Shown here: positions 1 through 64,000 of the stretch, piece after piece
How positions within the stretch are numbered: the first letter of the stretch is position 1
Layout: the number at the start of each line of letters is the position of its first letter
Origin: a candidate division LCP-89 bacterium B3_LCP
Lineage (GTDB): Bacteria; Electryoneota; B3-LCP
Assembly: GCA_005223185.1 (NCBI GenBank)
Contig: NJBN01000001.1
Span: 310,001 to 374,000, forward strand
DNA: 64,000 bases
Direction of reading: 5' to 3'
Position numbers and translations under genes: made by a program
The notes under the pieces: generated by a model
Told to the model about the DNA's origin: nothing
The model's database searches: none
Seen by the model: only the letters and a program-made list of their open reading frames with translations

Positions 1-59
1 TTCTTCTATCCCACCATACACTGGATTATCAACTGATTTTTGGAATAGAGAAGATGAAA

Positions 60-87
60 AAGCCGGATCTTAAGTCCGGCTTTTTTT
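60..87. terminator. Bidirectional intrinsic terminator
   Basis: An 8-bp perfect stem (AAGCCGGA at 60-67, TCCGGCTT at 75-82) with a 7-nt loop is followed by seven T on the plus strand and by four T on the minus strand. It sits directly after the stop codon of the minus-strand glycosyltransferase gene. It probably also ends a plus-strand gene lying left of the window. Confidence 0.85.
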
Positions 88-2017
88 AGTCGAGCTGTCT
101 TAACAGGTCTATGGCTGGTTTATAATCAGGGTATAAAAGAAGGGTTTTCTCAAGTTGTTCTTTCGTTTCGTCTAAGTATCCTAATTTCCCCAGAGCTAAG
201 GCGAAGTTGTAGTGATATAGAGCCTGGTAAGGGTCCAGTTCGCAGGCAGCGTTGAAGTGGGCTGCGGCTCTCTCCGTTTCACCTGCTTGGGCTCCTTGCA
301 GTCCGATTCTAAAATAGCATTGAGCTAAGTTGATTACCGCGTCAGTGTAGTCGGGTTTCAATTCGAGAGCACGTTCGTAATGAATTTTCGCTTCGCCCCA
401 CTTATTCCGATCAGAGAGGATTGCGCCGATGTTGTTGTGGGTTCTTGCATCTAATGGGTTGATTTCCAGCTCTTTCCTGTACAGGCTGTCGGCTTCTTCA
501 AGATCACCCATCCTGTAGGCGATAACCCCTAAATTGAGGTGAACCTGCCAATAGGTTGAGTCAGCGTTGAGTGCAGAATGGTATGATTTCCGGGCTTTAT
601 CCAAATTGCCCTTTTCCAGGTGAGCGTTCCCCAAACTGAAATAAGAATGTGCGGAGTTCTCTCTTTCGATGCCTGCAAAGTTTGAGTTCACCAACAGGAA
701 AGCCAGTATCAAGGCGATCAACGTTTTTCCCTTTTGCGCGCTCCAGAAAGTAGGTTTCGCCTGGAAAAGGAAGGCAACTACTATCGCACTGAATATGAGC
801 AGAAAAGGTATCATGGGGAGGCGAAAGCGTGCGGTTACAAAGAACGCTATAACGCTCAAGCCGTAAACGGGCAGGATCGCCAAAAACCACCCCGGCAATA
901 TTTTCTGGCGCCAGGTTATAATCCATCCAACCAGTCCCAACGGACCTATCACCCAGAACCCCAACATCCTCAATAGCGGCATGATCGGGGTTTCACCTTT
1001 AAAGAAATAGAGATCCCGGTTGTTGCTTACCTCCAGTCCATTCCCGAACGCGTACACCTTTTTAGCCATTAATTTCATCCAGGAAACGGGATTATCCCGT
1101 ATGAATTCCAGCCCTTTCTTATAATAAAAACTGCTCACTTCTGAGGGCTTCAGAATGCGACCTTCCGTTTCGTAGGCTAATCTCGAAGTCGCGGGTACAT
1201 CCCAGTTTGATCCCAAACCGGGGAAACTGGAATGCAGACCGTCAGCTTCAACGTTATTACCAATATAAAAGTTGATTCCTCCCTGGTAGGCAACTGGAAC
1301 AAAGTCACCGCCCTTTTGGACATTGTGCCAGGTTACCGGGATAATGGGAGTTAGACAGCCAACTATCAATATTAGAGAGCGCAACGCTCTTTTTTGCCAC
1401 CTAAAATATATGCGTGTGAAAAATATGCCATCAAGCATAAATATCGGCAGGAGAATCAGGGCACTGGGTCTGGTGATTGCAGCCAGACCCAAAATCAAGC
1501 CCGGGAAAAATGACCACCAAGAATTCATACTTCTTCTGGATAAAGCGTAAGTTAAACAAGCTGATAAAAACAGAAGCAGAAAGAGAGTTTCGACCAATAG
1601 TTCCCCGTCAAAATAGATAAGCAGGCCGTAGGCCGCAACGCCTAAACTGGACAAAACACAAATAGTTCTACTAAGCTTAAGCGACCGCGCCAGTATGTAG
1701 GTTATAACGGCGGTTCCGGTGCCCACGAATATTTGCACTATTCTGGCTGTTAGGTAACTACCTTCGCTGAAGTAGTAAACCAGAGCCAGAAAATAAGGAT
1801 AAAGGGGTGCGCGAAAGAATACTCCCTCATGTCCAATTCCCTGGCGGATGATTTCCCGAGCCCAGGCATCGTGGTATTCCGCATCGATTATGGGCGCATC
1901 GAAGAAGACTGTACTTTTTAGCTGGAGGATATATACCATTCGCAGCAAGAAGGCGATACCGGTAATTATGGTAATGTCTATCCAGATTGGTTTCTTGTCT
2001 GATTGAGAATTGGGCAT
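86..2017 (-). CDS. GT39-like membrane glycosyltransferase fused to TPR repeats
   Basis: Predicted integral-membrane glycosyltransferase of the GT-C fold (dolichyl-phosphate-mannose mannosyltransferase-like, PMT_2), which would move a sugar from a polyprenyl-phosphate carrier to an acceptor on the outer face of the inner membrane. The N-terminal helix is followed by an acidic first loop (DAEYHDAW, near residue 47) and the FFRAPLYPYF segment typical of this family, then about ten hydrophobic helices to roughly residue 430. From about residue 455 to the end there are four to five TPR units (for example DARTHNNIGAIL, ALELKPDY), a fusion common in environmental FCB and Myxococcota proteins. The ATG at 2017 is preferred over the adjacent TTG at 2020 because AGGTTGA lies just upstream. 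It begins 3 nt after the stop of the metalloenzyme gene, so the two are probably co-transcribed. The acceptor is unknown. Confidence 0.8.
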   Translation of the reverse strand: MPNSQSDKKPIWIDITIITGIAFLLRMVYILQLKSTVFFDAPIIDAEYHDAWAREIIRQGIGHEGVFFRAPLYPYFLALVYYFSEGSYLTARIVQIFVGTGTAVITYILARSLKLSRTICVLSSLGVAAYGLLIYFDGELLVETLFLLLFLSACLTYALSRRSMNSWWSFFPGLILGLAAITRPSALILLPIFMLDGIFFTRIYFRWQKRALRSLILIVGCLTPIIPVTWHNVQKGGDFVPVAYQGGINFYIGNNVEADGLHSSFPGLGSNWDVPATSRLAYETEGRILKPSEVSSFYYKKGLEFIRDNPVSWMKLMAKKVYAFGNGLEVSNNRDLYFFKGETPIMPLLRMLGFWVIGPLGLVGWIITWRQKILPGWFLAILPVYGLSVIAFFVTARFRLPMIPFLLIFSAIVVAFLFQAKPTFWSAQKGKTLIALILAFLLVNSNFAGIERENSAHSYFSLGNAHLEKGNLDKARKSYHSALNADSTYWQVHLNLGVIAYRMGDLEEADSLYRKELEINPLDARTHNNIGAILSDRNKWGEAKIHYERALELKPDYTDAVINLAQCYFRIGLQGAQAGETERAAAHFNAACELDPYQALYHYNFALALGKLGYLDETKEQLEKTLLLYPDYKPAIDLLRQLD

Positions 2018-2020
2018 CAA

Positions 2021-2932
2021 TCAACCTATTAATATTTTCTTTATCAACGGGATTACATCGGTTATGCGTTCCGGTTGGTTCTCATCAATGATTTCGGAAT
2101 CGAAATTCCAGATGAAGGGAACCGAATTGCGGGTGTGCGTTTTTACACTTGAATCTTCGATATTTCCGTGATCTGAAGTGATTATTATCTTGATACCCTC
2201 CTCGTTTGCAAGCGTCAATGTTGAATGAATGAAATCGCTAAGTTGCCTAATTAGGGATAGAATAGCAGATTTATCACCCTTATGTCCCAGGATGTCGGTC
2301 ATAAAATGCTCGTAAAGAGTGAAATGTTCCTTTTTTGCTATTCCAACAAGAATATCCGCGGCTTCTTGTGCTGAAAGAATTGGTATATCTCCCCATTTAT
2401 CACCTAAGCTTCGGTTGGTAAAATCATGGTAAAGAGCTTCTCTTTTCTCGATCTGTTCTACGGATCGGAATGGCTGTCCGGAGGCTTTAAAAGCATGGCT
2501 GGTTACGGACAGTCTGCTGAATGGAGTTATGTCTTCCGGGTGGCGGTAGGCATTGGCGAAAGTGGCATTATAACCGTTTCTGGTCAGGTGCACGAAGATA
2601 CTCTCATTTTTGAGTAATTCAATCAACTTACGGCTGGGAAAGCCCTGAAGATGTTTACCTACAAGTTTCGGTGCATTGATCCCGGTCAGCAGCGCTGTCT
2701 GTCCAGTGGCGCTCTGGGGTAAGCCTTCTACCCCCAGACAGGCGTCGATGGGGATGTTTGACAAACCGTTGAAGTCAGGTTTGTGGTTTTTGGCAGGCCA
2801 GATATCAGGATGGTGAAGCAGAGGATTAAGCCGGGGATCATCTTCGCCTATTCCTAATCCATCTATAAAAATCAACAGTATTTTGCGGGAAGCTTTCAGC
2901 ATATTTAATCTGTGTAAATAGTGTGATTTCAT
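2021..2932 (-). CDS. Alkaline-phosphatase-superfamily metalloenzyme
   Basis: Member of the metalloenzyme superfamily (Pfam Metalloenzyme; phosphoglycerate mutase iPGM / phosphopentomutase / alkaline phosphatase fold). Visible motifs: IDGLGIG near the N terminus (first metal Asp), SATGQTALLTG (nucleophile Ser/Thr loop), HFMTDILGHKG (His/Asp metal ligands), TSDHGNIED (Asp-His ligands) and THTRNSVPF (final His). At about 300 residues it is shorter than cofactor-independent phosphoglycerate mutase (about 510) because the cap domain is reduced, so the substrate cannot be named. Such short homologues are usually annotated as 'metalloenzyme domain protein' or 'peptidase'. Neither Met1 nor Met11 (2902) has a clear ribosome-binding site. 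It is upstream of, and almost abuts, the GT39/TPR gene. Confidence 0.75.
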   Translation of the reverse strand: MKSHYLHRLNMLKASRKILLIFIDGLGIGEDDPRLNPLLHHPDIWPAKNHKPDFNGLSNIPIDACLGVEGLPQSATGQTALLTGINAPKLVGKHLQGFPSRKLIELLKNESIFVHLTRNGYNATFANAYRHPEDITPFSRLSVTSHAFKASGQPFRSVEQIEKREALYHDFTNRSLGDKWGDIPILSAQEAADILVGIAKKEHFTLYEHFMTDILGHKGDKSAILSLIRQLSDFIHSTLTLANEEGIKIIITSDHGNIEDSSVKTHTRNSVPFIWNFDSEIIDENQPERITDVIPLIKKILIG

Positions 2933-3118
2933 AAAATAATGCTTAATTACTGGAATTCCAAGTCAGTTTTTTCCTGAACTTTACCGTATGGCAGAATTTC
3001 AACATGAAACTGTCAGTATCCCGCTCACCTTAAGCGTTTTCAGCACGATGCCGGGAAATTAGGCTTGCATAAAGCCCAAGGATTCGGTATATTAAGCAGA
3101 TATTAATATGTTTTAACC

Positions 3119-4246
3119 GTGATTAATTTGATAGAAACACTGCAGATTATAAGCCTGTCGGTTACTTTGATATTCATGCTATTTCTCTGGCTGGGACTTC
3201 GTAGAGAGAGAATCATATCGTCAAGCTGGCGTCCTACAGTTACTGTATTGGTGGCTGCGCGAAATGAAGAGAGGGATCTTCCCGGTTGTTTGGAAAGTCT
3301 AAATAAGCAGGATTACCCGAAAGATTTATGCGAGTTCATCATTATCGATGATGGATCGACGGACGCGACGGGCGAAATAGCTAAGGAATGGTCTGATAAG
3401 GATGCACGGTTCAGAGTGATTCGGCTTGAAGATGAACAGTCCAGATCGTTAGGTCCCAAGAAGAGAGCGCTTACTAAAGGCTTCGATGCGAGTTCCGGGG
3501 ATGTTATTATCTGCACCGATGCCGATAGTCATTTCGGTCTGGGGTGGTTATCGGGAATGATCGCCTGTTTCGATGAAAAAACCACTGCTGTTTGTGGTAT
3601 GGTTAAGTTCGATCCATCCCGCAGTTTCTGGGGGAAATTGGCTGCTTTTGAAGGCTTGGTTGACAGCATATTGAATGCAGCAGTTATCGGCATCGGAGGC
3701 GCTCTGAGCTGTTTCGGAGCAAATTTCGCTTACAGGCGGAAGGTATTTAATGATGCGGGCGGATTTGACGTTGGGTCCGGTTCGCTTTCAGGTGATGACG
3801 ATCTGCTCCTGCAGAGGATGCGTTCATCAGGAGGGAAGATTCGTTTCTGTGCCAATTCGCAATCAGTGGTAATGACTCAAAGTCCCCAGGATAGAAGATC
3901 ATATTGGAACCGCAAGCGGAGGCATCTATCTGCAGGGAAAAGATACGCATTTCACTGGATAATGCTGGCACTGGTGGTTTTCATAGCCTGTCTTACCACG
4001 GATTTACTGGCAGTTTTATGGTTTGCTGATTATCACTCGAATCTAAATTTTGCATATATGTGGGGGTTTTTCAGTCTTGCACTGTTCATCATATTTATAA
4101 GAGGAAAGATGATAATGCTGCAGGAAGGTTACTGGATCTGGTCCTTGACAATATCTTTAGTCTTCCCTCTTTACTTTGTCGTTATTCAGCCACTTACCTT
4201 GCTTCCCGCACCATCATGGAAAGGGCGTTCATCTAAGCATGAATGA
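3119..4246 (+). CDS. GT2 family membrane glycosyltransferase (cluster gene 1)
   Basis: Inverting family-2 glycosyltransferase that takes a nucleotide-activated sugar in the cytoplasm. The order is one N-terminal membrane helix (residues 5-25), a GT-A domain with the nucleotide loop IDDGSTDATGE, a DxD-type motif CTDADSH (about residue 134), the acidic GDDDLLLQRM motif (about 224), then three C-terminal helices (about 280-365). The usual QxxRW motif is degenerate here (NRKRRHLSAG), unlike in its two paralogues downstream. The start is GTG with no obvious Shine-Dalgarno. It opens a plus-strand cluster: its last codons overlap the ATG of the next gene by 8 nt. Acceptor unknown; a lipid or polyprenyl carrier is the usual acceptor for GT2 enzymes with such membrane tails. 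Confidence 0.82.
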   Translation: MINLIETLQIISLSVTLIFMLFLWLGLRRERIISSSWRPTVTVLVAARNEERDLPGCLESLNKQDYPKDLCEFIIIDDGSTDATGEIAKEWSDKDARFRVIRLEDEQSRSLGPKKRALTKGFDASSGDVIICTDADSHFGLGWLSGMIACFDEKTTAVCGMVKFDPSRSFWGKLAAFEGLVDSILNAAVIGIGGALSCFGANFAYRRKVFNDAGGFDVGSGSLSGDDDLLLQRMRSSGGKIRFCANSQSVVMTQSPQDRRSYWNRKRRHLSAGKRYAFHWIMLALVVFIACLTTDLLAVLWFADYHSNLNFAYMWGFFSLALFIIFIRGKMIMLQEGYWIWSLTISLVFPLYFVVIQPLTLLPAPSWKGRSSKHE

Positions 4247-5288
4247 TAATACGGTTACACAGGAGCGAGCGACTGATTTTTCACCAGCATTAACGCGAAT
4301 TGGTGAAAAAAAAGGTAGATCAAAAGCAGTCCGCAAGCGGATAATCTTCTGGACGAAACTGCTCTTGACGCTTTCAGTGCTAATCCTTTTGATAATAACC
4401 ATCAAGCCGCGTGAGATAACCAGCGCCTTCGAAGGGAGCCGCTTTCCTCTGCTGTTAATAAGTTTAGGGCTGGTTATTCCCAATATAGGTCTGCGAGCTA
4501 TACAGTGGGGTTATCTTTTGAGGATGGTGAAACCGGAGGTGAAAGTCAGGGAGATACTTAATTCATTATTGGTAGGATCTACCTTTGCGGTCGTCACACC
4601 GGGACAATTAGGGGAATTCGGTCGAGCTTTCTTCATTTCCGGTCGCCCGCGCCTGGAATTGATCGGCATTTCCTTCATCGATAAGATGTACAGTCTGCTG
4701 CCTATTATTTTAAGCGGAAGTTTGGGGTTGCTATTTATGCCGGGGCTGGTTTTTGGCAGTAATTCATATATCTTCATCTCATCGGCGGTTCTTGTGGCGA
4801 TACTGTGGTTGATACTTATCTCCATACTGCTGTCGCCGCGCTGGATTCGCGATCTTCTTTATGCGGTAAATGTCATGCTACCCTATCGCGACAAAGTGAA
4901 AGTGCTGCTGAGTGGTCTGGATCCCATCAAAATCAAGCAATCACTCGTTCTGACCGGATTGAGCAGCACTCATTACCTGCTCTATATTTTTCAGTTTTAC
5001 CTGCTCATAATATCCTTTCAACATGTGGGATTATTGGACATGTATCGCGCGGTTTCAGCGATTATCTTTGTCAAGGCTGCGCTGCCAATTTCCATAGGAG
5101 GGTTGGGAGTAGGAGAGACGGCATCAGTAGGTTTTTTGAGGGTTTTCGACGTTCAATTTGCTGCCGCTTTCAATAGTTCCGTTATTCTATTTACCATCAA
5201 TATCTTATTTCCTGCTCTAGTGGGAGTTATAATTCTCCTGAAGCTGCGCTTATCTCCAGAGAACGGAAATGGTAAACCAGATGCTTGA
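4239..5288 (+). CDS. LPG-synthase-TM family (flippase-like) membrane protein
   Basis: Polytopic protein of the lysylphosphatidylglycerol_synthase_TM / UPF0104 family (PF03706), related to the membrane half of MprF, to HpnL and to archaeal AglD tails; members are thought to translocate lipids or lipid-linked intermediates. Family signatures seen are VVTPGQLGEFGRAFF in the first half and ISIGGLGVGETASVG near the C terminus, with about eight hydrophobic helices between. It has no aminoacyltransferase domain. The start is set at 4239, where the ATG overlaps the previous stop; the in-frame ATG at 4176 would need a 70-nt overlap. Its place between two GT2 genes suggests it moves their lipid-linked product across the inner membrane (inference). 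Confidence 0.82.
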   Translation: MNDNTVTQERATDFSPALTRIGEKKGRSKAVRKRIIFWTKLLLTLSVLILLIITIKPREITSAFEGSRFPLLLISLGLVIPNIGLRAIQWGYLLRMVKPEVKVREILNSLLVGSTFAVVTPGQLGEFGRAFFISGRPRLELIGISFIDKMYSLLPIILSGSLGLLFMPGLVFGSNSYIFISSAVLVAILWLILISILLSPRWIRDLLYAVNVMLPYRDKVKVLLSGLDPIKIKQSLVLTGLSSTHYLLYIFQFYLLIISFQHVGLLDMYRAVSAIIFVKAALPISIGGLGVGETASVGFLRVFDVQFAAAFNSSVILFTINILFPALVGVIILLKLRLSPENGNGKPDA

Positions 5289-6468
5289 ACCGTTATGGAC
5301 AGTATTGTTAGCTGCTACAGGTCTGATTTACTTTGCCTTTCTGGAAGTGGTCAGAAGGGGATTGGGAAAACTCCGTGATGCTGAAGCTTATCGGGATAAA
5401 GCGGATGAGTATTTAGACGTCAGCGTTATAATTCCCTGCCGAAATGAAGCTGAACACATCGGTCATGCTTTAAATGACCTGATCGAACAAAATTATCCTG
5501 CTGATAAAATGCAGATAATCGTGGTGAATGATCGTTCTACCGACGACACCGGAAAAGAAGTCAGTGATTATCTGTCCAGGATGCCACAACTTGAATTAGT
5601 AGAAATCAACTTGTGTCCGGATGGAATCTCCCCTAAGCAGAACGCCCTTGTTGCGGGAATGCAAAAAGCAACCGGTGACATTATAATCACCACTGATGGC
5701 GACTGCCGTTTTCAAAAGGGCTGGGTGAGTGCCTTAGTGAACCAATTTAAAGGTGAAACCGGCGTGGTAACCGGATTAACTGTTTTCGACCGTGGACGTT
5801 CTGAACCTTTCTGGCAGAGGATGCAGCAACTTGATTATCTCTCTCATTCATTTTTCGCTGCCGGCGCCATCGGCGCGGGAATGGCGTTCAACTGTAATGG
5901 CAGCAACTTAGCGCTGCGACGTGAAGTATTCGATGAAGTGGGTGGCTACGGTGATCTTAAAGATGTGTCTGTAAGTGATGATACCGCTTTACTGCAGAGG
6001 ATCAAACGGGATACAAAATGGGACATAGCTTTCAGCACGGATCCACAAAACAGAGTACATTCCTGGCCAGAAGAGACGCCTGCTGAAGTATTTAATCAAC
6101 GGTTGCGCTGGGCTGCTGGAGGGGTGTCAAGCAATCCCAGAGTGCTGATGTTTGAACTGATTACTTTCATCTTTTTCATGGCGCTGTTCCTGTCTCCCTG
6201 GTTATGGCTGGGAGGGTTGATTTCGGGAAGCTGGGTGGTTTTATTCATTCTGAAGCTATTGCAGGAGTTGCGCGTTATGAGGTTGGGATGGAATATATTC
6301 AAAATAAAACCGGATATGATATCCTTTTTGGCGATGGAATTGGTTCACATTCCGGCGATCTTGCTATTCAGTATCCTGGGAAATCTGTGGGGCTTCCGGT
6401 GGAAAGGACAACACTACAAAGGGATTGGAAAAAAGGAAGACGCTCCATCGATGGTATCTGAACGATGA
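5269..6468 (+). CDS. GT2 family membrane glycosyltransferase (cluster gene 3)
   Basis: Second GT2 enzyme of the cluster, with the complete motif set of processive-type GT-A enzymes: NDRSTDDTG loop, TTDGDC (DxD, about residue 142), SDDTALLQ (acidic motif, about 240) and NQRLRWAAGG (QxxRW, about 276). A hydrophobic N-terminal helix and two to three C-terminal helices anchor it. It is a diverged paralogue of the GT2 genes at 3119 and 7460 (same layout, different motif spelling), which suggests different donor or acceptor specificity rather than recent duplication. It overlaps the flippase-like gene by 20 nt and the downstream radical SAM gene by 4 nt (ATGA), a strong operon sign. A slightly later ATG at 5281 is also possible. 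Confidence 0.85.
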   Translation: MVNQMLEPLWTVLLAATGLIYFAFLEVVRRGLGKLRDAEAYRDKADEYLDVSVIIPCRNEAEHIGHALNDLIEQNYPADKMQIIVVNDRSTDDTGKEVSDYLSRMPQLELVEINLCPDGISPKQNALVAGMQKATGDIIITTDGDCRFQKGWVSALVNQFKGETGVVTGLTVFDRGRSEPFWQRMQQLDYLSHSFFAAGAIGAGMAFNCNGSNLALRREVFDEVGGYGDLKDVSVSDDTALLQRIKRDTKWDIAFSTDPQNRVHSWPEETPAEVFNQRLRWAAGGVSSNPRVLMFELITFIFFMALFLSPWLWLGGLISGSWVVLFILKLLQELRVMRLGWNIFKIKPDMISFLAMELVHIPAILLFSILGNLWGFRWKGQHYKGIGKKEDAPSMVSER

Positions 6469-7454
6469 TAAGACTCCTGCCCACAGCAAAGATGCTGCAG
6501 GTTGCCCGCTGTCTGTATAAGAACCGGAAGAACGGTGCAGGGATCTATCCTTTTTACGCTTCTCTGAAGGTGACCGATCTGTGCGGCTTTCGATGTTCCT
6601 TTTGCAATGTCTGGCGCAATCCCGCGCCGGACCTGGATACTGAAGGAATTATTAAGGTGCTGCGCAATTTGGGGGATTCTTCCATCGTGTTAACGTCTAT
6701 AGAAGGCGGCGAACCACTTCTTCGTAAGGATATCGAAATCATCTTAAAAGAAGCATCACAGCAGCCCTATTACCTTCTATTCACCACCAGCGTCAGGAAC
6801 TTGCTCGATTATCCCTTAGAGACGTACAGTAAATGGATCGATCTATTTCACGTATCAATCGATGAGGGACACGAAAACTTAGAACTGTTCGACATCTTGC
6901 CAGAGATTGTGGATCTACCCTGGATCGTCTGCGTTCAGACTGTCGTGCGGGATTGTGATATGGGATCGATGGCTGAAAAGGTAAAAACCTGTGCTGACAA
7001 TGGCGCCAAGATACTAATCATGCCAGCGGTAGAATTGGACGATGCCAAACACAGCTTTCCCGACCCTGCCCGGTTCAGCCGTGAAGTCGCAGATTTGAAG
7101 AAACGGTTTCCCCGTACCGTACTCACGCCACGGCGTTACCTGGATGCAATAAATGGTGAATCGCATTGTTCTGCTGCGTCGATTATAATAGACAGCGATG
7201 GAGGTCTGTTTTATCCCTGTAGAACATTAAATGAGAAGCCGGTCAACCTGACCCAAACCGATCTGATGGGTTATCTGGAATCGCAAGATGCATCAGAGCG
7301 CCGTTCCGTGATGAAAACCTGCGACCGACTCTGCGGCTGGTATCAGTATTTTGCCATAGATTTCTTCACTCAGCCGGGGGAGGTTCTGGAATCGCTGGGA
7401 CCGTATTGGGGAGATCTGATCGGTTGGCGTTCAAAGAAAGCGTCTCACGTCTGA
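6465..7454 (+). CDS. Radical SAM protein with C-terminal cysteine cluster (cluster gene 4)
   Basis: Radical S-adenosylmethionine enzyme. The [4Fe-4S]-AdoMet motif CGFRCSFC gives Cys40, Cys44 and Cys47 (Cx3Cx2C), and the GGEP motif (IEGGEPLLR) binds the AdoMet amino group. The C-terminal third has further cysteines (GESHCSAAS, FYPCRTLN, KTCDRLCGWYQ) spaced like a SPASM/twitch auxiliary cluster, as in peptide- or sugar-modifying radical SAM enzymes and HpnH-like proteins. Length 329 residues is normal for this group. The chemistry is unknown; its position between GT2 genes, with a 4-nt overlap upstream, argues for modification of a sugar or lipid intermediate. The C terminus overlaps nothing; the next ATG is 5 nt downstream. 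Confidence 0.83.
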   Translation: MIRLLPTAKMLQVARCLYKNRKNGAGIYPFYASLKVTDLCGFRCSFCNVWRNPAPDLDTEGIIKVLRNLGDSSIVLTSIEGGEPLLRKDIEIILKEASQQPYYLLFTTSVRNLLDYPLETYSKWIDLFHVSIDEGHENLELFDILPEIVDLPWIVCVQTVVRDCDMGSMAEKVKTCADNGAKILIMPAVELDDAKHSFPDPARFSREVADLKKRFPRTVLTPRRYLDAINGESHCSAASIIIDSDGGLFYPCRTLNEKPVNLTQTDLMGYLESQDASERRSVMKTCDRLCGWYQYFAIDFFTQPGEVLESLGPYWGDLIGWRSKKASHV

Positions 7455-7459
7455 AAATT

Positions 7460-8557
7460 ATGGATAGCTTAGTAGTAGTTATTGGTATTATTTATATTTT
7501 CATAGGACTGATTATATGGAAGGGTTTGGCAATCAGTCCCAAGAAAAGGGGAAAAGAAACGGTAGATTTCGCTTCTTTGATATTATGCGCCAGAAATGAA
7601 GAGAAGTGTTTAGAAGCCTGTCTCGAATCGGTTGAAAAGCTGGATGCTGATCCGGACTGCTTTGAGGTAATTTTAGTGAATGATGCATCTGATGACGCAA
7701 CCGGCTCAATAATGGATCAGTTTGCAGCCAGGTGTGATTACAAAGTGGAGGTAATACATCTTTCACCATTGCGAAGGGATGAACCAGGTGGTAAATGGCG
7801 CCCTTTAAAAGAGGGAGTAAAAGCTGCTTCGGGTGAAGTTATACTCATCACGGATGCCGATGCGATACTTCCGGTGAAATGGGTAGAAGAACACTTGACT
7901 ATTCTGCACGGAAGCGATATTTCAGCAGGTTATGCAATCAACCTCTATGGGAATGTATTTAACCGGATTTTGGGGTTGGATTGGCTGTTCATTCAAAGCG
8001 CTGGCGGATCGCTGTCCAACTGGGGACGACCTCAATCGGTATTGGGGAAGAATCTGGGGTTTCGCCGTAATGCTTACGAAGATGTTGGTGGTTTGGAGGG
8101 GATCGGTTTCTCCTTGACTGAAGATCAGAGTTTGATGAGAACAGTAGTTGACAACGGCGGTAAAGTACAGTTCTCATCATCCCCTGATATGGCTGTCAGC
8201 GTTTGTAGTACGCTGGGGGTTGGTGATTATTTAGAAAAGAAGCAACGCTGGGCAACAGGATTTTCTCTTTTAAGAAAGGAAGGAAAAGCCACGGTTTTAG
8301 CCGCGCAATTACGAAATATTGCCATAATTATAGGTTTATTTACGTGTTTGCCAATTGCTCTATCCATCTGGATTATTACTTCTTTCGTAAACTACCTGGT
8401 ATTGCGCAGGATTTTGACAAAATTGGGTGACATGATAGACATAAAGTTATTTATGCTGTGGGAAATTTTCAATACTCTGACGTCTCCTTTGCAGATAGCT
8501 CTTCACTTTGCCAGTCCTAAAGTCGAATGGAAAAAACGGCGACTGTCAAATCGCTGA
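7460..8557 (+). CDS. GT2 family membrane glycosyltransferase (cluster gene 5)
   Basis: Third GT2 enzyme of the cluster. N-terminal helix, then NDASDDATG, ITDADAIL (DxD, about residue 131), TEDQSLMRT (acidic motif) and LEKKQRWATG (K/QxxRW, about 258), then two C-terminal hydrophobic stretches (about 285-345). The ATG at 7460, 5 nt after the preceding stop, is chosen; an in-frame ATG at 7406 would overlap the radical SAM gene by about 50 nt and add a non-hydrophobic leader. Cytoplasmic active site, membrane-bound; acceptor unknown. The three GT2 enzymes share the same topology, so the product may carry up to three sugars. Confidence 0.83.
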   Translation: MDSLVVVIGIIYIFIGLIIWKGLAISPKKRGKETVDFASLILCARNEEKCLEACLESVEKLDADPDCFEVILVNDASDDATGSIMDQFAARCDYKVEVIHLSPLRRDEPGGKWRPLKEGVKAASGEVILITDADAILPVKWVEEHLTILHGSDISAGYAINLYGNVFNRILGLDWLFIQSAGGSLSNWGRPQSVLGKNLGFRRNAYEDVGGLEGIGFSLTEDQSLMRTVVDNGGKVQFSSSPDMAVSVCSTLGVGDYLEKKQRWATGFSLLRKEGKATVLAAQLRNIAIIIGLFTCLPIALSIWIITSFVNYLVLRRILTKLGDMIDIKLFMLWEIFNTLTSPLQIALHFASPKVEWKKRRLSNR

Positions 8558-8588
8558 CTTAATACGCAATAAATGAATCTGAATATAT

Positions 8589-9557
8589 ATGCCCCTGGTC
8601 TGTAATTATTATTTGACCTATCGCTGCAATGCTCGCTGCACATTCTGCGATTTATGGCAGCACGAAAACAGGGATTTGGCTGATGCTTCTGATGTACTGG
8701 ATAATCTAAAAACACTTCGGGCAGCAGGTGTGCGCATCGTAGATTTCACCGGTGGAGAGCCCTTGATGCATCCAGAACTGCCCATGTTTTTACGAGTCGC
8801 CCGAAAACATGGACTGATGACGACAGTTACCACCAACGGAATCCTCTACCCCAAGTTGGCTGCAGAACTGCACGGTCTCATAAGCATTCTTCATATTTCC
8901 ATTGACAGCATGGATCCCATCGTACACGATAAGCTACGTGGGATTTCCTGTTATGATTTGGCAATCAAATCGGTGGAGACAGCGCTGTCCTCAGGTGAAA
9001 AACCCGATTTGCTCTTCACCGCAGGCAGGGATAACTATAAGGATGTAGTACCACTATCCGGGTACGCCCGCAGTAAAAATTTAGTGCTGATAGTCAATCC
9101 CATGTTTGAGGTAAATGGTGGTGAAGGGGCTTTAGGGCACGATGAGTTAGTGGAGTTAGAGAGACTTTGCCGCAAACCCAATGTGTATTTAAACGGCGGC
9201 GTTATAAGGATCATGTTGGAAGGTGGCAACAACACGTTGAAACCGCGCTGCCGAGCCGTCTCATCGAGTATAGTGATATCGCCGGATAACGAGTTACTCC
9301 TGCCCTGTTTTCACCGGGCACAGGGTGCAGTATCGATAAATGGAAGTTTGAATCGTGCTCTGGCGAGTGCAGAGCGAATGAAATGGTTGCATCTGCAGGG
9401 GCGGGAAGATATATGCCGCAATTGTACCATTAACTGTTACTTAGCACCTTCCCTTCCGTACCGCCTGGACCGGTACTTCGCTTCCTTCATCCCCTGGGGG
9501 GTTAAATATCTATATTACCGTAACTTCCGCCTGAAACCAGCCGAAAGCAACGCATGA
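8589..9557 (+). CDS. Radical SAM/SPASM-like protein (cluster gene 6)
   Basis: Second radical SAM enzyme of the cluster, clearly not a close copy of the first. The Cx3Cx2C motif is YRCNARCTFC (Cys13, Cys17, Cys20), very near the N terminus as in MoaA/HpnH-type proteins, followed by DFTGGEPLMHP. The C-terminal region carries KPRCRAVSS, LLPCFHRA and DICRNCTINCYL, a cysteine pattern fitting an auxiliary [4Fe-4S] cluster (SPASM/twitch). The ATG at 8589 is the only plausible start, since an earlier ATG at 8573 is out of frame. It overlaps the PHP gene by 4 nt (ATGA). Substrate unknown; candidates are lipid, sugar or peptide. Confidence 0.82.
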   Translation: MPLVCNYYLTYRCNARCTFCDLWQHENRDLADASDVLDNLKTLRAAGVRIVDFTGGEPLMHPELPMFLRVARKHGLMTTVTTNGILYPKLAAELHGLISILHISIDSMDPIVHDKLRGISCYDLAIKSVETALSSGEKPDLLFTAGRDNYKDVVPLSGYARSKNLVLIVNPMFEVNGGEGALGHDELVELERLCRKPNVYLNGGVIRIMLEGGNNTLKPRCRAVSSSIVISPDNELLLPCFHRAQGAVSINGSLNRALASAERMKWLHLQGREDICRNCTINCYLAPSLPYRLDRYFASFIPWGVKYLYYRNFRLKPAESNA

Positions 9558-11134
9558 CACCGGTTGATCTTCCTCCTGAAATTTTACCCTTAGTGGTGAT
9601 GTATCCTGAAGTACATTATCGCTTTCGCGCTCTTCCCATCAGTAGGTATTTTATCAGGCAGCCTGAAATCATCGCTGATGCTCCCCACAGAATAGAACCA
9701 GGTCAGCCCCTGCCGGTACTGTTAGTGATAAAAGATGCTGATAGATTCCCGGTCCTCCTGCAAGGAGTCAATCTGGATATTCAGGGGAAGGATACCTACT
9801 ACACTCACCATGTGAATTTCGGTCAGGAAATGGTTTCCACGCACTGGTGGCATCACATAGAATGGGTTGATCTTCCCGACGAAGCGCCCTGCGAATGGAC
9901 AATCACCCCGACCTGGCGTATTCAGCTTCGGGGTAAATATCGTGCGGTAGGAACGGATAACTTAGCAGGTCTATCGCATAAGCCGCTGCAGGTTTTTCAG
10001 GCAAGCGATCCGTTGCCTCGCAAAGAAGGCTGGGTTTTCGGGGATTTTCATGTTCATACTGCCTATACTGAAGATCAGATAGAGTTCGGAGCGCCGCTTC
10101 CGGCATACCCGGCTTTGGGAAAAGCCATGGGGTTATCCTTCGTATTCGCGTCAGATCATTCTTACGATTTAGATGACGTGCCGGGTTCTTTCACCGAAGC
10201 TGATCCCAATCTGATCAGGTTTAAACAGATGCAGAGAGAAATCGTACAACTGAATGCTGAGAAGAGCGGAGAATTTGTATTCATCCCCGGTTACGAACTG
10301 AGCGCGGCTAATTCAAGGGGCAAGAACGTTCATCTTTTGTTAGTTAATCAGAAGGATTTTCTGCCGGGTTCTGGAGATTCGGCAGAACGCTGGCTGCACA
10401 GGAAGGCAGAATTAACCATTTCCGAAGCGCTGGCGCAGATGAAGAAGGAAACTCTGGCTGTGGCTGCTCATCCAAAAATGAAAGCGCCATTATTGGAGAG
10501 GCTGCTATTAGGCAGGGGTCATTGGGGGAAGTCTGATTTGGAACATGAATCACTGTTCGGATTGCAAGTCTGGAACGGCGGCAGCGGTAAGGATTTTCAG
10601 AGAGGACTGAAGATCTGGACAAAAGGACTACTGGAAGGTAAGCGATGGAAACTGTTAGCAGGAAGTGACGCGCACGGAAATTTCAACCGGTATAGACAGG
10701 TCGGTATCCCCATGCTCTACCTGACTGAATCCGATCGACAGTTGTTCGGAAAAGTCCGCACCGGAATACGAATCAGGGAAAGGTTAGATTTAGCCGGAAT
10801 CATGTCCGCTCTACGGGAAGACCTAAGTTTAGTAACGGATGGCCCTTTCGCTGAGTTATCCCTTAAGAGAATAAATAACAACTCAATTAGCGTCAATATT
10901 GCCGCATCGAGCAGCTCAGAATTCGGGGAACTGGAAGTGGTTAAACTGTTTTGGGGAGCTGAAGGAGAACCGCAGGAGCGGATTCACCTTTGTCATGAAG
11001 ATGTAGGTGGATATGATTTTAGTATAGAAACGGAGATTCCCAAACCGAAGGGCTACGTACGTATAGAGGTACAAACCAACAAAGGATGCCTCTGTTTAAC
11101 CAACCCGGAGTTTATCGAGGTTCAGTCACAGTAA
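9554..11134 (+). CDS. PHP-domain metallohydrolase, CehA/McbA-like (cluster gene 7)
   Basis: Contains a PHP (polymerase and histidinol phosphatase) catalytic domain of the CehA/McbA type, which cleaves phosphoester or ester bonds with two to three metal ions. Motifs: GDFHVHTAYTED (HxH, about residue 163), FASDHSYDL, PGYELSA, VAAHPKMK and AGSDAHGN (DAH, about 372). Residues 1-155 form a beta-rich N-terminal region (HHVNFGQEM, EWTITPTWR) with no signal peptide, and the last 70 residues form another beta domain. It is the last gene of the cluster, translationally coupled to the radical SAM gene, and its 3' end overlaps the convergent SPOR-lipoprotein gene by 23 nt. It may trim or recycle an intermediate of the pathway (inference). 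Confidence 0.8.
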   Translation: MTPVDLPPEILPLVVMYPEVHYRFRALPISRYFIRQPEIIADAPHRIEPGQPLPVLLVIKDADRFPVLLQGVNLDIQGKDTYYTHHVNFGQEMVSTHWWHHIEWVDLPDEAPCEWTITPTWRIQLRGKYRAVGTDNLAGLSHKPLQVFQASDPLPRKEGWVFGDFHVHTAYTEDQIEFGAPLPAYPALGKAMGLSFVFASDHSYDLDDVPGSFTEADPNLIRFKQMQREIVQLNAEKSGEFVFIPGYELSAANSRGKNVHLLLVNQKDFLPGSGDSAERWLHRKAELTISEALAQMKKETLAVAAHPKMKAPLLERLLLGRGHWGKSDLEHESLFGLQVWNGGSGKDFQRGLKIWTKGLLEGKRWKLLAGSDAHGNFNRYRQVGIPMLYLTESDRQLFGKVRTGIRIRERLDLAGIMSALREDLSLVTDGPFAELSLKRINNNSISVNIAASSSSEFGELEVVKLFWGAEGEPQERIHLCHEDVGGYDFSIETEIPKPKGYVRIEVQTNKGCLCLTNPEFIEVQSQ

Positions 11135-11630
11135 CTTTACTCTGCACCACCCATGCACCCCGGTAACCTCGTTTGACCGCCACCTGACGCAGCTTGTTCG
11201 CTTCGGTGCGCGTTAAGCAATCGCCAATACGGATCTTATAAATTGGTGAATCGAATATCAAGTAAACATTTTGGTCGAATTCGATTAAAGCTTTCTCTTC
11301 CACCGAACGTGCTTCGAATTCAACGTTTGTAGTGAAGAGTTGCACGCGGTATCCCGAAACTTCTACGGTTTCAAATGATACAGCAGTATCCCTCTCGCTT
11401 TCATTTATAGAGGCAGACGTCGAAGGTTTTGACTGGAGTTCCGATGGTGGCAGTGTGATGGTTTCATCATCTGGAAACTCAAGCGGATCGAAGCTCTCAT
11501 CCTGAGGGACGCGATTTATATCCTGTGGTGGAGATTCTTCCAATGTGGGTGGTGGAGTTGGTGCGCATCCGGCTTGCAGTAAGATTACTGCTAAGATGAG
11601 GAGGAGAGATATTGAGTTTATTGCTTTCAT
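11112..11630 (-). CDS. SPOR-domain lipoprotein
   Basis: Lipoprotein with a signal peptide ending in the lipobox LLQAGC (Cys22), a Pro/Glu-rich linker (about 23-95) and a C-terminal SPOR domain (about 97-172: SGYRVQLFTT... GYRGAWVVQ). SPOR domains bind denuded glycan strands of septal peptidoglycan, so it probably acts at the division site or the outer membrane-wall interface. It lies 29 nt downstream of batE on the same strand and may be the last gene of the bat operon or have its own role. Its 3' end overlaps the convergent PHP gene by 23 nt. Confidence 0.8.
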   Translation of the reverse strand: MKAINSISLLLILAVILLQAGCAPTPPPTLEESPPQDINRVPQDESFDPLEFPDDETITLPPSELQSKPSTSASINESERDTAVSFETVEVSGYRVQLFTTNVEFEARSVEEKALIEFDQNVYLIFDSPIYKIRIGDCLTRTEANKLRQVAVKRGYRGAWVVQSKVTVTEPR

Positions 11631-11659
11631 TTCAACTCTGGAATTTCTTTAAACCTTAT

Positions 11660-12442
11660 CTATATAACTTCATAAGCTTCTTTTAGTATCCATCCTCGCT
11701 TGCCGTCAGCCAGCCTGATCTCAGACCATTGGGCAACTTCCCTGAGAATTTCCATCTTTACACCTTCATGCAGGGCGAACAGCTTGGTAGCCTCAGCTTC
11801 TGGTGCGCTGCGGATTTCAACGTCCTTTATCATCACAATTGCTTCGGTGAGATTGTCCTGGTAGATTTTCTGTTGAACGAAGAAGGCCCCTGAAAGGACG
11901 AACACGGCGCCGAAAAATAGGAATCCTGTCAGCAATATTTTTCGCCAGCGAATTCTACGCACAGAATGTAATGCGATGAGACATACAGCTACCAGCCATT
12001 CAGTTAATATGAACAATATTGACCATTCCTTCACCGATAACATAGAAGCAGCTTTGTTGAATAGAGTAATTAAGAAGAAGCGCGGCATCGGCTCAATGCG
12101 GTCGAAAATGCGCATGTTGGCTAATTTCAGGTTAACGTTCAAGTCCGGATCGTTTCCTAAGTAGCGGCGAGCTCTTTCATAGTTCAAGATGGTATGCCCG
12201 TATTCTCCCTGCTTGTAATAACAGTTACCTAAGTTATAGAGGATTTCACCGTTGATGAATCCTCCAGCGATGATATCCTCATAAACAGTAGCGGCGGTAT
12301 TGTAGTCATTTTCACGATAGCTCTCTTCAGCTTCCGCATAGGCTATGTCCAAGCCGTGGGTTTGCGCTTTCAGGCTGAGAATGAAGATACACAAAAAGAA
12401 AAACAGGGATAGAATGACGGCTAATCCTCTTCGCACAATCAC
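11660..12442 (-). CDS. batE: BatE: TPR protein with SH3 domain
   Basis: Membrane protein of the Bacteroides-aerotolerance (Bat) set. It has an N-terminal signal or anchor (residues 5-26), two TPR-like units (about 30-110: AATVYEDIIAGG, NGEILYNLGNCYYKQGEY), two membrane helices (about 135-190) and a C-terminal bacterial SH3 domain (about 200-260: IRSAPEAEATKLFALHEGVKMEIL, with RGWILKEAYEVI at the end). The start is GTG, sharing GTGA with the batD stop (4-nt overlap). The Bat proteins are thought to form a periplasm-facing complex driven by MoxR and linked to stress or aerotolerance; the molecular function is not settled. Confidence 0.8.
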   Translation of the reverse strand: MIVRRGLAVILSLFFFLCIFILSLKAQTHGLDIAYAEAEESYRENDYNTAATVYEDIIAGGFINGEILYNLGNCYYKQGEYGHTILNYERARRYLGNDPDLNVNLKLANMRIFDRIEPMPRFFLITLFNKAASMLSVKEWSILFILTEWLVAVCLIALHSVRRIRWRKILLTGFLFFGAVFVLSGAFFVQQKIYQDNLTEAIVMIKDVEIRSAPEAEATKLFALHEGVKMEILREVAQWSEIRLADGKRGWILKEAYEVI

Positions 12443-14325
12443 AGTTTGTTCCCCCAGGTTTTTTCAATGCGATCCAAAACTATGTCAACCCGTTTCAATA
12501 ATCTTCTTAGAACATCTTGATCTGTAACTTCCATAGCGAAACGCGCTGCATTGCATTCGTTGAAAATATCGTTTAGTGTCGTCATGATATCTTCCGGGAC
12601 GTCGCGCTTTTTCAATTCTTTTAGCACATCATCTTCCATCAGCCCCGAAGCAGGAATAGCGAGTTTAGTGCTGAGGAAGTTCAGCAAAGTGTTGTGGATA
12701 GCTCCATAGGTTGCAGAGGCATTTGTGTCAGACGTTCTCTTCACCAGGGATTTTAACTTATCTTTCGATTTATGATAAATCCTGTGCTGTTGGCGCCGAA
12801 CCTGAAGTGTGGGAGCGCCCAGCAAGCGTGCAGCCCACCATAAAATAACAATAATAAGCGGTGGAAGGGCAACGCCAACCCAATAAGCAAACGGCAGGTT
12901 TTGAGCAGACCCGACCGCATACAAACGACCCGGAGTTTTCAGGTAACGTACATCCTTTGCCAGGAGTTTCACTTCTTCGCGGGATATTCCTGAAGGAGAG
13001 CCGTAATCACCATCACCTGAACGCGTAACGGAGATTTCAAAGCCTCTTTCTTTTATAGTCTGGTAAGTTCCAGAGGACGGATTGAAGTAAGCAAAATTAA
13101 TGGAGGGGATAGCGCTTTTCCCCGGAATACGCGGTATAAGGACGTATTCGAAAGTCTTGGATCCGAAGATTTTGGCGCCAGATTTATTTATCTTAATAGA
13201 TTCCTTCGGTTCGTATGCTTCGAAATCTGGTGGTACTGAAAAATCGGGCTGCGGTAAAAGCTTGATGTTTCCGGTGCCATTGAAGCGAACTGACATGGTG
13301 ATCGCTTCATTGGTGCTGACCTCGTCTCGGTCAATTTTGACTTCCATACTAAAATTACCGACGGCTCCCGAAAAATTACGGGGTTTACCCTCATCCGGTA
13401 GAGGTAGAACAGTCAGTTTCAAGGGGTCGGTTTGGATGAAACGCTCTTCGGTTCTGTAACGGCTGAAAGGGCTGTCGAACATCATATCGAAGGGATCCTG
13501 GCGCCTTCTTGATTGCCGCTGCACCTGTACCTGGCAGGTGACTTCTAATGGATCGATGATCATTTCGCCCGGATGCGTGGAAAAGAGCGCTACTCGTCTG
13601 ATTACTGCTTTTTTATAGTGTCTCCCCCCGATAACTTCGTCCTGAACAGCGGGTTGTTTAGACGAATCAAACTCTTCAGTCCAGAAACCCGGTGTAGCGG
13701 GGAGATGGCTGATTTCGTAAGCATTTACCGAGACACGTGTGTAAATAATATATGTCAGGATTACCTGTTCATTCTGGAAGATACGGTTCTTATCGGCTGT
13801 AACTCTGACGAACAGTTCCGATGATTCCTTATCTGTGGTTTGGGGTAGAGGAGTGGTTCTTTTCGCGCTTCCTGGTGTTGTGGTTACAGTTCGACTTCCT
13901 ACCTGTAGGAAAATCGGTTCTGTACTATAGATCTTCCCTTTATGAGTCAACCGTACGCTTTCGATTGTCAGCGTACCAGTACGCTTTGGTTTAAGGACGT
14001 ATGACCAGGACTTGATCAGAGAATAGTTGGTGTTGATAATCTGAAAGGTACTCGATTCGTTAGGACCGGAGATTATGCGGAAATCAGACAGTTCCGGCAG
14101 TTTGGGGTCGGATACCCTGGATACTGAGCCTTCCACCTGAAGCGTGAGTGTGAAGGTATCGGTGACGTCCAGCGCAGTACGATCGACAACAGCGGTAAAG
14201 GTAATGTCCGCGGCACAAGTTATACCTACCAGCAGAGATAGAAGGACAGCGACGGAGATGAATATCATCAGACGTTTATCAACTGTCCGATATGAAACAG
14301 ATCTGCTATTAATTGATTCTATCAT
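12439..14325 (-). CDS. batD: BatD oxygen-tolerance family protein
   Basis: BatD family (PF13584) protein with an N-terminal signal sequence (hydrophobic run about residues 21-37, ending LVGITCAADITF), several beta-sandwich repeats in the periplasm (for example FTLTLQVEG, ILTYIIYTRV, ITMSVRFNGTG), one membrane helix (about 485-508: AYWVGVALPPLIIVILWW) and a cytoplasmic helical tail. The start is placed at the ATG at 14325. A TTG at 14349 overlapping the batC stop is the alternative and would add eight residues. Probable periplasmic scaffold of the BatA/BatB complex, in the middle of the operon with 4-nt couplings to its neighbours. Confidence 0.82.
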   Translation of the reverse strand: MIESINSRSVSYRTVDKRLMIFISVAVLLSLLVGITCAADITFTAVVDRTALDVTDTFTLTLQVEGSVSRVSDPKLPELSDFRIISGPNESSTFQIINTNYSLIKSWSYVLKPKRTGTLTIESVRLTHKGKIYSTEPIFLQVGSRTVTTTPGSAKRTTPLPQTTDKESSELFVRVTADKNRIFQNEQVILTYIIYTRVSVNAYEISHLPATPGFWTEEFDSSKQPAVQDEVIGGRHYKKAVIRRVALFSTHPGEMIIDPLEVTCQVQVQRQSRRRQDPFDMMFDSPFSRYRTEERFIQTDPLKLTVLPLPDEGKPRNFSGAVGNFSMEVKIDRDEVSTNEAITMSVRFNGTGNIKLLPQPDFSVPPDFEAYEPKESIKINKSGAKIFGSKTFEYVLIPRIPGKSAIPSINFAYFNPSSGTYQTIKERGFEISVTRSGDGDYGSPSGISREEVKLLAKDVRYLKTPGRLYAVGSAQNLPFAYWVGVALPPLIIVILWWAARLLGAPTLQVRRQQHRIYHKSKDKLKSLVKRTSDTNASATYGAIHNTLLNFLSTKLAIPASGLMEDDVLKELKKRDVPEDIMTTLNDIFNECNAARFAMEVTDQDVLRRLLKRVDIVLDRIEKTWGNKL

Positions 14326-14342
14326 TAACTCTGTTGTTTTAC

Positions 14343-15083
14343 TTACCAATCCTTGCCCTTACCTGAAGCAGCTGCCGGTTGTCGATGCAGATTTTCCTGC
14401 ACCTCTTTTTCATCGGACTGCAGTGCGTTGAGCAAACGTTCAGCATCTTCTTTACTCATGGTTTCAGGCTGTGGCTGTTCTTGCTGTTGTGTGTCCTGTT
14501 GTTCTTCCGGGGTCTGTTCCTGTTGTGACTGTTGATCCTGTTGTTGTTCTTGCTGGTCTTGTTGCTGTTGATCCTGCTGATCTTGTTGCTGTTGTTCGTT
14601 CTGATCCTGATTTTGTTGATCGTTCTGATCCTGTTGCTGTTGTTGCTGGGGAGGTGGATTTTCCAGCATGTGTAAAGCTAATTCCAGGTTGTGCAGGTAA
14701 TCCCGCTGTCCGGAATTTAGCTTTAGAGCGGATTTATAGGCTTCCACAGCTTCCTGAATTTGCTGTGACCCGATTAAGGCATTACCTAAATTGTAAAGTG
14801 CGTCCGCTCTGACCAGGTTGTCGGAGCTTATCAGCGAATTCTGGAATGCTTGACCGGCTTCCGGGAACTTCTCCTGCGCGTGGAGGATGTTACCCAATCC
14901 GAAACTTATTCTGGTGGTATCACCTTCCTGGCTCAAGGCATCCAGGTACTCCACCAGCGCATCGTTGTACTGCCCCTTTTCGTAAAGCTTATCTCCGGCG
15001 CGTACTTTGGATCGCCAGTTAGCCTGGCATAAAGTGGGCAACAGCAATAGAAGAGCTACAATATTTAAGATTTTTCCGTTCAT
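14343..15083 (-). CDS. batC: BatC: TPR protein with glutamine-rich tail
   Basis: TPR protein of the Bat operon. Signal peptide (1-21), then three TPR units (about 22-130: GDKLYEKGQYNDALVEYLDA, ALYNLGNALIGSQQIQEAVEAYKSAL), then a long low-complexity tract (about 143-205) made almost only of Gln with interspersed Asp, Asn and Glu. The DNA there (14465-14655) is a run of imperfect CTGTTG-like repeats, likely to vary in length between strains. The C terminus EDAERLLNAL resembles other BatC ends. It overlaps batB by 4 nt. The periplasmic TPR may bridge the BatA/BatB VWA domains. Confidence 0.82.
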   Translation of the reverse strand: MNGKILNIVALLLLLPTLCQANWRSKVRAGDKLYEKGQYNDALVEYLDALSQEGDTTRISFGLGNILHAQEKFPEAGQAFQNSLISSDNLVRADALYNLGNALIGSQQIQEAVEAYKSALKLNSGQRDYLHNLELALHMLENPPPQQQQQQDQNDQQNQDQNEQQQQDQQDQQQQDQQEQQQDQQSQQEQTPEEQQDTQQQEQPQPETMSKEDAERLLNALQSDEKEVQENLHRQPAAASGKGKDW

Positions 15084-16120
15084 TTCGATTTGTCAGTTGA
15101 AAGTATGCGTAAAAAGCGCGGCAGACGCACCTTGCGGTCAGAAAGCAGGTGCTCTATTATTATCAACAGGATTGCCAATAAGATTATAGGTTGATAGCGA
15201 TGTTCGTATTGCGTGAATTGTCTTGACCCAAGTTCACCTTTCTCCAGTCCGGATATGGCTCCGATTATGGCATCCCAGGCGTCTTGACCACTGGTGCAGC
15301 GTTGATAGACGCCGCCAGTTTCATCAGCAATTTGTTGCAGCATGTCTTCGCCCAGTCGTGTTACCACGACATTCCCGTCGCGGTCTTTTTGGAATTCGCC
15401 ACTTTTGTCACCCAGAGGAATAGGAACGCCTTGTGGTGAACCTATACCAACGGTATGTATGACGATCCCCAATTCCTTTGCCTTATCCAGCGCCTCAGTT
15501 ACTTTCGATTTGTGATCTTCACCGTCGGTTATCAATACAATCGACTTACCGGCAGGGCTATCTTCCGAAAAAGCCTGCAGGGAGGTGTTAATGGCGGCGG
15601 AGATGGAAGTCCCGGGCATTGAAATTAAGTTCGGCTCCAGGATATCCAGGAAGATTTCCGCGGCGCCGTAATCGAGGGTCAAGGGGCATTCGATGACAGC
15701 CTTACCCGCAAAGGCAACCAGAGCTACCCGGTCGCCTTCAAGCCGGTTCAGGAGACGTCGCATTTCGTGTTTGGCTTTTTCCAATCGCGAAGGCGCGACG
15801 TCCAGTGCCAGCATGGATTTGGATACGTCCACCGCCACTACTATGTCAATTCCTTCTCGCTTGATCTCCTCTATCTTAGTGCCTACCTGCGGATCAGCCA
15901 GAGCGATTACAGCCAGTGTAAAACTCCCCACCAGCAGGGCGTCTTTGACATATTTTCGCCGTATCGATAAGTTGGGTGCGATGACGGATAACAGCGCTGA
16001 AGAAGCAAAACTCTTCCGAAGTTTTTGGCTGATTCTACCTCTGTAGTAGTAGAGAAAGGCTACTAGAAGAGGTATCAACAGCAACAGGTAGAGGGCTTCG
16101 ACGTTTCCCCAGCGGATCAT
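15080..16120 (-). CDS. batB: BatB: membrane von Willebrand factor A protein
   Basis: Aerotolerance protein with an N-terminal membrane segment (about 5-25 and 55-75), a VWA domain with a complete MIDAS (AVDVSKSMLALD giving DxSxS, the Thr loop near SMPGTSISAAI, and LITDGEDHKS), and a C-terminal membrane helix (about 312-330). 346 residues is the expected size. It shares ATGA-type overlaps with batA and batC. VWA/MIDAS domains bind a metal ion and a protein ligand. It is paralogous to BatA, and in Bacteroides the two are membrane partners. Confidence 0.87.
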   Translation of the reverse strand: MIRWGNVEALYLLLLIPLLVAFLYYYRGRISQKLRKSFASSALLSVIAPNLSIRRKYVKDALLVGSFTLAVIALADPQVGTKIEEIKREGIDIVVAVDVSKSMLALDVAPSRLEKAKHEMRRLLNRLEGDRVALVAFAGKAVIECPLTLDYGAAEIFLDILEPNLISMPGTSISAAINTSLQAFSEDSPAGKSIVLITDGEDHKSKVTEALDKAKELGIVIHTVGIGSPQGVPIPLGDKSGEFQKDRDGNVVVTRLGEDMLQQIADETGGVYQRCTSGQDAWDAIIGAISGLEKGELGSRQFTQYEHRYQPIILLAILLIIIEHLLSDRKVRLPRFLRILSTDKSK

Positions 16121-17124
16121 GGCATAGTCCTCAGTCGTGTCGCGGATAGGATGATTTCTATCAGAAGAAACAGTACCGCCCAGCCAATATAGGAAGCGAA
16201 CAGTTCCGCCTTTTGCCGGTACTGATGAACTCTGATCTTACTCTTTTCCAACTTGTCTATTTCAGTATAGACGCGCCGAAGCGCTTGTGCATCGGTAGCC
16301 CGGAAGTACTTTCCACCAGTCTGGTCAGCGATCTGCCGCAACAGCTCTTCATCGATTTCGACCTGCACCTGCTGGTATGAGGTTCTCCCCCACTGATCGC
16401 GGACGGGGTAGGGAGCTAACCCTTGAGTTCCCACCCCTATGGTGTAAACACGGATTCCCAGCACTTGAGCGGCGGATGATGCGGTCAAGGGATCGATCTC
16501 ACCTCGGTTGTTCTGCCCGTCAGTCAGCAATATGAGAATGCGGGATTTCGCCTGGGATGCCCGTAAACGGTTGACACCGTTACCTATAGCCATGCCTATA
16601 GCCGTGCCATCCTCAATCATGCCTTCGGTGACCATCTCAATCCTGATACGCTCAAGAAGCTGCTTTAACAGATCATAATCGAGGGTAAGAGGGCACTGGG
16701 TAAAACTCTGCCCGGCGAAAACCACCAAACCGATCTGATCCGAAGTACGCCCGTCTATGAATTCGGAGGCTACCTTTTTGGCGGCTTCTAAACGGTTTTT
16801 GGGACGGAAATCCTCGGCTAACATGCTGGTGGAAATATCAAGCGCCAGCATTATGTCAATGCCTTCGGTTTCCGTATGCCGGCTTTGCAGTAATTTCTGT
16901 GGTCTGGCTAAAGCAATTATCAGTAATATTACCGCGGCTGCTCGGAGGAACTTCAGGATGTGCCTGAGCTTAGCGCCTTTTCCTCCGCCGGTCTTCTTAA
17001 TCACACTAAGGCTGGGGAAGCGCACCGGGATTTTCCTTTTCTTCCCCCAGAGCAGACCTGCAATAACTGCTGCAGGTATCAGCAGGAGAAGCAGCAGCCA
17101 GAGCGGATCGTGAAACTCCGTCAC
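16117..17124 (-). CDS. batA: BatA: membrane von Willebrand factor A protein
   Basis: First of two VWA proteins in the operon. Two N-terminal helices (about 8-25 and 58-75), a VWA domain with MIDAS residues ALDISTSMLAED (DxSxS), the GTAIGMAIGNG loop and LLTDGQNNRG, and a C-terminal helix (about 308-328). It overlaps both the DUF4381-like gene upstream and batB downstream by 4 nt. Together with MoxR (AAA+ ATPase) this matches the MoxR-VWA chaperone theme, in which the ATPase remodels or activates the VWA protein's target. Confidence 0.87.
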   Translation of the reverse strand: MTEFHDPLWLLLLLLIPAAVIAGLLWGKKRKIPVRFPSLSVIKKTGGGKGAKLRHILKFLRAAAVILLIIALARPQKLLQSRHTETEGIDIMLALDISTSMLAEDFRPKNRLEAAKKVASEFIDGRTSDQIGLVVFAGQSFTQCPLTLDYDLLKQLLERIRIEMVTEGMIEDGTAIGMAIGNGVNRLRASQAKSRILILLTDGQNNRGEIDPLTASSAAQVLGIRVYTIGVGTQGLAPYPVRDQWGRTSYQQVQVEIDEELLRQIADQTGGKYFRATDAQALRRVYTEIDKLEKSKIRVHQYRQKAELFASYIGWAVLFLLIEIILSATRLRTMP

Positions 17125-18098
17125 GCTGCCTCCTCACCAGAGAGAAGTGGTTCAGGCGCCGGTTTAGTTTTTTCCACTAATGAATAGCCACGTTCTAAGC
17201 CCTTTTGACAGGTTAAAGCGTTCGGTTGGTGCTTGGCGAACTTAGCTAAGTCCGCATCGTTAAGCATTGTGCCAAGCGCGTCGTAAAGTTCCTGGTTACC
17301 TAAACGCGGCTCTATGTCGCGCAGAAGTTGAAAACTGGTTGATTCCATTGCCGGCACATCGAAATGCGCTTCGATGTAAATCCGGATTATCTCACTGAGT
17401 GCGCTGTAGTACTCCTTTATTCTGCCTTCCTGATATAAGCGTTTATCGCGTAGTTCATCTAATGCTTCCAGAGCGATTTCATGGGCGGGGCGGGGTGGAG
17501 GCCCGGCTTGAATCTCTTCGGTCTGCCGTTTCCTGCGGCGGAGTAACCAGCGTATGAAGAAGAATATAAATACAGCAGCTATGGCTGCTGCGATCCAGGG
17601 TGCGATTTCGGCAAAGCTGTAGCCTAATTTCCGGGATCGGTTGGGCTGAAGGAGATGATGAGGCTGAGCTGTAGTATCCGCCAGAGCTTTGATGGAATCG
17701 GGTACTATACCCTGAACGAATATCTGGTATGGTCTGGTAAAGGCTGTATCCGCGCTAACATTATCGTCCGGTTGCCAGCGGAACTGGATAGGCTCTATGA
17801 TCTGATTGCCACCGCTATAGCAGGTGGTTTCCCATTCTAAAATCCAGCGCTGAATATTATTTTCTCTAACAACAGATATGGTATCTATCGGTGAAAGCAA
17901 TTCAAGAGGCGCCAGTGCCTGACTCCATTCCGGAAGGATGAGTTGACCTCCCGCAGGCGCTTCGATCGCTATATGCATCGTAACCGGATCACCCACAACG
18001 ATGGAATCGGCACTAAAGCTTAAATCAGCTTCAAAGACGGCTGCATTTAATGCTGAAGAAATAACAAGAGTTGCAAGTATTGTGAATAATCGTTTCAT
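17121..18098 (-). CDS. DUF4381-like membrane protein of the bat operon
   Basis: Membrane protein with a signal peptide (residues 1-19), a periplasmic beta-sandwich domain (about 20-150, BatD-like: ADSIVVGDPVTMHIAIEAP), one membrane helix (about 166-186: APWIAAAIAAVFIFFFIRW) followed by an RRRKRQ stop-transfer, and a cytoplasmic helical domain (PAHEIALEALDEL... EYYSALSEIIRIYIE) typical of DUF4381-like proteins in MoxR operons. 4-nt overlaps join it to the DUF58 gene and batA. The cytoplasmic tail could contact DUF58 or MoxR (inference). I do not recognise a named homologue. Confidence 0.72.
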   Translation of the reverse strand: MKRLFTILATLVISSALNAAVFEADLSFSADSIVVGDPVTMHIAIEAPAGGQLILPEWSQALAPLELLSPIDTISVVRENNIQRWILEWETTCYSGGNQIIEPIQFRWQPDDNVSADTAFTRPYQIFVQGIVPDSIKALADTTAQPHHLLQPNRSRKLGYSFAEIAPWIAAAIAAVFIFFFIRWLLRRRKRQTEEIQAGPPPRPAHEIALEALDELRDKRLYQEGRIKEYYSALSEIIRIYIEAHFDVPAMESTSFQLLRDIEPRLGNQELYDALGTMLNDADLAKFAKHQPNALTCQKGLERGYSLVEKTKPAPEPLLSGEEAA

Positions 18099-18970
18099 CG
18101 GCGTTTAGCCCGCAGGCGAAAAAAGCGTGATAACGGCAAGATGTAATCCTGATTTACCGGTAATTCAACGTGATCGATGTCGCTGGATCTCAGGAGTTTG
18201 TTTAGCTCACGCTTTTTATCCTTTATGATTGTTTCGATTCCACTGGATACTTTGCGATCATAAGTGTCCAACCACAACTCTTCCCCTGTTTCAGCATCCT
18301 GCAGTTTCAGCAAGCCCACGGGGGGAATAGTCTCTTCGCGGGGATCACGTAGCGATAAAGCTATCAGGTCGTGTTTTTTACCCACTAAGCGCAGGTCGTC
18401 CTCGAATCCTTCATCCCAGAAATCGCTGATAAGGAAAGCTATCGATCTTTTTGACTGGACGCGCTGGAAATATTCCAAAGCCTGGCGAATATCCGTGCCG
18501 GCTCGTTCAGGTTGGAAGGAAATCAACTCCCGGAGAATGCGCAGAACATGGGTTTTTCCCTTCTTGGGGGGCACGTATTTCTCTATGGAATCGGTGAAAA
18601 GGAGCAACCCCACCTTGTCTTGATTCTTCAGGGCGGAAAACGCCAGCAGCGCCGCAACTTCGATGGCAACTTCGATTTTCAACTGCTTGACCGATCCGAA
18701 GTAACCCGATGATGAGAAGTCGCAGAGAAGCATGACCGTCAGCTCGCGTTCCTCTTCAAACAGTTTAATGTAAGGATGTCCCATGCGCGCGGTGACGTTC
18801 CAATCTACCGAACGAATGTCATCGCCGGGCATGTATTCGCGGACTTCGGCGAATTCTATTCCTCGACCTTTGAAGACGGAATGGTATTCACCAGAGAAAA
18901 TCTCTTCGACGATTCCTCTGGTTTTTATCTCTACCTGACGGACTTTTTTTAGGACTTCGCGGGTTTCCAT
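18095..18970 (-). CDS. DUF58 family protein
   Basis: DUF58 protein with a VWA-like fold, the constant partner of MoxR ATPases. Signature GRGIEFAEVREYMPGDDIRSVDWNVTAR is split here as GRGIEFAEVREY and GDDIRSVDWN, followed by MLLCDFSSSGYFGS (degenerate MIDAS, DFSSS) and FLISDFWDE. The start is the ATG at 18970 (METREVLKKV); an upstream in-frame start at 19111 would overlap moxR by 128 nt and encode an unrelated basic leader. It lies 13 nt downstream of moxR. No membrane helix is seen, so it is probably cytoplasmic or peripheral. Role: adaptor linking MoxR to the Bat membrane proteins (inference from conserved operon structure). Confidence 0.86.
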   Translation of the reverse strand: METREVLKKVRQVEIKTRGIVEEIFSGEYHSVFKGRGIEFAEVREYMPGDDIRSVDWNVTARMGHPYIKLFEEERELTVMLLCDFSSSGYFGSVKQLKIEVAIEVAALLAFSALKNQDKVGLLLFTDSIEKYVPPKKGKTHVLRILRELISFQPERAGTDIRQALEYFQRVQSKRSIAFLISDFWDEGFEDDLRLVGKKHDLIALSLRDPREETIPPVGLLKLQDAETGEELWLDTYDRKVSSGIETIIKDKKRELNKLLRSSDIDHVELPVNQDYILPLSRFFRLRAKRR

Positions 18971-18983
18971 CGATGAATTATCT

Positions 18984-19988
18984 CTAAGGTACTTCCACCT
19001 TGTTGAATATCTCCTGGATGATCTGTTCAGACCCGATTTCCTCTGCTTCTGCTTCGTATGTAACGGTAACACGATGGCGTAGCACGTCGGGACCGATTTC
19101 CTTGATATCATCGGGGATTACGAAGCCGCGATGCCGCAGGAAGGCGTGGCATTTAGCCGCCTGCATGAGGTAAAGGGTAGCTCTGGGAGAAGCACCATAA
19201 GCAATGTAGTCCCGCAGATCACCCATATTGTAAGCATCCGGTTGTCTGGTTGCGAAGACTATATCGAGAATATAGTTCTCGATCTTCTCATCGGCGTAGA
19301 TATTGGCCACGGATTGTCTGGCTTCGGTGATCTGTTCTATCGCTGTAACCGGTTTAATATCCAAATCATGGATGACAGCATGGCGCTTCATGATCTGTCT
19401 CTCTTCTTCTCTCTGGGGGTAGTCTATCAGAACTTTGAGCATGAAGCGGTCAATTTGTGCTTCCGGAAGCGGGTATGTGCCTTCCTGTTCGATGGGATTC
19501 TGAGTGGCCAGAACCATGAAGGGTTCTTCCAGGCGAAAGGTATCTTCGCCGATGGTAACCTGGCGTTCCTGCATCGCTTCTAATAGAGCCGATTGAACTT
19601 TTGCGGGAGCACGGTTTATCTCATCCGCCAAGATAAAATTAGCGAAGATGGGACCCTGTTTAACCACGAAATCACCGCTCTTCTGGTGATAAACCAGGGT
19701 GCCTATTAAATCAGCGGGTAGTAGATCGGGCGTAAATTGGATCCTCTGGAATTTCGCCTGAATAGCCATCGCCAGCGATTTAGCCGCCATCGTTTTTGCT
19801 AGACCGGGAACGCCTTCCAGCAGGATATGTCCATCTGCAAGGAGTCCTATAAGCAGGCGTTCCACCATCTTTTTCTGACCTACGATTTCCTTTTGAATCT
19901 GTCCTAAGAGATCATCCACGAAGACTGATTTCTCTTCAATCTGCCTGGTGATCTCCTTAATGTCGGGAGCGTCTGAAGATATTGCCAA
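18984..19988 (-). CDS. moxR: MoxR family AAA+ ATPase
   Basis: AAA+ ATPase of the MoxR class and the first gene of the bat operon. Walker A is EGVPGLAKTMAAK, with the family's typical Leu-Ala-Lys-Thr. Walker B/sensor region is FILADEINRAPAKVQ, followed by LLEAMQERQVTIG and sensor-1 LATQNPIEQEGTYPLPEAQ; the arginine-finger region follows (DRFMLKVLIDYP). The start codon is TTG at 19988, supported by GAGGTG four nucleotides upstream; no ATG fits. It probably works with DUF58/BatA/BatB as a chaperone-like complex tied to envelope stress tolerance. Confidence 0.9.
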   Translation of the reverse strand: MAISSDAPDIKEITRQIEEKSVFVDDLLGQIQKEIVGQKKMVERLLIGLLADGHILLEGVPGLAKTMAAKSLAMAIQAKFQRIQFTPDLLPADLIGTLVYHQKSGDFVVKQGPIFANFILADEINRAPAKVQSALLEAMQERQVTIGEDTFRLEEPFMVLATQNPIEQEGTYPLPEAQIDRFMLKVLIDYPQREEERQIMKRHAVIHDLDIKPVTAIEQITEARQSVANIYADEKIENYILDIVFATRQPDAYNMGDLRDYIAYGASPRATLYLMQAAKCHAFLRHRGFVIPDDIKEIGPDVLRHRVTVTYEAEAEEIGSEQIIQEIFNKVEVP

Positions 19989-20275
19989 GGTTCACCTCGG
20001 TGTCTTTAAAATGACACAGTTTGTATATCTTTAAATTACAGCACTTAGGTCGAGTTGTCCCGGAAGGGAACTCAATAATGCTATACCTGAAATCAAGCCA
20101 AAAAGTTCCTATCGTTAAGGTGATATTTCCCACAAGAGACGTTTAGACCAATGAGGTAAACGTAAGGTTAAAGCACCGGTCTAAATTTAGTTAATTTTCC
20201 TTGCAAGTATTGCCTGCTATAGTTAATTTATCTCAGCAATCGGCATAAATTTCCTACTATCATTCCTTTAAATCT

Positions 20276-23200
20276 GTGAAACAACCCAGACCTTTGCTTA
20301 AAGCTTTTAGCTTTTGGACTTTAGCCCTAATTTGCACCGCCTTCGCCGCCAATTCTCTCCTGAGCGAATCCGCAGAACTCGCTCCGTTTGATAAGCCCGC
20401 AATATCTATCATAGAGCGTAGCGAGGGGTCGTTAACCTTCCGCATCGATTTCCCGGAATTGAAAGCGCAAAATACTGAAGGTGAAGCGATTTTAAAAATG
20501 GGGAAGATGCCACGTCTTCCGGATGGAAACGGATTTATGGTGCCCGGGTATAGTATCATTCTGCCTGGACATTCGAACGATCTAAAGGTCAAGGTGGTTG
20601 ACGTAAAAACTGCTATATTCCCTCTGAATCATCCTCCCTGTAAAATAAAGGAAGATGAAACCCTGACCGCCGGGAAACCAGGTTCTATGTCAATATACTC
20701 CCGTAATGAAGATGATAGAAAGATCGGGAGAATAAAGGGAGCTATTAACAGTTCACGCTGGGTATCACATAGTGATTTGGGTCAGGTTAATCACATTCCT
20801 ATATCCGTATTAAAAGTAGCGCCGGTGCGCTGGCAGGAACGAGCTTCAGAGGTGAAGTACCTCACTTCACTTGCCGTCAAAATCGATTTTCCCAGCAGAC
20901 CCAATAAAGGGCAGAAGCGGGTAACACTACCGAAATCTTTAAGAAGCCTATCAGCAGACCTGCCCCTGCCGGTTTTCTCGAATCCTCCCAACAATCCACC
21001 TCAGATCAGTTCCTCCACCAATCAGGAACGTCTCAAGATCTTCATCTCTCAGGAAGGGATTTGTCATCTGGAATCGGCGGATCTGGCAAGCTGGGGAGTC
21101 AGCCTGTCGGGCGAGGATCCTCGCACAATTCGCCTGGAGAATAAGGGACAGGAACTTCCCATTTACGTTTACGGGGAAGCTGATGGACGCTTCGATGAGA
21201 ATGACTATATCGAGTTCTGGGGGGAAGGATTACACAGCACCTATATCGATCAGAACCCGGAAATATACAGCGATCTCTATACCGACGTTAACGTGTATTG
21301 GCTGTCCTGGGGGGGACCTTTGGGGGCTCGCCTGGTGGAGGAATCCGGGGAAGTTGTGGAAGTGAATGAATTGAATATGTTCAGAGCTACCTCCTATCCA
21401 TACTTTTTGCACAAGGAAGATAACGTTTATTACAACCGTCTGTCGCAGGTCGATCCGGATTCCTTGAAGGAACACTGGTATTACGATGGTGGTGTATCAG
21501 CTTCTGAGACGAGGGATTACAATGTTTTCCTGCCCTACCCGGATCAAAATTCTTTGGTTAATACCAGCGTGCGCGTTTCGTTGCAGGGATTGACTTATCC
21601 GGATGCCTACGGACAGGGCGGGCAGCACCATGCTTACGTCAGTCTGCAGGATCAGAATTCAGCAGCATTGGAAGCTGGTTCTTCGGGCGCATCGTGGTGG
21701 CTGGGGCAGACAGGCGTAATATTGGATGCTCAGGGTGATCAAGGCATCAATCCCAGCGAACTTATACATGGGAACAATCAACTGTCCATCTTCGTGCCGG
21801 TTGACACCGAAGCAGGTCCCAACGATACGATTTTACTGAATTGGTTCCAAATAACCTATCACAGGTTATATCAGGCTCATGCGGATTTCATATTTTTCTC
21901 TCCACCTGAAGCTGCGATGGATACATTGGTGGATTTTCGTATAGAAGGATTCAATTCGCCTCAAATCAGCATTTTCAAGTTAGGACAATCCAAGATTATC
22001 AATGCGGAAGTTATCCCTTATCAGGTGAATGATGAGACCTACTACAAGCTTCACTTCCAGGACAGACCCTATGGTTTTCGTGATTATATAGCTTTCACAC
22101 CGGCTGCCAGGTTGTTACCAGATTCAACTCAGTTTGATGAGGGTTCAGATATTTCCACACAGTTGACTACTGGTGCACCGGTTGAACTTTTAGTAATCGC
22201 CAACCGCGATTTTGAAAATCATCCGGGATTGCTGGAGTATATAGGGCGAAAAATTCTGTTAGTTGGCAGGACTGACTTAGTCTTCATAGATGACGTATTC
22301 GATGAATTTTCAGACGGAATATATTCACCTCAGGCTATTAAAGATCTCCTGCTCTTTCTCCCAACGACGCCAAAATACTTAACTCTTGTGGGTGACGGTT
22401 CCTACGATACTCGCAATACTTACGGCTATGGCGGCAACCTGATGCCCGCTCATTATATACAGACGAAAGCCTACGGTGCGGTGGCGAGTGATTACTGGTA
22501 CAGTCTCTTGACCGATGATCTGATGCCGGACTTGGCGGTGGGACGAATTTCCGCTCGAACTGAAGAGGAGTTGACCGATTTCTTAGATAAACTGGAAAAA
22601 TATGAGACCGATCCTGAATCAGGAGCATGGCATAGCACACACCTTTTCGTCAGTGGGACTGGCGGCGTGGCGGGTACCTCCTTCCTCTCCATGAGTCAGG
22701 ACGTCATCAGCCGGTTGGAAACTGACGTCATGGTGGAACGTTTGGCGACCGATCCGGTGACGAGTCCGTTTTACGGCGGCACCGGCGATCTGATCGAACT
22801 GTTCGATAAAGGCGCACTGGTGGTGGATTACAACGGTCACGGTGCGGGAGCAGTTTGGTCGGATAATTCACTGTTCCGCCTGGAAAACCTGCCAATGCTT
22901 TCCAATCAGGGGAAATACCCCTTTGTAACCAACTTTACCTGTTTCATCGGCGCTTTCGATGCTCCCCAGCAGAACTTAATTTTAGGCGAAGAGTTCATCT
23001 TCGAACCTCAGAAGGGCGCCATCGGAGTGCTGGGATCGACGGGACTGGGATGGTTCATCAACGGCGGCTGGCTGCAGGAAGAATTGGTAAATCTGTTGTA
23101 TGACAACCCGGATTTAAGTTTAGGTGAGCTGATAAATGCAGCTAAGATCGCCTATTACGCATATTATGGATTAGGCGGTTCGGAGGAATCGTTCGATACC

Positions 23201-25306
23201 ATGCATTTAATGAATCTATTGGGTGATCCTTCGTTGTTTTTAGCTTTTGCCGACGTTCCCGCAATTGTCCCTGAGATAACGCCTGAGTTCGTTTCCTATG
23301 GCGATTCCGTGGAGATACATTTAGATGGGAATTACGGCGATTATCAGGGCAAATTGAGGATATATGACGAGTATAATTACCCTGCATTACAATATAGTCT
23401 GCCCTTTGAAGTCCCGCTGATTCCGTCCGTTTCCGGGATGGATGCGAGTTTCATCTTGCCGGCTCTGGGTGATTCTGTCTCGCTTAGCGGAGGAACGTAT
23501 CGTTTCAGCTTCTGGGAAACAAGCGGGGAAGAGTCAAACCGTTTAGCTGCGCCGTTGTACCTGCTTAGCGCTTATTCTGGCAGCACGGTTGTGGACTCGC
23601 TTAACCCCAATCCCAATCCGGTTTACGCTTCCGATGAGTTTAGAATTGAGGCAAAGCTCCTGGACGCTCAGGGGATTGACACCGCCTGGGTGCACGTCCT
23701 GATAGAGACCAATGAAGGGATATTTATCGCAGAAGATGATCTGGGGTTAGCACCAGCCAGCATGGCTAATTGGTATCAGTCTGAAGCAGTTATTGACTCT
23801 TCATTTTATGGCTATAATGTGCAAGACAGGGTGGTCCTTCAGGTTCATGCCGTTGACGCTGAAAGCGATACTACGCTCAGTGACGAAGTCATATTCTATA
23901 TTCTGGACAGCCGACCTGATCCTGAATGGGTGGCAGGAAGCCTCACTACAGGGATGCGTGAAACCTTAGCGGTTTTATTGGTGGAAGTGGAGAACTTGGG
24001 ACAGAGCAGCATAGATTCTGTGGATGTTGCCTTCTACTATGAAGGTGTACTTCCGGCGATTGGAAGCGCGGTGATTTATGATTTAGATGCAGGAATGATC
24101 ACCGAAGCGTATATCCCTTCAGATTTCAGCCAACCCGGTAGTTACGACATAGAAGTTGAGGTAAACGGCGAAGGGTGGATAGATGACGCCAACCCGACAG
24201 ATCCGTACGCTGCATCGCTGATTGCTGATCACTTTACCATAACGTCCGCTATTGGCACAGGGGACACGTTAAGCATCGACGACACTTTCCACGCGTACAT
24301 ACCGCCGGGTGGAATCACCAACCCGCAGGGGGTGATCGTCTTTCGCCAGTTAGATGATTTAGTTATCCCCAGTATGCAAAATGGGTTGTCTTTTGTACTG
24401 CAGGATACATTGGGATACTTTGAAGGGATGGGGTTCGAATTTGACCTGTTAGGCGGCGCGGAGATTATTGCGGATTCTCTGAAGTTAATAATAGACATTG
24501 ACCAGGAGTACGATTCACTATTGACCAGCAATGATCTGGCTATTCACGTTCAACGCTCCGGTCAACCTTATTGGCAGCTTTTAGCTGGTGAAGTGCAAAC
24601 TGTCTCCTACCCGCCCAATCCGAGTTATCGTGTAACAGCTAATCATAATTCGGTGGGCTATTTCACGCTGCTGCTGAATCAAGATCACCAGGGACCGGTG
24701 GTGGAAATTTCAGTCGAAGGACAGATCTACACTGACGGCGGTTACGTTCCCAGCCAGCCCAAGATTTCTGCTCTGGTGCAAGATCCCAGTGGGGTGAACA
24801 GTGATTTGGGCACATACTGGATCACTGTAGATGGGGCAGCTGTGGATTCCAATTTGGTTTCGGTGGCGACCGACAACAGCGGACAGGTGATGACCCTCTC
24901 CATCAACCCGGTTTTTAACGTCGGCAGCCATTCGGTTTCAGTCTGGGCAGAGGATTTTTCCGGCAATCAGGGTTCAGCATCCATACAATTCGAAGTAATG
25001 GGGGAATTCAGGCTGGATTTTATAGGCAACTACCCCAACCCCTTCAAGGATAAGACCTACTTCGCCTATAGATTGACAGAACAGACAACAGAGCCAGTGG
25101 CGATTAGAATCTATACCGTATCCGGACGGTTGATTCGCACGCTCTACAGCTCATCACCCGATGAGATCAACTATTCGGAAATCTACTGGGATGGGAGAGA
25201 CGATGACGGTTCCAATATAGCTAATGGAGTATATTTCTACAAGATAACGGCAAAGCGCGGCGATCAGGAAATCGAACGGACGATGAAAATGGCTAAACTG
25301 CGCTAA
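20276..25306 (+). CDS. C25 (gingipain/PorU-like) protease with T9SS sorting domain
   Basis: Very large secreted cysteine protease. The N-terminal signal (about 5-28: KAFSFWTLALICTAFAAN) precedes a propeptide-like region. The gingipain (peptidase C25) domain spans about residues 640-990, with LVIANRDFENHP at its start, LVGDGSYD, ASDYWYS, PDLAVGRISA, the catalytic His855 in DYNGHGAG and catalytic Cys889 in NFTCFIGAFD. LMNLLGDPSLFL closes the domain. Several Ig-like beta domains follow (about 1000-1560). The last 90 residues are a type A T9SS sorting domain (GNYPNPFKDKT... GVYFYKITAKRG). At 1676 residues it is longer than P. gingivalis PorU (about 1160). It may be the T9SS sortase PorU itself, since the next gene is PorV-like, or a C25 cargo protease. 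Start GTG. Confidence 0.82.
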   Translation: MKQPRPLLKAFSFWTLALICTAFAANSLLSESAELAPFDKPAISIIERSEGSLTFRIDFPELKAQNTEGEAILKMGKMPRLPDGNGFMVPGYSIILPGHSNDLKVKVVDVKTAIFPLNHPPCKIKEDETLTAGKPGSMSIYSRNEDDRKIGRIKGAINSSRWVSHSDLGQVNHIPISVLKVAPVRWQERASEVKYLTSLAVKIDFPSRPNKGQKRVTLPKSLRSLSADLPLPVFSNPPNNPPQISSSTNQERLKIFISQEGICHLESADLASWGVSLSGEDPRTIRLENKGQELPIYVYGEADGRFDENDYIEFWGEGLHSTYIDQNPEIYSDLYTDVNVYWLSWGGPLGARLVEESGEVVEVNELNMFRATSYPYFLHKEDNVYYNRLSQVDPDSLKEHWYYDGGVSASETRDYNVFLPYPDQNSLVNTSVRVSLQGLTYPDAYGQGGQHHAYVSLQDQNSAALEAGSSGASWWLGQTGVILDAQGDQGINPSELIHGNNQLSIFVPVDTEAGPNDTILLNWFQITYHRLYQAHADFIFFSPPEAAMDTLVDFRIEGFNSPQISIFKLGQSKIINAEVIPYQVNDETYYKLHFQDRPYGFRDYIAFTPAARLLPDSTQFDEGSDISTQLTTGAPVELLVIANRDFENHPGLLEYIGRKILLVGRTDLVFIDDVFDEFSDGIYSPQAIKDLLLFLPTTPKYLTLVGDGSYDTRNTYGYGGNLMPAHYIQTKAYGAVASDYWYSLLTDDLMPDLAVGRISARTEEELTDFLDKLEKYETDPESGAWHSTHLFVSGTGGVAGTSFLSMSQDVISRLETDVMVERLATDPVTSPFYGGTGDLIELFDKGALVVDYNGHGAGAVWSDNSLFRLENLPMLSNQGKYPFVTNFTCFIGAFDAPQQNLILGEEFIFEPQKGAIGVLGSTGLGWFINGGWLQEELVNLLYDNPDLSLGELINAAKIAYYAYYGLGGSEESFDTMHLMNLLGDPSLFLAFADVPAIVPEITPEFVSYGDSVEIHLDGNYGDYQGKLRIYDEYNYPALQYSLPFEVPLIPSVSGMDASFILPALGDSVSLSGGTYRFSFWETSGEESNRLAAPLYLLSAYSGSTVVDSLNPNPNPVYASDEFRIEAKLLDAQGIDTAWVHVLIETNEGIFIAEDDLGLAPASMANWYQSEAVIDSSFYGYNVQDRVVLQVHAVDAESDTTLSDEVIFYILDSRPDPEWVAGSLTTGMRETLAVLLVEVENLGQSSIDSVDVAFYYEGVLPAIGSAVIYDLDAGMITEAYIPSDFSQPGSYDIEVEVNGEGWIDDANPTDPYAASLIADHFTITSAIGTGDTLSIDDTFHAYIPPGGITNPQGVIVFRQLDDLVIPSMQNGLSFVLQDTLGYFEGMGFEFDLLGGAEIIADSLKLIIDIDQEYDSLLTSNDLAIHVQRSGQPYWQLLAGEVQTVSYPPNPSYRVTANHNSVGYFTLLLNQDHQGPVVEISVEGQIYTDGGYVPSQPKISALVQDPSGVNSDLGTYWITVDGAAVDSNLVSVATDNSGQVMTLSINPVFNVGSHSVSVWAEDFSGNQGSASIQFEVMGEFRLDFIGNYPNPFKDKTYFAYRLTEQTTEPVAIRIYTVSGRLIRTLYSSSPDEINYSEIYWDGRDDDGSNIANGVYFYKITAKRGDQEIERTMKMAKLR

Positions 25307-25318
25307 AAGGAAAGATAG

Positions 25319-26392
25319 GTGAATTTGAGAATAAGTAAAGCGACATTAGTTACGGCGTTATTTTCCCTGTTGTTAATCCCATTCGCGGATGCGAACGGAA
25401 CGCGCTATGCGGGTGAATTCTTAGAGATCGGTGTGGGAGGACGAGCTCTGGGGATGGGTGGCGCTTACTGTGCGCTTGCCGATGATCCTTCATCCTTCTA
25501 TTGGAATCCAGCGGGGCTTGCCAGGGTTCCAAGTATTTCCATCTGGGGTATGTATTCGAATCAGTTCGGTGAACTGGGTGATCCTTTAGCCAGCTATTCG
25601 GTTTTGGGTGCTGTCATCCCTGTAACCGGGGCGGCTCTTGGAATTCACTGGGTGCGCCTGGCGGTTGATCAGATCCCCATTTTTCCTGATTATTCAGAAG
25701 ATGCAGGTTATTCATTGGAACAGAGGAAACAGTTCATAAATGGTATCCCTACCGGTTATTTCGGTGATTCGGAAGATGCGCTATTTATAAGTTTTGCCAA
25801 GATGATAAAATTCAACCTGGATTTAGGTTGGGCTTTCTTCGTGATTCCGGTTGAGATTCCCTACGGCGTCAACCTCAAGATGGTTCGTCAGAAGCTGTAC
25901 GATCAGGAGGCTTTCGGGATCGGTGCTGATGCGGGTCTGCAGATAAAGTTCGCTCTTTCGGATATGTTCGGTAAGAAATACTTAGGTGATTTTCTCATAG
26001 GAATGACCTATCAGGACTTCTCTAAAACCGGAATTGACTGGGGTGAGGGCAATGCGGACGTTATCACGCAGAATTTCCGTTTCGGGATTGCTTATCATCA
26101 GGAAATTCCCAAACTGAATAGTGAGTTTAACATAGAGCGAGTTTCCAACACACGCTATCCTTACGAGGGGCGCTTCGGCATGGAATATACCTGGGATAAG
26201 ATGCTTTCCTTGCGGTTTGGGTTTTCCCGCCTGGATTGGGGAGAGTTGACAACAGGGCGCTGGGACGACATAGATTTCGGAGTGTGGAACGCTGGCGCTG
26301 GTATCAGGTTTTGGCACATGACCTGCGATTACGCCTTTTTAAAGGCGGAACTGGGAAATGCACACAGGTTGTCCATCATTTATCAATTTTAG
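25319..26392 (+). CDS. PorV/PorQ-like outer-membrane beta-barrel protein
   Basis: Outer-membrane protein of the PorV/PorQ/UPF0164 group (FadL-like barrels). The signal peptide (1-25, ending PFADA) is followed by the characteristic plug sequence LEIGVGGRALGMGGAYCALADD and FYWNPAGLAR, then amphipathic strands to a C-terminal aromatic (IIYQF). In T9SS, PorV shuttles cargo from the translocon to PorU, which fits its position 12 nt after the C25/PorU-like gene. Start GTG at 25319 behind AAAGGAAAGATAG. Many FCB genomes carry several homologues, so assignment as PorV rather than PorQ is not certain. Confidence 0.82.
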   Translation: MNLRISKATLVTALFSLLLIPFADANGTRYAGEFLEIGVGGRALGMGGAYCALADDPSSFYWNPAGLARVPSISIWGMYSNQFGELGDPLASYSVLGAVIPVTGAALGIHWVRLAVDQIPIFPDYSEDAGYSLEQRKQFINGIPTGYFGDSEDALFISFAKMIKFNLDLGWAFFVIPVEIPYGVNLKMVRQKLYDQEAFGIGADAGLQIKFALSDMFGKKYLGDFLIGMTYQDFSKTGIDWGEGNADVITQNFRFGIAYHQEIPKLNSEFNIERVSNTRYPYEGRFGMEYTWDKMLSLRFGFSRLDWGELTTGRWDDIDFGVWNAGAGIRFWHMTCDYAFLKAELGNAHRLSIIYQF

Positions 26393-26395
26393 AAA

Positions 26396-27178
26396 ATGAG
26401 TAATATCCATAAATTAATAGAGAGTAGCACTAATCAGGTTAGTCTGCCTGTCAAAATCACAGGCTGTCTATGCTTGCTAATTAGCTGTCTGGTTATTCTG
26501 GTGGGATGCGGACGTGAGGAGATAGCTGCTGATCTGATTCCACCGGAAGATGTTTTATTAACAGTGCGCAGCGCGGATACCTCACTGGTGGAAGAGGGAA
26601 TCGATGCGGTTCCAGGTGGGCATTATATTTACCTGAGCTGGCTGGCATCGCCTGCCGATGATCTGGCAGGATATCGGGTATTTCGGCAAACACAGGATTC
26701 GGCGGACTTCGACATGGTCGATGAAGTGGATGCTTTTATTACCGAATATGAAGATCACGATCCTATCCTGGCGCCCAATCAAATCACCGGTCTCACACTG
26801 GGATTTTCTTATTGGGTAGTGGCTTTTGATGAGGCTGGTAATGTCAGTAATTTATCCGATGAAGCGACCTACAGATTGATGCCAACGCCGGTGCTGTCGC
26901 CGCCGGTCGTACAAGGTGACAGCCTGGTTTTCTCCTGGAGTTACAATCAGTATGATCCGCTGGATTTCAGTTTTTACGTAATCAGATTGTTTCAGCAGCA
27001 GGGATCTGATTGGATTCCGATCTGGATATATGTCCATAACGTGCCCTTCCCGCTGGAAGCGGCTTATTATTCAGTATTTCTTTCAGCAGGAACGTATAAA
27101 TACCAGGTGGACGTTGTAGGGGCGCCGTTAGATCTTCCTGCAGGCAGCGAGGCGGATCTGGAATTCGCTTTCCCTTAA
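26396..27178 (+). CDS. Fibronectin-III-like lipoprotein
   Basis: Lipoprotein with lipobox ILVGC (Cys38, after a long N-region MSNIHKLIESSTNQVS). Residues about 45-160 form an FN3-like beta sandwich (YIYLSWLASPADDLAGYRVFRQT... GLTLGFSYWVVAFDEAGNVS), and the rest looks like a second, diverged beta domain. It starts 3 nt after the PorV-like gene, so it is co-transcribed with the T9SS-type locus. No catalytic motif is seen. A surface or periplasmic accessory is the most that can be said. Confidence 0.7.
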   Translation: MSNIHKLIESSTNQVSLPVKITGCLCLLISCLVILVGCGREEIAADLIPPEDVLLTVRSADTSLVEEGIDAVPGGHYIYLSWLASPADDLAGYRVFRQTQDSADFDMVDEVDAFITEYEDHDPILAPNQITGLTLGFSYWVVAFDEAGNVSNLSDEATYRLMPTPVLSPPVVQGDSLVFSWSYNQYDPLDFSFYVIRLFQQQGSDWIPIWIYVHNVPFPLEAAYYSVFLSAGTYKYQVDVVGAPLDLPAGSEADLEFAFP

Positions 27179-27223
27179 AAATGTAAATTTGAAACCAATA
27201 AGTATAAAGTTCGGGTCTTACAA

Positions 27224-27715
27224 ATGATAAAGAAACCACTTCTGATATTAGCTTTTGGTCTGTTTATAGCTGCACAGGCTAAAGCAGCGGATGAACGGTC
27301 TGTTACCGTACCTAAGCAGGTTGAGTCAGGGGCGCAGTATTTCATCGGAGATGAGAACCAGCTTCTCATGCAGGTGAACGTCTGGGGCAGAGTAGAAATG
27401 CCGGGACAGTATTTCGTGCCTTCGGATACGGATCTGATCACTCTGATATCGGTTGCAGGCGGACCGGCGGATAAGAGCCGTCTGGATAACGTACGCATCG
27501 TGCGCGGCGCCAGTGCGGGTTCAGAAGTTATCCAGGTGAACATCAAGAAATACCTGAAGACAGGCGACAGAACGCTGATTCCTGATTTAAAACCTGAAGA
27601 CACCATTATCGTATCAGGTTCCATGTGGTTTGTGATGTCGACGGTTATCTCCGTGGTGGCGCAATTAGCTATAGTAGCTAATGTTTACTATTTAGCCGCG
27701 CTGGCGAGCAGGTAA
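27224..27715 (+). CDS. SLBB-domain secreted/membrane protein
   Basis: Short protein with a signal peptide (1-21, ending AQAKA) and one SLBB domain (about 45-125: VWGRVEMPGQYFVPSDTDL, ISVAGGPADKSRLDNVRIV), the beta-grasp fold found in polysaccharide-export proteins such as Wza. KPEDTIIVSGS closes the domain, and a C-terminal hydrophobic helix (about 134-158) ends the protein. It lacks the Poly_export (PES) domain of real Wza proteins, so it is not itself an exporter channel. It is the last gene of the locus before a strong terminator. It may bind glycan or link to the LPS/polysaccharide export system (inference). Confidence 0.75.
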   Translation: MIKKPLLILAFGLFIAAQAKAADERSVTVPKQVESGAQYFIGDENQLLMQVNVWGRVEMPGQYFVPSDTDLITLISVAGGPADKSRLDNVRIVRGASAGSEVIQVNIKKYLKTGDRTLIPDLKPEDTIIVSGSMWFVMSTVISVVAQLAIVANVYYLAALASR

Positions 27716-27824
27716 CTTTTGATGATTCATTCGCGTATGAGAATGAAGCACGGAACGTCAACCGGGACTAATTAGCGAACACCGATAGATGTACAGGGAA
27801 CGTTTCATTCCGGTTTTGAGTATA

Positions 27825-27863
27825 AACGGGCAAAACAAGTCGAAGTTTTGCCCGTTTTGTTTT
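27825..27863 (+). terminator. Intrinsic terminator after SLBB gene
   Basis: A 12-nt stem (AACGGGCAAAAC at 27825-27836 pairing with GTTTTGCCCGTT at 27845-27856) with an 8-nt loop is followed by a T-rich tract. It ends the T9SS-like operon and isolates the next gene. Confidence 0.85.
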
Positions 27864-27910
27864 GTGTTTTATCCAAGTTAATGCCCTAAAAAAATACATC
27901 TGAGGCGAAG

Positions 27911-29050
27911 ATGAAGCCGATAATTTCGATAGTAACCATCCTGTTGCTGTTGTCAGCCGTTTGGGCTCAGGATAGTCCGGTTGAGACAGTTACAGTACGC
28001 GGGGAAGCCACAATTTATGAAGGTGACATCCCTGCCGCTCGTGATGAAGCATTAGTGGACGCTCAGCGAAACGCCCTTGAACAGGTTATGGGTGTGCAGA
28101 TCAAATCCGAAACTGCCATACAGGATTTTATGCTTGCTGACGACACCATTTTATCGATGATTTCAGGTCATGTCAAGGACAGCAGGATCACGTCCGAGAA
28201 GCAGGAGATGGAGTACCTGGTACTGGAAGTCGAATGTGATGTAGTGAAGGAATTGAGTCCTGAAGAAGCACAGAAACTGATGCGGAATTTTTCCTGTGTT
28301 GTTGGTTTCACCACGGAAATAGATGGTGGCGTCGTTGATGATAATCGCATAGGGAATAAGTTAATCTCCGATCTAGTCAAAGCCGACTTTGACGTACGGG
28401 ATATATCACAAATGTTATCCTTGGAAGGATATCAAGCGCAATTCAGGAAAGCAGTTGATAATCAGGATATTGCAGCCGCACGCTGGATTGGCAGGCAGCT
28501 TCTCTCTAATGTGGTCATTGTGGGGAAGGCTAAGCTGGAAATGAAGGAGAAAAAGGAAGTTACCGGTTTTGCCGGGGTGGTTGGCGTATATGTTTACGAC
28601 TGCTGGCTGGAAGCTCGTGCAATAGAGGCGGAGAGCGGTCAGATCATCGCTCAATATGCATCAGAATTTGAAGGCGTGCAGGGAACGGGTAACACTCCCC
28701 AGAAAGCCGTCACCATGGCTATGACCAGGGCGGAGAGAGCATTTAGCAAGGATCTGCTTTCGCAGTTAACCGAATACGGAGGCAAGAAGAGTCGCCCCAT
28801 AACGGTGGAAGTGGAAGGAATTCCGACGTATGAATCGTTCCAGAAAGTGAAGCAATTCTTAAGCAATGTACGCTTCCGGGATTCAGAAGTATCTGATCTG
28901 GGCTTCGCGGCGGGGGAAAAATCCACTTTCAGGTTTAACTATTCCGAAAAGATCAATTTGATCGCTATTAAACTGGATCATCTGCCCAATCTTTCCGTAA
29001 TGGACCGGTCTGAAGTAAAAGTAATCTGCCGATACTCGTCCATTCAGTAA
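27911..29050 (+). CDS. Secreted protein with FlgT/LPP20-like N-terminal domain
   Basis: Secreted protein (signal peptide 1-19, ending SAVWAQ). Residues about 24-120 have the pattern of FlgT N-terminal / LPP20 domains: a beta strand VTVRGEATI, then the helix ARDEALVDAQRNALEQVMGVQ, then a strand pair. Residues about 125-280 resemble the FlgT middle domain (GNKLISDLVKADFDV, NVVIVGKAKLEM). The C-terminal 90 residues are another alpha/beta unit (TYESFQKVKQFLSNV). There are no flagellar genes in the window, so a flagellar role is unlikely; such domains also occur in outer-membrane lipoprotein families. Start ATG with GAGGCGAAG just upstream. First of three neighbouring secreted proteins. Confidence 0.68.
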   Translation: MKPIISIVTILLLLSAVWAQDSPVETVTVRGEATIYEGDIPAARDEALVDAQRNALEQVMGVQIKSETAIQDFMLADDTILSMISGHVKDSRITSEKQEMEYLVLEVECDVVKELSPEEAQKLMRNFSCVVGFTTEIDGGVVDDNRIGNKLISDLVKADFDVRDISQMLSLEGYQAQFRKAVDNQDIAAARWIGRQLLSNVVIVGKAKLEMKEKKEVTGFAGVVGVYVYDCWLEARAIEAESGQIIAQYASEFEGVQGTGNTPQKAVTMAMTRAERAFSKDLLSQLTEYGGKKSRPITVEVEGIPTYESFQKVKQFLSNVRFRDSEVSDLGFAAGEKSTFRFNYSEKINLIAIKLDHLPNLSVMDRSEVKVICRYSSIQ

Positions 29051-29135
29051 ATATGATATGGGTAGTATAATCTGAAAGTTACTAATTTAATAGTAATTAG
29101 CTAATTATATAAACATAATAGAGCGAGAAGATTTT

Positions 29136-30821
29136 ATGAGAACAACTGGTTGTGTCAGCATTTTTCTTATTGCATTTGCTCTGGTTTTGAACTTAGGAAC
29201 AACATCCGCATTTGCTCAGGACACACAGGAAAAATATCAGCGTAAGTCCATATCCTACGTGGATGCTGTGTTGAAGCTTGGGAATGCTTCAGATCTAATG
29301 CCCAAGCAGGAAAGGACTCTTCTGGAAGTTATCAGGCGTGAAATTGAAATGCCCCGCTTTGATTATAATGCTCTTCCCAGTGAGATAGTCGATGCATTTA
29401 AACGCGATGCTTTAAGGCGTGGAGTGCAGGACATTGACGCTTTGACGGAAGCGATGAACGAGGTATTAGTTCCTGAAATCTTGCGAATAGTAGATATAGC
29501 CAAGGAGATGCGTGCTCAGGACTTAGTCAGTGAAGCCGCGCAGCATTCGTTTGTGGTGGAGAAAGCCAAAGAGACGGGGATTACGGCAGAAGACTTAGAA
29601 GCGATCATGAATTCTGCTTATATCTATTTACCGGTGCTGACCCAGGTAAAGGTTCATGATTCCAAAGCGACAAATACCGTTAATTACGATCTGCGTGGTG
29701 GGATTATATGGTTTGCCGTGAGAACAGATGAGGCAGGAACCAGAGTCGAATTATTAATCAAAGATGAGGCGGTGGGAAAGGGCGCTGCCAGGCGTGATGC
29801 TAAATTTAAATATAAAGGTCGACGTGTCAATGGACCTGAATACGCTTTCATCACTGCTGCGGAAGTGCTGGCGCAGAATCTAAAAATCGCCGCACAGAAG
29901 ATACCGGATTTCCAACTCACTAACCCTTTGGCAGATACTGGTCCCGGTTGGGTGGAATTCCCCATGGGGAAGAGAGAAGGATTGGGTGTAGATGATAAGT
30001 TCATCATTGCGGAATTCTACGAAGAGGGGGACGGATCACTGAAACGACAGGAATTGGGTATGGTGCGCGTTGCCAGGGTAGCCGATAATGTCGAAAAGAA
30101 AGCCAATTCGCGCGCCCGGACGGTTATCGGTGGTGGCTATGAACGGGGCATGCTGGCGCTGGAACATCCCCGTCTGCCGATAGATTTATCCTTTCGTTTC
30201 GGAGTCTTGCCGGTGAGCGTGAAAGACGGATACGGCTGGTTCGATGATGAGATAACCAGTAATTTCTATACGGGACAGTTATGGTTTAACTACAACCTTG
30301 CGCAGACGACCAATATTTCTCAATTCTTCGCTTCTGTTTATGGTGAATTGGGAAGTGGAACACTCAAAGGATGGGAGATGTGGGGCGAAAATGTGCCTGC
30401 AGGTTTGTATTGGGGCGTAGGTGGTGGACTGGTGAAGAAGTTTTACGTAAACAGGCTTCACATAGGGTTGGAAGCGCTGATTTCTTTCGCTGATTACAGT
30501 TTCAGCGGAACCGGTACTGATCCAATTTTTAACAAAGATTGGAATTGGGAAACGTCCAGCCTTGGGTTCACCTTCAATGGGGATATAGAGTTAGCCTTAA
30601 GTTATGATTGGAACTTAGGCGCAGGCGTGTCTTATCGCTTGTTCGCTCCCACTAAAGATTGGACTTACCACTACGACAATGAAAAGATAGATTTGTCGGG
30701 TATCACCGATCTGCCGGAGTTGGATTTCAGTGGATTGGGATACCAGATTTATCTGACCTGGTCTCTGCCTTCACTGGGATATGATCCGGTGAAGATGGCG
30801 CGGGGAGCTATTGGTCATTAA
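29136..30821 (+). CDS. Secreted protein with C-terminal barrel-like domain, unknown
   Basis: Unrecognised secreted protein of 561 residues. The signal peptide (1-27) ends SAFAQ. Residues about 40-150 are helical and charged (KQERTLLEVIRREIEMP, AKEMRAQDLVSEAAQ). Residues 165-330 are an alpha/beta region with a FlgT-C-like motif (FPMGKREGLGVDDKFIIAEFYE followed by GMVRVARVAD). From about 345 to the end alternating aromatic strands (LWFNYNLAQTTNIS, YWGVGGGLVKKFYV, YQIYLTWSLPSLGY) suggest a small outer-membrane beta-barrel. It may therefore be a membrane-embedded partner of the FlgT-like proteins on either side. No catalytic motif is seen. Confidence 0.6.
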   Translation: MRTTGCVSIFLIAFALVLNLGTTSAFAQDTQEKYQRKSISYVDAVLKLGNASDLMPKQERTLLEVIRREIEMPRFDYNALPSEIVDAFKRDALRRGVQDIDALTEAMNEVLVPEILRIVDIAKEMRAQDLVSEAAQHSFVVEKAKETGITAEDLEAIMNSAYIYLPVLTQVKVHDSKATNTVNYDLRGGIIWFAVRTDEAGTRVELLIKDEAVGKGAARRDAKFKYKGRRVNGPEYAFITAAEVLAQNLKIAAQKIPDFQLTNPLADTGPGWVEFPMGKREGLGVDDKFIIAEFYEEGDGSLKRQELGMVRVARVADNVEKKANSRARTVIGGGYERGMLALEHPRLPIDLSFRFGVLPVSVKDGYGWFDDEITSNFYTGQLWFNYNLAQTTNISQFFASVYGELGSGTLKGWEMWGENVPAGLYWGVGGGLVKKFYVNRLHIGLEALISFADYSFSGTGTDPIFNKDWNWETSSLGFTFNGDIELALSYDWNLGAGVSYRLFAPTKDWTYHYDNEKIDLSGITDLPELDFSGLGYQIYLTWSLPSLGYDPVKMARGAIGH

Positions 30822-30904
30822 TCAATGGTTGAAAAAGAAAATAGCATCAATTTCATAGAATACAATAACTGAACAATTTCAAGCCATAACGGTCCGGAGG
30901 ACTT

Positions 30905-32176
30905 ATGCGCTTCGCATTAAAGACTATCTTGCTGCTGATTCTGGCTTCTTTTTTAACAGCAGCGCCACTCTTCGCGCAGGGGAATTTACCTAAGCTGAAA
31001 CAAGCCAGCTTTGTCGAATCATATTCACCAGCAGAATGGATGGTCAAGGCTGCCGGTGTGGGTGGCGGGAAGAAGAAATACCGCGAGAAAAACGCCATCG
31101 AAGATGCGCGCAAAAGCGCTGTCTATTTCTGTCTGTACCTGGGAACTGATCCGTTGTTCAATACAGCAGAAGAAAAGAGCCGGTTTGCCTTTATTGAACA
31201 GGATTTCTTCGATATCAACAACGTAAACAAGTACGTCTCCTGGGAATCGGCGGAATTTACCCTGCGTGTGAAGATTTCTGGCGGGAAGGAACTCAAAATT
31301 GAGAAGGTCTTTCGCATCAACGTGGGGATATTAAAGGAGGATCTGATAAACCAGGGAGTATTGATGGCGACTGCTGATTTAGTCGCTGAGATTGGTCTGC
31401 CGCAGATTCTGGTTCTTCCGGAAGTTCCCAAGGGCGGGAATCCATTGGAAGCGATGCAAAACCGCAGTGAACTGAAACATGCCTCTCGTTCCATCGAATC
31501 CTACCTGACTGCCCAGAAGTACGAAGTCATCGTTCCTGAACAGCAGGATTTCCTGAATAATTATACTGAAACGATGCACCTGGTCGAAGGGACTGGTGAG
31601 GATATGTCCTACAAGATCGCGCTGGCGATCGGTTCGGACGTCTATATCACCTATTCGGTTTACATCGAACGGCGCATGGTGGGGTCGACAGAAAACAAGA
31701 AGGCTTCAGTTTCAGTCAGGGCGTATGAGACCACCACTGCCCGCCTGCTGGGCACCGAAACGGGGTATTCTTACGAACGACCTTCACCGGATGAAGTGGT
31801 TGTGGAAGAAGCCATCCATGATGCCATTGATAAAGTGCTGTCCCGTGTAAACGCTTATTGGAAAGAGGACCTGCAGCGGGGCGTGCAGTATAAGATCATC
31901 TTCAGCATCACCGGTATGTTCGATGAAGATGAAGTCGAAGACATTCAGTTCGCTCTGTCGGACGTGATAGACGCTTTTGCTACCCGGTCGAAGGAGAATA
32001 TCGTAACTGATCAGACTATGGATTACCAGGTATGGGTGAAACCCTCTGAATATGATAAAGCCAGGGATCTGTACCGTGACATTAAGGATGATTTCGCCGC
32101 AGAGATCAGCGGCGCCAAGGTGAGACGCCAGCAGATTAACAGGAAGCTGCTGCTGTTGGAAGTGGTGAATGATTAG
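30905..32176 (+). CDS. Secreted protein of unknown function (DUF6175-like)
   Basis: Secreted protein (signal peptide 1-25, ending PLFAQ) with a GGAGG ribosome-binding site 8 nt before the ATG. The N-terminal part has an 'AxxDAR'-type helix (NAIEDARKSAVYFCLYLG) as in LPP20/FlgT-N domains, and the middle part (QILVLPEVPKGGNP, SIESYLTAQKYEVIVPEQQDF, ALAIGSDVYITYSVYIE) resembles the nucleotide-binding-like TolB-N/FlgT-M fold. The C-terminal 100 residues are alpha/beta. It may belong to the Bacteroidota family DUF6175; this is from memory of the family pattern and not verified. It is the third of three secreted proteins on the same strand. Confidence 0.6.
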   Translation: MRFALKTILLLILASFLTAAPLFAQGNLPKLKQASFVESYSPAEWMVKAAGVGGGKKKYREKNAIEDARKSAVYFCLYLGTDPLFNTAEEKSRFAFIEQDFFDINNVNKYVSWESAEFTLRVKISGGKELKIEKVFRINVGILKEDLINQGVLMATADLVAEIGLPQILVLPEVPKGGNPLEAMQNRSELKHASRSIESYLTAQKYEVIVPEQQDFLNNYTETMHLVEGTGEDMSYKIALAIGSDVYITYSVYIERRMVGSTENKKASVSVRAYETTTARLLGTETGYSYERPSPDEVVVEEAIHDAIDKVLSRVNAYWKEDLQRGVQYKIIFSITGMFDEDEVEDIQFALSDVIDAFATRSKENIVTDQTMDYQVWVKPSEYDKARDLYRDIKDDFAAEISGAKVRRQQINRKLLLLEVVND

Positions 32177-32190
32177 GGGGAGGCTTATTT

Positions 32191-32285
32191 GTAGGGTAGA
32201 CTAAGTCCGTTGGCTAACGGATGCAGTCTACCATCTCCTTTCGGTAGCCTGTGTTTCGGCTATGCCTGCACTTAGCCTACCCTAC
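32191..32285. repeat. 95-nt MITE-like element with 16-nt terminal inverted repeats
   Basis: Non-coding element between the end of the DUF6175-like gene and a terminator. Its ends, GTAGGGTAGACTAAGT (32191-32206) and ACTTAGCCTACCCTAC (32270-32285), are inverted repeats matching at 15 of 16 positions. Inside are smaller hairpins: CCGTT/AACGG (32207-32220), CTACC/GGTAG and AGCC/GGCT. The whole can fold as a closed multi-branched structure. No transposase gene is nearby. Confidence 0.6.
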
Positions 32286-32292
32286 TAACTGG

Positions 32293-32326
32293 ATTCCGGC
32301 TTGCGCTCTGAAGAGCTTGCCGGAAT
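32293..32326. repeat. Palindromic repeat unit
   Basis: Inverted repeat ATTCCGGC (32293-32300) / GCCGGAAT (32319-32326) with a partly complementary centre (GCGCT...AGAGC). It resembles short 'ATTCCGGC...GCCGGAATGAC' palindromes scattered between genes in many environmental genomes. It lies next to the 95-nt element and the terminator. Confidence 0.5.
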
Positions 32327-32351
32327 GACAAGGCGGACAGTCTAAATTAAT

Positions 32352-32380
32352 AAGGGCAGGAATTTAACTTCCTGCCCTTT
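32352..32380. terminator. Bidirectional terminator between convergent genes
   Basis: Perfect 9-bp stem AAGGGCAGG (32352-32360) / CCTGCCCTT (32371-32379) with a 10-nt A/T loop and short T runs on both sides. It separates the convergent secreted-protein gene (plus) and T9SS cargo gene (minus). Confidence 0.8.
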
Positions 32381-32395
32381 AGATTTATGTACTTT

Positions 32396-34462
32396 TTACT
32401 TCATCAGTATGAGTTTTTGTACGAATGTCTGGCCACCACTTTCCAATCTGGCTAAGTAGATACCGGAAGGGAGACTTGCAGCGTTGAAGGTAATTTCGTG
32501 CGAACCCGCCTGGCGGTAGCCGTCCACTAGTGAGGTAACAACTGCACCTCGAATATCGTAGATGGACAGGTTCACATTTGCCGTAGCGGGCAGTGTATAT
32601 GTGATGGTTGTAGTGGGGTTGAAGGGATTGGGGTGGGCGCCAGATATTTCGTATACTTCAGGGATAGTTGAAACATTCTTAGCTTCATCGAACCACGGTT
32701 CTCCGTAACAACTCCAATCCGCAATAACTGCTCCATCGCCATAACTGAGTTTGGTTATTTCAAAGTAATCGTCATCCCAGATATCACTGGGATAGTCACC
32801 GACATATATCCAGTATTTATAAGTACCAGTTGGAGCCAGCGCCGGTACGTTTTGAGTTTTATCCGAACTAGTGAACAAAACGCCCGGCCCGATATTTACG
32901 TAAAGTGGTCCTATCAACGGATTGGTGAAACCTCCGGCGGGTTTCTCAGCCAGACTCCATATATCGAAGGGAACAGTTGAAGTGGAGTAGTTTTCCAACG
33001 TGACGTAAAAGTCGAAACTTCCACCTGCCGCAGGGACAGTGATGTAACTTGATTCGGGATGAAGGCTAACCTCCAATCCATACGTGCTCTGTTGATACTT
33101 AATGGTGGCATAATCAGCCCCGGTGCCTATGCCTTCACTATAGCCAGTTACATATATATCATTGCCATCCACTGCCAGCCCTGCGAGAACATCATCTCCT
33201 GATGCTGGGCCATCATATGTGACTTCGAAATCCCTTATTCCAGTATTATCATACTTAATCAGAATGTAATCGGAACCTGCTGTAGCGGTTTCAACCGTGC
33301 CAGCTATGTAAGCGTTGCCATCTGTATCAGTAACTATTTCAGTGGCACTGCAGGACGTGCCAGCTTCATGCCAGCGTGCATAGCTTAGCGATCCGCTGCT
33401 AGTGTATCTAACTGTCTGAAATCTATAATTCCCGGAGTTTGCACTTTCACCCGTAACAATGATATTTCCAGACGGATCTCCGGCTATATCATAAGCATAA
33501 TCTGGGGGACTGCCAGGACCATCGAATCTCTCAGTCCAATATAATGTTCCCAAAGGTGAATACTTCAGCGTAGCATAATCCATACTGCTGCTACCTTGAC
33601 TCCATCCAGTCACATATACCTGCCCTGAATTATTCATGTACATCGCAGAGGCTTTATCATCGCCATCACCTGGTCCATTATAAACATGATCCCACATCTC
33701 AACCCCCAGTGAGCTAAATTTCACTGTTCCATAATCATACTCGTGCTCTCCAGGAATGACGGCCTGATCCAAGTAACCGGTAACACATACGCACCCGAAA
33801 TTATCTACACAAATATCTGTTGGCATATCCCAATTTTCCCCAGAGGTTCCATAATCGGCAGTCCAAAGAAGGAGACCGTCTGTGCTATATTTCAATACCA
33901 GGTAATTATAATCGTATACGGGTCCTGATTCCCAGTCGCTCTTTGCCGCGACATATACATTTCCGCTGTTGTCAGCCGCTATAGCTACACCCTCATCGGT
34001 ATCCTGATATGCATTTGGATTGGTATATTCTACGTGCCAGAGTAAGCTGCCAACTGGAGAATACTTCAGGGTAATCACATTGTGATGATCGTAACTTGGA
34101 CCCTGTGCTGTGACATATCCTGTAATATATATGTTACCATCAGCACCTATCGTCATATCGGCTGGTCTATCAAATCCATCGCCAGAACCATTATAGGTGC
34201 GAATCCATTGTTGAATACCATAAGAATCGTACTTTATGGTTGTTATATTACCGAGTGTACTATATGAGGTCGTATAACCAGTAACATATACATTGCCATC
34301 ATCGTCGACCACACAGTCTACTGCTCGGTCAGCATCTTCATAGGTGCTGGTATAGCGCGCCTCCCAGTCTTCTACGAGATACGGCTGTGCGAAAGTTAAA
34401 CTGTAACTACAAAGGAGCGCTATTAACGCTAAGCAAAACTTATTCATACTTATCGGTTTCAT
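32396..34462 (-). CDS. T9SS cargo: SBBP-like beta-propeller protein
   Basis: Secreted protein with a signal peptide (MKPISMNKFCLALIALLCSY split as start region and ALIALLCSYSLTFAQ). At least eight SBBP-type propeller repeats follow (about 35-440), each like DNSGNVYVAA...LKYSTDGLLLW. A beta-sandwich domain spans about 455-590, and a type A T9SS sorting domain (about 608-688: AHPNPFNPTTTI... PSGIYLARLESG) ends the protein. The propeller is the kind found in proteins that bind or display on the cell surface; no enzyme motif is visible. The start at 34462 is decided by AGGAAGG eight nucleotides upstream. The final 240 nt of DNA are nearly identical to those of the neighbouring cargo gene. Confidence 0.85.
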   Translation of the reverse strand: MKPISMNKFCLALIALLCSYSLTFAQPYLVEDWEARYTSTYEDADRAVDCVVDDDGNVYVTGYTTSYSTLGNITTIKYDSYGIQQWIRTYNGSGDGFDRPADMTIGADGNIYITGYVTAQGPSYDHHNVITLKYSPVGSLLWHVEYTNPNAYQDTDEGVAIAADNSGNVYVAAKSDWESGPVYDYNYLVLKYSTDGLLLWTADYGTSGENWDMPTDICVDNFGCVCVTGYLDQAVIPGEHEYDYGTVKFSSLGVEMWDHVYNGPGDGDDKASAMYMNNSGQVYVTGWSQGSSSMDYATLKYSPLGTLYWTERFDGPGSPPDYAYDIAGDPSGNIIVTGESANSGNYRFQTVRYTSSGSLSYARWHEAGTSCSATEIVTDTDGNAYIAGTVETATAGSDYILIKYDNTGIRDFEVTYDGPASGDDVLAGLAVDGNDIYVTGYSEGIGTGADYATIKYQQSTYGLEVSLHPESSYITVPAAGGSFDFYVTLENYSTSTVPFDIWSLAEKPAGGFTNPLIGPLYVNIGPGVLFTSSDKTQNVPALAPTGTYKYWIYVGDYPSDIWDDDYFEITKLSYGDGAVIADWSCYGEPWFDEAKNVSTIPEVYEISGAHPNPFNPTTTITYTLPATANVNLSIYDIRGAVVTSLVDGYRQAGSHEITFNAASLPSGIYLARLESGGQTFVQKLILMK
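32435..32569. repeat. Sorting-domain DNA repeat, copy 1
   Basis: 135 nt inside the T9SS sorting-domain codons of the cargo gene at 32396. It matches 34671-34805 at all but about three positions. A second identical block (32604-32638 versus 34840-34874) follows after a diverged stretch. The rest of the two genes is not alike. Confidence 0.85.
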
Positions 34463-34581
34463 CGAAATATCCTTCCTGTTTGCCATTGTTATGATTTGCT
34501 AAATATACAAAATTAAACATACAATGTCAATAGATTTAACAAAATAGTTGAAATATTTTATAGTTGTCATTAATCCAGATA

Positions 34582-34607
34582 CAAAAACTGCCCTCTCAAG
34601 GGCAGTT
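34582..34607 (-). terminator. Terminator of second T9SS cargo gene
   Basis: Nine-bp stem AACTGCCCT/AGGGCAGTT (34586-34607) with a four-base loop. Read on the minus strand it is followed by TTTTTG, 25 nt after the stop codon of the cargo gene. Confidence 0.85.
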
Positions 34608-34631
34608 CATAATAAAGTACTCGATTCAGAC

Positions 34632-36845
34632 CTATTTTATGAGTACAAGCTTCTGTACGGACTTCTGACCACCGCTTTCCAATCTGGCTAAGTAGATACC
34701 GGAAGGGAGACTTGCAGCGTTGAAGGTAATTTCGTGCGAACCCGCCTGGCGGAAGCCGTCCACTAATGAGGTAACAACTGCACCTCGAATATCGTAGATG
34801 GACAGCTTCACTTTTGCCTCAGTGGGTAGTGAGTAGGAAATGGTTGTAGTGGGGTTGAAGGGATTGGGGTGGGCAGGATGGAATTCAAATGTTGACGGCG
34901 TTAGAATCATCGCTTCCAATTCCTCGCTGAAGATGACGTTAGGTGTACCCAGCGGAATCACACCAGCGGCGACAGTCTGTGCCTGATTCAGTGTCTCGGC
35001 AATATCTTTTGCCAGTTCATCATCGACACCCAGTAGGTCCTGGATATAAACTATTGCCTGGGATACTGTTGCGCCATCATCAGAGGCATCCATGTATTGC
35101 CCCAGTTTATCCGATACCACGTTTAGTAGCAGTGCTAGATATTGCTGACAAGCCCTCTCATACATGCTGCTTCCGCCCTGATTGATGTTAAGTATGTATT
35201 CCAGATCGTCCATAGTCAAAGCAGTGACAGGTGTGCCGACATAGGTGACTCCATCAACTTCGATAGAATTCACCGTGTTCGAGTAGAAGTGATCGAAGAT
35301 TTCCTGAGAAAAACCTAACAGTTCATCTTCGGAGTACTGAGGATTTCCTTTGCCCGATTGATTAGCCTTAACCTGATGCTTCCAGAAACCTTTGGAGCGG
35401 GCGTCGTTGGTGGTTACAAGCGGAGTAAGAACGAAATCAACTGTGTCGGTTTCACCGGCATCCAGCTCAACGGGTACATCATTCTGATTCACAGCAAAGC
35501 CTAACGGTTCTACCAATTCGACGATGTAGTCACCGGGATCTATGTCAGGAAAGGAATACTCGCCGTTTTCATCCGTTAAGGTGGATTCGAGGAGTTGACT
35601 TCCATCATCCAAAAGGTCGATGGTAACACCCTGATAGGGTGGGGTGACGGTGCCAGCGATGTGGGCTATTGGCGGTACAGGTCCCTCTATCTTTAACAGC
35701 CAAAAATCTCTTGAACCTGCACCGAAAGAGTAAGAATTACCGAGTACTAGAATATTTCCATCTTCAGCGTGAACCGCAACTCCAGTAGTTTCTTGATTTG
35801 GACCGCCGTAAGTTGTGTCCCATATGGTCGTACCTACCGAGTCTACTTTCATTAACCAATAATCGTAGCTCCCAGCCCCTTTTGAATTTGTATATCCGGT
35901 TAACAGATAACCACCATCTCCTGAGGCGATAACAGAACGGCAATCGTCCTCTCCCGATCCTTCATAACTTTTCGACCAGATAGAATCACCATTTGCATTG
36001 ACGCAGAACAACCACATATCATAGTTCCCAGTCTTTTGGGTTAGTCCGCCCATAAGGAAATTTCCGTCACCTTTTGGCAAGATAGTATAGAATCCATCCG
36101 AACTGGATGTTCCATAATGCTTCGACCAGAGCGAATCACCTTCTGCATCAACTTTTAGCAAATACCCGCGATCCGGCGAAGATCCGAAAGGATCAGAAAA
36201 TCCCGCTAATAAAAATCCGCCGTCGCCTGCGGGAATAATGGAGGATGCAGCATCAGTAGCTGTAAGACCATAGGTTTTCGACCATAGGGTGTTACCCAGG
36301 GAGTCCACTTTCACGAGCCATATATCTTCATCTCCTGCACCGAAGGATTTAGTGTTTCCCGTAAGCAGGAAACCACCATCACCGGAAGAGACCATCGCGT
36401 TCAAATTATCATCTGCCGATCCGCCGTAGGTGTGAGACCAAACAGTGTGACCTGTGGCATCAATCTTCAAAACATACCAATCATATCCTCCAGCACCGTA
36501 AGACTTGGTACGACCACCTAAAAGGTAGTTCCCATCTCCAGCGGAAATAATGGAAGTCGCATATTCGTTACCACTACCACCATATGTAGAATCCCAGACT
36601 TGATTACCAAAATTGTCCACCATGATAAGCCACATATCCCCATCGCCTACTCCGAACGAGTGTGTTCCTCCGGCCAAGAGGAAATTGCCATCGCTTGTTT
36701 GGATAATATCCGTTGCTACTTCTGAGTTACTACCCCCATATGTCTGGGTCCACAACACTTCTGGCGCTTGCGCAAAAGCAACCGCTCCAGTTAGCACTAC
36801 CAGTACAACCACTACTACAAAACCTTTAACATGACTGTTCTTCAT
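34632..36845 (-). CDS. T9SS cargo: propeller plus carboxypeptidase-regulatory and GFWKHQ domains
   Basis: Secreted multidomain protein. Signal peptide (about 1-26: KGFVVVVVLVVLTGAVAFAQ). About seven 50-residue propeller repeats (about 30-390: WTQTYGGSNSEVATDIIQTSDGNFLLAGGT, repeated as GDGGFLLTGNTKSFGAGDEDIWLVKVD-like units). A carboxypeptidase-regulatory/CNA-B-like domain (about 395-475: LLDDGSQLLESTLTDENGEYSF). An uncharacterised helical module starting RSKGFWKHQVKANQSGKGNP (about 480-650). Last, a type A sorting domain (about 657-737: HPNPFNPTTTISYS). The start at 36845 has AAGGAGAG four nucleotides upstream, which decides against the ORF start at 36920. Expression may be controlled with the divergent membrane HTH gene, whose promoter overlaps its own. 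Confidence 0.85.
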   Translation of the reverse strand: MKNSHVKGFVVVVVLVVLTGAVAFAQAPEVLWTQTYGGSNSEVATDIIQTSDGNFLLAGGTHSFGVGDGDMWLIMVDNFGNQVWDSTYGGSGNEYATSIISAGDGNYLLGGRTKSYGAGGYDWYVLKIDATGHTVWSHTYGGSADDNLNAMVSSGDGGFLLTGNTKSFGAGDEDIWLVKVDSLGNTLWSKTYGLTATDAASSIIPAGDGGFLLAGFSDPFGSSPDRGYLLKVDAEGDSLWSKHYGTSSSDGFYTILPKGDGNFLMGGLTQKTGNYDMWLFCVNANGDSIWSKSYEGSGEDDCRSVIASGDGGYLLTGYTNSKGAGSYDYWLMKVDSVGTTIWDTTYGGPNQETTGVAVHAEDGNILVLGNSYSFGAGSRDFWLLKIEGPVPPIAHIAGTVTPPYQGVTIDLLDDGSQLLESTLTDENGEYSFPDIDPGDYIVELVEPLGFAVNQNDVPVELDAGETDTVDFVLTPLVTTNDARSKGFWKHQVKANQSGKGNPQYSEDELLGFSQEIFDHFYSNTVNSIEVDGVTYVGTPVTALTMDDLEYILNINQGGSSMYERACQQYLALLLNVVSDKLGQYMDASDDGATVSQAIVYIQDLLGVDDELAKDIAETLNQAQTVAAGVIPLGTPNVIFSEELEAMILTPSTFEFHPAHPNPFNPTTTISYSLPTEAKVKLSIYDIRGAVVTSLVDGFRQAGSHEITFNAASLPSGIYLARLESGGQKSVQKLVLIK
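34671..34805. repeat. Sorting-domain DNA repeat, copy 2
   Basis: Second copy of the 135-nt segment described at 32435-32569, within the sorting-domain codons of the cargo gene at 34632. Same reading frame, same strand, about 98 percent identical by eye. Confidence 0.85.
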
Positions 36846-36885
36846 TTTTCTCTCCTTGTTAATTTGATATTTTTCCTTTTCGATC

Positions 36886-36914
36886 TTGCATATCGATGTG
36901 ATTTGTATTATAAT
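36886..36914 (+). promoter_or_regulatory. Sigma-70-like promoter of the membrane HTH gene
   Basis: TTGCAT (36886-36891), 17-nt spacer, TATAAT (36909-36914), about 85 nt before the ATG at 36999. The -10 overlaps that of the promoter on the other strand. Confidence 0.6.
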
Positions 36915-36934
36915 AACCACGACCTGAATTTCAA
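36907..36934 (-). promoter_or_regulatory. Sigma-70-like promoter of T9SS cargo gene, overlapping
   Basis: On the minus strand TTGAAA (36929-36934), 16-nt spacer, TATAAT (36907-36912), about 62 nt before the ATG at 36845. The two -10 boxes share the palindromic TTATAA core, so polymerase cannot occupy both promoters at once. Confidence 0.6.
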
Positions 36935-36998
36935 AATGATAAATTGTACCTTAATGGGCAATTGATAGGCATTTCAGACACAATCCCGTATCTCCAGC

Positions 36999-37859
36999 AT
37001 GAACCACAACCTCACCTCCGAACAGATCACTTTTCTAGTCAACACCCGAATCAGGAAAAATGTGGCGCGTAAGGAGCTTTGCTACAATGCTGGTATTGCC
37101 TACCGGACTTTGAGTAGTATAGAACGCGGCGACCGGTCTATCGTGCGTCACGATACGATTGTGAAATGGTGCCAGGTACTGGAAATTGAGCCACAGAAGT
37201 TTCTGGATGGCAGATTCACAGATTACAAAGAAAGTGCTGATTTAAAGGAAGCAAGTCATGAACAAGTACTGAATCTCAAAATCCGTGATGAAACCTTTAA
37301 TCGAGAAATGCTTCACAGAATGAACCGCCGCGTCTGGATCGCCATCATTTTAAGCTGTTTGGTGTTAGTTGTCCTGATTTTTGGAGTGCTGAGACTAACG
37401 ATTTTCACCGAAAAACGCAAAGATTATATCAACCCCTATTGGAAAAACTACTGGATAAATGTCGGGCGCGATGTCTCCGCTACTCCTGAAAGAAAGCGAG
37501 TCCTGAACTATTTGAGCATGAAGAACGTTGTTCAACCGGGAGAGGAGATTTGTGCTGAACTGAAGTGGTCTTATTGTTATAGGAATGGAATTCCAGAGAT
37601 ATTCGTCAGCGCCTACGCTGAGTGGGAACCAGATACGGAAATTAGATTGTTCAATGGTGACTTAATCGGCGAGGGCAGCGAGATCAATCGCTTCTCTGTC
37701 ATTGCTCCAGTAAAAGCAGGACTGTACCGCTTGAGAATTTTCAATGCTTCGGCTCACGGTCCGGTTATCAGTTTTTATGGTAGTCCCCCTCCCTCTGATC
37801 AATTCCGCCCTGTTACTGTCCCCTATCACGAAATCGAAATCCTGGTCCTCCCCGAATAA
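36999..37859 (+). CDS. Membrane-anchored XRE-type HTH protein with periplasmic domain
   Basis: One-component-like regulator. Residues about 8-75 form an XRE/Cro-type helix-turn-helix (RKELCYNAGIAYRTLSSIERGD, split around the recognition helix). A linker follows (about 76-108), then one membrane helix (about 110-132: RVWIAIILSCLVLVVLIFGVL). A periplasmic beta-rich domain of about 150 residues ends the protein (ICAELKWSYCYRNGIPEIFVS, AGLYRLRIFNAS). The topology recalls RodZ, but the periplasmic domain does not look like RodZ. It is divergent from, and shares an overlapping promoter with, the T9SS cargo gene at 34632, so it may sense an envelope signal and control that gene or itself (inference). 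Confidence 0.75.
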   Translation: MNHNLTSEQITFLVNTRIRKNVARKELCYNAGIAYRTLSSIERGDRSIVRHDTIVKWCQVLEIEPQKFLDGRFTDYKESADLKEASHEQVLNLKIRDETFNREMLHRMNRRVWIAIILSCLVLVVLIFGVLRLTIFTEKRKDYINPYWKNYWINVGRDVSATPERKRVLNYLSMKNVVQPGEEICAELKWSYCYRNGIPEIFVSAYAEWEPDTEIRLFNGDLIGEGSEINRFSVIAPVKAGLYRLRIFNASAHGPVISFYGSPPPSDQFRPVTVPYHEIEILVLPE

Positions 37860-37863
37860 AAAA

Positions 37864-37889
37864 AAGAGCCAGATCATATTCTGGCTCTT
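37864..37889. terminator. Bidirectional terminator between convergent genes
   Basis: Nine-bp stem AAGAGCCAG (37864-37872) / CTGGCTCTT (37881-37889) with an 8-nt loop. A run of eight A before it gives a strong U tract on the minus strand for the TPR gene; on the plus strand it closes the HTH gene. Confidence 0.85.
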
Positions 37890-37949
37890 GTATTTACCCA
37901 TCGCGTTGTTCCCCCTCGTGCAATGGGTTCTAAGTGTCTGAAAGTAGAT

Positions 37950-38654
37950 TTACTCCACTTCAACCTCGGTGGAAACTCGCTTGTAAACCTGCTCGGAAAC
38001 GTCCAGGTTATTCTGTTTCATCTCGTATTCGCGCCGCTTCAGGCGAGACATCATGAAGGCGCGCCTCAATTTTCCCACGCCTAATGTCTTGAGAAGTGCT
38101 TGTGTTTCTTCGCCATCTTCACCCTGTGAATAAGCCATCAGCAGTCGGCGCCGGGCGCGGTGGATGCGTCCTTCCTTCATGTGCAGCTTGCCTAAGAGAA
38201 AGTTCGCCTTAGCCCGGTGCTGCCGGGGATTGGATCCACCGGTGACCTTAGTAGCAATCCTCAAGGACGCTAAGGCTTCGTCAACCCGGCTGCATGCCGC
38301 CAGCGCTTCAGCTAACCCGCAATGATAGCGGACATTATCAGTTTCAATTTCACATGCGGATTGCAGGTGGCGTACTGCTTTATCGGGGCGTTTGTGTTTC
38401 AACAGCGCCATACCGAACTTATACTTCTGTTCCGCCCGCCGCAGTAACTGGTCACAGCGGATTTCTTCGGAAATGCCGGTCTCTTCTTGTTCCAGCAGCA
38501 GTTCCAACAGGGGATCGAAGTAGGAAGGGTCGGTATCCATAGACTGGCGAAATTCCTGCTCAGCTTCTAAAAGGTAACCTTCCCTTTTAAGCTGCAAGCC
38601 CTTCTTGTAATGTTCCTGCGCCGTAGCTCGACGCTCAAATAACGTTTCAACCAT
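37950..38654 (-). CDS. TPR-repeat protein
   Basis: Cytoplasmic TPR protein with no signal peptide. Four TPR-like units can be seen (about 12-45 HYKKGLQLKREGYLLEAEQEF, 70-105 KYKFGMALLKHKRPDKAVRHL, 107-140 YHCGLAEALAACSRVDEALA, 148-180 FLLGKLHMKEGRIHRARRRL). The C terminus is basic and charged (AFMMSRLKRREYEMKQ), perhaps for binding a partner or nucleic acid. No neighbour links it to a pathway. Confidence 0.7.
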   Translation of the reverse strand: MVETLFERRATAQEHYKKGLQLKREGYLLEAEQEFRQSMDTDPSYFDPLLELLLEQEETGISEEIRCDQLLRRAEQKYKFGMALLKHKRPDKAVRHLQSACEIETDNVRYHCGLAEALAACSRVDEALASLRIATKVTGGSNPRQHRAKANFLLGKLHMKEGRIHRARRRLLMAYSQGEDGEETQALLKTLGVGKLRRAFMMSRLKRREYEMKQNNLDVSEQVYKRVSTEVEVE

Positions 38655-38890
38655 GCTTAAACCTGTAATTTAACAAATTGCAGATGAGCTTAATGCAATA
38701 TGGGTGCCGGAAACGGGGCGTAGAGCTTTAATTTTTCTAAATCAGCGAAATATATGAAGAGAACGAGGCATTGATTTAGATGCGTTCCGAAATTACTATT
38801 TGATATTCATTTGAAAAGCGGCTATTTTTAGCCAGTTGGGATACTTTGCGGATCCTTATTGCCAGCGTTGCGAAATCAAAAGCAAAGGGG

Positions 38891-38919
38891 TTGACATTAC
38901 CAATCCATTATGTTATTTT
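38891..38919 (+). promoter_or_regulatory. Sigma-70-like promoter of tRNA-Ala
   Basis: TTGACA (38891-38896), 17-nt spacer, TATTTT (38914-38919). This places transcription start near 38926, about 17 nt before the mature tRNA. Confidence 0.65.
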
Positions 38920-38942
38920 ATTTACTCGCGGAATGTTTGGAA

Positions 38943-39015
38943 GGGGCTGTAGCTCAGCTGGGAGAGCGATACGTTCGCAACGTATAGGTCGGCGGTTCGA
39001 TCCCGCTCAGCTCCA
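38943..39015 (+). tRNA. tRNA-Ala (anticodon CGC)
   Basis: 73-nt cloverleaf. The acceptor stem GGGGCTG (38943-38949) pairs with CAGCTCC (39008-39014) and includes the G3:U70 wobble pair that marks alanine tRNAs. The D-arm is GCTC...GAGC, the anticodon stem ATACG/CGTAT with loop TTCGCAA gives anticodon CGC (38976-38978, reads GCG), and the T-arm contains GGTTCGATCCC. Discriminator base A; the CCA end is not encoded. An alanine codon family using CGC in addition to the usual UGC/GGC tRNAs is moderately rare. Confidence 0.95.
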
Positions 39016-39021
39016 CATTTT

Positions 39022-39048
39022 AAATTATGAATTATGAATTATGAATTG
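39022..39048. repeat. 27-nt AATTATG repeat, left copy
   Basis: Three tandem AATTATG heptamers plus AATTG between tRNA-Ala and the SRP RNA. An identical 27-nt copy lies at 39350-39376, so the SRP RNA gene is bracketed by perfect direct repeats. Confidence 0.85.
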
Positions 39049-39099
39049 CAGGTTCGGTTTTTATCCTTTATTTTATGCTGTGCTAGGCGGGGAGTTAGC

Positions 39100-39343
39100 G
39101 GTGCCCTGTAGCCCGAAATCCGCTCATGCGGGGCCGAATACCCACGATTGAGGTCTTTTTGCTTCCGGACCCTGTAAGGCACGTGATGTAGAAGGTCAAG
39201 TCCCGCGCAATGGGATGTCGCCCAACCCCGTCAGGCCCGGAAGGGAGCAGCGGTAAGTGATAATTGCATGTGCCGCGGGGCAGCTTGGCTGGAATCGGCG
39301 ACCTTCAGGTGAAACGATAGCGAAAGTTCGAAGGTGGGGCACA
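39100..39343 (+). ncRNA. ffs: Signal recognition particle RNA, large type
   Basis: SRP RNA. The domain IV hairpin that binds Ffh is present at about 39226-39256, with GTCAGGCCC, a GGAA loop (39239-39242) and GGGAGCAGC. The ends pair (GTGCCCT at 39101-39107 with GGGGCAC at 39336-39342), giving an RNA of about 244 nt, so it is the long form with an Alu domain as in Bacillus or Thermotoga, not the about 110-nt E. coli 4.5S form. Exact ends are uncertain by a few nucleotides. Its location just before dnaX-ybaB-recR is a classic arrangement. With Ffh it targets membrane and secreted proteins co-translationally. Confidence 0.9.
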
Positions 39344-39349
39344 GCTTTG

Positions 39350-39376
39350 AAATTATGAATTATGAATTATGAATTG
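39350..39376. repeat. 27-nt AATTATG repeat, right copy
   Basis: Perfect copy of the repeat at 39022-39048, in the same orientation, 7 nt after the end of the SRP RNA. Confidence 0.85.
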
Positions 39377-39416
39377 TCTGGTTTAAGCCCTAGGTCATAG
39401 TCCTTAAGGTGAATTA

Positions 39417-41039
39417 GTGTCGTTTTTAGTTACAGCCAGGAAATGGCGTCCTCAGAAGTTCGAGGAAGTGGTGGGTCAGGATGGAGTATCCAGAACCCTG
39501 CAGAACGCCATCAAAGCGGGCAGGATAGCACATTCCTATATCTTCGCCGGACCGCGGGGTATCGGTAAAACTACCACTGCCCGGCTGTTGGCTAAAGCTA
39601 TAAACTGCTCTAAAGGACCCACCCCCGATCCTTGTGGCCAATGCGTTCCCTGCAAGGAAATCCCTGATGGCCGGTGTATGGACGTTCTGGAGATAGACGG
39701 GGCTTCCAACCGCGGTGTTGGTGAAATCAGAAACCTGCGGGACAACATTCATTTCAATCCCGCATCCTGCAGGAAGAAGATATACATCATCGATGAAGTT
39801 CACATGCTCACTATCGAGGCTTTCAATGCACTTCTGAAAACACTGGAAGAGCCCCCTGCGCACGCCCTGTTCATCTTTGCCACAACCGAAATTAACCGGG
39901 TTCCGGCGACCATTTTATCGAGATGCCAACGCTTCGATTTCCGGCGGCTGGCTACCGCGGAGATAAGTGGTCATCTGAGACATATTGCAGACCAGGAGGG
40001 ACTAAAGGCGACTGATGAAGCGATAGGTCTGATCGCTCGCCGGGCAGACGGTGCCATGAGGGATGCACAGAGTTTGTTAGATCAAATGGCGACATTTTCC
40101 CCGGAAGGGATCACTGCTGAAGAGGTGCGCACAGCATTGGGGATCGTACCGGAGGAGCTTTACTTTAAGGTGTCGGACTTAGTAAAAGATAATCGTACTC
40201 AGGACGTTTTCACCATAGTTGAGGACTTCGATACACGCGGCTTAAGCCCCGGTGAGTTGCTGCGGGGGCTATGTGATCATTTCCTGAATTTGATGAAGGC
40301 TGCAGAACCCAGCGGCGTCGAATACATTGAAGCGCCGGATGAAGTCAGGAATCAGTATCGGCAGGAAGCGCCCAAGTTCAAGCAAAATGACCTGCTGCGT
40401 ATCCTGGCAATCTTGCAGGAGGCTTTCAGTGAAATCCGCAGGCATCCTCAACCGCGCCTGAAGCTGGAATTGACCCTGCTGCGGCTGGCGTCCCTGGAAC
40501 GAACCGCCAGTATTGAGGAACTTATCGATTCGCTTCAAGGGAATAAGCCGCCCCAGCCACCTGGCGGAGGTGATGAACCCAAAGTTACCACGCCGGATAA
40601 AAGCAGATCGTCAACTCCACCGGAACCGCCTCCTGAACCTGTCAGTACGCGAATCAAGGAACCGCCCACTACTGAAACGCTGCCTCTGGATATGGCTGTT
40701 ATCAAGTCACGCTGGTCAAGCGTGGTTGAACGTATCTGTGCTGGGAATGTTCCTTTGGTGAGTCAGTTGAAATTAGGGATGCCCCGAAAGTTGGAAGATG
40801 ATATCCTGACGGTAGGTTTCGGGCTGGATTTTCACGATATGCAGATAGAGAGGCTACAGAAGGTTGCTGCTTCAGGGAACCTTGACGATGGCATAAAGCA
40901 GGTTTTTGCAAGTCCGCTTAGGATTCGATTTGAACGGCTGTCAAAAGCGGAGATGGAAGAAGTAGCGAAGTCAGTTGAAGATGAGGATCCTCTGGAGACT
41001 GAATTAATTCGTTGTTTGGGTGCGAAACGCATTGCCTGA
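39417..41039 (+). CDS. dnaX: DNA polymerase III subunit tau/gamma
   Basis: Clamp-loader ATPase of the replicative polymerase. AAA+ domain with Walker A GPRGIGKTTTARLLA (about residue 45), the zinc-binding cysteines CSKGPTPDPCGQCVPCKEI (about 63-81), Walker B IYIIDEVHML and the SRC motif ATILSRCQRF (arginine finger). Domain III follows, then a Pro-rich linker (about 378-425: PPQPPGGGD, PPEPPPEP) and a short C-terminal tau-like region. At 540 residues the tau part is shorter than in E. coli (643). No A-rich slippery run is visible for programmed frameshifting to gamma. Start GTG at 39417. It is followed by ybaB and recR, as in many bacteria. Confidence 0.93.
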   Translation: MSFLVTARKWRPQKFEEVVGQDGVSRTLQNAIKAGRIAHSYIFAGPRGIGKTTTARLLAKAINCSKGPTPDPCGQCVPCKEIPDGRCMDVLEIDGASNRGVGEIRNLRDNIHFNPASCRKKIYIIDEVHMLTIEAFNALLKTLEEPPAHALFIFATTEINRVPATILSRCQRFDFRRLATAEISGHLRHIADQEGLKATDEAIGLIARRADGAMRDAQSLLDQMATFSPEGITAEEVRTALGIVPEELYFKVSDLVKDNRTQDVFTIVEDFDTRGLSPGELLRGLCDHFLNLMKAAEPSGVEYIEAPDEVRNQYRQEAPKFKQNDLLRILAILQEAFSEIRRHPQPRLKLELTLLRLASLERTASIEELIDSLQGNKPPQPPGGGDEPKVTTPDKSRSSTPPEPPPEPVSTRIKEPPTTETLPLDMAVIKSRWSSVVERICAGNVPLVSQLKLGMPRKLEDDILTVGFGLDFHDMQIERLQKVAASGNLDDGIKQVFASPLRIRFERLSKAEMEEVAKSVEDEDPLETELIRCLGAKRIA

Positions 41040-41068
41040 ATACAATAAAAAGAAAATAGAGGTATATA

Positions 41069-41407
41069 ATGAAGCGATCCGGTATGGGAGGACTGCTTAA
41101 GCAGGCGCAGAAGCTTCAGGAAGACATGGCTAAAGCGCAGGCTGAATTGGAAACCATCGAAGTTGAAGGAAGCGCCGGTGGAGGCGTAGTAACGGTGCGG
41201 GCGTCCGGGAAACAGGAAATACTGGAGATCAAGATCGATCGGGACGTCATCGATCCTGAAGACTCCGAAATGCTTGAGGACCTAATCGTCGCTGCCGTCA
41301 ACCAGGCGCTGCAGAACGCTAAAGCGGCTGGTGAAGAGAAGATGTCATCGGTAACTTCCGGTTTGATGGGTGGGCTACCACCGGGATTGAAACTGCCGGG
41401 TATGTAG
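41069..41407 (+). CDS. ybaB: YbaB/EbfC nucleoid-associated protein
   Basis: Small DNA-binding protein of the YbaB/EbfC family, a dimeric nucleoid-associated protein found between dnaX and recR in most bacteria. The family pattern is complete: N-terminal helix GLLKQAQKLQEDMAKAQAEL, then the strands VEGSAGGGVVTVRASGKQEIL and IKIDRDVIDPED, then the C-terminal helix LVAAVNQALQNAKA. Length 112 is normal. GAGG lies upstream of the ATG. It begins 29 nt after dnaX. Confidence 0.93.
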   Translation: MKRSGMGGLLKQAQKLQEDMAKAQAELETIEVEGSAGGGVVTVRASGKQEILEIKIDRDVIDPEDSEMLEDLIVAAVNQALQNAKAAGEEKMSSVTSGLMGGLPPGLKLPGM

Positions 41408-41421
41408 GAGCGGGTGAATTT

Positions 41422-42021
41422 ATGTCTTCTATACCAACATCACTTCAGAACTTGATCGATGAATTCGCTAAGCTTCCGGGAGTGGGGAAAAAGTCCGCCG
41501 GGCGCATGGCAATTTACGTGCTGAAGAATTCTTCTGATAAAGCGCGGCAGTTAGCCGATGCTCTGGTAGCTCTGAAGGAAAAAGTGGTTATCTGCCGCAC
41601 CTGTTATAACATAGCTGAAGGCGAACAGTGTCCTATCTGTTCCGATCCCAAACGGGATCGGGTGACAATCTGCGTGGTGGAACAGGCTTCTGACATACTG
41701 CCGGTAGAGAAATCCGGGGCGTACTTCGGTCTCTATCACGTGCTGGGTGGAGTTCTCTCGCCCTTGGATCATCAGAACGAAGAGCAACTCCATATTGGCA
41801 GCCTGATCAAACGGATCGAACGGGATGGAACGAAGGAAGTAATTGTCGCCACTAATCCCACCACTGAGGGTGAAACTACGGCGATGCTGTTAGCTCAGCG
41901 GTTGCAGCATCTGGACGTGAAGGTTACCAGGATCGCACGGGGTCTGCCGGTGGGATCGGAATTGGAATTTGCGGATGAGGCGACGCTGACGCGGGCACTG
42001 CAAGGGAGAGGAGAGCTTTAG
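41422..42021 (+). CDS. recR: Recombination protein RecR
   Basis: Recombination mediator that acts with RecO/RecF to load RecA on gapped DNA. Helix-hairpin-helix near the N terminus (FAKLPGVGKKSAGRMA), C4 zinc finger (CRTCYNIAEGEQCPIC), and a Toprim domain (ICVVEQASDILPVEKSG ... EVIVATNPTTEGETTAM). The C terminus (TRIARGLPVGSELEFADEATL) is highly typical. 199 residues is the standard size. It begins 14 nt after ybaB, so dnaX-ybaB-recR form one operon. Confidence 0.95.
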   Translation: MSSIPTSLQNLIDEFAKLPGVGKKSAGRMAIYVLKNSSDKARQLADALVALKEKVVICRTCYNIAEGEQCPICSDPKRDRVTICVVEQASDILPVEKSGAYFGLYHVLGGVLSPLDHQNEEQLHIGSLIKRIERDGTKEVIVATNPTTEGETTAMLLAQRLQHLDVKVTRIARGLPVGSELEFADEATLTRALQGRGEL

Positions 42022-42031
42022 CGCGGTGCTC

Positions 42032-42073
42032 ATTGCAGATTGCAGAATGCAAATTGGAAATTTTAAATATAAT
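42032..42073. repeat. About 42-nt A/T-rich repeat, left copy
   Basis: Begins ATTGCAGATTGCAG and ends in AAATTGGAAATTTTAAAT plus a few bases. It closely matches 43098-43139 (roughly 34 of 42 positions by eye), same orientation. It lies between recR and the rhodanese lipoprotein gene. Confidence 0.7.
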
Positions 42074-42084
42074 GGAAATGAGCC

Positions 42085-43116
42085 ATGACTACAGGGAATA
42101 AGATATACTTCTCATTGATTATTATTTTCAGTATCCTGATAGTTGGCTGCGGGAAGAGTAAACAGGAGACGGCCCAGCAGGTACAGGAGAAAGATTTCTA
42201 CACTGAAATCGCTCAGTTGGGCAGCGAGTATTTCAGTTCCAAGACGAAGAACATTCTAGCAAAAGACCTTTGGGCGGAAATTCAAGCGGGGGATAGTCCC
42301 TTCATCATCGATATGCGCAAACCAGGTCTTTTCGATTCTTTGGGGCATATTGATGGCGCCGTCAACTGGACCAAGAATCAGGTGATGGATAACTTGGATC
42401 GCATCCCTAAAGATGCCAAAGTGGTCTGCGTCTGCAAAGCTGGTTTAATGAGTTCGCAATTGACTTCCATCTTGAGGTTGTTGGGATACGATGCCTATAG
42501 CCTCAAATGGGGCATGTGCGGTTGGACTTCGAATCATACTATGAATTTAGGTGTATGGGGTAACCAGAAGCCGGGAAATCAGACGCTGGAAACTACACCA
42601 GTATCTACGAATGATGTATATAATCCGCCTCAAGCTATGTGCGAAGCTGTGGGTGTCAGAGAGGCGATAATTAAGCTGACCGATGCCTATTTCGAATCGG
42701 CTGATGAGCATTTGAACGTCATTAAAGCGGAAGAGTTATACGCTTTGCTGGAAGATGATGATGCGGATAACGACCCCTTCGTGGTCAGCTATCAGCCGGA
42801 GGCTAATTACAGCGCGGGGCATATTCCGGGTGGGCATCTGTTTCCGTTCGGTACATTCGGACCGGAACGGTTGAGACAGCTTCCCACCGACCGTCTTATC
42901 GTGGTGCACTGTTACAGCGGGCAGACTACCGGGCAGTTGGCTTCCTACTTAAGCATTTTGGGTTACCAGGTTCGCAACCTGAAATTCGGCATTAACGCCA
43001 TTACCGATGACCCGGCGATTTTGAAGCACTGGAAGAAAGACAAACTCTGTAAGTATAAAGCGCCGAAGAAAGATTTGCCGGTGGTGGCGCTACACGCATT
43101 GCAGCTTACAGATTGA
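42085..43116 (+). CDS. Lipoprotein with two rhodanese domains
   Basis: Lipoprotein (lipobox LIVGC, Cys22) carrying two rhodanese-like domains. The first (about 50-145) has ADLW...FIIDMRKPGLFDSLGHIDGAVN and active loop VCVCKAGLMSSQL with a catalytic-type Cys. The second (about 205-315) has AGHIPGGHLFPFG and VVHCYSGQTTGQLASYL with its own Cys. Both loops keep a cysteine, so both may be sulfurtransferase-active or thiol-binding. Such periplasmic tandem rhodaneses are common in sulfur- or metal-handling envelope systems, but the substrate here is unknown. Its 3' end lies inside the right-hand copy of a repeat. Confidence 0.82.
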   Translation: MTTGNKIYFSLIIIFSILIVGCGKSKQETAQQVQEKDFYTEIAQLGSEYFSSKTKNILAKDLWAEIQAGDSPFIIDMRKPGLFDSLGHIDGAVNWTKNQVMDNLDRIPKDAKVVCVCKAGLMSSQLTSILRLLGYDAYSLKWGMCGWTSNHTMNLGVWGNQKPGNQTLETTPVSTNDVYNPPQAMCEAVGVREAIIKLTDAYFESADEHLNVIKAEELYALLEDDDADNDPFVVSYQPEANYSAGHIPGGHLFPFGTFGPERLRQLPTDRLIVVHCYSGQTTGQLASYLSILGYQVRNLKFGINAITDDPAILKHWKKDKLCKYKAPKKDLPVVALHALQLTD

Positions 43117-43139
43117 AAATTGGAAATTTTAAATTTGAT
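43098..43139. repeat. About 42-nt A/T-rich repeat, right copy
   Basis: Second copy of the repeat at 42032-42073. It supplies the last six codons and stop of the rhodanese gene, and ends 2 nt before the nuclease-like gene. Confidence 0.7.
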
Positions 43140-43141
43140 CT

Positions 43142-43633
43142 ATGACGACGGAGATAGGCGAATACATTGTTGGGGCGTATCTGCAATTGATAAAGGACTG
43201 TGATGTTGTGGATTATAACGTTAGACCGCCAGAAAGAGGTCTAAAGGGATTGAATGAGTTTGATGTGCTTGGTTTTAACTTTAAAGAAAATATTGTATAT
43301 CTTTGTGAAGTAAAAACTCATATCACTGGATTGCATTATAAACACTGCGAAAAAATAAAATCTAAATATAATAGCCAACGGGAATACGCCAGGAAATATC
43401 TTAATACTTTCGATGAGCACATCTATATGTTCTGGTCACCGGTTGTTCCAGAAGGGCGATTAACGAAAGAGTTGAGGAATATTCGGGGATTGGAACTTAA
43501 GATTAATGATATCTATACCAATTGTATAAATCAATTAGCACAGGTTGCGAAGAGCAGAAATATCGATATAGGCAATCCGTTTTTTCGTTCGCTTCAAATA
43601 ATTCAACACCTACGCGGTTCAAAGGAATTTTGA
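43142..43633 (+). CDS. PD-(D/E)XK nuclease-like protein
   Basis: Small protein with a restriction-endonuclease-like core: Glu7 in an N-terminal helix, Asp41 in NEFDVLGF and Glu56-x-Lys58 in YLCEVKTH. This is the E...D...ExK order of PD-(D/E)XK enzymes that act on DNA or RNA. The rest (about 60-163) is Lys/Asn/Ile-rich and shows no further domain. The coding DNA is visibly richer in A/T than its neighbours, and no good ribosome-binding site precedes the ATG, which suggests recent acquisition. It sits alone between a repeat and the oxidoreductase operon; it could be an orphan of a defence or restriction-like module. Confidence 0.68.
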   Translation: MTTEIGEYIVGAYLQLIKDCDVVDYNVRPPERGLKGLNEFDVLGFNFKENIVYLCEVKTHITGLHYKHCEKIKSKYNSQREYARKYLNTFDEHIYMFWSPVVPEGRLTKELRNIRGLELKINDIYTNCINQLAQVAKSRNIDIGNPFFRSLQIIQHLRGSKEF

Positions 43634-43715
43634 AATTTACATTATAACCTAAACTGAAAGAATAACCAACTTACCATAAGAATAAAGATCGGCTTTAAAA
43701 TACAAAGGAACCCAC

Positions 43716-44300
43716 ATGACCGACACAGGAAAAAAGATGCTGGAGATACGCTGGCATGGGCGCGGAGGGCAGGGAGCCGTTACCGCATCCAAGGTGCTGG
43801 CGGAATCAGCTATGTCGTTGGGTAAGCAAATACAGGCGTTTCCCGAATACGGTAGCGAACGCCAGGGTGCGCCGGTGAAAGCGTTCACGCGCATCGCTGA
43901 CCAGCGCATCAGACAGCACAACCAGGTAACCGAACCGGACGTAGTGATCGTCCTGGACCCGACCCTGCTGGATGCGGTGGACGTTACCGAAGGGCTGATG
44001 GAAAACGGCACCTTAATTATCAACACGGAGAGTTCACCAGCAGAAATTCGTCAACAGATGGGCTTGAAAGGGCGTACACTATATACAGTTGACGCCACCG
44101 GCATTTCACTGCGTAATTTAGGCAAAGCTATTCCCAATACTCCCATGATAGGGGCTTTAGTAGGCGCTATGAAGCTGTTAGATCCCAAACTGGTAGCGGA
44201 GGACTTCCGGGTGAAATTTCAGGGCAAGTTCAAGGATGAAATAATCGAAGGCAACGTTCAGAGCATACTGGACGCTTCGAAGGAGGTCAGGGCAGAATGA
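43716..44300 (+). CDS. porC: 2-oxoacid:ferredoxin oxidoreductase gamma subunit
   Basis: Gamma subunit of a four-subunit 2-oxoacid:ferredoxin oxidoreductase (PF01558): WHGRGGQGAVTASKVLAESA at the N terminus, then FPEYGSERQGAPVKAFTRI and IIVLDPTLL-like segments. The complex oxidatively decarboxylates a 2-oxoacid (most likely pyruvate) with CoA and thiamine diphosphate, reducing ferredoxin, or works in reverse. It is followed by delta (overlap 4 nt), alpha and beta, the gene order of archaeal and many anaerobic bacterial Por. Start ATG at 43716; an internal ATG (MLEIRWHG, residue 9) is also possible. The cytoplasmic enzyme is unrelated to the T9SS 'Por' proteins. Confidence 0.88.
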   Translation: MTDTGKKMLEIRWHGRGGQGAVTASKVLAESAMSLGKQIQAFPEYGSERQGAPVKAFTRIADQRIRQHNQVTEPDVVIVLDPTLLDAVDVTEGLMENGTLIINTESSPAEIRQQMGLKGRTLYTVDATGISLRNLGKAIPNTPMIGALVGAMKLLDPKLVAEDFRVKFQGKFKDEIIEGNVQSILDASKEVRAE

Positions 44301-44590
44301 AGAAGTATTTTGAAGCGACCTACGACAAACTTCCGCTGGCTGGTGTGATCGAAGAGGCGGGAAACGCCCAGGGTTACGAAACCGGCAGTTGGGGGACTTT
44401 CCGGCCGGTGTTTCATGAGGAAATCTGCATACACTGCATGTTCTGCTGGGTTTACTGCCCGGACACCGCCATTCAGGTCGAAGACGGCAAGGTGGTGGGG
44501 ATAGATTATGTCCACTGCAAGGGCTGTGAAATCTGTTCTGTGGAATGCCCCACAAAACCGGAAAAAGCGATCACAATGGAGAAGAAATAG
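44297..44590 (+). CDS. porD: 2-oxoacid:ferredoxin oxidoreductase delta (ferredoxin) subunit
   Basis: 8Fe ferredoxin subunit that takes electrons from the alpha-beta core. Two CxxCxxCxxxC clusters: Cys44, Cys47, Cys50, Cys54 (CIHCMFCWVYCP) and Cys74, Cys77, Cys80, Cys84 (CKGCEICSVECP). Residues 1-40 form the usual extension (GSWGTFRPVFHEE) that docks on the complex. 97 residues is normal. It overlaps porC by 4 nt. The alpha gene starts 63 nt downstream. Confidence 0.92.
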   Translation: MKKYFEATYDKLPLAGVIEEAGNAQGYETGSWGTFRPVFHEEICIHCMFCWVYCPDTAIQVEDGKVVGIDYVHCKGCEICSVECPTKPEKAITMEKK

Positions 44591-44653
44591 AAGGATTGTA
44601 GCCCAGTCCTTTGAATAATTCACAACGATAATTACGTACACGAGGAATATAAA

Positions 44654-45841
44654 ATGCCAGAACAATTGGCTTTAACCGGGAATGAGGCTGTAGCTCACGC
44701 CATGAGGCAGATAAACCCGGACGTGGTGGCAGCTTACCCGATCACTCCCCAAACGTCCATGATGCAGAAGTTCGCTGATTTCGTGGCTGACGGATTGGTG
44801 GATAGCGAACTGGTATTGGTGGAATCGGAACATTCAGCCATGTCTGCTACGGTGGGATCGCAGGCATCGGGAGCCAGATCGATGACGGCGACTGCGGCTT
44901 GCGGTTTGGCGCTGATGTGGGAGATCCTGGGTATAGCTTCGGCATACCGGCTGCCCATAGTGATGCCGGTAGTGAACCGGGCACTGTCCGGCCCCATCAA
45001 CATTCAGGGAGATCATTCTGATAGCATGGGTACTCGCGACTGCGGCTGGATTCACATCTTCAGTGAGAATGCGCAGGAAGCGTACGAAAACACCATTATG
45101 GCGATGCGCATAGCGGAACATCCCGACGTGTTGACGCCAGCGATGGTGTGTCTGGACGGATTTATAATCAGCCATGGCGTGGAAAGCGTCACCATTTATA
45201 AAGATAACCTGGTGAAGAAGTTCGTGGGAGAATATCAGCCTCACTACACTCTGCTCGACGCCAAACATCCGATTACTTTGGGCGCAATGGATTTTTCCGA
45301 TTTCTACTTTGAGCATAAAGTGTCCCAGCTTGATGGTTACAACAATTCACATTCGGTAATACTGGACGTCGGCAGCGAATTCAAAAAGACCTTCGGTGGA
45401 GGGGAATGCTACGAATTCTTCGAAGCTCACAAGATGGATGACGCCGAATATGCTGTTGTGGTCTTGGGATCAACCGCGGGCTCTACTAGAATGGTTGTCG
45501 ATGATCTGCGTGCGCAGGGCGTTAAAGCGGGGATGCTGAAGATCCGCGTCTTCCGACCTTTCCCGTATGAAGAAATTGCCAGACTGTTAGCACCTCTTAA
45601 AGGGTGCGCTGTACTGGATCGTTCCATCGCTTACGGCGGAGACGGCGGGCCTGTACACATCGAGGTGCGTTCGGCGTTGTACGGGCAAAGTCCCGTGCCG
45701 GTGATGCTGAATTACATCTACGGTCTGGGCGGCAAACCTATAGAACCGGAACACATACATTCCGCTTTCAAAGATATACAGGAAGCGGTGGCAACAGGTA
45801 ATGTTAAGAGACGTGTAGGTTACTTGAACTTGACTGAGTAG
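44654..45841 (+). CDS. porA: 2-oxoacid:ferredoxin oxidoreductase alpha subunit
   Basis: Alpha subunit carrying the pyrimidine-binding (PYR) domain. GNEAVAHAMRQINPDVVAAYPITPQTSMM at the N terminus holds the YPITPQT motif typical of pyruvate and ketoisovalerate enzymes, and ESEHSAMSATVGSQASGARSMTAT is the conserved catalytic-interface region. The C-terminal CoA-binding/transketolase C-like domain (about 255-390) begins at AEYAVVVLGSTAGS. 395 residues fits the four-subunit PorA. Pyruvate is the likeliest substrate; 2-ketoisovalerate cannot be excluded. Confidence 0.9.
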   Translation: MPEQLALTGNEAVAHAMRQINPDVVAAYPITPQTSMMQKFADFVADGLVDSELVLVESEHSAMSATVGSQASGARSMTATAACGLALMWEILGIASAYRLPIVMPVVNRALSGPINIQGDHSDSMGTRDCGWIHIFSENAQEAYENTIMAMRIAEHPDVLTPAMVCLDGFIISHGVESVTIYKDNLVKKFVGEYQPHYTLLDAKHPITLGAMDFSDFYFEHKVSQLDGYNNSHSVILDVGSEFKKTFGGGECYEFFEAHKMDDAEYAVVVLGSTAGSTRMVVDDLRAQGVKAGMLKIRVFRPFPYEEIARLLAPLKGCAVLDRSIAYGGDGGPVHIEVRSALYGQSPVPVMLNYIYGLGGKPIEPEHIHSAFKDIQEAVATGNVKRRVGYLNLTE

Positions 45842-45905
45842 AAAATCCTGAAAAGAGTAGTTTTTTTTAGGATGAAATAATGACATAGAGAATCCTGGAG
45901 ATACA

Positions 45906-46829
45906 ATGGCAAAACTTAAGGACTTATCACTTAAACCCGAACGGTTGACCGGTGGACACCGGCTCTGTCCCGGGTGCGGTGTACCGGCAGTAGCACGGAT
46001 GGCGCTTTTGGCAACGGATGCTCACTTAGTTGTGGGTGCTTCGACCGGTTGCCTGGAAGTGTCCACCACCATATATCCATATACAGCCTGGCAGTGCAGT
46101 TTTATACACAACGCTTTCGAGAACGTAGCTGCTACCATTTCAGGCGTGGAAGCCGCTTATAAAGCGTTGAAGAAGCGTGGCAAAATCAAGGATGAATTCA
46201 AGTTTATTGCCTTTGGCGGCGACGGCGGTACTTACGATATAGGCATCCAGTCGCTTTCGGGAGCGATGGAACGGGGCCATGACATGGTCTATATCTGCTA
46301 CGACAACGAAGCATATCAGAACACGGGCAACCAACGTTCTTCCTCAACGCCGATGGGATCGAATACTACCACCACTCCGGTGGGGAAGGAATCTTACGGC
46401 AGCGTGGGCAGACGCAAGGATCTGACCGCTATCATGGCGGCGCATCATATTCCTTATGTTGCTCAGACGACTTCCGATAACTGGAAGGACTTAAACCGTA
46501 AATTAGCGCGGGCTCTGGAAGTGGAAGGCCCCGCCTTTCTCAACATACTCACACCTTGTGTGCCCGGCTGGAAGTATGATGGGAAAGATACCATAAATCT
46601 ATCCCGCCTGGCAGCTAAAACCTGTTTCTGGCCTAGCTATGAAGTTGACCACGGTAAGTGGAAACTTAATTACACACCCAAAGAGAAACTCCCGGTAGTG
46701 GATTTCCTGAAGCCTCAGGGACGTTTCCGGCACCTTTTCAGCCCGGAAAACCAGCATGTCATCGACGAACTGCAAAGGGAAGTTGATGATCAGTGGGAGG
46801 AATTGCTGGTGCGCTGCGGGAAGAAGTAG
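45906..46829 (+). CDS. porB: 2-oxoacid:ferredoxin oxidoreductase beta subunit
   Basis: Thiamine-diphosphate-binding beta subunit. N-terminal cysteines RLCPGCGVPAVA (Cys21, Cys24) contribute to a [4Fe-4S] cluster; the TPP motif is FGGDGGTYDIGIQS..., with the metal-binding NEAYQNTGNQRSSSTPMGS (GDG...N pattern). 307 residues is usual. It follows alpha after 64 nt, a gap holding an imperfect hairpin with a T8 run. SD-like CTGGAG precedes the ATG. Confidence 0.92.
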   Translation: MAKLKDLSLKPERLTGGHRLCPGCGVPAVARMALLATDAHLVVGASTGCLEVSTTIYPYTAWQCSFIHNAFENVAATISGVEAAYKALKKRGKIKDEFKFIAFGGDGGTYDIGIQSLSGAMERGHDMVYICYDNEAYQNTGNQRSSSTPMGSNTTTTPVGKESYGSVGRRKDLTAIMAAHHIPYVAQTTSDNWKDLNRKLARALEVEGPAFLNILTPCVPGWKYDGKDTINLSRLAAKTCFWPSYEVDHGKWKLNYTPKEKLPVVDFLKPQGRFRHLFSPENQHVIDELQREVDDQWEELLVRCGKK

Positions 46830-46852
46830 GAAAACTCTGCATAAGATAGGAT

Positions 46853-47473
46853 ATGAAGAACATACTGACCATACCGAATTTACTGACAGTACTGCGTTTC
46901 ATCCTGGTTCCGCTGTTCCTGTTCTGTTTTCTATCGGACCGGATGGCGTTGCAGATACTGGGCACTTTTTTATTTATCTTGGCGGCTCTGACGGATCACT
47001 ACGATGGCCGCATCGCCCGCCGCTATCGCCAGGTTACTCAGTTCGGCAAATTTGCTGATCCTCTAGCGGATAAACTGCTGACATTAGCAGGTTTTGTCGC
47101 CATAGTCTTACGTGATGAATTTGCGGCTGTGGCGGTTTATCTGGCGGTGATGGTAGGGATAATCGCTGTGCGCGAAATTGGTATCACCGTGCTGCGTATC
47201 TGGGCGATTATGCGGGAGACACCGGTCATCACCAGCATGTGGGGTAAAGTCAAGACTACAGCGCAGCTATTCACCATAATCTTTACTCTGGTAATCCTGA
47301 ATTTCAGACAAATCACTCTGAAGGTGCCAGAGAGTGCCACCTATTACCCGGGCGATCAGGTAGTAACCTACGTTGTTAACGCGCTGATTTTCATCTGCAT
47401 GATAATTACCGTCATTTCAGGTATCCTTTACCTGAGCAGAAATCGTCTTGAACCCAATAATTCTGCTGCATGA
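46853..47473 (+). CDS. pgsA: CDP-diacylglycerol-glycerol-3-phosphate 3-phosphatidyltransferase
   Basis: Makes phosphatidylglycerol phosphate from CDP-diacylglycerol and glycerol-3-phosphate in the inner membrane, the committed step to phosphatidylglycerol. The CDP-alcohol phosphotransferase signature is complete: Asp48, Asp51-Gly52, Ala55-Arg56, Gly65, Asp69, Asp73 (D-x2-DG-x2-AR-x8-G-x3-D-x3-D). About six membrane helices. It starts 23 nt after porB and overlaps pgpA by 26 nt. pgpA performs the next step. Confidence 0.92.
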   Translation: MKNILTIPNLLTVLRFILVPLFLFCFLSDRMALQILGTFLFILAALTDHYDGRIARRYRQVTQFGKFADPLADKLLTLAGFVAIVLRDEFAAVAVYLAVMVGIIAVREIGITVLRIWAIMRETPVITSMWGKVKTTAQLFTIIFTLVILNFRQITLKVPESATYYPGDQVVTYVVNALIFICMIITVISGILYLSRNRLEPNNSAA

Positions 47474-47945
47474 ACATTTTAAAGTAAACCTGGAACCCCC
47501 CTTGAAATTCCTCACCCTACTATTAGGTTCCGGACTCGGTTCGGGATATTTCCCCATAGCTTCAGGCACTGCCGGGAGTTTTGTGGCACTCCTGATATGG
47601 CTGGTTCTGCCAGAAATGACCCCTTTAGTACAGATTACATTTATCATCATCGCCTTTCTAATAGGCATTCCCATCTGTACGGTGATGGAAAACCGCTATG
47701 GACACGATCCCAAACAGGCGGTCTGGGATGAATTCGCGGGCCAGTGGACGGCGCTCTTACTACTTCCTAAAACTTTCCCGATCATAGCGGCATCGTTCTT
47801 GATCTTTCGTGTTTTAGATATATGGAAACCGTATCCCGCTCGAGCATCGCAGGATCTCCCCGGTGGGTGGGGAATCATGGTCGATGATTTAATTGTGGGA
47901 ATATATACCTGCCTGTTGCTGCATTTATATCTGTATATATTTTAA
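47448..47945 (+). CDS. pgpA: Phosphatidylglycerophosphatase A
   Basis: Removes the phosphate from phosphatidylglycerol phosphate made by PgsA, giving phosphatidylglycerol. Family motifs: GSGLGSGYFPIASGTAGS, WDEFAGQWTALLLLP, and FRVLDIWKPYPARASQDLPGGWGIMVDD (here in two pieces). Three to four membrane helices. No in-frame ATG exists before the conserved core. The start is TTG, either 47448 (overlapping pgsA by 26 nt) or, more in keeping with homologues, 47502 just before KFLT. The pairing with pgsA makes the pathway assignment firm. Confidence 0.9.
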   Translation: MNPIILLHEHFKVNLEPPLKFLTLLLGSGLGSGYFPIASGTAGSFVALLIWLVLPEMTPLVQITFIIIAFLIGIPICTVMENRYGHDPKQAVWDEFAGQWTALLLLPKTFPIIAASFLIFRVLDIWKPYPARASQDLPGGWGIMVDDLIVGIYTCLLLHLYLYIF

Positions 47946-47976
47946 ATCAGGATACATCAGTTCCGAGGTGAAACGA

Positions 47977-49077
47977 ATGGATTTTAAGCCTGCTCTGTAC
48001 ATGGAGTACATGAAATCCCAGGATTTCTCCCAAATTGAATGCAATCTGGCGATGTCTGACATTGATTGTCCTTACTCGTTGGCTGAATTGGGAATAACAG
48101 CTCGTGTGCTGGAAACAGGAGAATATCACTCCTATGGAAACCCGGAACTAAAGGAAGTTATCGCCGAACAGTACGGAGTCGATCCAGAACAGGTTCTGAT
48201 ACCCGGGGGCGGGTCTTCGCTGTGTAATTTCCTGGTGGCAGCAACGCTGTTAGGTCACAAAGATCAGGCTCTCGTAGAACGACCGACCTATGAACCGTTA
48301 CGGTCAACGATAGAATCGACAGGTGCTGAAATCCTTAATTTGCCCAGATCGTACCATAATTCCTTCAATGTAGATTTGGATGAATTGAACCATCTGATGA
48401 ATCCTAAGGTTAAGTTGGTTGTGTTAACCCGCCTGCATAACCCATCCGGAAGGGATATGGAGCTAGATACTCTTCTAAAAATAGGCGAAAAAGCTGCTGA
48501 AACAGGTGCCTATGTGCTGGTAGATGAAGTGTATCTGGATTTCTTACCTGAGAATATCAGGAAGCCATCAACCAGTATTCATCCTCGCTTGATTGTGACG
48601 TCAAGCTTCACCAAGGTGTACGGTCTGGGAACTTTAAGAATGGGTTGGGCGGTGGCGCCGAAAGATCTGGTGGAACAGTGCTGTCGGATAAACAACGTGC
48701 TGGGAGTAGTTCCGCCTATGGTTCCAGAGCAGATATCCCTGCAACTATTTCAAAGTGGCGGGATAAGTAGAATAGGGGCTTATGCCAGGCGTGGGGCAGG
48801 GGAGAATATTGCGAGCGTTGCAAAATTCATCGCCAGCCAACCGCAGTTAGAATGGGTAGAGCCCTCGGCGGGAATTATTGGATTCATCCGGGTGAAGAGT
48901 ATGGAAAATACCGATCCACTGGCTGAGAAGCTGCGTATGAAATTCCGTACGATGGTTATTCCTGGGAGTCATTTTGACATGCCGGATGGATTCAGATTGG
49001 GATTCGGCTGTGATCCATCGGAATTGAAAGAAGGACTGCGCAGGATCAGCTTAGCGCTGAATGAAACGGATTCATAG
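47977..49077 (+). CDS. PLP-dependent class I/II aminotransferase
   Basis: Fold-type I pyridoxal-phosphate aminotransferase. HSYGNPELKEVIAEQYGVDPEQVL is the N-terminal substrate region; LTRLHNPSGRDME holds the conserved Asn-Pro; VDEVYLDF is the PLP-ring Asp-x-x-Tyr; SSFTKVYGLGTLRMGW carries the Schiff-base lysine (about Lys213) and Arg; FRLGFG near the end contains the substrate-carboxylate Arg. 366 residues. The ATG at 47977 (GAGGTG 6 nt upstream) is chosen; the longer in-frame start at 47893 lies inside pgpA. The substrate amino acid is not evident. Confidence 0.85.
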   Translation: MDFKPALYMEYMKSQDFSQIECNLAMSDIDCPYSLAELGITARVLETGEYHSYGNPELKEVIAEQYGVDPEQVLIPGGGSSLCNFLVAATLLGHKDQALVERPTYEPLRSTIESTGAEILNLPRSYHNSFNVDLDELNHLMNPKVKLVVLTRLHNPSGRDMELDTLLKIGEKAAETGAYVLVDEVYLDFLPENIRKPSTSIHPRLIVTSSFTKVYGLGTLRMGWAVAPKDLVEQCCRINNVLGVVPPMVPEQISLQLFQSGGISRIGAYARRGAGENIASVAKFIASQPQLEWVEPSAGIIGFIRVKSMENTDPLAEKLRMKFRTMVIPGSHFDMPDGFRLGFGCDPSELKEGLRRISLALNETDS

Positions 49078-49217
49078 AGTTGCGAAATGAAGCTCTTTCT
49101 GCGTTAAACAGGCCATCCTAATCCAGATTTCAGCAGGAAAACCCATCATTACTTAAGGCATGGTATTTGTAAATCTCTCTGTGAGCAGGTTTGAAATATG
49201 TTAAAAATGAGATATTG

Positions 49218-50441
49218 ATGCTGATTTTAGAATCGATACGCATGGCGCTCTCCGCCATCATAACCCACAAACTGAGATCATTCCTGACTTTGTTAGGGGT
49301 TATAATTGGCGTAATGACCATTATCGGTATGATGACCGTAATACGTGGGCTGCAATTACAGATCGAAAAACAGATGACTCAGCTTACCACGGATGTCTTC
49401 CAACTGCAGCGGTTCGACAGCGGGATATCTTTTGACGGAGATAGACGGGATCGCACCAGACCCAAGCTCACCCTGGAAGAGGCGGAAGCGATAGCAGAGC
49501 ATTGTCCATCAGTTTCCTTGGTGGGACCGGAGGTGTGGAAGTTCGGACAATGGGTTACTCGCGGCAAGGAAAGGACCAACCCCAACATGGTAATCGCCGG
49601 CGGTTATCCTGAATTTGCTCCTAATAACGGGTATAGCATAGATAAGGGTCGTTTCATTTCCTATGACGACGTTGAACATTCCCGCCGCATAGTAGTGATT
49701 GGGAGCGATTTGGTGAAGAAGCTGTTTCCGTTCGATGATCCTTTGGATAAGCAGATACGCCTGGGAACAGGGCGATTCCGTGTTGTAGGGGTCTTTGAGG
49801 AGATGGGCAGCAGTTTCGGGAATACCAGGGATAACAGAGTGGTGATGCCCTTTTCAACGTTTCAGAATTTGTATGGCAAGCGCAGGTCTATAAACGTCAC
49901 TGTGAAGGCTAAATCATCTGAGGTATTCGAGCAGGCGAAGGAAGAAGTCATCGCGCTGATGCGCAACATGCGTGGACTTAAATCGCACGAACCCAATAAC
50001 TTCGCTATATGGTCTCCTGACAACTTGATCGATGATTTCAACCAGATGACTTTCTGGGTCAAAGTGGCGGCAATAGGAATTTGTGCGATTTCCCTTTTGG
50101 TTGCCGGAATAGGCATTATGAACATTATGCTGGTTTCGGTTACGGAGCGCACACGTGAAATCGGCGTTCGCATGGCAATCGGCGCTAAAAAAGTGAATAT
50201 CCTCTGGCAGTTTTTAGTTGAAGCTGTCATTTTATCTGAAGTTGGTGGTATTATTGGGGTTGTAATAGGGATAATTCTGCCGATATGGGCGGGTAAGGCT
50301 TTTAACATACCGGCGGCGGTGCCATTATGGGCTATCGTTTTAGGGCTGGTCTTCTGTTCATTTGTGGGGATAGTTTTCGGGCTGTGGCCGGCTTTAAGAG
50401 CGGCTAAGTTGGATCCTGTGGAGGCGCTGCGGTGTGAATGA
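49218..50441 (+). CDS. MacB/FtsX-family ABC transporter permease
   Basis: Permease of the MacB type (type VII ABC transporters, mechanotransmission). N-terminal helix (about 14-40: SAIITHKLRSFLTLLGVIIGVMTIIGM), a large periplasmic domain (about 45-285) with the MacB_PCD pattern, then the FtsX domain with three helices, including GIGIMNIMLVSVTERTREIGVRMAIGAKK (in two parts) and the C-terminal GLWPALRAAKLDPVEALRCE. An ATG at 49218 is favoured; TTG at 49191 is the alternative. No ABC ATPase or periplasmic adaptor gene is adjacent. It could export lipoproteins, peptides or toxins, or work in envelope stress. Confidence 0.85.
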   Translation: MLILESIRMALSAIITHKLRSFLTLLGVIIGVMTIIGMMTVIRGLQLQIEKQMTQLTTDVFQLQRFDSGISFDGDRRDRTRPKLTLEEAEAIAEHCPSVSLVGPEVWKFGQWVTRGKERTNPNMVIAGGYPEFAPNNGYSIDKGRFISYDDVEHSRRIVVIGSDLVKKLFPFDDPLDKQIRLGTGRFRVVGVFEEMGSSFGNTRDNRVVMPFSTFQNLYGKRRSINVTVKAKSSEVFEQAKEEVIALMRNMRGLKSHEPNNFAIWSPDNLIDDFNQMTFWVKVAAIGICAISLLVAGIGIMNIMLVSVTERTREIGVRMAIGAKKVNILWQFLVEAVILSEVGGIIGVVIGIILPIWAGKAFNIPAAVPLWAIVLGLVFCSFVGIVFGLWPALRAAKLDPVEALRCE

Positions 50442-50447
50442 GTTGTA

Positions 50448-51605
50448 CTAATCTGTTATCTCTGCATTTGTCACTTCAATAATCGTTACTTCCGGCGGCG
50501 CCAGGAAACGTATCGGTGGTCCCCAGCTTCCCGTGCCCCTGCTCACATAGAGATGAGCGCCATCAGCTAACTCGTGATATCCTGAATTGGCTATGAAGAA
50601 GAGACTCGTCAAGAGGTTGAAGGGGAAGATCTGACCTTTGTGAGTGTGCCCGGACAACTGCAGGTCGAAGGGGATAGTTAGATTATCCGCCACAGGTTGA
50701 TGTTTCAGTAGAAGAACGAAGAGGCTATCGGGGTTATTCACCGATAGCGTTTTACTTTCAGGGGTGCGCCCGGGTTTCATCTGTCTTCCGGTGGGATCAT
50801 CGACACCGGCTATAATCATCACGCCAGGTATTTTGAAAGATTCTCCCCGCAGCATAAGAAAACCCGCTTCCTCAGTAAACCGCAAGGCGTTTTCCAAACC
50901 GGCGTAGAACTCATGGTTGCCCGTTACTGCGAATTTGCCGTAAATCGGATTTATTTCCTTTAAGACGTCAGTCAACTCGCTGATTGAATGCAAACTTCCA
51001 TCCACTAAATCCCCGGTTGATACGATTATATCCGGTTTCTCTTCTTTTAGTATGCTTGCTATCCTTTTAAGCCGGGTCTTTCCCTGCGTCAATCCTAAGT
51101 GAACGTCGGAAACTTGAGCGATTTTAATGGTACCTGCTGAGGTGGGTATTTTAGGTGAGCGTATCGTTAGTCTCTCTATAAGTAACAACCGCGCTTCGAA
51201 GAAACCGTAACAGGTTATGAACAGAGCCAGAGTCATTGGTATCATAAACACCAATCGAGATTTAAGGGTCAATCGGGAGACGTCGATATGGAAGAATCTA
51301 TCTAATGCGTACAATACAAGTCTGTAAATATCAATCTCCAGCGAAAGCCAGAGGAACAGGAGCAGCAATGCCATCCAACTGAAACCGATATATGCCAGGA
51401 TGCGAGCGGTCAAGATGTGTCCCGATCTATCCGATATCTGCACCAGGATCGGCGCTGCCAGCATGGTTGCCAGGAAGGCTATCAGGATCAACCGCGAGAG
51501 GTCATCTAAAGTGAAGGCAGAGTTAAACCTCAGGTAGAAGAGAAGGTGGAAAGACCCATATACTATGAGAAAGATTGAAAGAAAAATTAACATAATGCCT
51601 TGCAA
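50448..51605 (-). CDS. Membrane metallophosphoesterase
   Basis: Calcineurin-like phosphoesterase anchored by four to five N-terminal helices (about 1-155). Catalytic motifs follow in order: QVSDVHLGLTQG (D-x-H), STGDLVDGS (GD), VTGNHEFYAG (GNHE), LLLKHQPVAD (H), and LSGHTHKGQIFPF (GHTH). This layout matches the YkuE/YaeI-like family, which includes UDP-diacylglucosamine-type and other phosphoesterases. The catalytic domain probably faces the cytoplasm or periplasm near the membrane; substrate unknown. It converges with the permease gene and is divergent from the porin. Confidence 0.85.
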   Translation of the reverse strand: MQGIMLIFLSIFLIVYGSFHLLFYLRFNSAFTLDDLSRLILIAFLATMLAAPILVQISDRSGHILTARILAYIGFSWMALLLLFLWLSLEIDIYRLVLYALDRFFHIDVSRLTLKSRLVFMIPMTLALFITCYGFFEARLLLIERLTIRSPKIPTSAGTIKIAQVSDVHLGLTQGKTRLKRIASILKEEKPDIIVSTGDLVDGSLHSISELTDVLKEINPIYGKFAVTGNHEFYAGLENALRFTEEAGFLMLRGESFKIPGVMIIAGVDDPTGRQMKPGRTPESKTLSVNNPDSLFVLLLKHQPVADNLTIPFDLQLSGHTHKGQIFPFNLLTSLFFIANSGYHELADGAHLYVSRGTGSWGPPIRFLAPPEVTIIEVTNAEITD

Positions 51606-51765
51606 GTGTTAATTTTTTATATTATAATACGCACTAAATTAAAATGATACAACCGATTTATGTCTTAAATTGGGAAATGATTCACTATGAGTCTATAAAA
51701 ATTTAGGATTAACTGATCCAGAATTCGTTATATAACCAATAATCCAAAAAGAGGCGGAGGAACCC

Positions 51766-52992
51766 ATGAAAAAAATCATCATCGGAACTTTAGTGCTGTT
51801 GATGGTAATCAGCACTATCGCTTTCAGTGCCGACGAGCTTACAGTAACTGCGCAGTTGCGTCACAGGTTTGAAATGAGTAACAAGGATTTCAACAGTGGA
51901 ACTGCTTTCAACGATGTTAACCTTCTGAGAACGAGGTTGGGCGTCAAGTTCGCACCTTCAGACGATCTGTTCGCTTTCGTTCAGATGCAGGATTCCCGTA
52001 AATTCGGGGAAGAAAGAGGCACGTTAGCCGATGACACATTACAAAATGGCATGCCCGATGATCTGGATCTGCATCAGGCTTATTTTCTAGTTAAGGATCT
52101 CTTCGATCTTCCCCTGGATGTGAAGATCGGTAGAATGGAAGTCGTTTACGGTCCTCAGAGGTTGATCGGATCTGTCGGCTGGCATAACATAGGGCGCAGC
52201 TTTGACGGTTTCATCTTCAAATTGCACTTCGACAAATTCTCTGTCGATCTCTTCAACTTGAAAGAGGTTGAAGCGAGTATGAACGGCGATTTAGGTGATA
52301 AAAACATCTTCGGTGCCTACGCGGATTTCGACTTGATCGAATCACACAAAACGCAGGCATTCCTGATCTGGCAGCAGGAGCGTCCCGTGGAGCTTTTGGA
52401 TCGCTATACAGCCGGGATATACGCTAAGGGAAATTTGAACGGCTTCCATCATGAAACGGAATTTGCCATTCAAGGCGGAGCTAAAGACAATGATACTACC
52501 AGTGTATCGGCTATGATGTTCGCTCTGAACGTAGGTTACAAGTTCAAAGACGTCGGTTTCAAGCCTGATCTCACGGTGGGTGTCGATTACCTGAGTGGCG
52601 ACGATGATCCTAATGATAACACCTGCAAAACGTTCGATACCATGTACGCCACTAATCACAAGTACTACGGTTACATGGATTATTTTCCGGCTAATATGAT
52701 GGATTTGGGACTGATGGACATGCATGCCAAGGTAGCTATCAAGCCTACAGCGGAATGCACCATGAAATTAGCCTATCACATGTTCCAGGCTAATCAGAAC
52801 TACATTCTGTTAGATGGATCAGAATCAAAGAACTTCGGAAGTGAAATTGACCTGACCATGAAGAGGAAGTACAATGATCATGTCTCCTTCGTACTAGGTG
52901 CGTCTCTGTTCACTCCTGGTGAGATCTTCAAGGAGACCATGGGTGACAAAACTTCCACCTGGTTCTACCTGATGACGCTGGTGAATCTATAG
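51766..52992 (+). CDS. Outer-membrane porin (alginate-export-like)
   Basis: Secreted beta-barrel. The signal peptide (1-22: KKIIIGTLVLLMVISTIAFSAD) is preceded by GGAGG 6-8 nt before the ATG. The barrel-like pattern of alternating strands includes LRHRFEMSNKDF, LLRTRLGVKFAPSDDLFAFVQMQDSR and DVKIGRMEVVYGPQRLIGS; the C terminus (TSTWFYLMTLVNL) is a strand-like ending. The pattern resembles alginate_exp/AlgE-like or porin-type families with 16-18 strands. Likely passage of a small solute. It stands alone, followed by an intrinsic terminator. Confidence 0.78.
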   Translation: MKKIIIGTLVLLMVISTIAFSADELTVTAQLRHRFEMSNKDFNSGTAFNDVNLLRTRLGVKFAPSDDLFAFVQMQDSRKFGEERGTLADDTLQNGMPDDLDLHQAYFLVKDLFDLPLDVKIGRMEVVYGPQRLIGSVGWHNIGRSFDGFIFKLHFDKFSVDLFNLKEVEASMNGDLGDKNIFGAYADFDLIESHKTQAFLIWQQERPVELLDRYTAGIYAKGNLNGFHHETEFAIQGGAKDNDTTSVSAMMFALNVGYKFKDVGFKPDLTVGVDYLSGDDDPNDNTCKTFDTMYATNHKYYGYMDYFPANMMDLGLMDMHAKVAIKPTAECTMKLAYHMFQANQNYILLDGSESKNFGSEIDLTMKRKYNDHVSFVLGASLFTPGEIFKETMGDKTSTWFYLMTLVNL

Positions 52993-53018
52993 AAGAATTG
53001 AGAACCTTCAACCAGTGT

Positions 53019-53049
53019 AAAAACCCCGGTCGTACAGATCGGGGTTTTT
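53019..53049 (+). terminator. Intrinsic terminator after the porin gene
   Basis: Ten-bp stem AAAAACCCCG (53019-53028) / CGGGGTTTTT (53040-53049) with an 11-nt loop, ending in the T run; 27 nt past the stop codon. Confidence 0.9.
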
Positions 53050-53078
53050 CTTATGCTGTTTTGTAAGGCAATGAAAAT

Positions 53079-53210
53079 GGGGCTATCCCCAAAGTGTCAC
53101 TCTGAGCGAAGCGAAGAGTCTCTTTAATACGTAAATTGCAGAATGGCAAGAGATTCTTCGCTACACCTTCGGCTTGCTCAGAATGACTTTAACACTTTTG
53201 AGATAGCCCC
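53079..53210. repeat. 132-nt MITE-like imperfect inverted repeat
   Basis: Ends are GGGGCTATC (53079-53087) and GATAGCCCC (53202-53210). The inner parts also pair: GTGTCACTCTGAGC (from 53095) with the reverse complement of GCTCAGAATGAC (53176-53187), and GCGAAGAGTCTCTT with AAGAGATTCTTCGC. The sequence resembles the GTCATTCTGAGCGAAGCG family of short repeats seen in many environmental genomes. It fills the gap between convergent porin and cpoB genes and may also terminate both transcripts. Confidence 0.7.
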
Positions 53211-53233
53211 TTAGGGATCATTCTATTTTTAGA

Positions 53234-54067
53234 TTATTCCAATTCCTTCAGTCTCTCCTCAGCCTGAGAGGCTTCCGGAGTTGCAGGGTGGTTCTGGATT
53301 AACTCTCCGAAGGTGGCTTTCGCTTCTTCTACCTGTTTTAGAGTAATCTGGCACAAACCAACTTTGAAAAGTGCGGCGGGAAGCTTATTGCCGTTGGGGT
53401 ATTTTTCACATATCTGTGCGAAGATATCCTTGGCTCTTTCGTAATTATGGTTGACATATTCAGTTTCACCCAACCAGTAAAGAGCATTGTCCGCCAGTTC
53501 CGTATCGGGGTAGATTTTAAGGTATTCACTGAAGCCACTTTTTGCCAGATCATAGTTACCCCGAGTCAGATCGAAGTAGGCTTGATCGTAAAGCTGGCGA
53601 AGTTCAGGATTTATTATTATAGTTGCTTCCAGTGAATCGGTGGGTATGGTTCTCGGTGTCTGGTATTTCATCTCATCCACACTTTGAGCCACACCGGTCA
53701 AGCGCTGTGATAGATCGTTAATCTGCGCTGACAGCATCAGTCCCTGCCCCTCATAATCATCAAGACGGCTGCCCATGTAAGCCTTGAATTGACGAACGTC
53801 AGATTGAGTAGCCATATCCTCGACCAAACGATCCTGACGCATCTGCACGGCATCCACCTGCATGCGCAGATTCTGCAAGTTGAGATTGACCGTATCCAGT
53901 TTGGTACGGATGTATTCGGAGTTCTCCTTAAAAGAGAGGATCTCACTCCTCGATGCACACCCGTTGAATCCAATTGCAGATACGAAGAAGAAGAGACACA
54001 TAATGGGGAATCCATAACTACCGACCGCAGATTTGAATTCCCCATTTGACTTTACACCTGAAATCAT
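53234..54067 (-). CDS. cpoB: CpoB/YbgF: Tol-Pal-associated TPR protein
   Basis: Periplasmic coordinator of the Tol-Pal system. An N-terminal signal ends in a lipobox-like FNGC (Cys37), so it may be a lipoprotein. A coiled coil follows (about 45-125: YIRTKLDTVNLNLQNLRMQVDAV). TPRs fill the C-terminal half (about 155-275: LYDQAYFDLTRGNYDLAKSGFSEYL, DNALYWLGETEYVNHNYERA, GNKLPAALFKVGLCQI). This is the YbgF architecture. Last gene of the tol operon, overlapping pal by 4 nt. Confidence 0.88.
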   Translation of the reverse strand: MISGVKSNGEFKSAVGSYGFPIMCLFFFVSAIGFNGCASRSEILSFKENSEYIRTKLDTVNLNLQNLRMQVDAVQMRQDRLVEDMATQSDVRQFKAYMGSRLDDYEGQGLMLSAQINDLSQRLTGVAQSVDEMKYQTPRTIPTDSLEATIIINPELRQLYDQAYFDLTRGNYDLAKSGFSEYLKIYPDTELADNALYWLGETEYVNHNYERAKDIFAQICEKYPNGNKLPAALFKVGLCQITLKQVEEAKATFGELIQNHPATPEASQAEERLKELE

Positions 54068-54651
54068 CTGATTACCAGAACGGCACGGCGGTTCTGGGAC
54101 CAGGCATCCTCACCATGTCCCATGGTGGCGGGACGCTCTTCACCGTAACTGACTGTAGTGAAACGAGGTGCATCAAGCCCGTAGTTGATGAAGAAGTCCT
54201 TGACGGTATTCGCTCGGCGTTCTCCCAGAGCCAAGTTGTACTCGTCTGTGCCTCTTTCATCGCAGTGCCCTTCGATCAGGACCTGCCAGTCACCGTACTT
54301 AGAAAGTACGCCTGCGTCGAAATCAGCAGCCGTACGCGCATCACTGCGGAGGTTGTATCTGTCAAAGTCGAAGAAGATAACCTGCAGTGAAGATTTAGCA
54401 GCCTGCTCTGCCGCTAAAAGTGCTTGTTCGGCTTCCATCGCTGCCTTTTTTGCCGCTGCTTGTTGTGCAGCTAACATGGCTTCTTCTGCAGCTTGGATGC
54501 TGTCCTGTCGCGCTTGTTCGAGTTCCTCTGGAGTAGGTCCTGGCGGTTCTACCACAGGCTCTGGCTTCTGAGCACAGCCTGCAATTAAGAGACCTATCAA
54601 CAGAACTATGCCTGCCCAAAGGATAATTCGTGATAAATTTTTGTTTTTCAT
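54064..54651 (-). CDS. pal: Peptidoglycan-associated lipoprotein Pal
   Basis: Outer-membrane lipoprotein that binds peptidoglycan and TolB. The lipobox LLIAGC gives Cys25-26, a Glu/Ala-rich linker follows (about 40-80, possible coiled coil), and the OmpA-like domain (about 85-195) has IEGHCDERGTDEYNLALGERRA, the diaminopimelate-binding signature. The start at 54651 (MKNKNL) has GGAAATCC upstream, so the five residues before it are left out. 195 residues is typical. Confidence 0.93.
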   Translation of the reverse strand: MKNKNLSRIILWAGIVLLIGLLIAGCAQKPEPVVEPPGPTPEELEQARQDSIQAAEEAMLAAQQAAAKKAAMEAEQALLAAEQAAKSSLQVIFFDFDRYNLRSDARTAADFDAGVLSKYGDWQVLIEGHCDERGTDEYNLALGERRANTVKDFFINYGLDAPRFTTVSYGEERPATMGHGEDAWSQNRRAVLVIR

Positions 54652-54684
54652 TGGATTTCCTTTCAAATAATGGTGTTATTTTGT

Positions 54685-56010
54685 TTATTGTTCTGTCGTT
54701 ATCGATTTTTCAGTTTCTACGTTTAGAACCGGTGACCAGGTCGGATTGGAACAGGACATTCTTAAGTTTGTGAGTCTCTCCTCGTTGTGCCCGAAGACGT
54801 CCATCGTGTAAATCTGCTTGGTGCCGATTCTATTAGAAGTAAAAGCTATTCGTAGTCCGTCCGGTGACCAGGTGGGGCCCAGGTTATCACCCGGTCCTGA
54901 AGTCAGTTTCACGTGGTTTTCGCCCTTGGGATCAGTGACGAAGATCTGGAAACCGTCATCGCATCTGCGGACATAAGCTATCAGATCGCCTTTGGGTGAC
55001 CATGCCGGAGAATCGTTATATTCGCCTTCGGTGGTCAGACGCCTCTGGTTGGCTCCATCCGCATCCATTATGAAGACTTGAGGTCTTCCCAATCGATCAG
55101 ACGTGAAAGCCAGTTCATGTCCAGTAGGTGACCAACTTGGTGAAGTCTCTATTGCCCAGCTATAGGTCAGCCTGCGGATTTCCGTCCCATCGATCCGGCA
55201 GACGTATATTTCAGAATTGCCATCAGCAGAAGAACTGAAGGCGATCCTTTGGTTATCCTGAGACCAGTCTGGAGCTTGATCGACTCCAGGCGCTGAAATC
55301 AGCGGAGTTACACTGCCTTCATCCAGACTCAAAACATATAGATCAGCTTGATCCCGCAAGAAGCTGGTGAATGCAATCTTGGTGCCATCCGGTGACCAGG
55401 CAGGCGACAGGATTGTGTTCTCTTCGTGCGTGTGTTTGAACAGTTCAAAACCGTCAAACGTAGTGGAGAATACTTCCTTTATACCTCCGGCATAACCAAT
55501 GAAGGCTATACGGGTTTGGGTAACCGAAGGTTCCCCTGTCATCATGCGGATGACGTCCGCTGAAATTCGATGAGCAACAGCTCGTGATCGTTCAGGTCGG
55601 AAATCATAGTTCTCCTTCCAGAACGATTCATCCGTAAGCTGGCTGCGCAATAGCATACTTACCCGGCAGGAATCAGAATCAGAAGCAAATTCACCTTCCA
55701 AATAGGTCATTCGCTCTTCCATCTGACCTCCAATACTGGTATCCGGCGGAAGATTAGGAAGGCGAAGATTGAACATACCGCTCAAGGTCAGGTCTCTGAC
55801 GAGAACTCTTTCTAAGGTATCCTGCGCACTTGCTTTCAGGCTGTCTGCCGGTTTCGTTCCTAAGTAATGCAGTGGTATGCGATTGGTTAAGGCTACCCTG
55901 CTGCTTAGAAACACCTCCCAGAGTTTTGATCCTGCTTTCTGTTCCGGATTATGCTGAGCGTTTGCAGTAACGCAGAAGCAACATATTAGAAGCCAGAAAG
56001 TATATTTCAT
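54685..56010 (-). CDS. tolB: TolB, periplasmic beta-propeller of Tol-Pal
   Basis: TolB: signal peptide (MKYTFWLLICCFCVTANAQ), an N-terminal alpha/beta TolB_N domain (about 25-160), and a six-bladed beta-propeller with WSPDGTKIAFTS-type repeats (for example SPAWSPDGTKIAFTS, SPTGHELAFTSDR, SPKGDLIAYV). It binds Pal and, in proteobacteria, TolA. The ATG at 56010 follows the TonB/TolA-like gene after 7 nt; the longer in-frame start overlaps that gene. Confidence 0.93.
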   Translation of the reverse strand: MKYTFWLLICCFCVTANAQHNPEQKAGSKLWEVFLSSRVALTNRIPLHYLGTKPADSLKASAQDTLERVLVRDLTLSGMFNLRLPNLPPDTSIGGQMEERMTYLEGEFASDSDSCRVSMLLRSQLTDESFWKENYDFRPERSRAVAHRISADVIRMMTGEPSVTQTRIAFIGYAGGIKEVFSTTFDGFELFKHTHEENTILSPAWSPDGTKIAFTSFLRDQADLYVLSLDEGSVTPLISAPGVDQAPDWSQDNQRIAFSSSADGNSEIYVCRIDGTEIRRLTYSWAIETSPSWSPTGHELAFTSDRLGRPQVFIMDADGANQRRLTTEGEYNDSPAWSPKGDLIAYVRRCDDGFQIFVTDPKGENHVKLTSGPGDNLGPTWSPDGLRIAFTSNRIGTKQIYTMDVFGHNEERLTNLRMSCSNPTWSPVLNVETEKSITTEQ

Positions 56011-56017
56011 AAGCCGG

Positions 56018-56647
56018 TTAATCCGACCCGACAAATTCAAAGTGTACCCCCAGACGATCCGTTGCAAATGCCGGTGGCAGTGCTGGTAGTGGATTTGACC
56101 TTAATACCGCTCGTTGTGCTTCCTGATCGAAGAGAAAATGCCCGGACTTTCCTTCCAGCTTGACGTCGGATATTCTGCCCCTTCGGTCGATTTGGAAGTA
56201 AACGACAGCTTTCAGTCCTTTTGCTTCCTTGGAACTGATAATCGGCTTGAAGTTCGTCAATATCTTTATCTGAATATTGCTTAAATAATAAGGGTAAGGA
56301 AAATCGGCGCCTTCCAGTCGTAACTGGTTCGAGCCTCCACCGACTGTCGGTTCGGATGGGGTGTTCTTTTCAGCTTTCTGCTCTGCTTTCCCCGTTAACG
56401 TTTTCTTTGCAATACTCTTCTGAACCGGTTTTGCCTTGGGTTTGGCTTCAGTTTTCGCTTGTTTAGGCTGCTCTGCCGCTTTGACAAGCGTCGGTTCAGG
56501 TTTTCCGGGAACGGCAACCAACTTTACGGGACGATACCTTAACAGTTGCTTTGGCATCGAAGCAGGGAACCTGGCTGAAATGAGAATCAATCCAATAACT
56601 GCCAGATGAAGTACCCCTGATAATATATAGGCATTGCGCACTGCCAT
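56018..56647 (-). CDS. TonB/TolA-like energy-transducing protein
   Basis: Fills the TolA slot of the operon. It has an N-terminal membrane anchor (about 8-25: ILSGVLHLAVIGLILISA), a Lys/Ala/Pro-rich periplasmic linker (about 50-95: KPEPTLVKAAEQPKQAKTEA), and a C-terminal TonB-like domain (about 110-209: RGRISDVKLEGKSGHFLFDQEAQRAV). The TonB_C domain, not a TolA III domain, is what I see, so this lineage seems to use a TonB-type arm to couple the TolQR motor to TolB/Pal. It starts 3 nt after tolR. Confidence 0.85.
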   Translation of the reverse strand: MAVRNAYILSGVLHLAVIGLILISARFPASMPKQLLRYRPVKLVAVPGKPEPTLVKAAEQPKQAKTEAKPKAKPVQKSIAKKTLTGKAEQKAEKNTPSEPTVGGGSNQLRLEGADFPYPYYLSNIQIKILTNFKPIISSKEAKGLKAVVYFQIDRRGRISDVKLEGKSGHFLFDQEAQRAVLRSNPLPALPPAFATDRLGVHFEFVGSD

Positions 56648-56650
56648 AAT

Positions 56651-57058
56651 CTATTTAGGACCCGAAGGTACGGTAACTAACCCAACGTCCACAGCGCCAG
56701 CTTTCCTTAGAATATCCAGCGCCGATACAATTTCCTGATAGGGAAGTTCACCATCAGCGCGTACGAAAACCGGTCGGGGATTTTCCGGTGAAAAGATCTG
56801 CCTGAAGGCGCTGGTGAAGTCTTCCTTAGTGACCTGACTGGCATCTATGAAATAAATGCCGTTCTTGCCCAGAGTTATTTCGATGCCTTCCTGCGACCGT
56901 GGCTGGGCGCGTGTCGAAGTCGGGAGACTGATATCATATACGCTCTTCAACATTGGTGCGCTGATCATAAAGATAATCAGCAAAACCAGGAAGACGTCTA
57001 CTAAAGGAGTGACGTTGATGTCAGCCATGCGCGACTGTTCGAACTGCACCTGATTCAT
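56651..57058 (-). CDS. tolR: TolR/ExbD biopolymer transport protein
   Basis: ExbD/TolR family: short cytoplasmic N terminus (FEQSRMADINVTPLVDVFLVLLIIFMISAP in two parts) with the conserved proton-pathway Asp in PLVDVFLVLLIIF, then a periplasmic alpha/beta domain (VFVRADGELPYQEIVSALDIL). 135 residues is normal. It overlaps tolQ by 4 nt. It forms the motor with TolQ. Confidence 0.93.
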   Translation of the reverse strand: MNQVQFEQSRMADINVTPLVDVFLVLLIIFMISAPMLKSVYDISLPTSTRAQPRSQEGIEITLGKNGIYFIDASQVTKEDFTSAFRQIFSPENPRPVFVRADGELPYQEIVSALDILRKAGAVDVGLVTVPSGPK

Positions 57059-57762
57059 CCCAGGGTGCCTCCCGCTGCTGTTTCAGGTTGGGAAAGAACA
57101 GAGTTGGTCCGGTTCAAACGCATGCGTTCAGCCAGGATTAAATCAGTGGAAAAATCTTCTAACGCCCTGGATTCGTTCTTTAAACTACCTAAAAAGTGGT
57201 TATAGGCAACAACCGCCGGTATTGCTGCGGCTAAACCTGCGGCAGTAGCGATCAATGCTTCGGCAATGCCGGGGGCGACAACGGCTAAGGAAGTAGAACC
57301 CCAGGTGCCGATATTCATAAAGGAACGCATCACCCCCCATACAGTTCCAAAGAGCCCGATGAAAGGGCTGGCAGATCCCACAGAAGCCAGTATCCCCAAA
57401 CGGTTCTCTAATCTGGATAACTGTATGCTGCCCTGTTTCTGCAGCAGGCGAGACATGGCATCTTCGTCCCCTTCTAACCTGCTGACAGAATAATATTCCA
57501 GGTATATCTGTTGGAAGACGCGAGCTACGGTTGAATGCGGGAACCGGTCTAACATCTTACGCAGGTTTTCAGGATCGAATTGATCCCAAGATATCTTGGC
57601 GAAATACCGGCGTGCCCGCCGTTCTCTGGAGAAAATCCAGGCTTTTTCAAGGATAATTCCCCAGGTAATTATGGAAAGGATCAGCAATAGACCCAATACC
57701 GCCAGCGCTAAACCGGAAGCCGAACGAACCAGGGAAACCAAATCTAAGGTGAAATTATCCAT
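57055..57762 (-). CDS. tolQ: TolQ/ExbB proton-channel protein
   Basis: MotA/TolQ/ExbB family protein with three membrane helices (about 13-35, 135-160, 170-192). The conserved ASVGSASPFIGLFGTVWGVMRSF and GIAEALIATAAGLAAAIPAVVAYN segments define the TolQ/ExbB proton channel. The periplasmic segment is short. First gene of tolQ-tolR-tonB/tolA-like-tolB-pal-cpoB, about 196 nt downstream of the thioesterase. Confidence 0.93.
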   Translation of the reverse strand: MDNFTLDLVSLVRSASGLALAVLGLLLILSIITWGIILEKAWIFSRERRARRYFAKISWDQFDPENLRKMLDRFPHSTVARVFQQIYLEYYSVSRLEGDEDAMSRLLQKQGSIQLSRLENRLGILASVGSASPFIGLFGTVWGVMRSFMNIGTWGSTSLAVVAPGIAEALIATAAGLAAAIPAVVAYNHFLGSLKNESRALEDFSTDLILAERMRLNRTNSVLSQPETAAGGTLG

Positions 57763-57958
57763 GAATCATCAACATAAATAACATCTTCAACATCAAATCC
57801 AATAAGTTCATTCTGCAGACAAGGCAATCAGCGCCAATGGCAGATCGTTTATCGCAACATGAAGCAAAGGAAACTCTTGAATATATATTAACTTATCAAG
57901 AAAGGCAAGAGAATTCTGTAATTCTCCTTAAATGGTTTTTTGTATAAGTCTTTAAATA

Positions 57959-58366
57959 TTATAAATCAAAGAATGCCTTTCTAAAGCTATTCGCTACCCC
58001 GGTAGGCTGCTTGGTTTGCCGGTCGAGAAAGACAGCCACGAACCTACCTTTGCTTACCAGTTCCCCGGATGGCATCTTTCGCATTTCCTGTCTTAGCGTT
58101 ACTGAAGATTCGCCAGTATCCTCTATTTTGCCAGTTATTTCAATAATATCTGCAGAACACAGCGGTTTGATATAATCCACTTCAGCTCTTACAATGACGA
58201 AGATATAGCCTTCCTTAAGCAGCGAACCGAAGGAGAGTTCCCGTTGCTCTAAAAACTCGACCCTCGCCTGTTCGTAGTAGTGGAGAAACACCGCATGATT
58301 TACATGTCCGTAGCCGTCCAGTTCGTAGGATCGCACTTTAAGTTGGCAGGATAGTTTCTGTTTCAT
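57959..58366 (-). CDS. ybgC: Acyl-CoA thioesterase, YbgC-like (4HBT)
   Basis: Hot-dog-fold thioesterase of the 4-hydroxybenzoyl-CoA thioesterase family. The catalytic Asp17 is in YELDGYGHVNHAVFLHYYEQARVEFLE (two parts: YELDGYGHVNH and YYEQARVEFLE). 135 residues. Two contexts compete: ybgC precedes tolQ in many proteobacteria, as here (196 nt away, same strand), but it also lies only 8 nt after the molybdenum-hydroxylase gene and could belong to that operon. Substrate acyl-CoA unknown. Confidence 0.85.
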   Translation of the reverse strand: MKQKLSCQLKVRSYELDGYGHVNHAVFLHYYEQARVEFLEQRELSFGSLLKEGYIFVIVRAEVDYIKPLCSADIIEITGKIEDTGESSVTLRQEMRKMPSGELVSKGRFVAVFLDRQTKQPTGVANSFRKAFFDL

Positions 58367-58374
58367 ACCTTAGA

Positions 58375-60651
58375 TTATTTCTGCTCTTTCGCTTTCAATG
58401 CATTTAAGACTTTTTCAGGTGTGATCGGCAGCGATTTGATTCTCACACCGGTAGCATTGTAAACGGCATTGGCTATAGCGGCGGCAGTAGGAACCATGGT
58501 TATTTCACCCATGCCCTTCGCTCCGAAAGGACCTTCGGGATCGTTTGTTTCCACGAAGATGGGAACGACTTCTGGGATATCCATGGTCGTGGGGATTTTA
58601 TAGTCGGTGAAGTTAGGATTAAGCATGCGTCCGGAATCAAGCTGGATCTGTTCGGTGAGTGCATAACCCAACCCCATGGCTACCCCGCCGTGAACCTGCC
58701 CTTCCGCGCCGACAGGATTAATGACTCTGCCTACGTCATGAGCGGCAGCCACCTTATGAACCTTGATTTTTCCCGTTTCCCGGTCAACTTCGACGTCAAC
58801 CGCATGCGCGCCAAATCCGTAGGTGGCGGATATATTACCTCGCCACTCTTTGTCTTGATGTACCGTAGGCGGGTCATAATAATATTCACCGGATATTACG
58901 CTTCCACCCTGGCGGAAATGTTTTGAACGAATGGCTTTGCCAAGGGGAAGTTTCTTTTCCGGGTTCTCTATAGAGATAATTTCACCGTTTTTTATGGTTA
59001 GCTTACCGGGCTTCTCTTTTAGTATCTCTGCCGCCGTTTCGAGGATTTTCTCCTTAACTTCTCTGGCTGCTTTTAGAGCGGCATTGCCAGCTATGAAGGT
59101 GGTTCGTGATGCATGCACGCCCACATCCCAGGGACGCACGTCAGTATCAGTATTGACGACGTTAATCCAGTCAACAGGTACGCCCAATTCTTCAGCTACA
59201 ATCTGGGTTAATATGGTATCTGAGCCCTGACCGATTTCTGTTGAACCGCTGATGATGGAAACCTTGCCAAAGTCGTTTATACGAACGATAACTCCGCAAC
59301 CATCGGAAGGATAGATTCTTGCCCCACCGCCAACATGAATCGCAGAGGCGATGCCCACGCCTCTGTCTGATCCTACCTCTGTCATTCTTTTCTTGTAATC
59401 AACCTCTTCGGCTGATTTATTAAGACAGTCGGATAAACCGCAGGTGGTGATTTTCATGCCTGCTAAGTTGGTTTCACCGGGTTGGTTGGCATTGAGCAGA
59501 CGAAATTCCAGAGGATCCATCCCGCAGATTTCAGCCAACTCCTCAATCTGCTGTTCAATAGCGAATGTGAGTTCCGGATTCCCGAACCCCCGCATAGCGC
59601 CACCGTAGGGATTATTCGTGTAAATAATGCGGCAATAGAAGTGAACGTGAGGCACTCTGTACAAAGCGGACGCAGTCTGCATGGAGACTAATGGTGTAAC
59701 TGCTCCCCAGCTATTGTAGGCACCGTTGTCCGACCAGATATCGGCGACACGAACCGTGAGCTGACCGTCCTTGGTGCAGCCGGTCTTCACGTCCATGACC
59801 ATAGGGCTGCGCACGGGGCTGTAGAGGAATTCTTCCTGCCGGTCGTATTCAATCTTCACCGGTCGCGCAGCTTTCTTAGCCAAGAGAGCGGCAATGACTT
59901 CGTAAGGATAAAGATCCAATTTGGAACCAAATCCTCCACCGATGTAAGGCTGTTCGACACATACTTGAGAACCGGCGATACCTAACACATCTGCCATATC
60001 CCGTTGATAGAGGAACGGTACTTGAGTGGGAGTTTTCATCAACAATGTGCCATCGGTCTGCCATTCGGCGATGGAAGCACAGGGTCCCAGGCAAGAATGC
60101 GCGATGAACTGAACGTCGAATCGTCCTTCTACCAGATGATCAGATTCATCTAACCCCTGATCGATGTTACCGTGCACATAATCGAAAACCATGGAAAGGT
60201 TGTCAGCCCTCTGTTCGTGAATCAAGGGAGCATCTTCCTTCAAGGCTTCAAATGGATCCGTCACTTCCCTTAGCGGTTCGTATTCAACTTCGATCAATTC
60301 CAGAGCTTCTGCGGCGATTTCGGGTGTGCGGGCGGCTACCGCAGCAACTTCATCCATCAGAGAACGCACTTTCCCGAATTTTAAGGGCAAATTATCCTTG
60401 CCGAAACCGTAGGCGATCTTAGGCGTATCTTCGGCTGTAATCACGCAGATAACGCCGGGCAGCCTTTGAGCTCTGCTGGTATCGATATTTTTGATTTTCG
60501 CGTGGATTTGTTTCGACCGCAGGATCTTGCCGTAAAGCATCCTCGGCACAACTAAGTCGGTGGCATAAAGCGCCCTACCGGTTGCTTTATCACGTGCATC
60601 GGGTTTGGTTACTCTTTTACCTATGGTGGAAAATTCCGTTTCAGTTGACAT
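58375..60651 (-). CDS. Molybdenum-hydroxylase large subunit (xanthine dehydrogenase family)
   Basis: Molybdopterin-cytosine-dinucleotide-binding subunit of a xanthine dehydrogenase/aldehyde oxidase family enzyme. N-terminal fumarylacetoacetase-like 'hammerhead' domain (about 20-125: GRALYATDL), then the Mo-binding domain (about 140-750) with PYIGGGFGSKLDLYP, GGAMRGFGNPELTFA, GSTEIGQGSDTILTQI and GPFGAKGMGEITMVP, which contains the catalytic Glu. 758 residues. The start is set at 60651 by GGGAG seven nucleotides upstream. Substrate not clear: purine, nicotinate, aldehyde or aryl-CoA oxidases share these motifs. Confidence 0.88.
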   Translation of the reverse strand: MSTETEFSTIGKRVTKPDARDKATGRALYATDLVVPRMLYGKILRSKQIHAKIKNIDTSRAQRLPGVICVITAEDTPKIAYGFGKDNLPLKFGKVRSLMDEVAAVAARTPEIAAEALELIEVEYEPLREVTDPFEALKEDAPLIHEQRADNLSMVFDYVHGNIDQGLDESDHLVEGRFDVQFIAHSCLGPCASIAEWQTDGTLLMKTPTQVPFLYQRDMADVLGIAGSQVCVEQPYIGGGFGSKLDLYPYEVIAALLAKKAARPVKIEYDRQEEFLYSPVRSPMVMDVKTGCTKDGQLTVRVADIWSDNGAYNSWGAVTPLVSMQTASALYRVPHVHFYCRIIYTNNPYGGAMRGFGNPELTFAIEQQIEELAEICGMDPLEFRLLNANQPGETNLAGMKITTCGLSDCLNKSAEEVDYKKRMTEVGSDRGVGIASAIHVGGGARIYPSDGCGVIVRINDFGKVSIISGSTEIGQGSDTILTQIVAEELGVPVDWINVVNTDTDVRPWDVGVHASRTTFIAGNAALKAAREVKEKILETAAEILKEKPGKLTIKNGEIISIENPEKKLPLGKAIRSKHFRQGGSVISGEYYYDPPTVHQDKEWRGNISATYGFGAHAVDVEVDRETGKIKVHKVAAAHDVGRVINPVGAEGQVHGGVAMGLGYALTEQIQLDSGRMLNPNFTDYKIPTTMDIPEVVPIFVETNDPEGPFGAKGMGEITMVPTAAAIANAVYNATGVRIKSLPITPEKVLNALKAKEQK

Positions 60652-60701
60652 TCTATCTCCCTGCAGGGAATTCAAAAGGGGGTAATAGTGATTCCGAGAG
60701 T

Positions 60702-61193
60702 CTATTCTGCTATAGAGTCGGTCTGGTTGAGTAATTTAGAGGATACAGCCTTAACAGCGCTTACAATCTTCTCATATCCAGTACATCTGCAGAGATTGCC
60801 AGCGAGCGTTCTGCGAATCACTTCTTCCGATGGATCAGCATGTTTATCCAAAAGAGCTTTGGAAGTCATGATCATGCCGGGTGTACAGAATCCACATTGA
60901 ATAGCTCCCACTTCGATGAACGCTTCTTGAATAGGGTGAAGAATATCGCCATCAGCCAGACCTTCAATAGTCTGGATTTCACAGCCGTTAGCCTCAACCG
61001 CCAGCATCAGGCAGGAACTAACCGCCTGCCCGTTTACGAGAACGGTACACGCACCGCAGTCTCCTTCACCGCAGCCTTCATGGGTGCCTGTCATGCTTAA
61101 ATCCCGGCGCAGGACGTCTATCAACCGCCAGTTAGCCGGGATGTCAAGTTTTATAAATTCACCATTGATGGTCAGTTCTATTGGATACGTCAT
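60702..61193 (-). CDS. Molybdenum-hydroxylase [2Fe-2S] subunit
   Basis: Electron-transfer subunit with two [2Fe-2S] clusters. The plant-ferredoxin-type cluster has GCGEGDCGACTVLVNG and later Cys at SSCL; the second, alpha-helical cluster has CGFCTPGMIM and NLCRCTGYEKI. 163 residues, the standard size. It lies between the Mo subunit (50 nt downstream) and the FAD subunit (13 nt upstream), so the three form one operon. Confidence 0.93.
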   Translation of the reverse strand: MTYPIELTINGEFIKLDIPANWRLIDVLRRDLSMTGTHEGCGEGDCGACTVLVNGQAVSSCLMLAVEANGCEIQTIEGLADGDILHPIQEAFIEVGAIQCGFCTPGMIMTSKALLDKHADPSEEVIRRTLAGNLCRCTGYEKIVSAVKAVSSKLLNQTDSIAE

Positions 61194-61206
61194 GGTTTAA
61201 TCCTGT

Positions 61207-62034
61207 TTACCTCGCGAAGACGGCATAAGAAGCTCTTTTAACTAATGGATAGATTACATCTTTTCTATATGAGGCGCTGGCGCGCACATCATCTATCGGT
61301 CTGGCAGCGTCCACTGCTGCTGCACAAGCTTCCTCGATTTTACCCTCAGATAAAAACTGCTCCGCGGCAGGCACTCGTATCGGAGTAGGAGCAACGGCGC
61401 CCAGCACTACCCGCGGATCAGGTGCGCCTTGGGTCTTCCGGGAGACGCAAACGCCCACCCCGGCGATGTCCATAGCTTCACGGAGGGTATGCTTGATATA
61501 ATGCGCCTTGCGGGCGGTATCTGGTATTAGAATGGCAGTTAATATCTCATTTTCCTGTAAGACTGTCTCACCCGGGGCTGTGAAGAACTCACCAATTGGT
61601 ACTCTTTTAATATCTTCATCAGCGAAAATCTCCAATTCGGCGTCAAATGCCATTAAAGGGGGAACTGTATCTGCCGCAGGCGAAGCATTGGCAACATTCC
61701 CACCGATAGTGGCGCGGTTGCGTACTTGAACACAAGCCATGCTCAGGGCAGCAGCAGAGAGTACCGGACATCTGTTTCTGATGAGATCGTTCTCAACTAA
61801 TTCTGTTAATGTCGTTAACGCGCCTATGCGCAGACCATTCTGTTCTATAGATGAAATGCCGTGTAGTTCAGTGATACTCTTAATGTCCACCAGCATAGCA
61901 GGCTGGATCATGCCTTGTTTGATTCGCACCAGAATATCCGTGCCGCCAGCAAGCAGTACGGCCTCCGGGTTGTTGCGCAGAATCGAAGTGGTTTCCATAA
62001 GACTGCCGGGGCAGCCGTATTCAAATTGAATCAT
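61207..62034 (-). CDS. Molybdenum-hydroxylase FAD-binding subunit
   Basis: FAD-binding domain of the CO dehydrogenase/xanthine dehydrogenase medium-subunit family (PF00941, PF03450). LLAGGTDILVRIKQG and ATIGGNVANASPAADTVPPLMAF are the two FAD signatures; the C-terminal half is the CO_deh_flav_C domain. 275 residues. The extra Cys-rich loop that holds a [4Fe-4S] cluster in 4-hydroxybenzoyl-CoA reductase beta is absent. It overlaps the upstream IorB-like gene by 4 nt. Confidence 0.9.
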   Translation of the reverse strand: MIQFEYGCPGSLMETTSILRNNPEAVLLAGGTDILVRIKQGMIQPAMLVDIKSITELHGISSIEQNGLRIGALTTLTELVENDLIRNRCPVLSAAALSMACVQVRNRATIGGNVANASPAADTVPPLMAFDAELEIFADEDIKRVPIGEFFTAPGETVLQENEILTAILIPDTARKAHYIKHTLREAMDIAGVGVCVSRKTQGAPDPRVVLGAVAPTPIRVPAAEQFLSEGKIEEACAAAVDAARPIDDVRASASYRKDVIYPLVKRASYAVFAR

Positions 62035-62594
62035 AATTCTTCAAGTATATGTTTTCCCAGGCCTATGTGGAAGGCTTTTAAGTTCATTTCCTTAAATTTT
62101 ACGGGTGAAACAGAGGTGATAACTTCAACCAAATCTTCTTCGCTTATGAGGAAATCTTCGTGGCGCGCTGCGAAGCCTATGAGAATGAGATTTAAGACTA
62201 AAGGCGCTTTCATTTTCATAGCTTGTACAGAAGCATCCATATGATGAATAGTCATACCTTTTTCATCCAGAAGGGAAAGTACATTCTTGGGGATAAAATC
62301 CAGGTCCGGTGCATCTATGTAGATTGTACCGCCCGGTTTTAAGAAAGTGAGATTCCCGAAAATCTCTCCCTTTTCAAAGCAGAATATCACATCGGCATCG
62401 CCACGCCTTATTAGGGGACCGCGATAATCCCCGACTTTCATATGTGAAGTAACGGAACCGCCGCGTTGACTCATGCCATGCGTTTCGGAACCGATCACCT
62501 GCTGCCCCGAACGCATGGCAGCTTCTGATAGAATGCGTGTGGCGAAGAGGATTCCCTGACCGCCAACACCGCAGAGTAATACCTGTAAGTCCAT
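62031..62594 (-). CDS. iorB: Indolepyruvate:ferredoxin oxidoreductase beta-like subunit
   Basis: Protein of the 2-oxoacid oxidoreductase gamma-domain family in its IorB form: LLCGVGGQGILFATRILSEAA at the N terminus, SETHGMSQRGGSVTSHMKVG and CFEKGEIFGNLTFLKPGGT. IorB normally pairs with IorA to turn aryl pyruvates into aryl-acetyl-CoA. No iorA gene is present in the window; instead it leads the operon of the molybdenum hydroxylase, overlapping it by 4 nt. Either iorA is elsewhere or the subunit has another partner. A candidate minus promoter (TTGATA-N17-TAAATT) lies at 62657-62685. Confidence 0.85.
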   Translation of the reverse strand: MDLQVLLCGVGGQGILFATRILSEAAMRSGQQVIGSETHGMSQRGGSVTSHMKVGDYRGPLIRRGDADVIFCFEKGEIFGNLTFLKPGGTIYIDAPDLDFIPKNVLSLLDEKGMTIHHMDASVQAMKMKAPLVLNLILIGFAARHEDFLISEEDLVEVITSVSPVKFKEMNLKAFHIGLGKHILEEL

Positions 62595-62919
62595 TATTTA
62601 CTGATAATTCAAGTTATTTATTACAATTGATTTGCAGCTATATTTTTTGCTGACATAATTTAAAGAAAAAAGTATGAAATATCAACCTAAAAATCCATTA
62701 TCAGAGAAAGGGAAAAAGGGCACTATTATTGCCTTTTAGATTCACACATTCCTTCTATAATCAAGTGTATTGTCTGTCACAGACATAACTATCAATATAT
62801 TAATTAGTTACAAAGTACAAAATCCTCCATCTCAAGAGGTATCAAGGAAATATTTACCCTGATGGGGGGATTACATTTCCTGATGATGGATACGTCTGTC
62901 GTTTTCCGGGAGTAAAAAT
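62595..62919. other. Divergent intergenic region with operator-like palindrome
   Basis: 325-nt gap between iorB (minus) and a GT2/TPR gene (plus) without a convincing gene. It contains the minus promoter at 62657-62685 and a perfect palindrome TGTCTGtcaCAGACA at 62771-62785, about 115 nt upstream of the minus promoter and 135 nt upstream of the plus ATG. GGGAG before the ATG at 62920 is the ribosome-binding site. Otherwise I see only A/T-rich DNA. Confidence 0.55.
62657..62685 (-). promoter_or_regulatory. Candidate promoter of the iorB-molybdenum-hydroxylase operon
   Basis: Minus strand TTGATA (62680-62685), 17-nt spacer, TAAATT (62657-62662), about 65 nt before the iorB start. Found by eye in A/T-rich DNA, so moderate support only. 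Confidence 0.4.
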
Positions 62920-64000
62920 ATGGATTTAAAAGCCAGCGTTGTCATACCGGTTCGAAATAAATTAGAATTTACGCGCCAGTGTTTAGAATCAATCGCTGAG
63001 GCTCCGCCAAAACTGAGTTATGAAATCATCGTAGTAGATAACGCTTCCGACGATGGGACCTATGAGTTTTTAAAGGAAAAACAGGATAGGGGAGAGCTGC
63101 GATTGATCCACAACGATCCGCCCAATCCTTTCGCTATTTCATGCAACCAGGGCGCCATGGCTGCCAAAGGGGAATACATAGTCTTTCTAAACAACGACAC
63201 CAAGGCTTATCCGGATTGGCTGGATGAGATGGTCGCGGCTGCTGAAAAGTACCAGAATGTGGGAGCGGTGGGTGCCAAACTGCTCTATCCTGATGAAACC
63301 ATTCAGCATGCTGGAGTTGCATTTCACTATTTCACCAGCTTAAAACGGTATAAGCCCTACCATATTTTCAGGGATTTTCCCCGGGGAGCACCGGCGGTGA
63401 ACAAGGAGCTGGAATTCCAGGTTGTTACGGGAGCGTGCCTGTTGACTCCCAAATCAATCTTCCATGAAATGGGAGGCTTTGACGAGAGATTCATCAATGA
63501 ATTTGAAGACGTGGATTACTGTCTGCGGCTGAGGGATAAAGGGTATAAAGTGATCTATACGCCCAAGGCGGAACTTATTCATTACGAGGGACAGACGCCC
63601 GGACGCCACGATCATCTGGATAAGAACGGTTTGCTGCTGCAGGAAAAATGGGGCTCCCGCTTCCGGTCGGACGACTTGCAGTATTTAGAACCAGAAGGAT
63701 TTGCGATTATGGAAGAGGGAAATGGCGCTCTGTCCATATACCCGGGTGCCGAACTGCAGCAATGGTGGGATGAGATTCAGAAGTTTGTAAAGGCAAGCCT
63801 GTTCCGGGAAGTAATAGCTGAGATAGAGGAGTTAGCTCAGATAATACCCTTTGATTATGAGATATTAGAACTTAAAGGGAATTGCCATTTGAATCTTGGC
63901 GAGATAAAGGAAGCTCGCAGTGCTTTTGCCAATGCTCAGTCAATGGAACCGCATAGTCCGGGACCTAAATGGGGTTTGGCGCAGGTTGCCGCGGCTGACG
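62920..64000 (+). CDS. GT2 family glycosyltransferase with TPRs (partial)
   Basis: Glycosyltransferase family 2 gene that runs off the right end of the window (360 codons present, no stop). GT-A domain: VVIPVRNKLEFTRQCLES at the N terminus, VVDNASDDGT, FLNNDTKAYPDW in place of DxD, GGFDERFINEFEDVDYCLRLRDKGYK. TPR-like helices start at about residue 290 (IEELAQIIPFDYEILELKGNCHLNLG, split) and probably continue outside. GT2 proteins with TPR tails of this kind usually act in O-antigen, exopolysaccharide or protein glycosylation. Start ATG with GGGAG seven nucleotides upstream. Confidence 0.82.
   Translation, partial: MDLKASVVIPVRNKLEFTRQCLESIAEAPPKLSYEIIVVDNASDDGTYEFLKEKQDRGELRLIHNDPPNPFAISCNQGAMAAKGEYIVFLNNDTKAYPDWLDEMVAAAEKYQNVGAVGAKLLYPDETIQHAGVAFHYFTSLKRYKPYHIFRDFPRGAPAVNKELEFQVVTGACLLTPKSIFHEMGGFDERFINEFEDVDYCLRLRDKGYKVIYTPKAELIHYEGQTPGRHDHLDKNGLLLQEKWGSRFRSDDLQYLEPEGFAIMEEGNGALSIYPGAELQQWWDEIQKFVKASLFREVIAEIEELAQIIPFDYEILELKGNCHLNLGEIKEARSAFANAQSMEPHSPGPKWGLAQVAAAD

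Follow-up and report, generated by a model that had tools for sequence, protein, structure and literature searches.

A gene cluster of membrane glycosyltransferases, radical SAM enzymes and a PHP hydrolase found in several bacterial phyla: a putative pathway for a modified cell-envelope glycan or glycolipid

Among the known systems closest to the locus studied here is the hopanoid cluster hpnI-hpnK-hpnJ (with hpnH and hpnL), for which the published order is HpnI (GT2), HpnK (deacetylase) and HpnJ (radical SAM) (PMC12583986). Both systems combine a GT2 glycosyltransferase and a radical SAM enzyme with an LPG_TM-type protein nearby and an N-deacetylase, the latter present only in relatives of the organism studied here. 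They differ in that a PHP hydrolase is added in our locus and in that the deacetylase of the relatives is CE4/NodB-like, whereas HpnK is YdjC-like. In lipochitooligosaccharide synthesis, too, a cytosolic CE4 deacetylase (NodB) follows a membrane GT2 (NodC), as is seen in the relatives. However, their deacetylase scores under the cut-off, the radical SAM, PHP and LPG_TM proteins are without counterpart in the Nod system, and the genome of our window lacks this deacetylase. One of the two radical SAM enzymes (rSAM2) has a radical SAM core and a fold similar to those of BlsE, the sugar-acting cytosylglucuronate decarboxylase of the blasticidin S pathway, but the match is restricted to the core and lies far under the cut-off. 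The PHP protein has the intact metal-ligand pattern of the CehA/McbA-type metallohydrolases; it differs from them in a score just under the cut-off and in a conserved N-terminal beta region. Capsule-type loci share Wzi and DUF3108 genes with the cluster as it occurs in other phyla, but both genes are absent from the operon in our window, and the usual Wza, Wzc, Wzx and Wzy genes are missing.

The window, i.e., the whole stretch of 64,000 nucleotides that was analysed, belongs to contig 7 in the 3.8 Mb assembly of a candidate division LCP-89 bacterium, a division that falls within the FCB group. The ORF check confirmed seven co-directional genes on the + strand between positions 3119 and 11134, encoding the three GT2 proteins, the LPG_TM protein, the two radical SAM enzymes and the PHP hydrolase named in the original prediction. 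Pfam assigned PF00535 to three of the ORFs, PF03706 to one and PF04055 to two; the PHP protein gave no match in the Pfam scan and was placed by its score against an NCBIfam model and by its metal ligands. The genes had been described as joined by overlaps of 4 to 20 nt, which holds for four of the six junctions (8, 20 and 4 nt at the first three and 4 nt at the last), but the fourth and fifth are gaps of 5 and 31 nt. None of the seven genes encodes a sugar-nucleotide enzyme, Wzx or Wzy. Upstream of the operon lies a divergent gene pair on the - strand, namely an alkaline-phosphatase/iPGM-superfamily protein (2021..2932, PF01676) and a polytopic membrane protein with TPR repeats and a weak PMT/GT-C match (86..2020). 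Synteny shows both to be kept beside the cluster within family f1, and the membership of the former in the cluster is only putative. The operon and the convergent SPOR-domain gene that follows it overlap slightly. In base composition and in codon GC3 the cluster resembled its flanks, with no sign of a recent import; the recent-transfer reading was dropped because the codon GC3 of the cluster matches that of the flanking genes.

The first gene, GT2a (3119..4246, + strand), encodes a membrane GT2 protein (PF00535, 94 bits) with several predicted transmembrane segments. Its DxD motif is present (DAD134), but the canonical QxxRW is absent and replaced by RKRRH. Orthologues with 51% identity head the cluster on the long contigs L021 and L024. 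The next gene (about 4239..5288, + strand) encodes LPG_TM, a flippase-like polytopic membrane protein without a catalytic domain, matching PF03706 with 85.1 bits (cut-off 33.4) over its whole length (positions 3-302 of 302). LPG_TM adjoins GT2b and shows 61-65% identity in family relatives and 35-40% in other families of the phylum; its profile matched no relative among solved structures. GT2b (5269..6468, + strand, PF00535) is a membrane GT2 protein carrying both DxD and QxxRW (QRLRW277). Comparison of its profile with solved structures yielded an alignment of approximately 300 positions with ceramide glucosyltransferase. This enzyme and cellulose synthase aligned beyond the core, whereas most other solved relatives were matched through the nucleotide-sugar core only. 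The third membrane GT2 protein, GT2c (about 7460..8557, + strand, PF00535), carries a TED motif and is encoded directly before rSAM2.

Both rSAM1 (6465..7454, + strand; PF04055, 39 bits; probably twitch-like) and rSAM2 (8589..9557, + strand; PF04055, 82 bits) belong to the radical SAM superfamily, with the CxxxCxxC motif (at 40/44/47 in rSAM1) and PF04055 scores over the cut-off. The extra cysteines noticed in the original prediction proved to be real: C235, C252, C286 and C290 of rSAM1 and C221, C240, C276, C279 and C283 of rSAM2, all C-terminal, were invariant among all relatives aligned. They correspond to the auxiliary-cluster cysteines of SPASM/twitch proteins, and the Pfam SPASM model matched neither enzyme, which suggests twitch-like rather than full SPASM proteins. 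We infer from the invariant C-terminal cysteines, four in rSAM1 and five in rSAM2, that each enzyme may hold one auxiliary iron-sulphur cluster. The identity of rSAM1 was 71-76% in family f1 and 53% in f7; the named relatives with 71-76% identity include proteins of MAGs that bear the labels candidate division LCP-89, Zixiibacteriota or Calditrichaeota. When the rSAM2 profile was compared with solved structures, the best sequence match was BlsE (4e-22), covering the radical SAM core only. The fold search assigned the rSAM2 model to the MoaA/viperin/SuiB/BlsE type, several families scoring alike; the fold Z for BlsE was 18.6, with viperin, SuiB, PqqE and MoaA equal or better. Identity with BlsE (TIGR04466, 52.4 bits versus a cut-off of 400) and with viperin (NF038283, 68.8 bits versus 180) was rejected.

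The close link to HpnH, HpnI and HpnL that had been proposed was not borne out by these enzymes. The HpnH model scored 30.8 and 39.4 bits with the two radical SAM proteins (cut-off 225), and the HpnI model reached at most 87.8 bits with the GT2 proteins (cut-off 310). The original prediction had noticed no hopene cyclase in the sequence shown, and PF13249 was absent from all 13 genomes searched, including that of the window, and the Bacillus subtilis control was positive. Membership in the hopanoid system was thus rejected, but the analogy may still indicate how the pathway works.

The last gene (9554..11134, + strand) encodes a PHP-type (CehA/McbA-like) cytosolic metallohydrolase. Its score with the CehA/McbA metallohydrolase model NF038032 was 72.4 bits (cut-off 80), and the homologue at L152 exceeded the cut-off with 92.4 bits. 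The ligand pattern of the PHP superfamily (HxH, DH, E, H, DxH) is complete, and residues H166, H168, D201, H202, E248, H306, D372 and H374 were kept in 15 of 15 aligned sequences. The catalytic region is accompanied by two beta-rich regions, a conserved one on the N-terminal side (about 35-160) and another on the C-terminal side. The structure model of this protein was partial and weak (mean pLDDT 57.6, with values below 50 for residues 303-404). The Foldseek search with it matched long and poorly superposed beta-rich proteins, which were set aside. Many genomes carry stand-alone PHP relatives, which were not separated from the clustered proteins in a tree with an unresolved backbone.

Among the outcomes that would have refuted the original prediction was a lack of joint conservation of the genes elsewhere; the search found their order kept across genera and their core across phyla. 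PHP and radical SAM genes were present in five of the six genomes of the window's family, in the same order wherever contigs were whole, and the cluster was absent from the remaining genome. On L021 and L024 the order is GT2a-LPG_TM-GT2b-rSAM1-[deacetylase]-GT2c-rSAM2-PHP, and the genes that border the cluster at either end are also the same. The arrangement is more than chance by the evidence of sequence comparison, as relatives of each protein (40-76% identity) share this order in other genera. The gene between rSAM1 and GT2c in the family relatives encodes a PF01522 deacetylase with NodB as the best curated match (93.6 bits versus a cut-off of 240). It has no predicted signal or transmembrane segment and is therefore probably cytosolic. 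The same search that was positive in four relatives gave no match to this deacetylase in the whole genome of the window, which we read as a loss of the gene in this organism. Neither this loss nor the tight rSAM2-PHP unit described below, which sometimes stands without any glycosyltransferase, was part of the first reading. Elsewhere in the phylum, LPG_TM-GT2b-deacetylase-PHP was found in a second family at all eight loci with enough contig, five of them with a SPASM radical SAM gene upstream; rSAM1 and rSAM2 were not found at these eight loci. Two further families keep GT2c-rSAM2-PHP, and one of them also has rSAM1.

The search was extended to a sample of 386 genomes, mostly across the domain, and detected the long PHP protein in 44 and rSAM2 in 13 of them. 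Within a second phylum (that of genome G357), rSAM2 was present in 30 of 82 genomes. PHP lay directly downstream of rSAM2 in 17 of the 21 loci read, and a GT2 gene directly upstream in 17 of 21, 16 of these GT2 proteins scoring best with the GT2c profile. Further upstream, many of the 21 loci contained LPG_TM, more GT2 genes, Wzi and DUF3108; a gene for a SPASM radical SAM protein or a deacetylase was an occasional addition. DUF3108 proteins have been described as outer-membrane proteins with the YmcC fold (PMC4364669). The second-phylum locus L144 has an enolase-superfamily (MR_MLE) enzyme preceding rSAM2-PHP, and L146 has an ORF of similar size at the same position. All three genomes available from a third phylum carried rSAM2 paired with PHP; in two of them the pair lay beside genes identified, where scanned (L100), as purH, purD and Sua5-type, and no glycosyltransferase was detected near these two pairs. 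It follows from the layouts in the second and third phyla that rSAM2-PHP is the tightest unit and that glycosyltransferase and LPG_TM genes are its commonest partners.

We consider it probable (roughly 0.6) that the operon assembles a glycan or glycolipid of the cell envelope that carries a chemical modification. This reading builds on the observed gene set and order, the conservation in several phyla and the intact active-site motifs; the alignment of GT2b with ceramide glucosyltransferase, the NodB-like deacetylase of the relatives and the sugar-acting BlsE as best sequence match of rSAM2 also favour it. It is weakened by the PHP relatives that stand alone, by the family genome without the cluster and by the lack of a sugar-nucleotide enzyme, Wzx or Wzy in the operon. 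GT2a, GT2b and GT2c would act as membrane glycosyltransferases that glycosylate a lipid or extend a glycan on the cytoplasmic side of the membrane. The cytosolic NodB-like deacetylase of the relatives would strip N-acetyl groups, so at least one of the sugars would be a HexNAc; this step would have been lost in the window's organism. rSAM2 followed by PHP is predicted to carry out a two-step cytosolic modification of a sugar or its precursor, in which a radical rearrangement, oxidation or cleavage would be followed by metal-dependent hydrolysis of the resulting product. rSAM1 may provide a second, lineage-specific radical modification. LPG_TM would translocate the lipid-linked product or assist its transport, and in another phylum Wzi and DUF3108 would handle the product at the outer membrane. 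The sugar-bearing lipid originally predicted agrees with this reading as far as an envelope glycan or glycolipid is concerned, but the product may be something other than a lipid, as Wzi and DUF3108 point equally to a surface polysaccharide.

Two more specific forms of the envelope-glycan reading were weighed, and the confidence placed in them does not exclude it. It is possible, though doubtful, that the operon makes a glycolipid from a non-hopanoid lipid along the lines of the HpnI-HpnK-HpnJ pathway, with GT2b adding GlcNAc, the deacetylase freeing the amine, a radical SAM enzyme rearranging the sugar and LPG_TM flipping the product. Such chemistry would follow the published order of these three enzymes (PMC12583986), and the proximity of GT2b to ceramide glucosyltransferase and HpnI, as well as the cytosolic deacetylase of the relatives, is consistent with it. 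It is opposed by the missing hopene cyclase, the absence of a deacetylase from the window genome, the match of the radical SAM enzymes to HpnH through the core only and the absence of HpnJ among the matches listed for rSAM1. The occurrence of Wzi in other phyla also argues against it and suggests a polysaccharide. A surface polysaccharide locus, in which GT2b and GT2c would be processive synthases, Wzi and DUF3108 would serve export and retention and the radical SAM/PHP pair would modify the monomer, is another possibility that we hold with some doubt. The QxxRW/TED-type GT2 motifs agree with it, as do Wzi and/or DUF3108 within the cluster in other phyla and a Wzi gene located elsewhere in the window's genome, outside the operon. 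However, the operon of the window lacks Wzi, DUF3108 and the deacetylase, Wza, Wzc and Wzx are likewise absent, and LPG_TM is unexpected in synthase-dependent export.

The substrate of rSAM2-PHP may also be a non-glycan, since the third-phylum pairs without glycosyltransferases lie beside purine genes and the pair at L144 lies beside an MR_MLE enzyme; this counts against a glycan role. The same purD/purH, Sua5 and MR_MLE neighbours favour a composite locus, in which rSAM2-PHP would be an independent module for the modification of a small molecule or nucleotide, travelling with glycan genes by chance. We regard this as unlikely, as the GT2 gene directly upstream of rSAM2 in most second-phylum loci reproduces the window's order and would be difficult to account for if the genes did not act in one pathway. 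A mycofactocin-like RiPP pathway, with radical SAM enzymes maturing a small peptide that the GT2 proteins then glycosylate, was suggested by the SPASM/twitch-type radical SAM enzymes and by MftF as the best curated match of GT2a (83 bits versus a cut-off of 280). It was rejected as highly improbable: the gaps within the operon, at most 31 nt long, are too short to hold a precursor gene, the mycofactocin radical SAM model scored 42 bits with rSAM2 (cut-off 265), and LPG_TM and the deacetylase do not fit such a pathway.

The search of the open-access literature found no description of this gene combination; the cluster, conserved across several phyla by sequence comparison, is apparently undescribed, a search of this scope being weak evidence. 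We propose tentatively, and at less than even odds, that the envelope-glycan reading extends to a multi-phylum, previously undescribed glycan or glycolipid, the sugar of which would be remodelled by a dedicated radical SAM and PHP pair through chemistry new to characterised bacterial envelope pathways. To our knowledge, few characterised pathways use a radical SAM enzyme to modify envelope sugars or lipids, HpnJ being one such enzyme, and the substrate of the rSAM2-PHP pair would therefore represent new enzymology. Phyla whose members are mostly uncultured share this gene order, at the core of which lies radical chemistry by two enzymes, and this points to an envelope component that has perhaps gone unseen, its makers being hard to grow. 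The product could serve as a lipid or glycan biomarker of these communities.

Within the cluster, four relatives from the family carry a PF01522 deacetylase gene between rSAM1, the first radical SAM gene, and GT2c, the third membrane glycosyltransferase gene; on the long contig L021 of a family relative, it occupies positions 10995-11650. The gene is cleanly absent from the window at 7454-7460, where the gap between rSAM1 and GT2c is 5 nt, and a search of the rest of the window's genome for the PF01522 deacetylase gene did not find it.

In the second phylum, the glycosyltransferase position directly before the rSAM2-PHP pair (the second radical SAM gene and the metallohydrolase gene) was occupied by an MR_MLE enolase-superfamily protein identified by a Pfam match (locus L144, 7834-9024) or by a similar-sized ORF (locus L146, 10053-11213). 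In the third phylum, sampled by three genomes only, purH, purD and a Sua5-phosphatase fusion gene were found directly upstream of rSAM2-PHP in L100, where genes were scanned, and same-sized ORFs held these places in L119.

Convergent to the cluster lies a Bat-type operon (window 11660-16120) of BatD-, TPR/BatC- and VWA/BatA-like genes, names that were assigned by eye from the sequences; this position is kept within the family. The window's single tRNA gene, tRNA-Ala (anticodon CGC), is located at 38943-39016. A divergent gene pair (window 86-2932) adjoins the cluster, also in the family relatives that were read; one gene encodes a polytopic membrane protein with TPR repeats, the other a member of the alkaline-phosphatase/iPGM superfamily. 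The TPR protein gene, the first of the pair, is present in two copies in L021. The divergent pair is possibly linked to the cluster in function.
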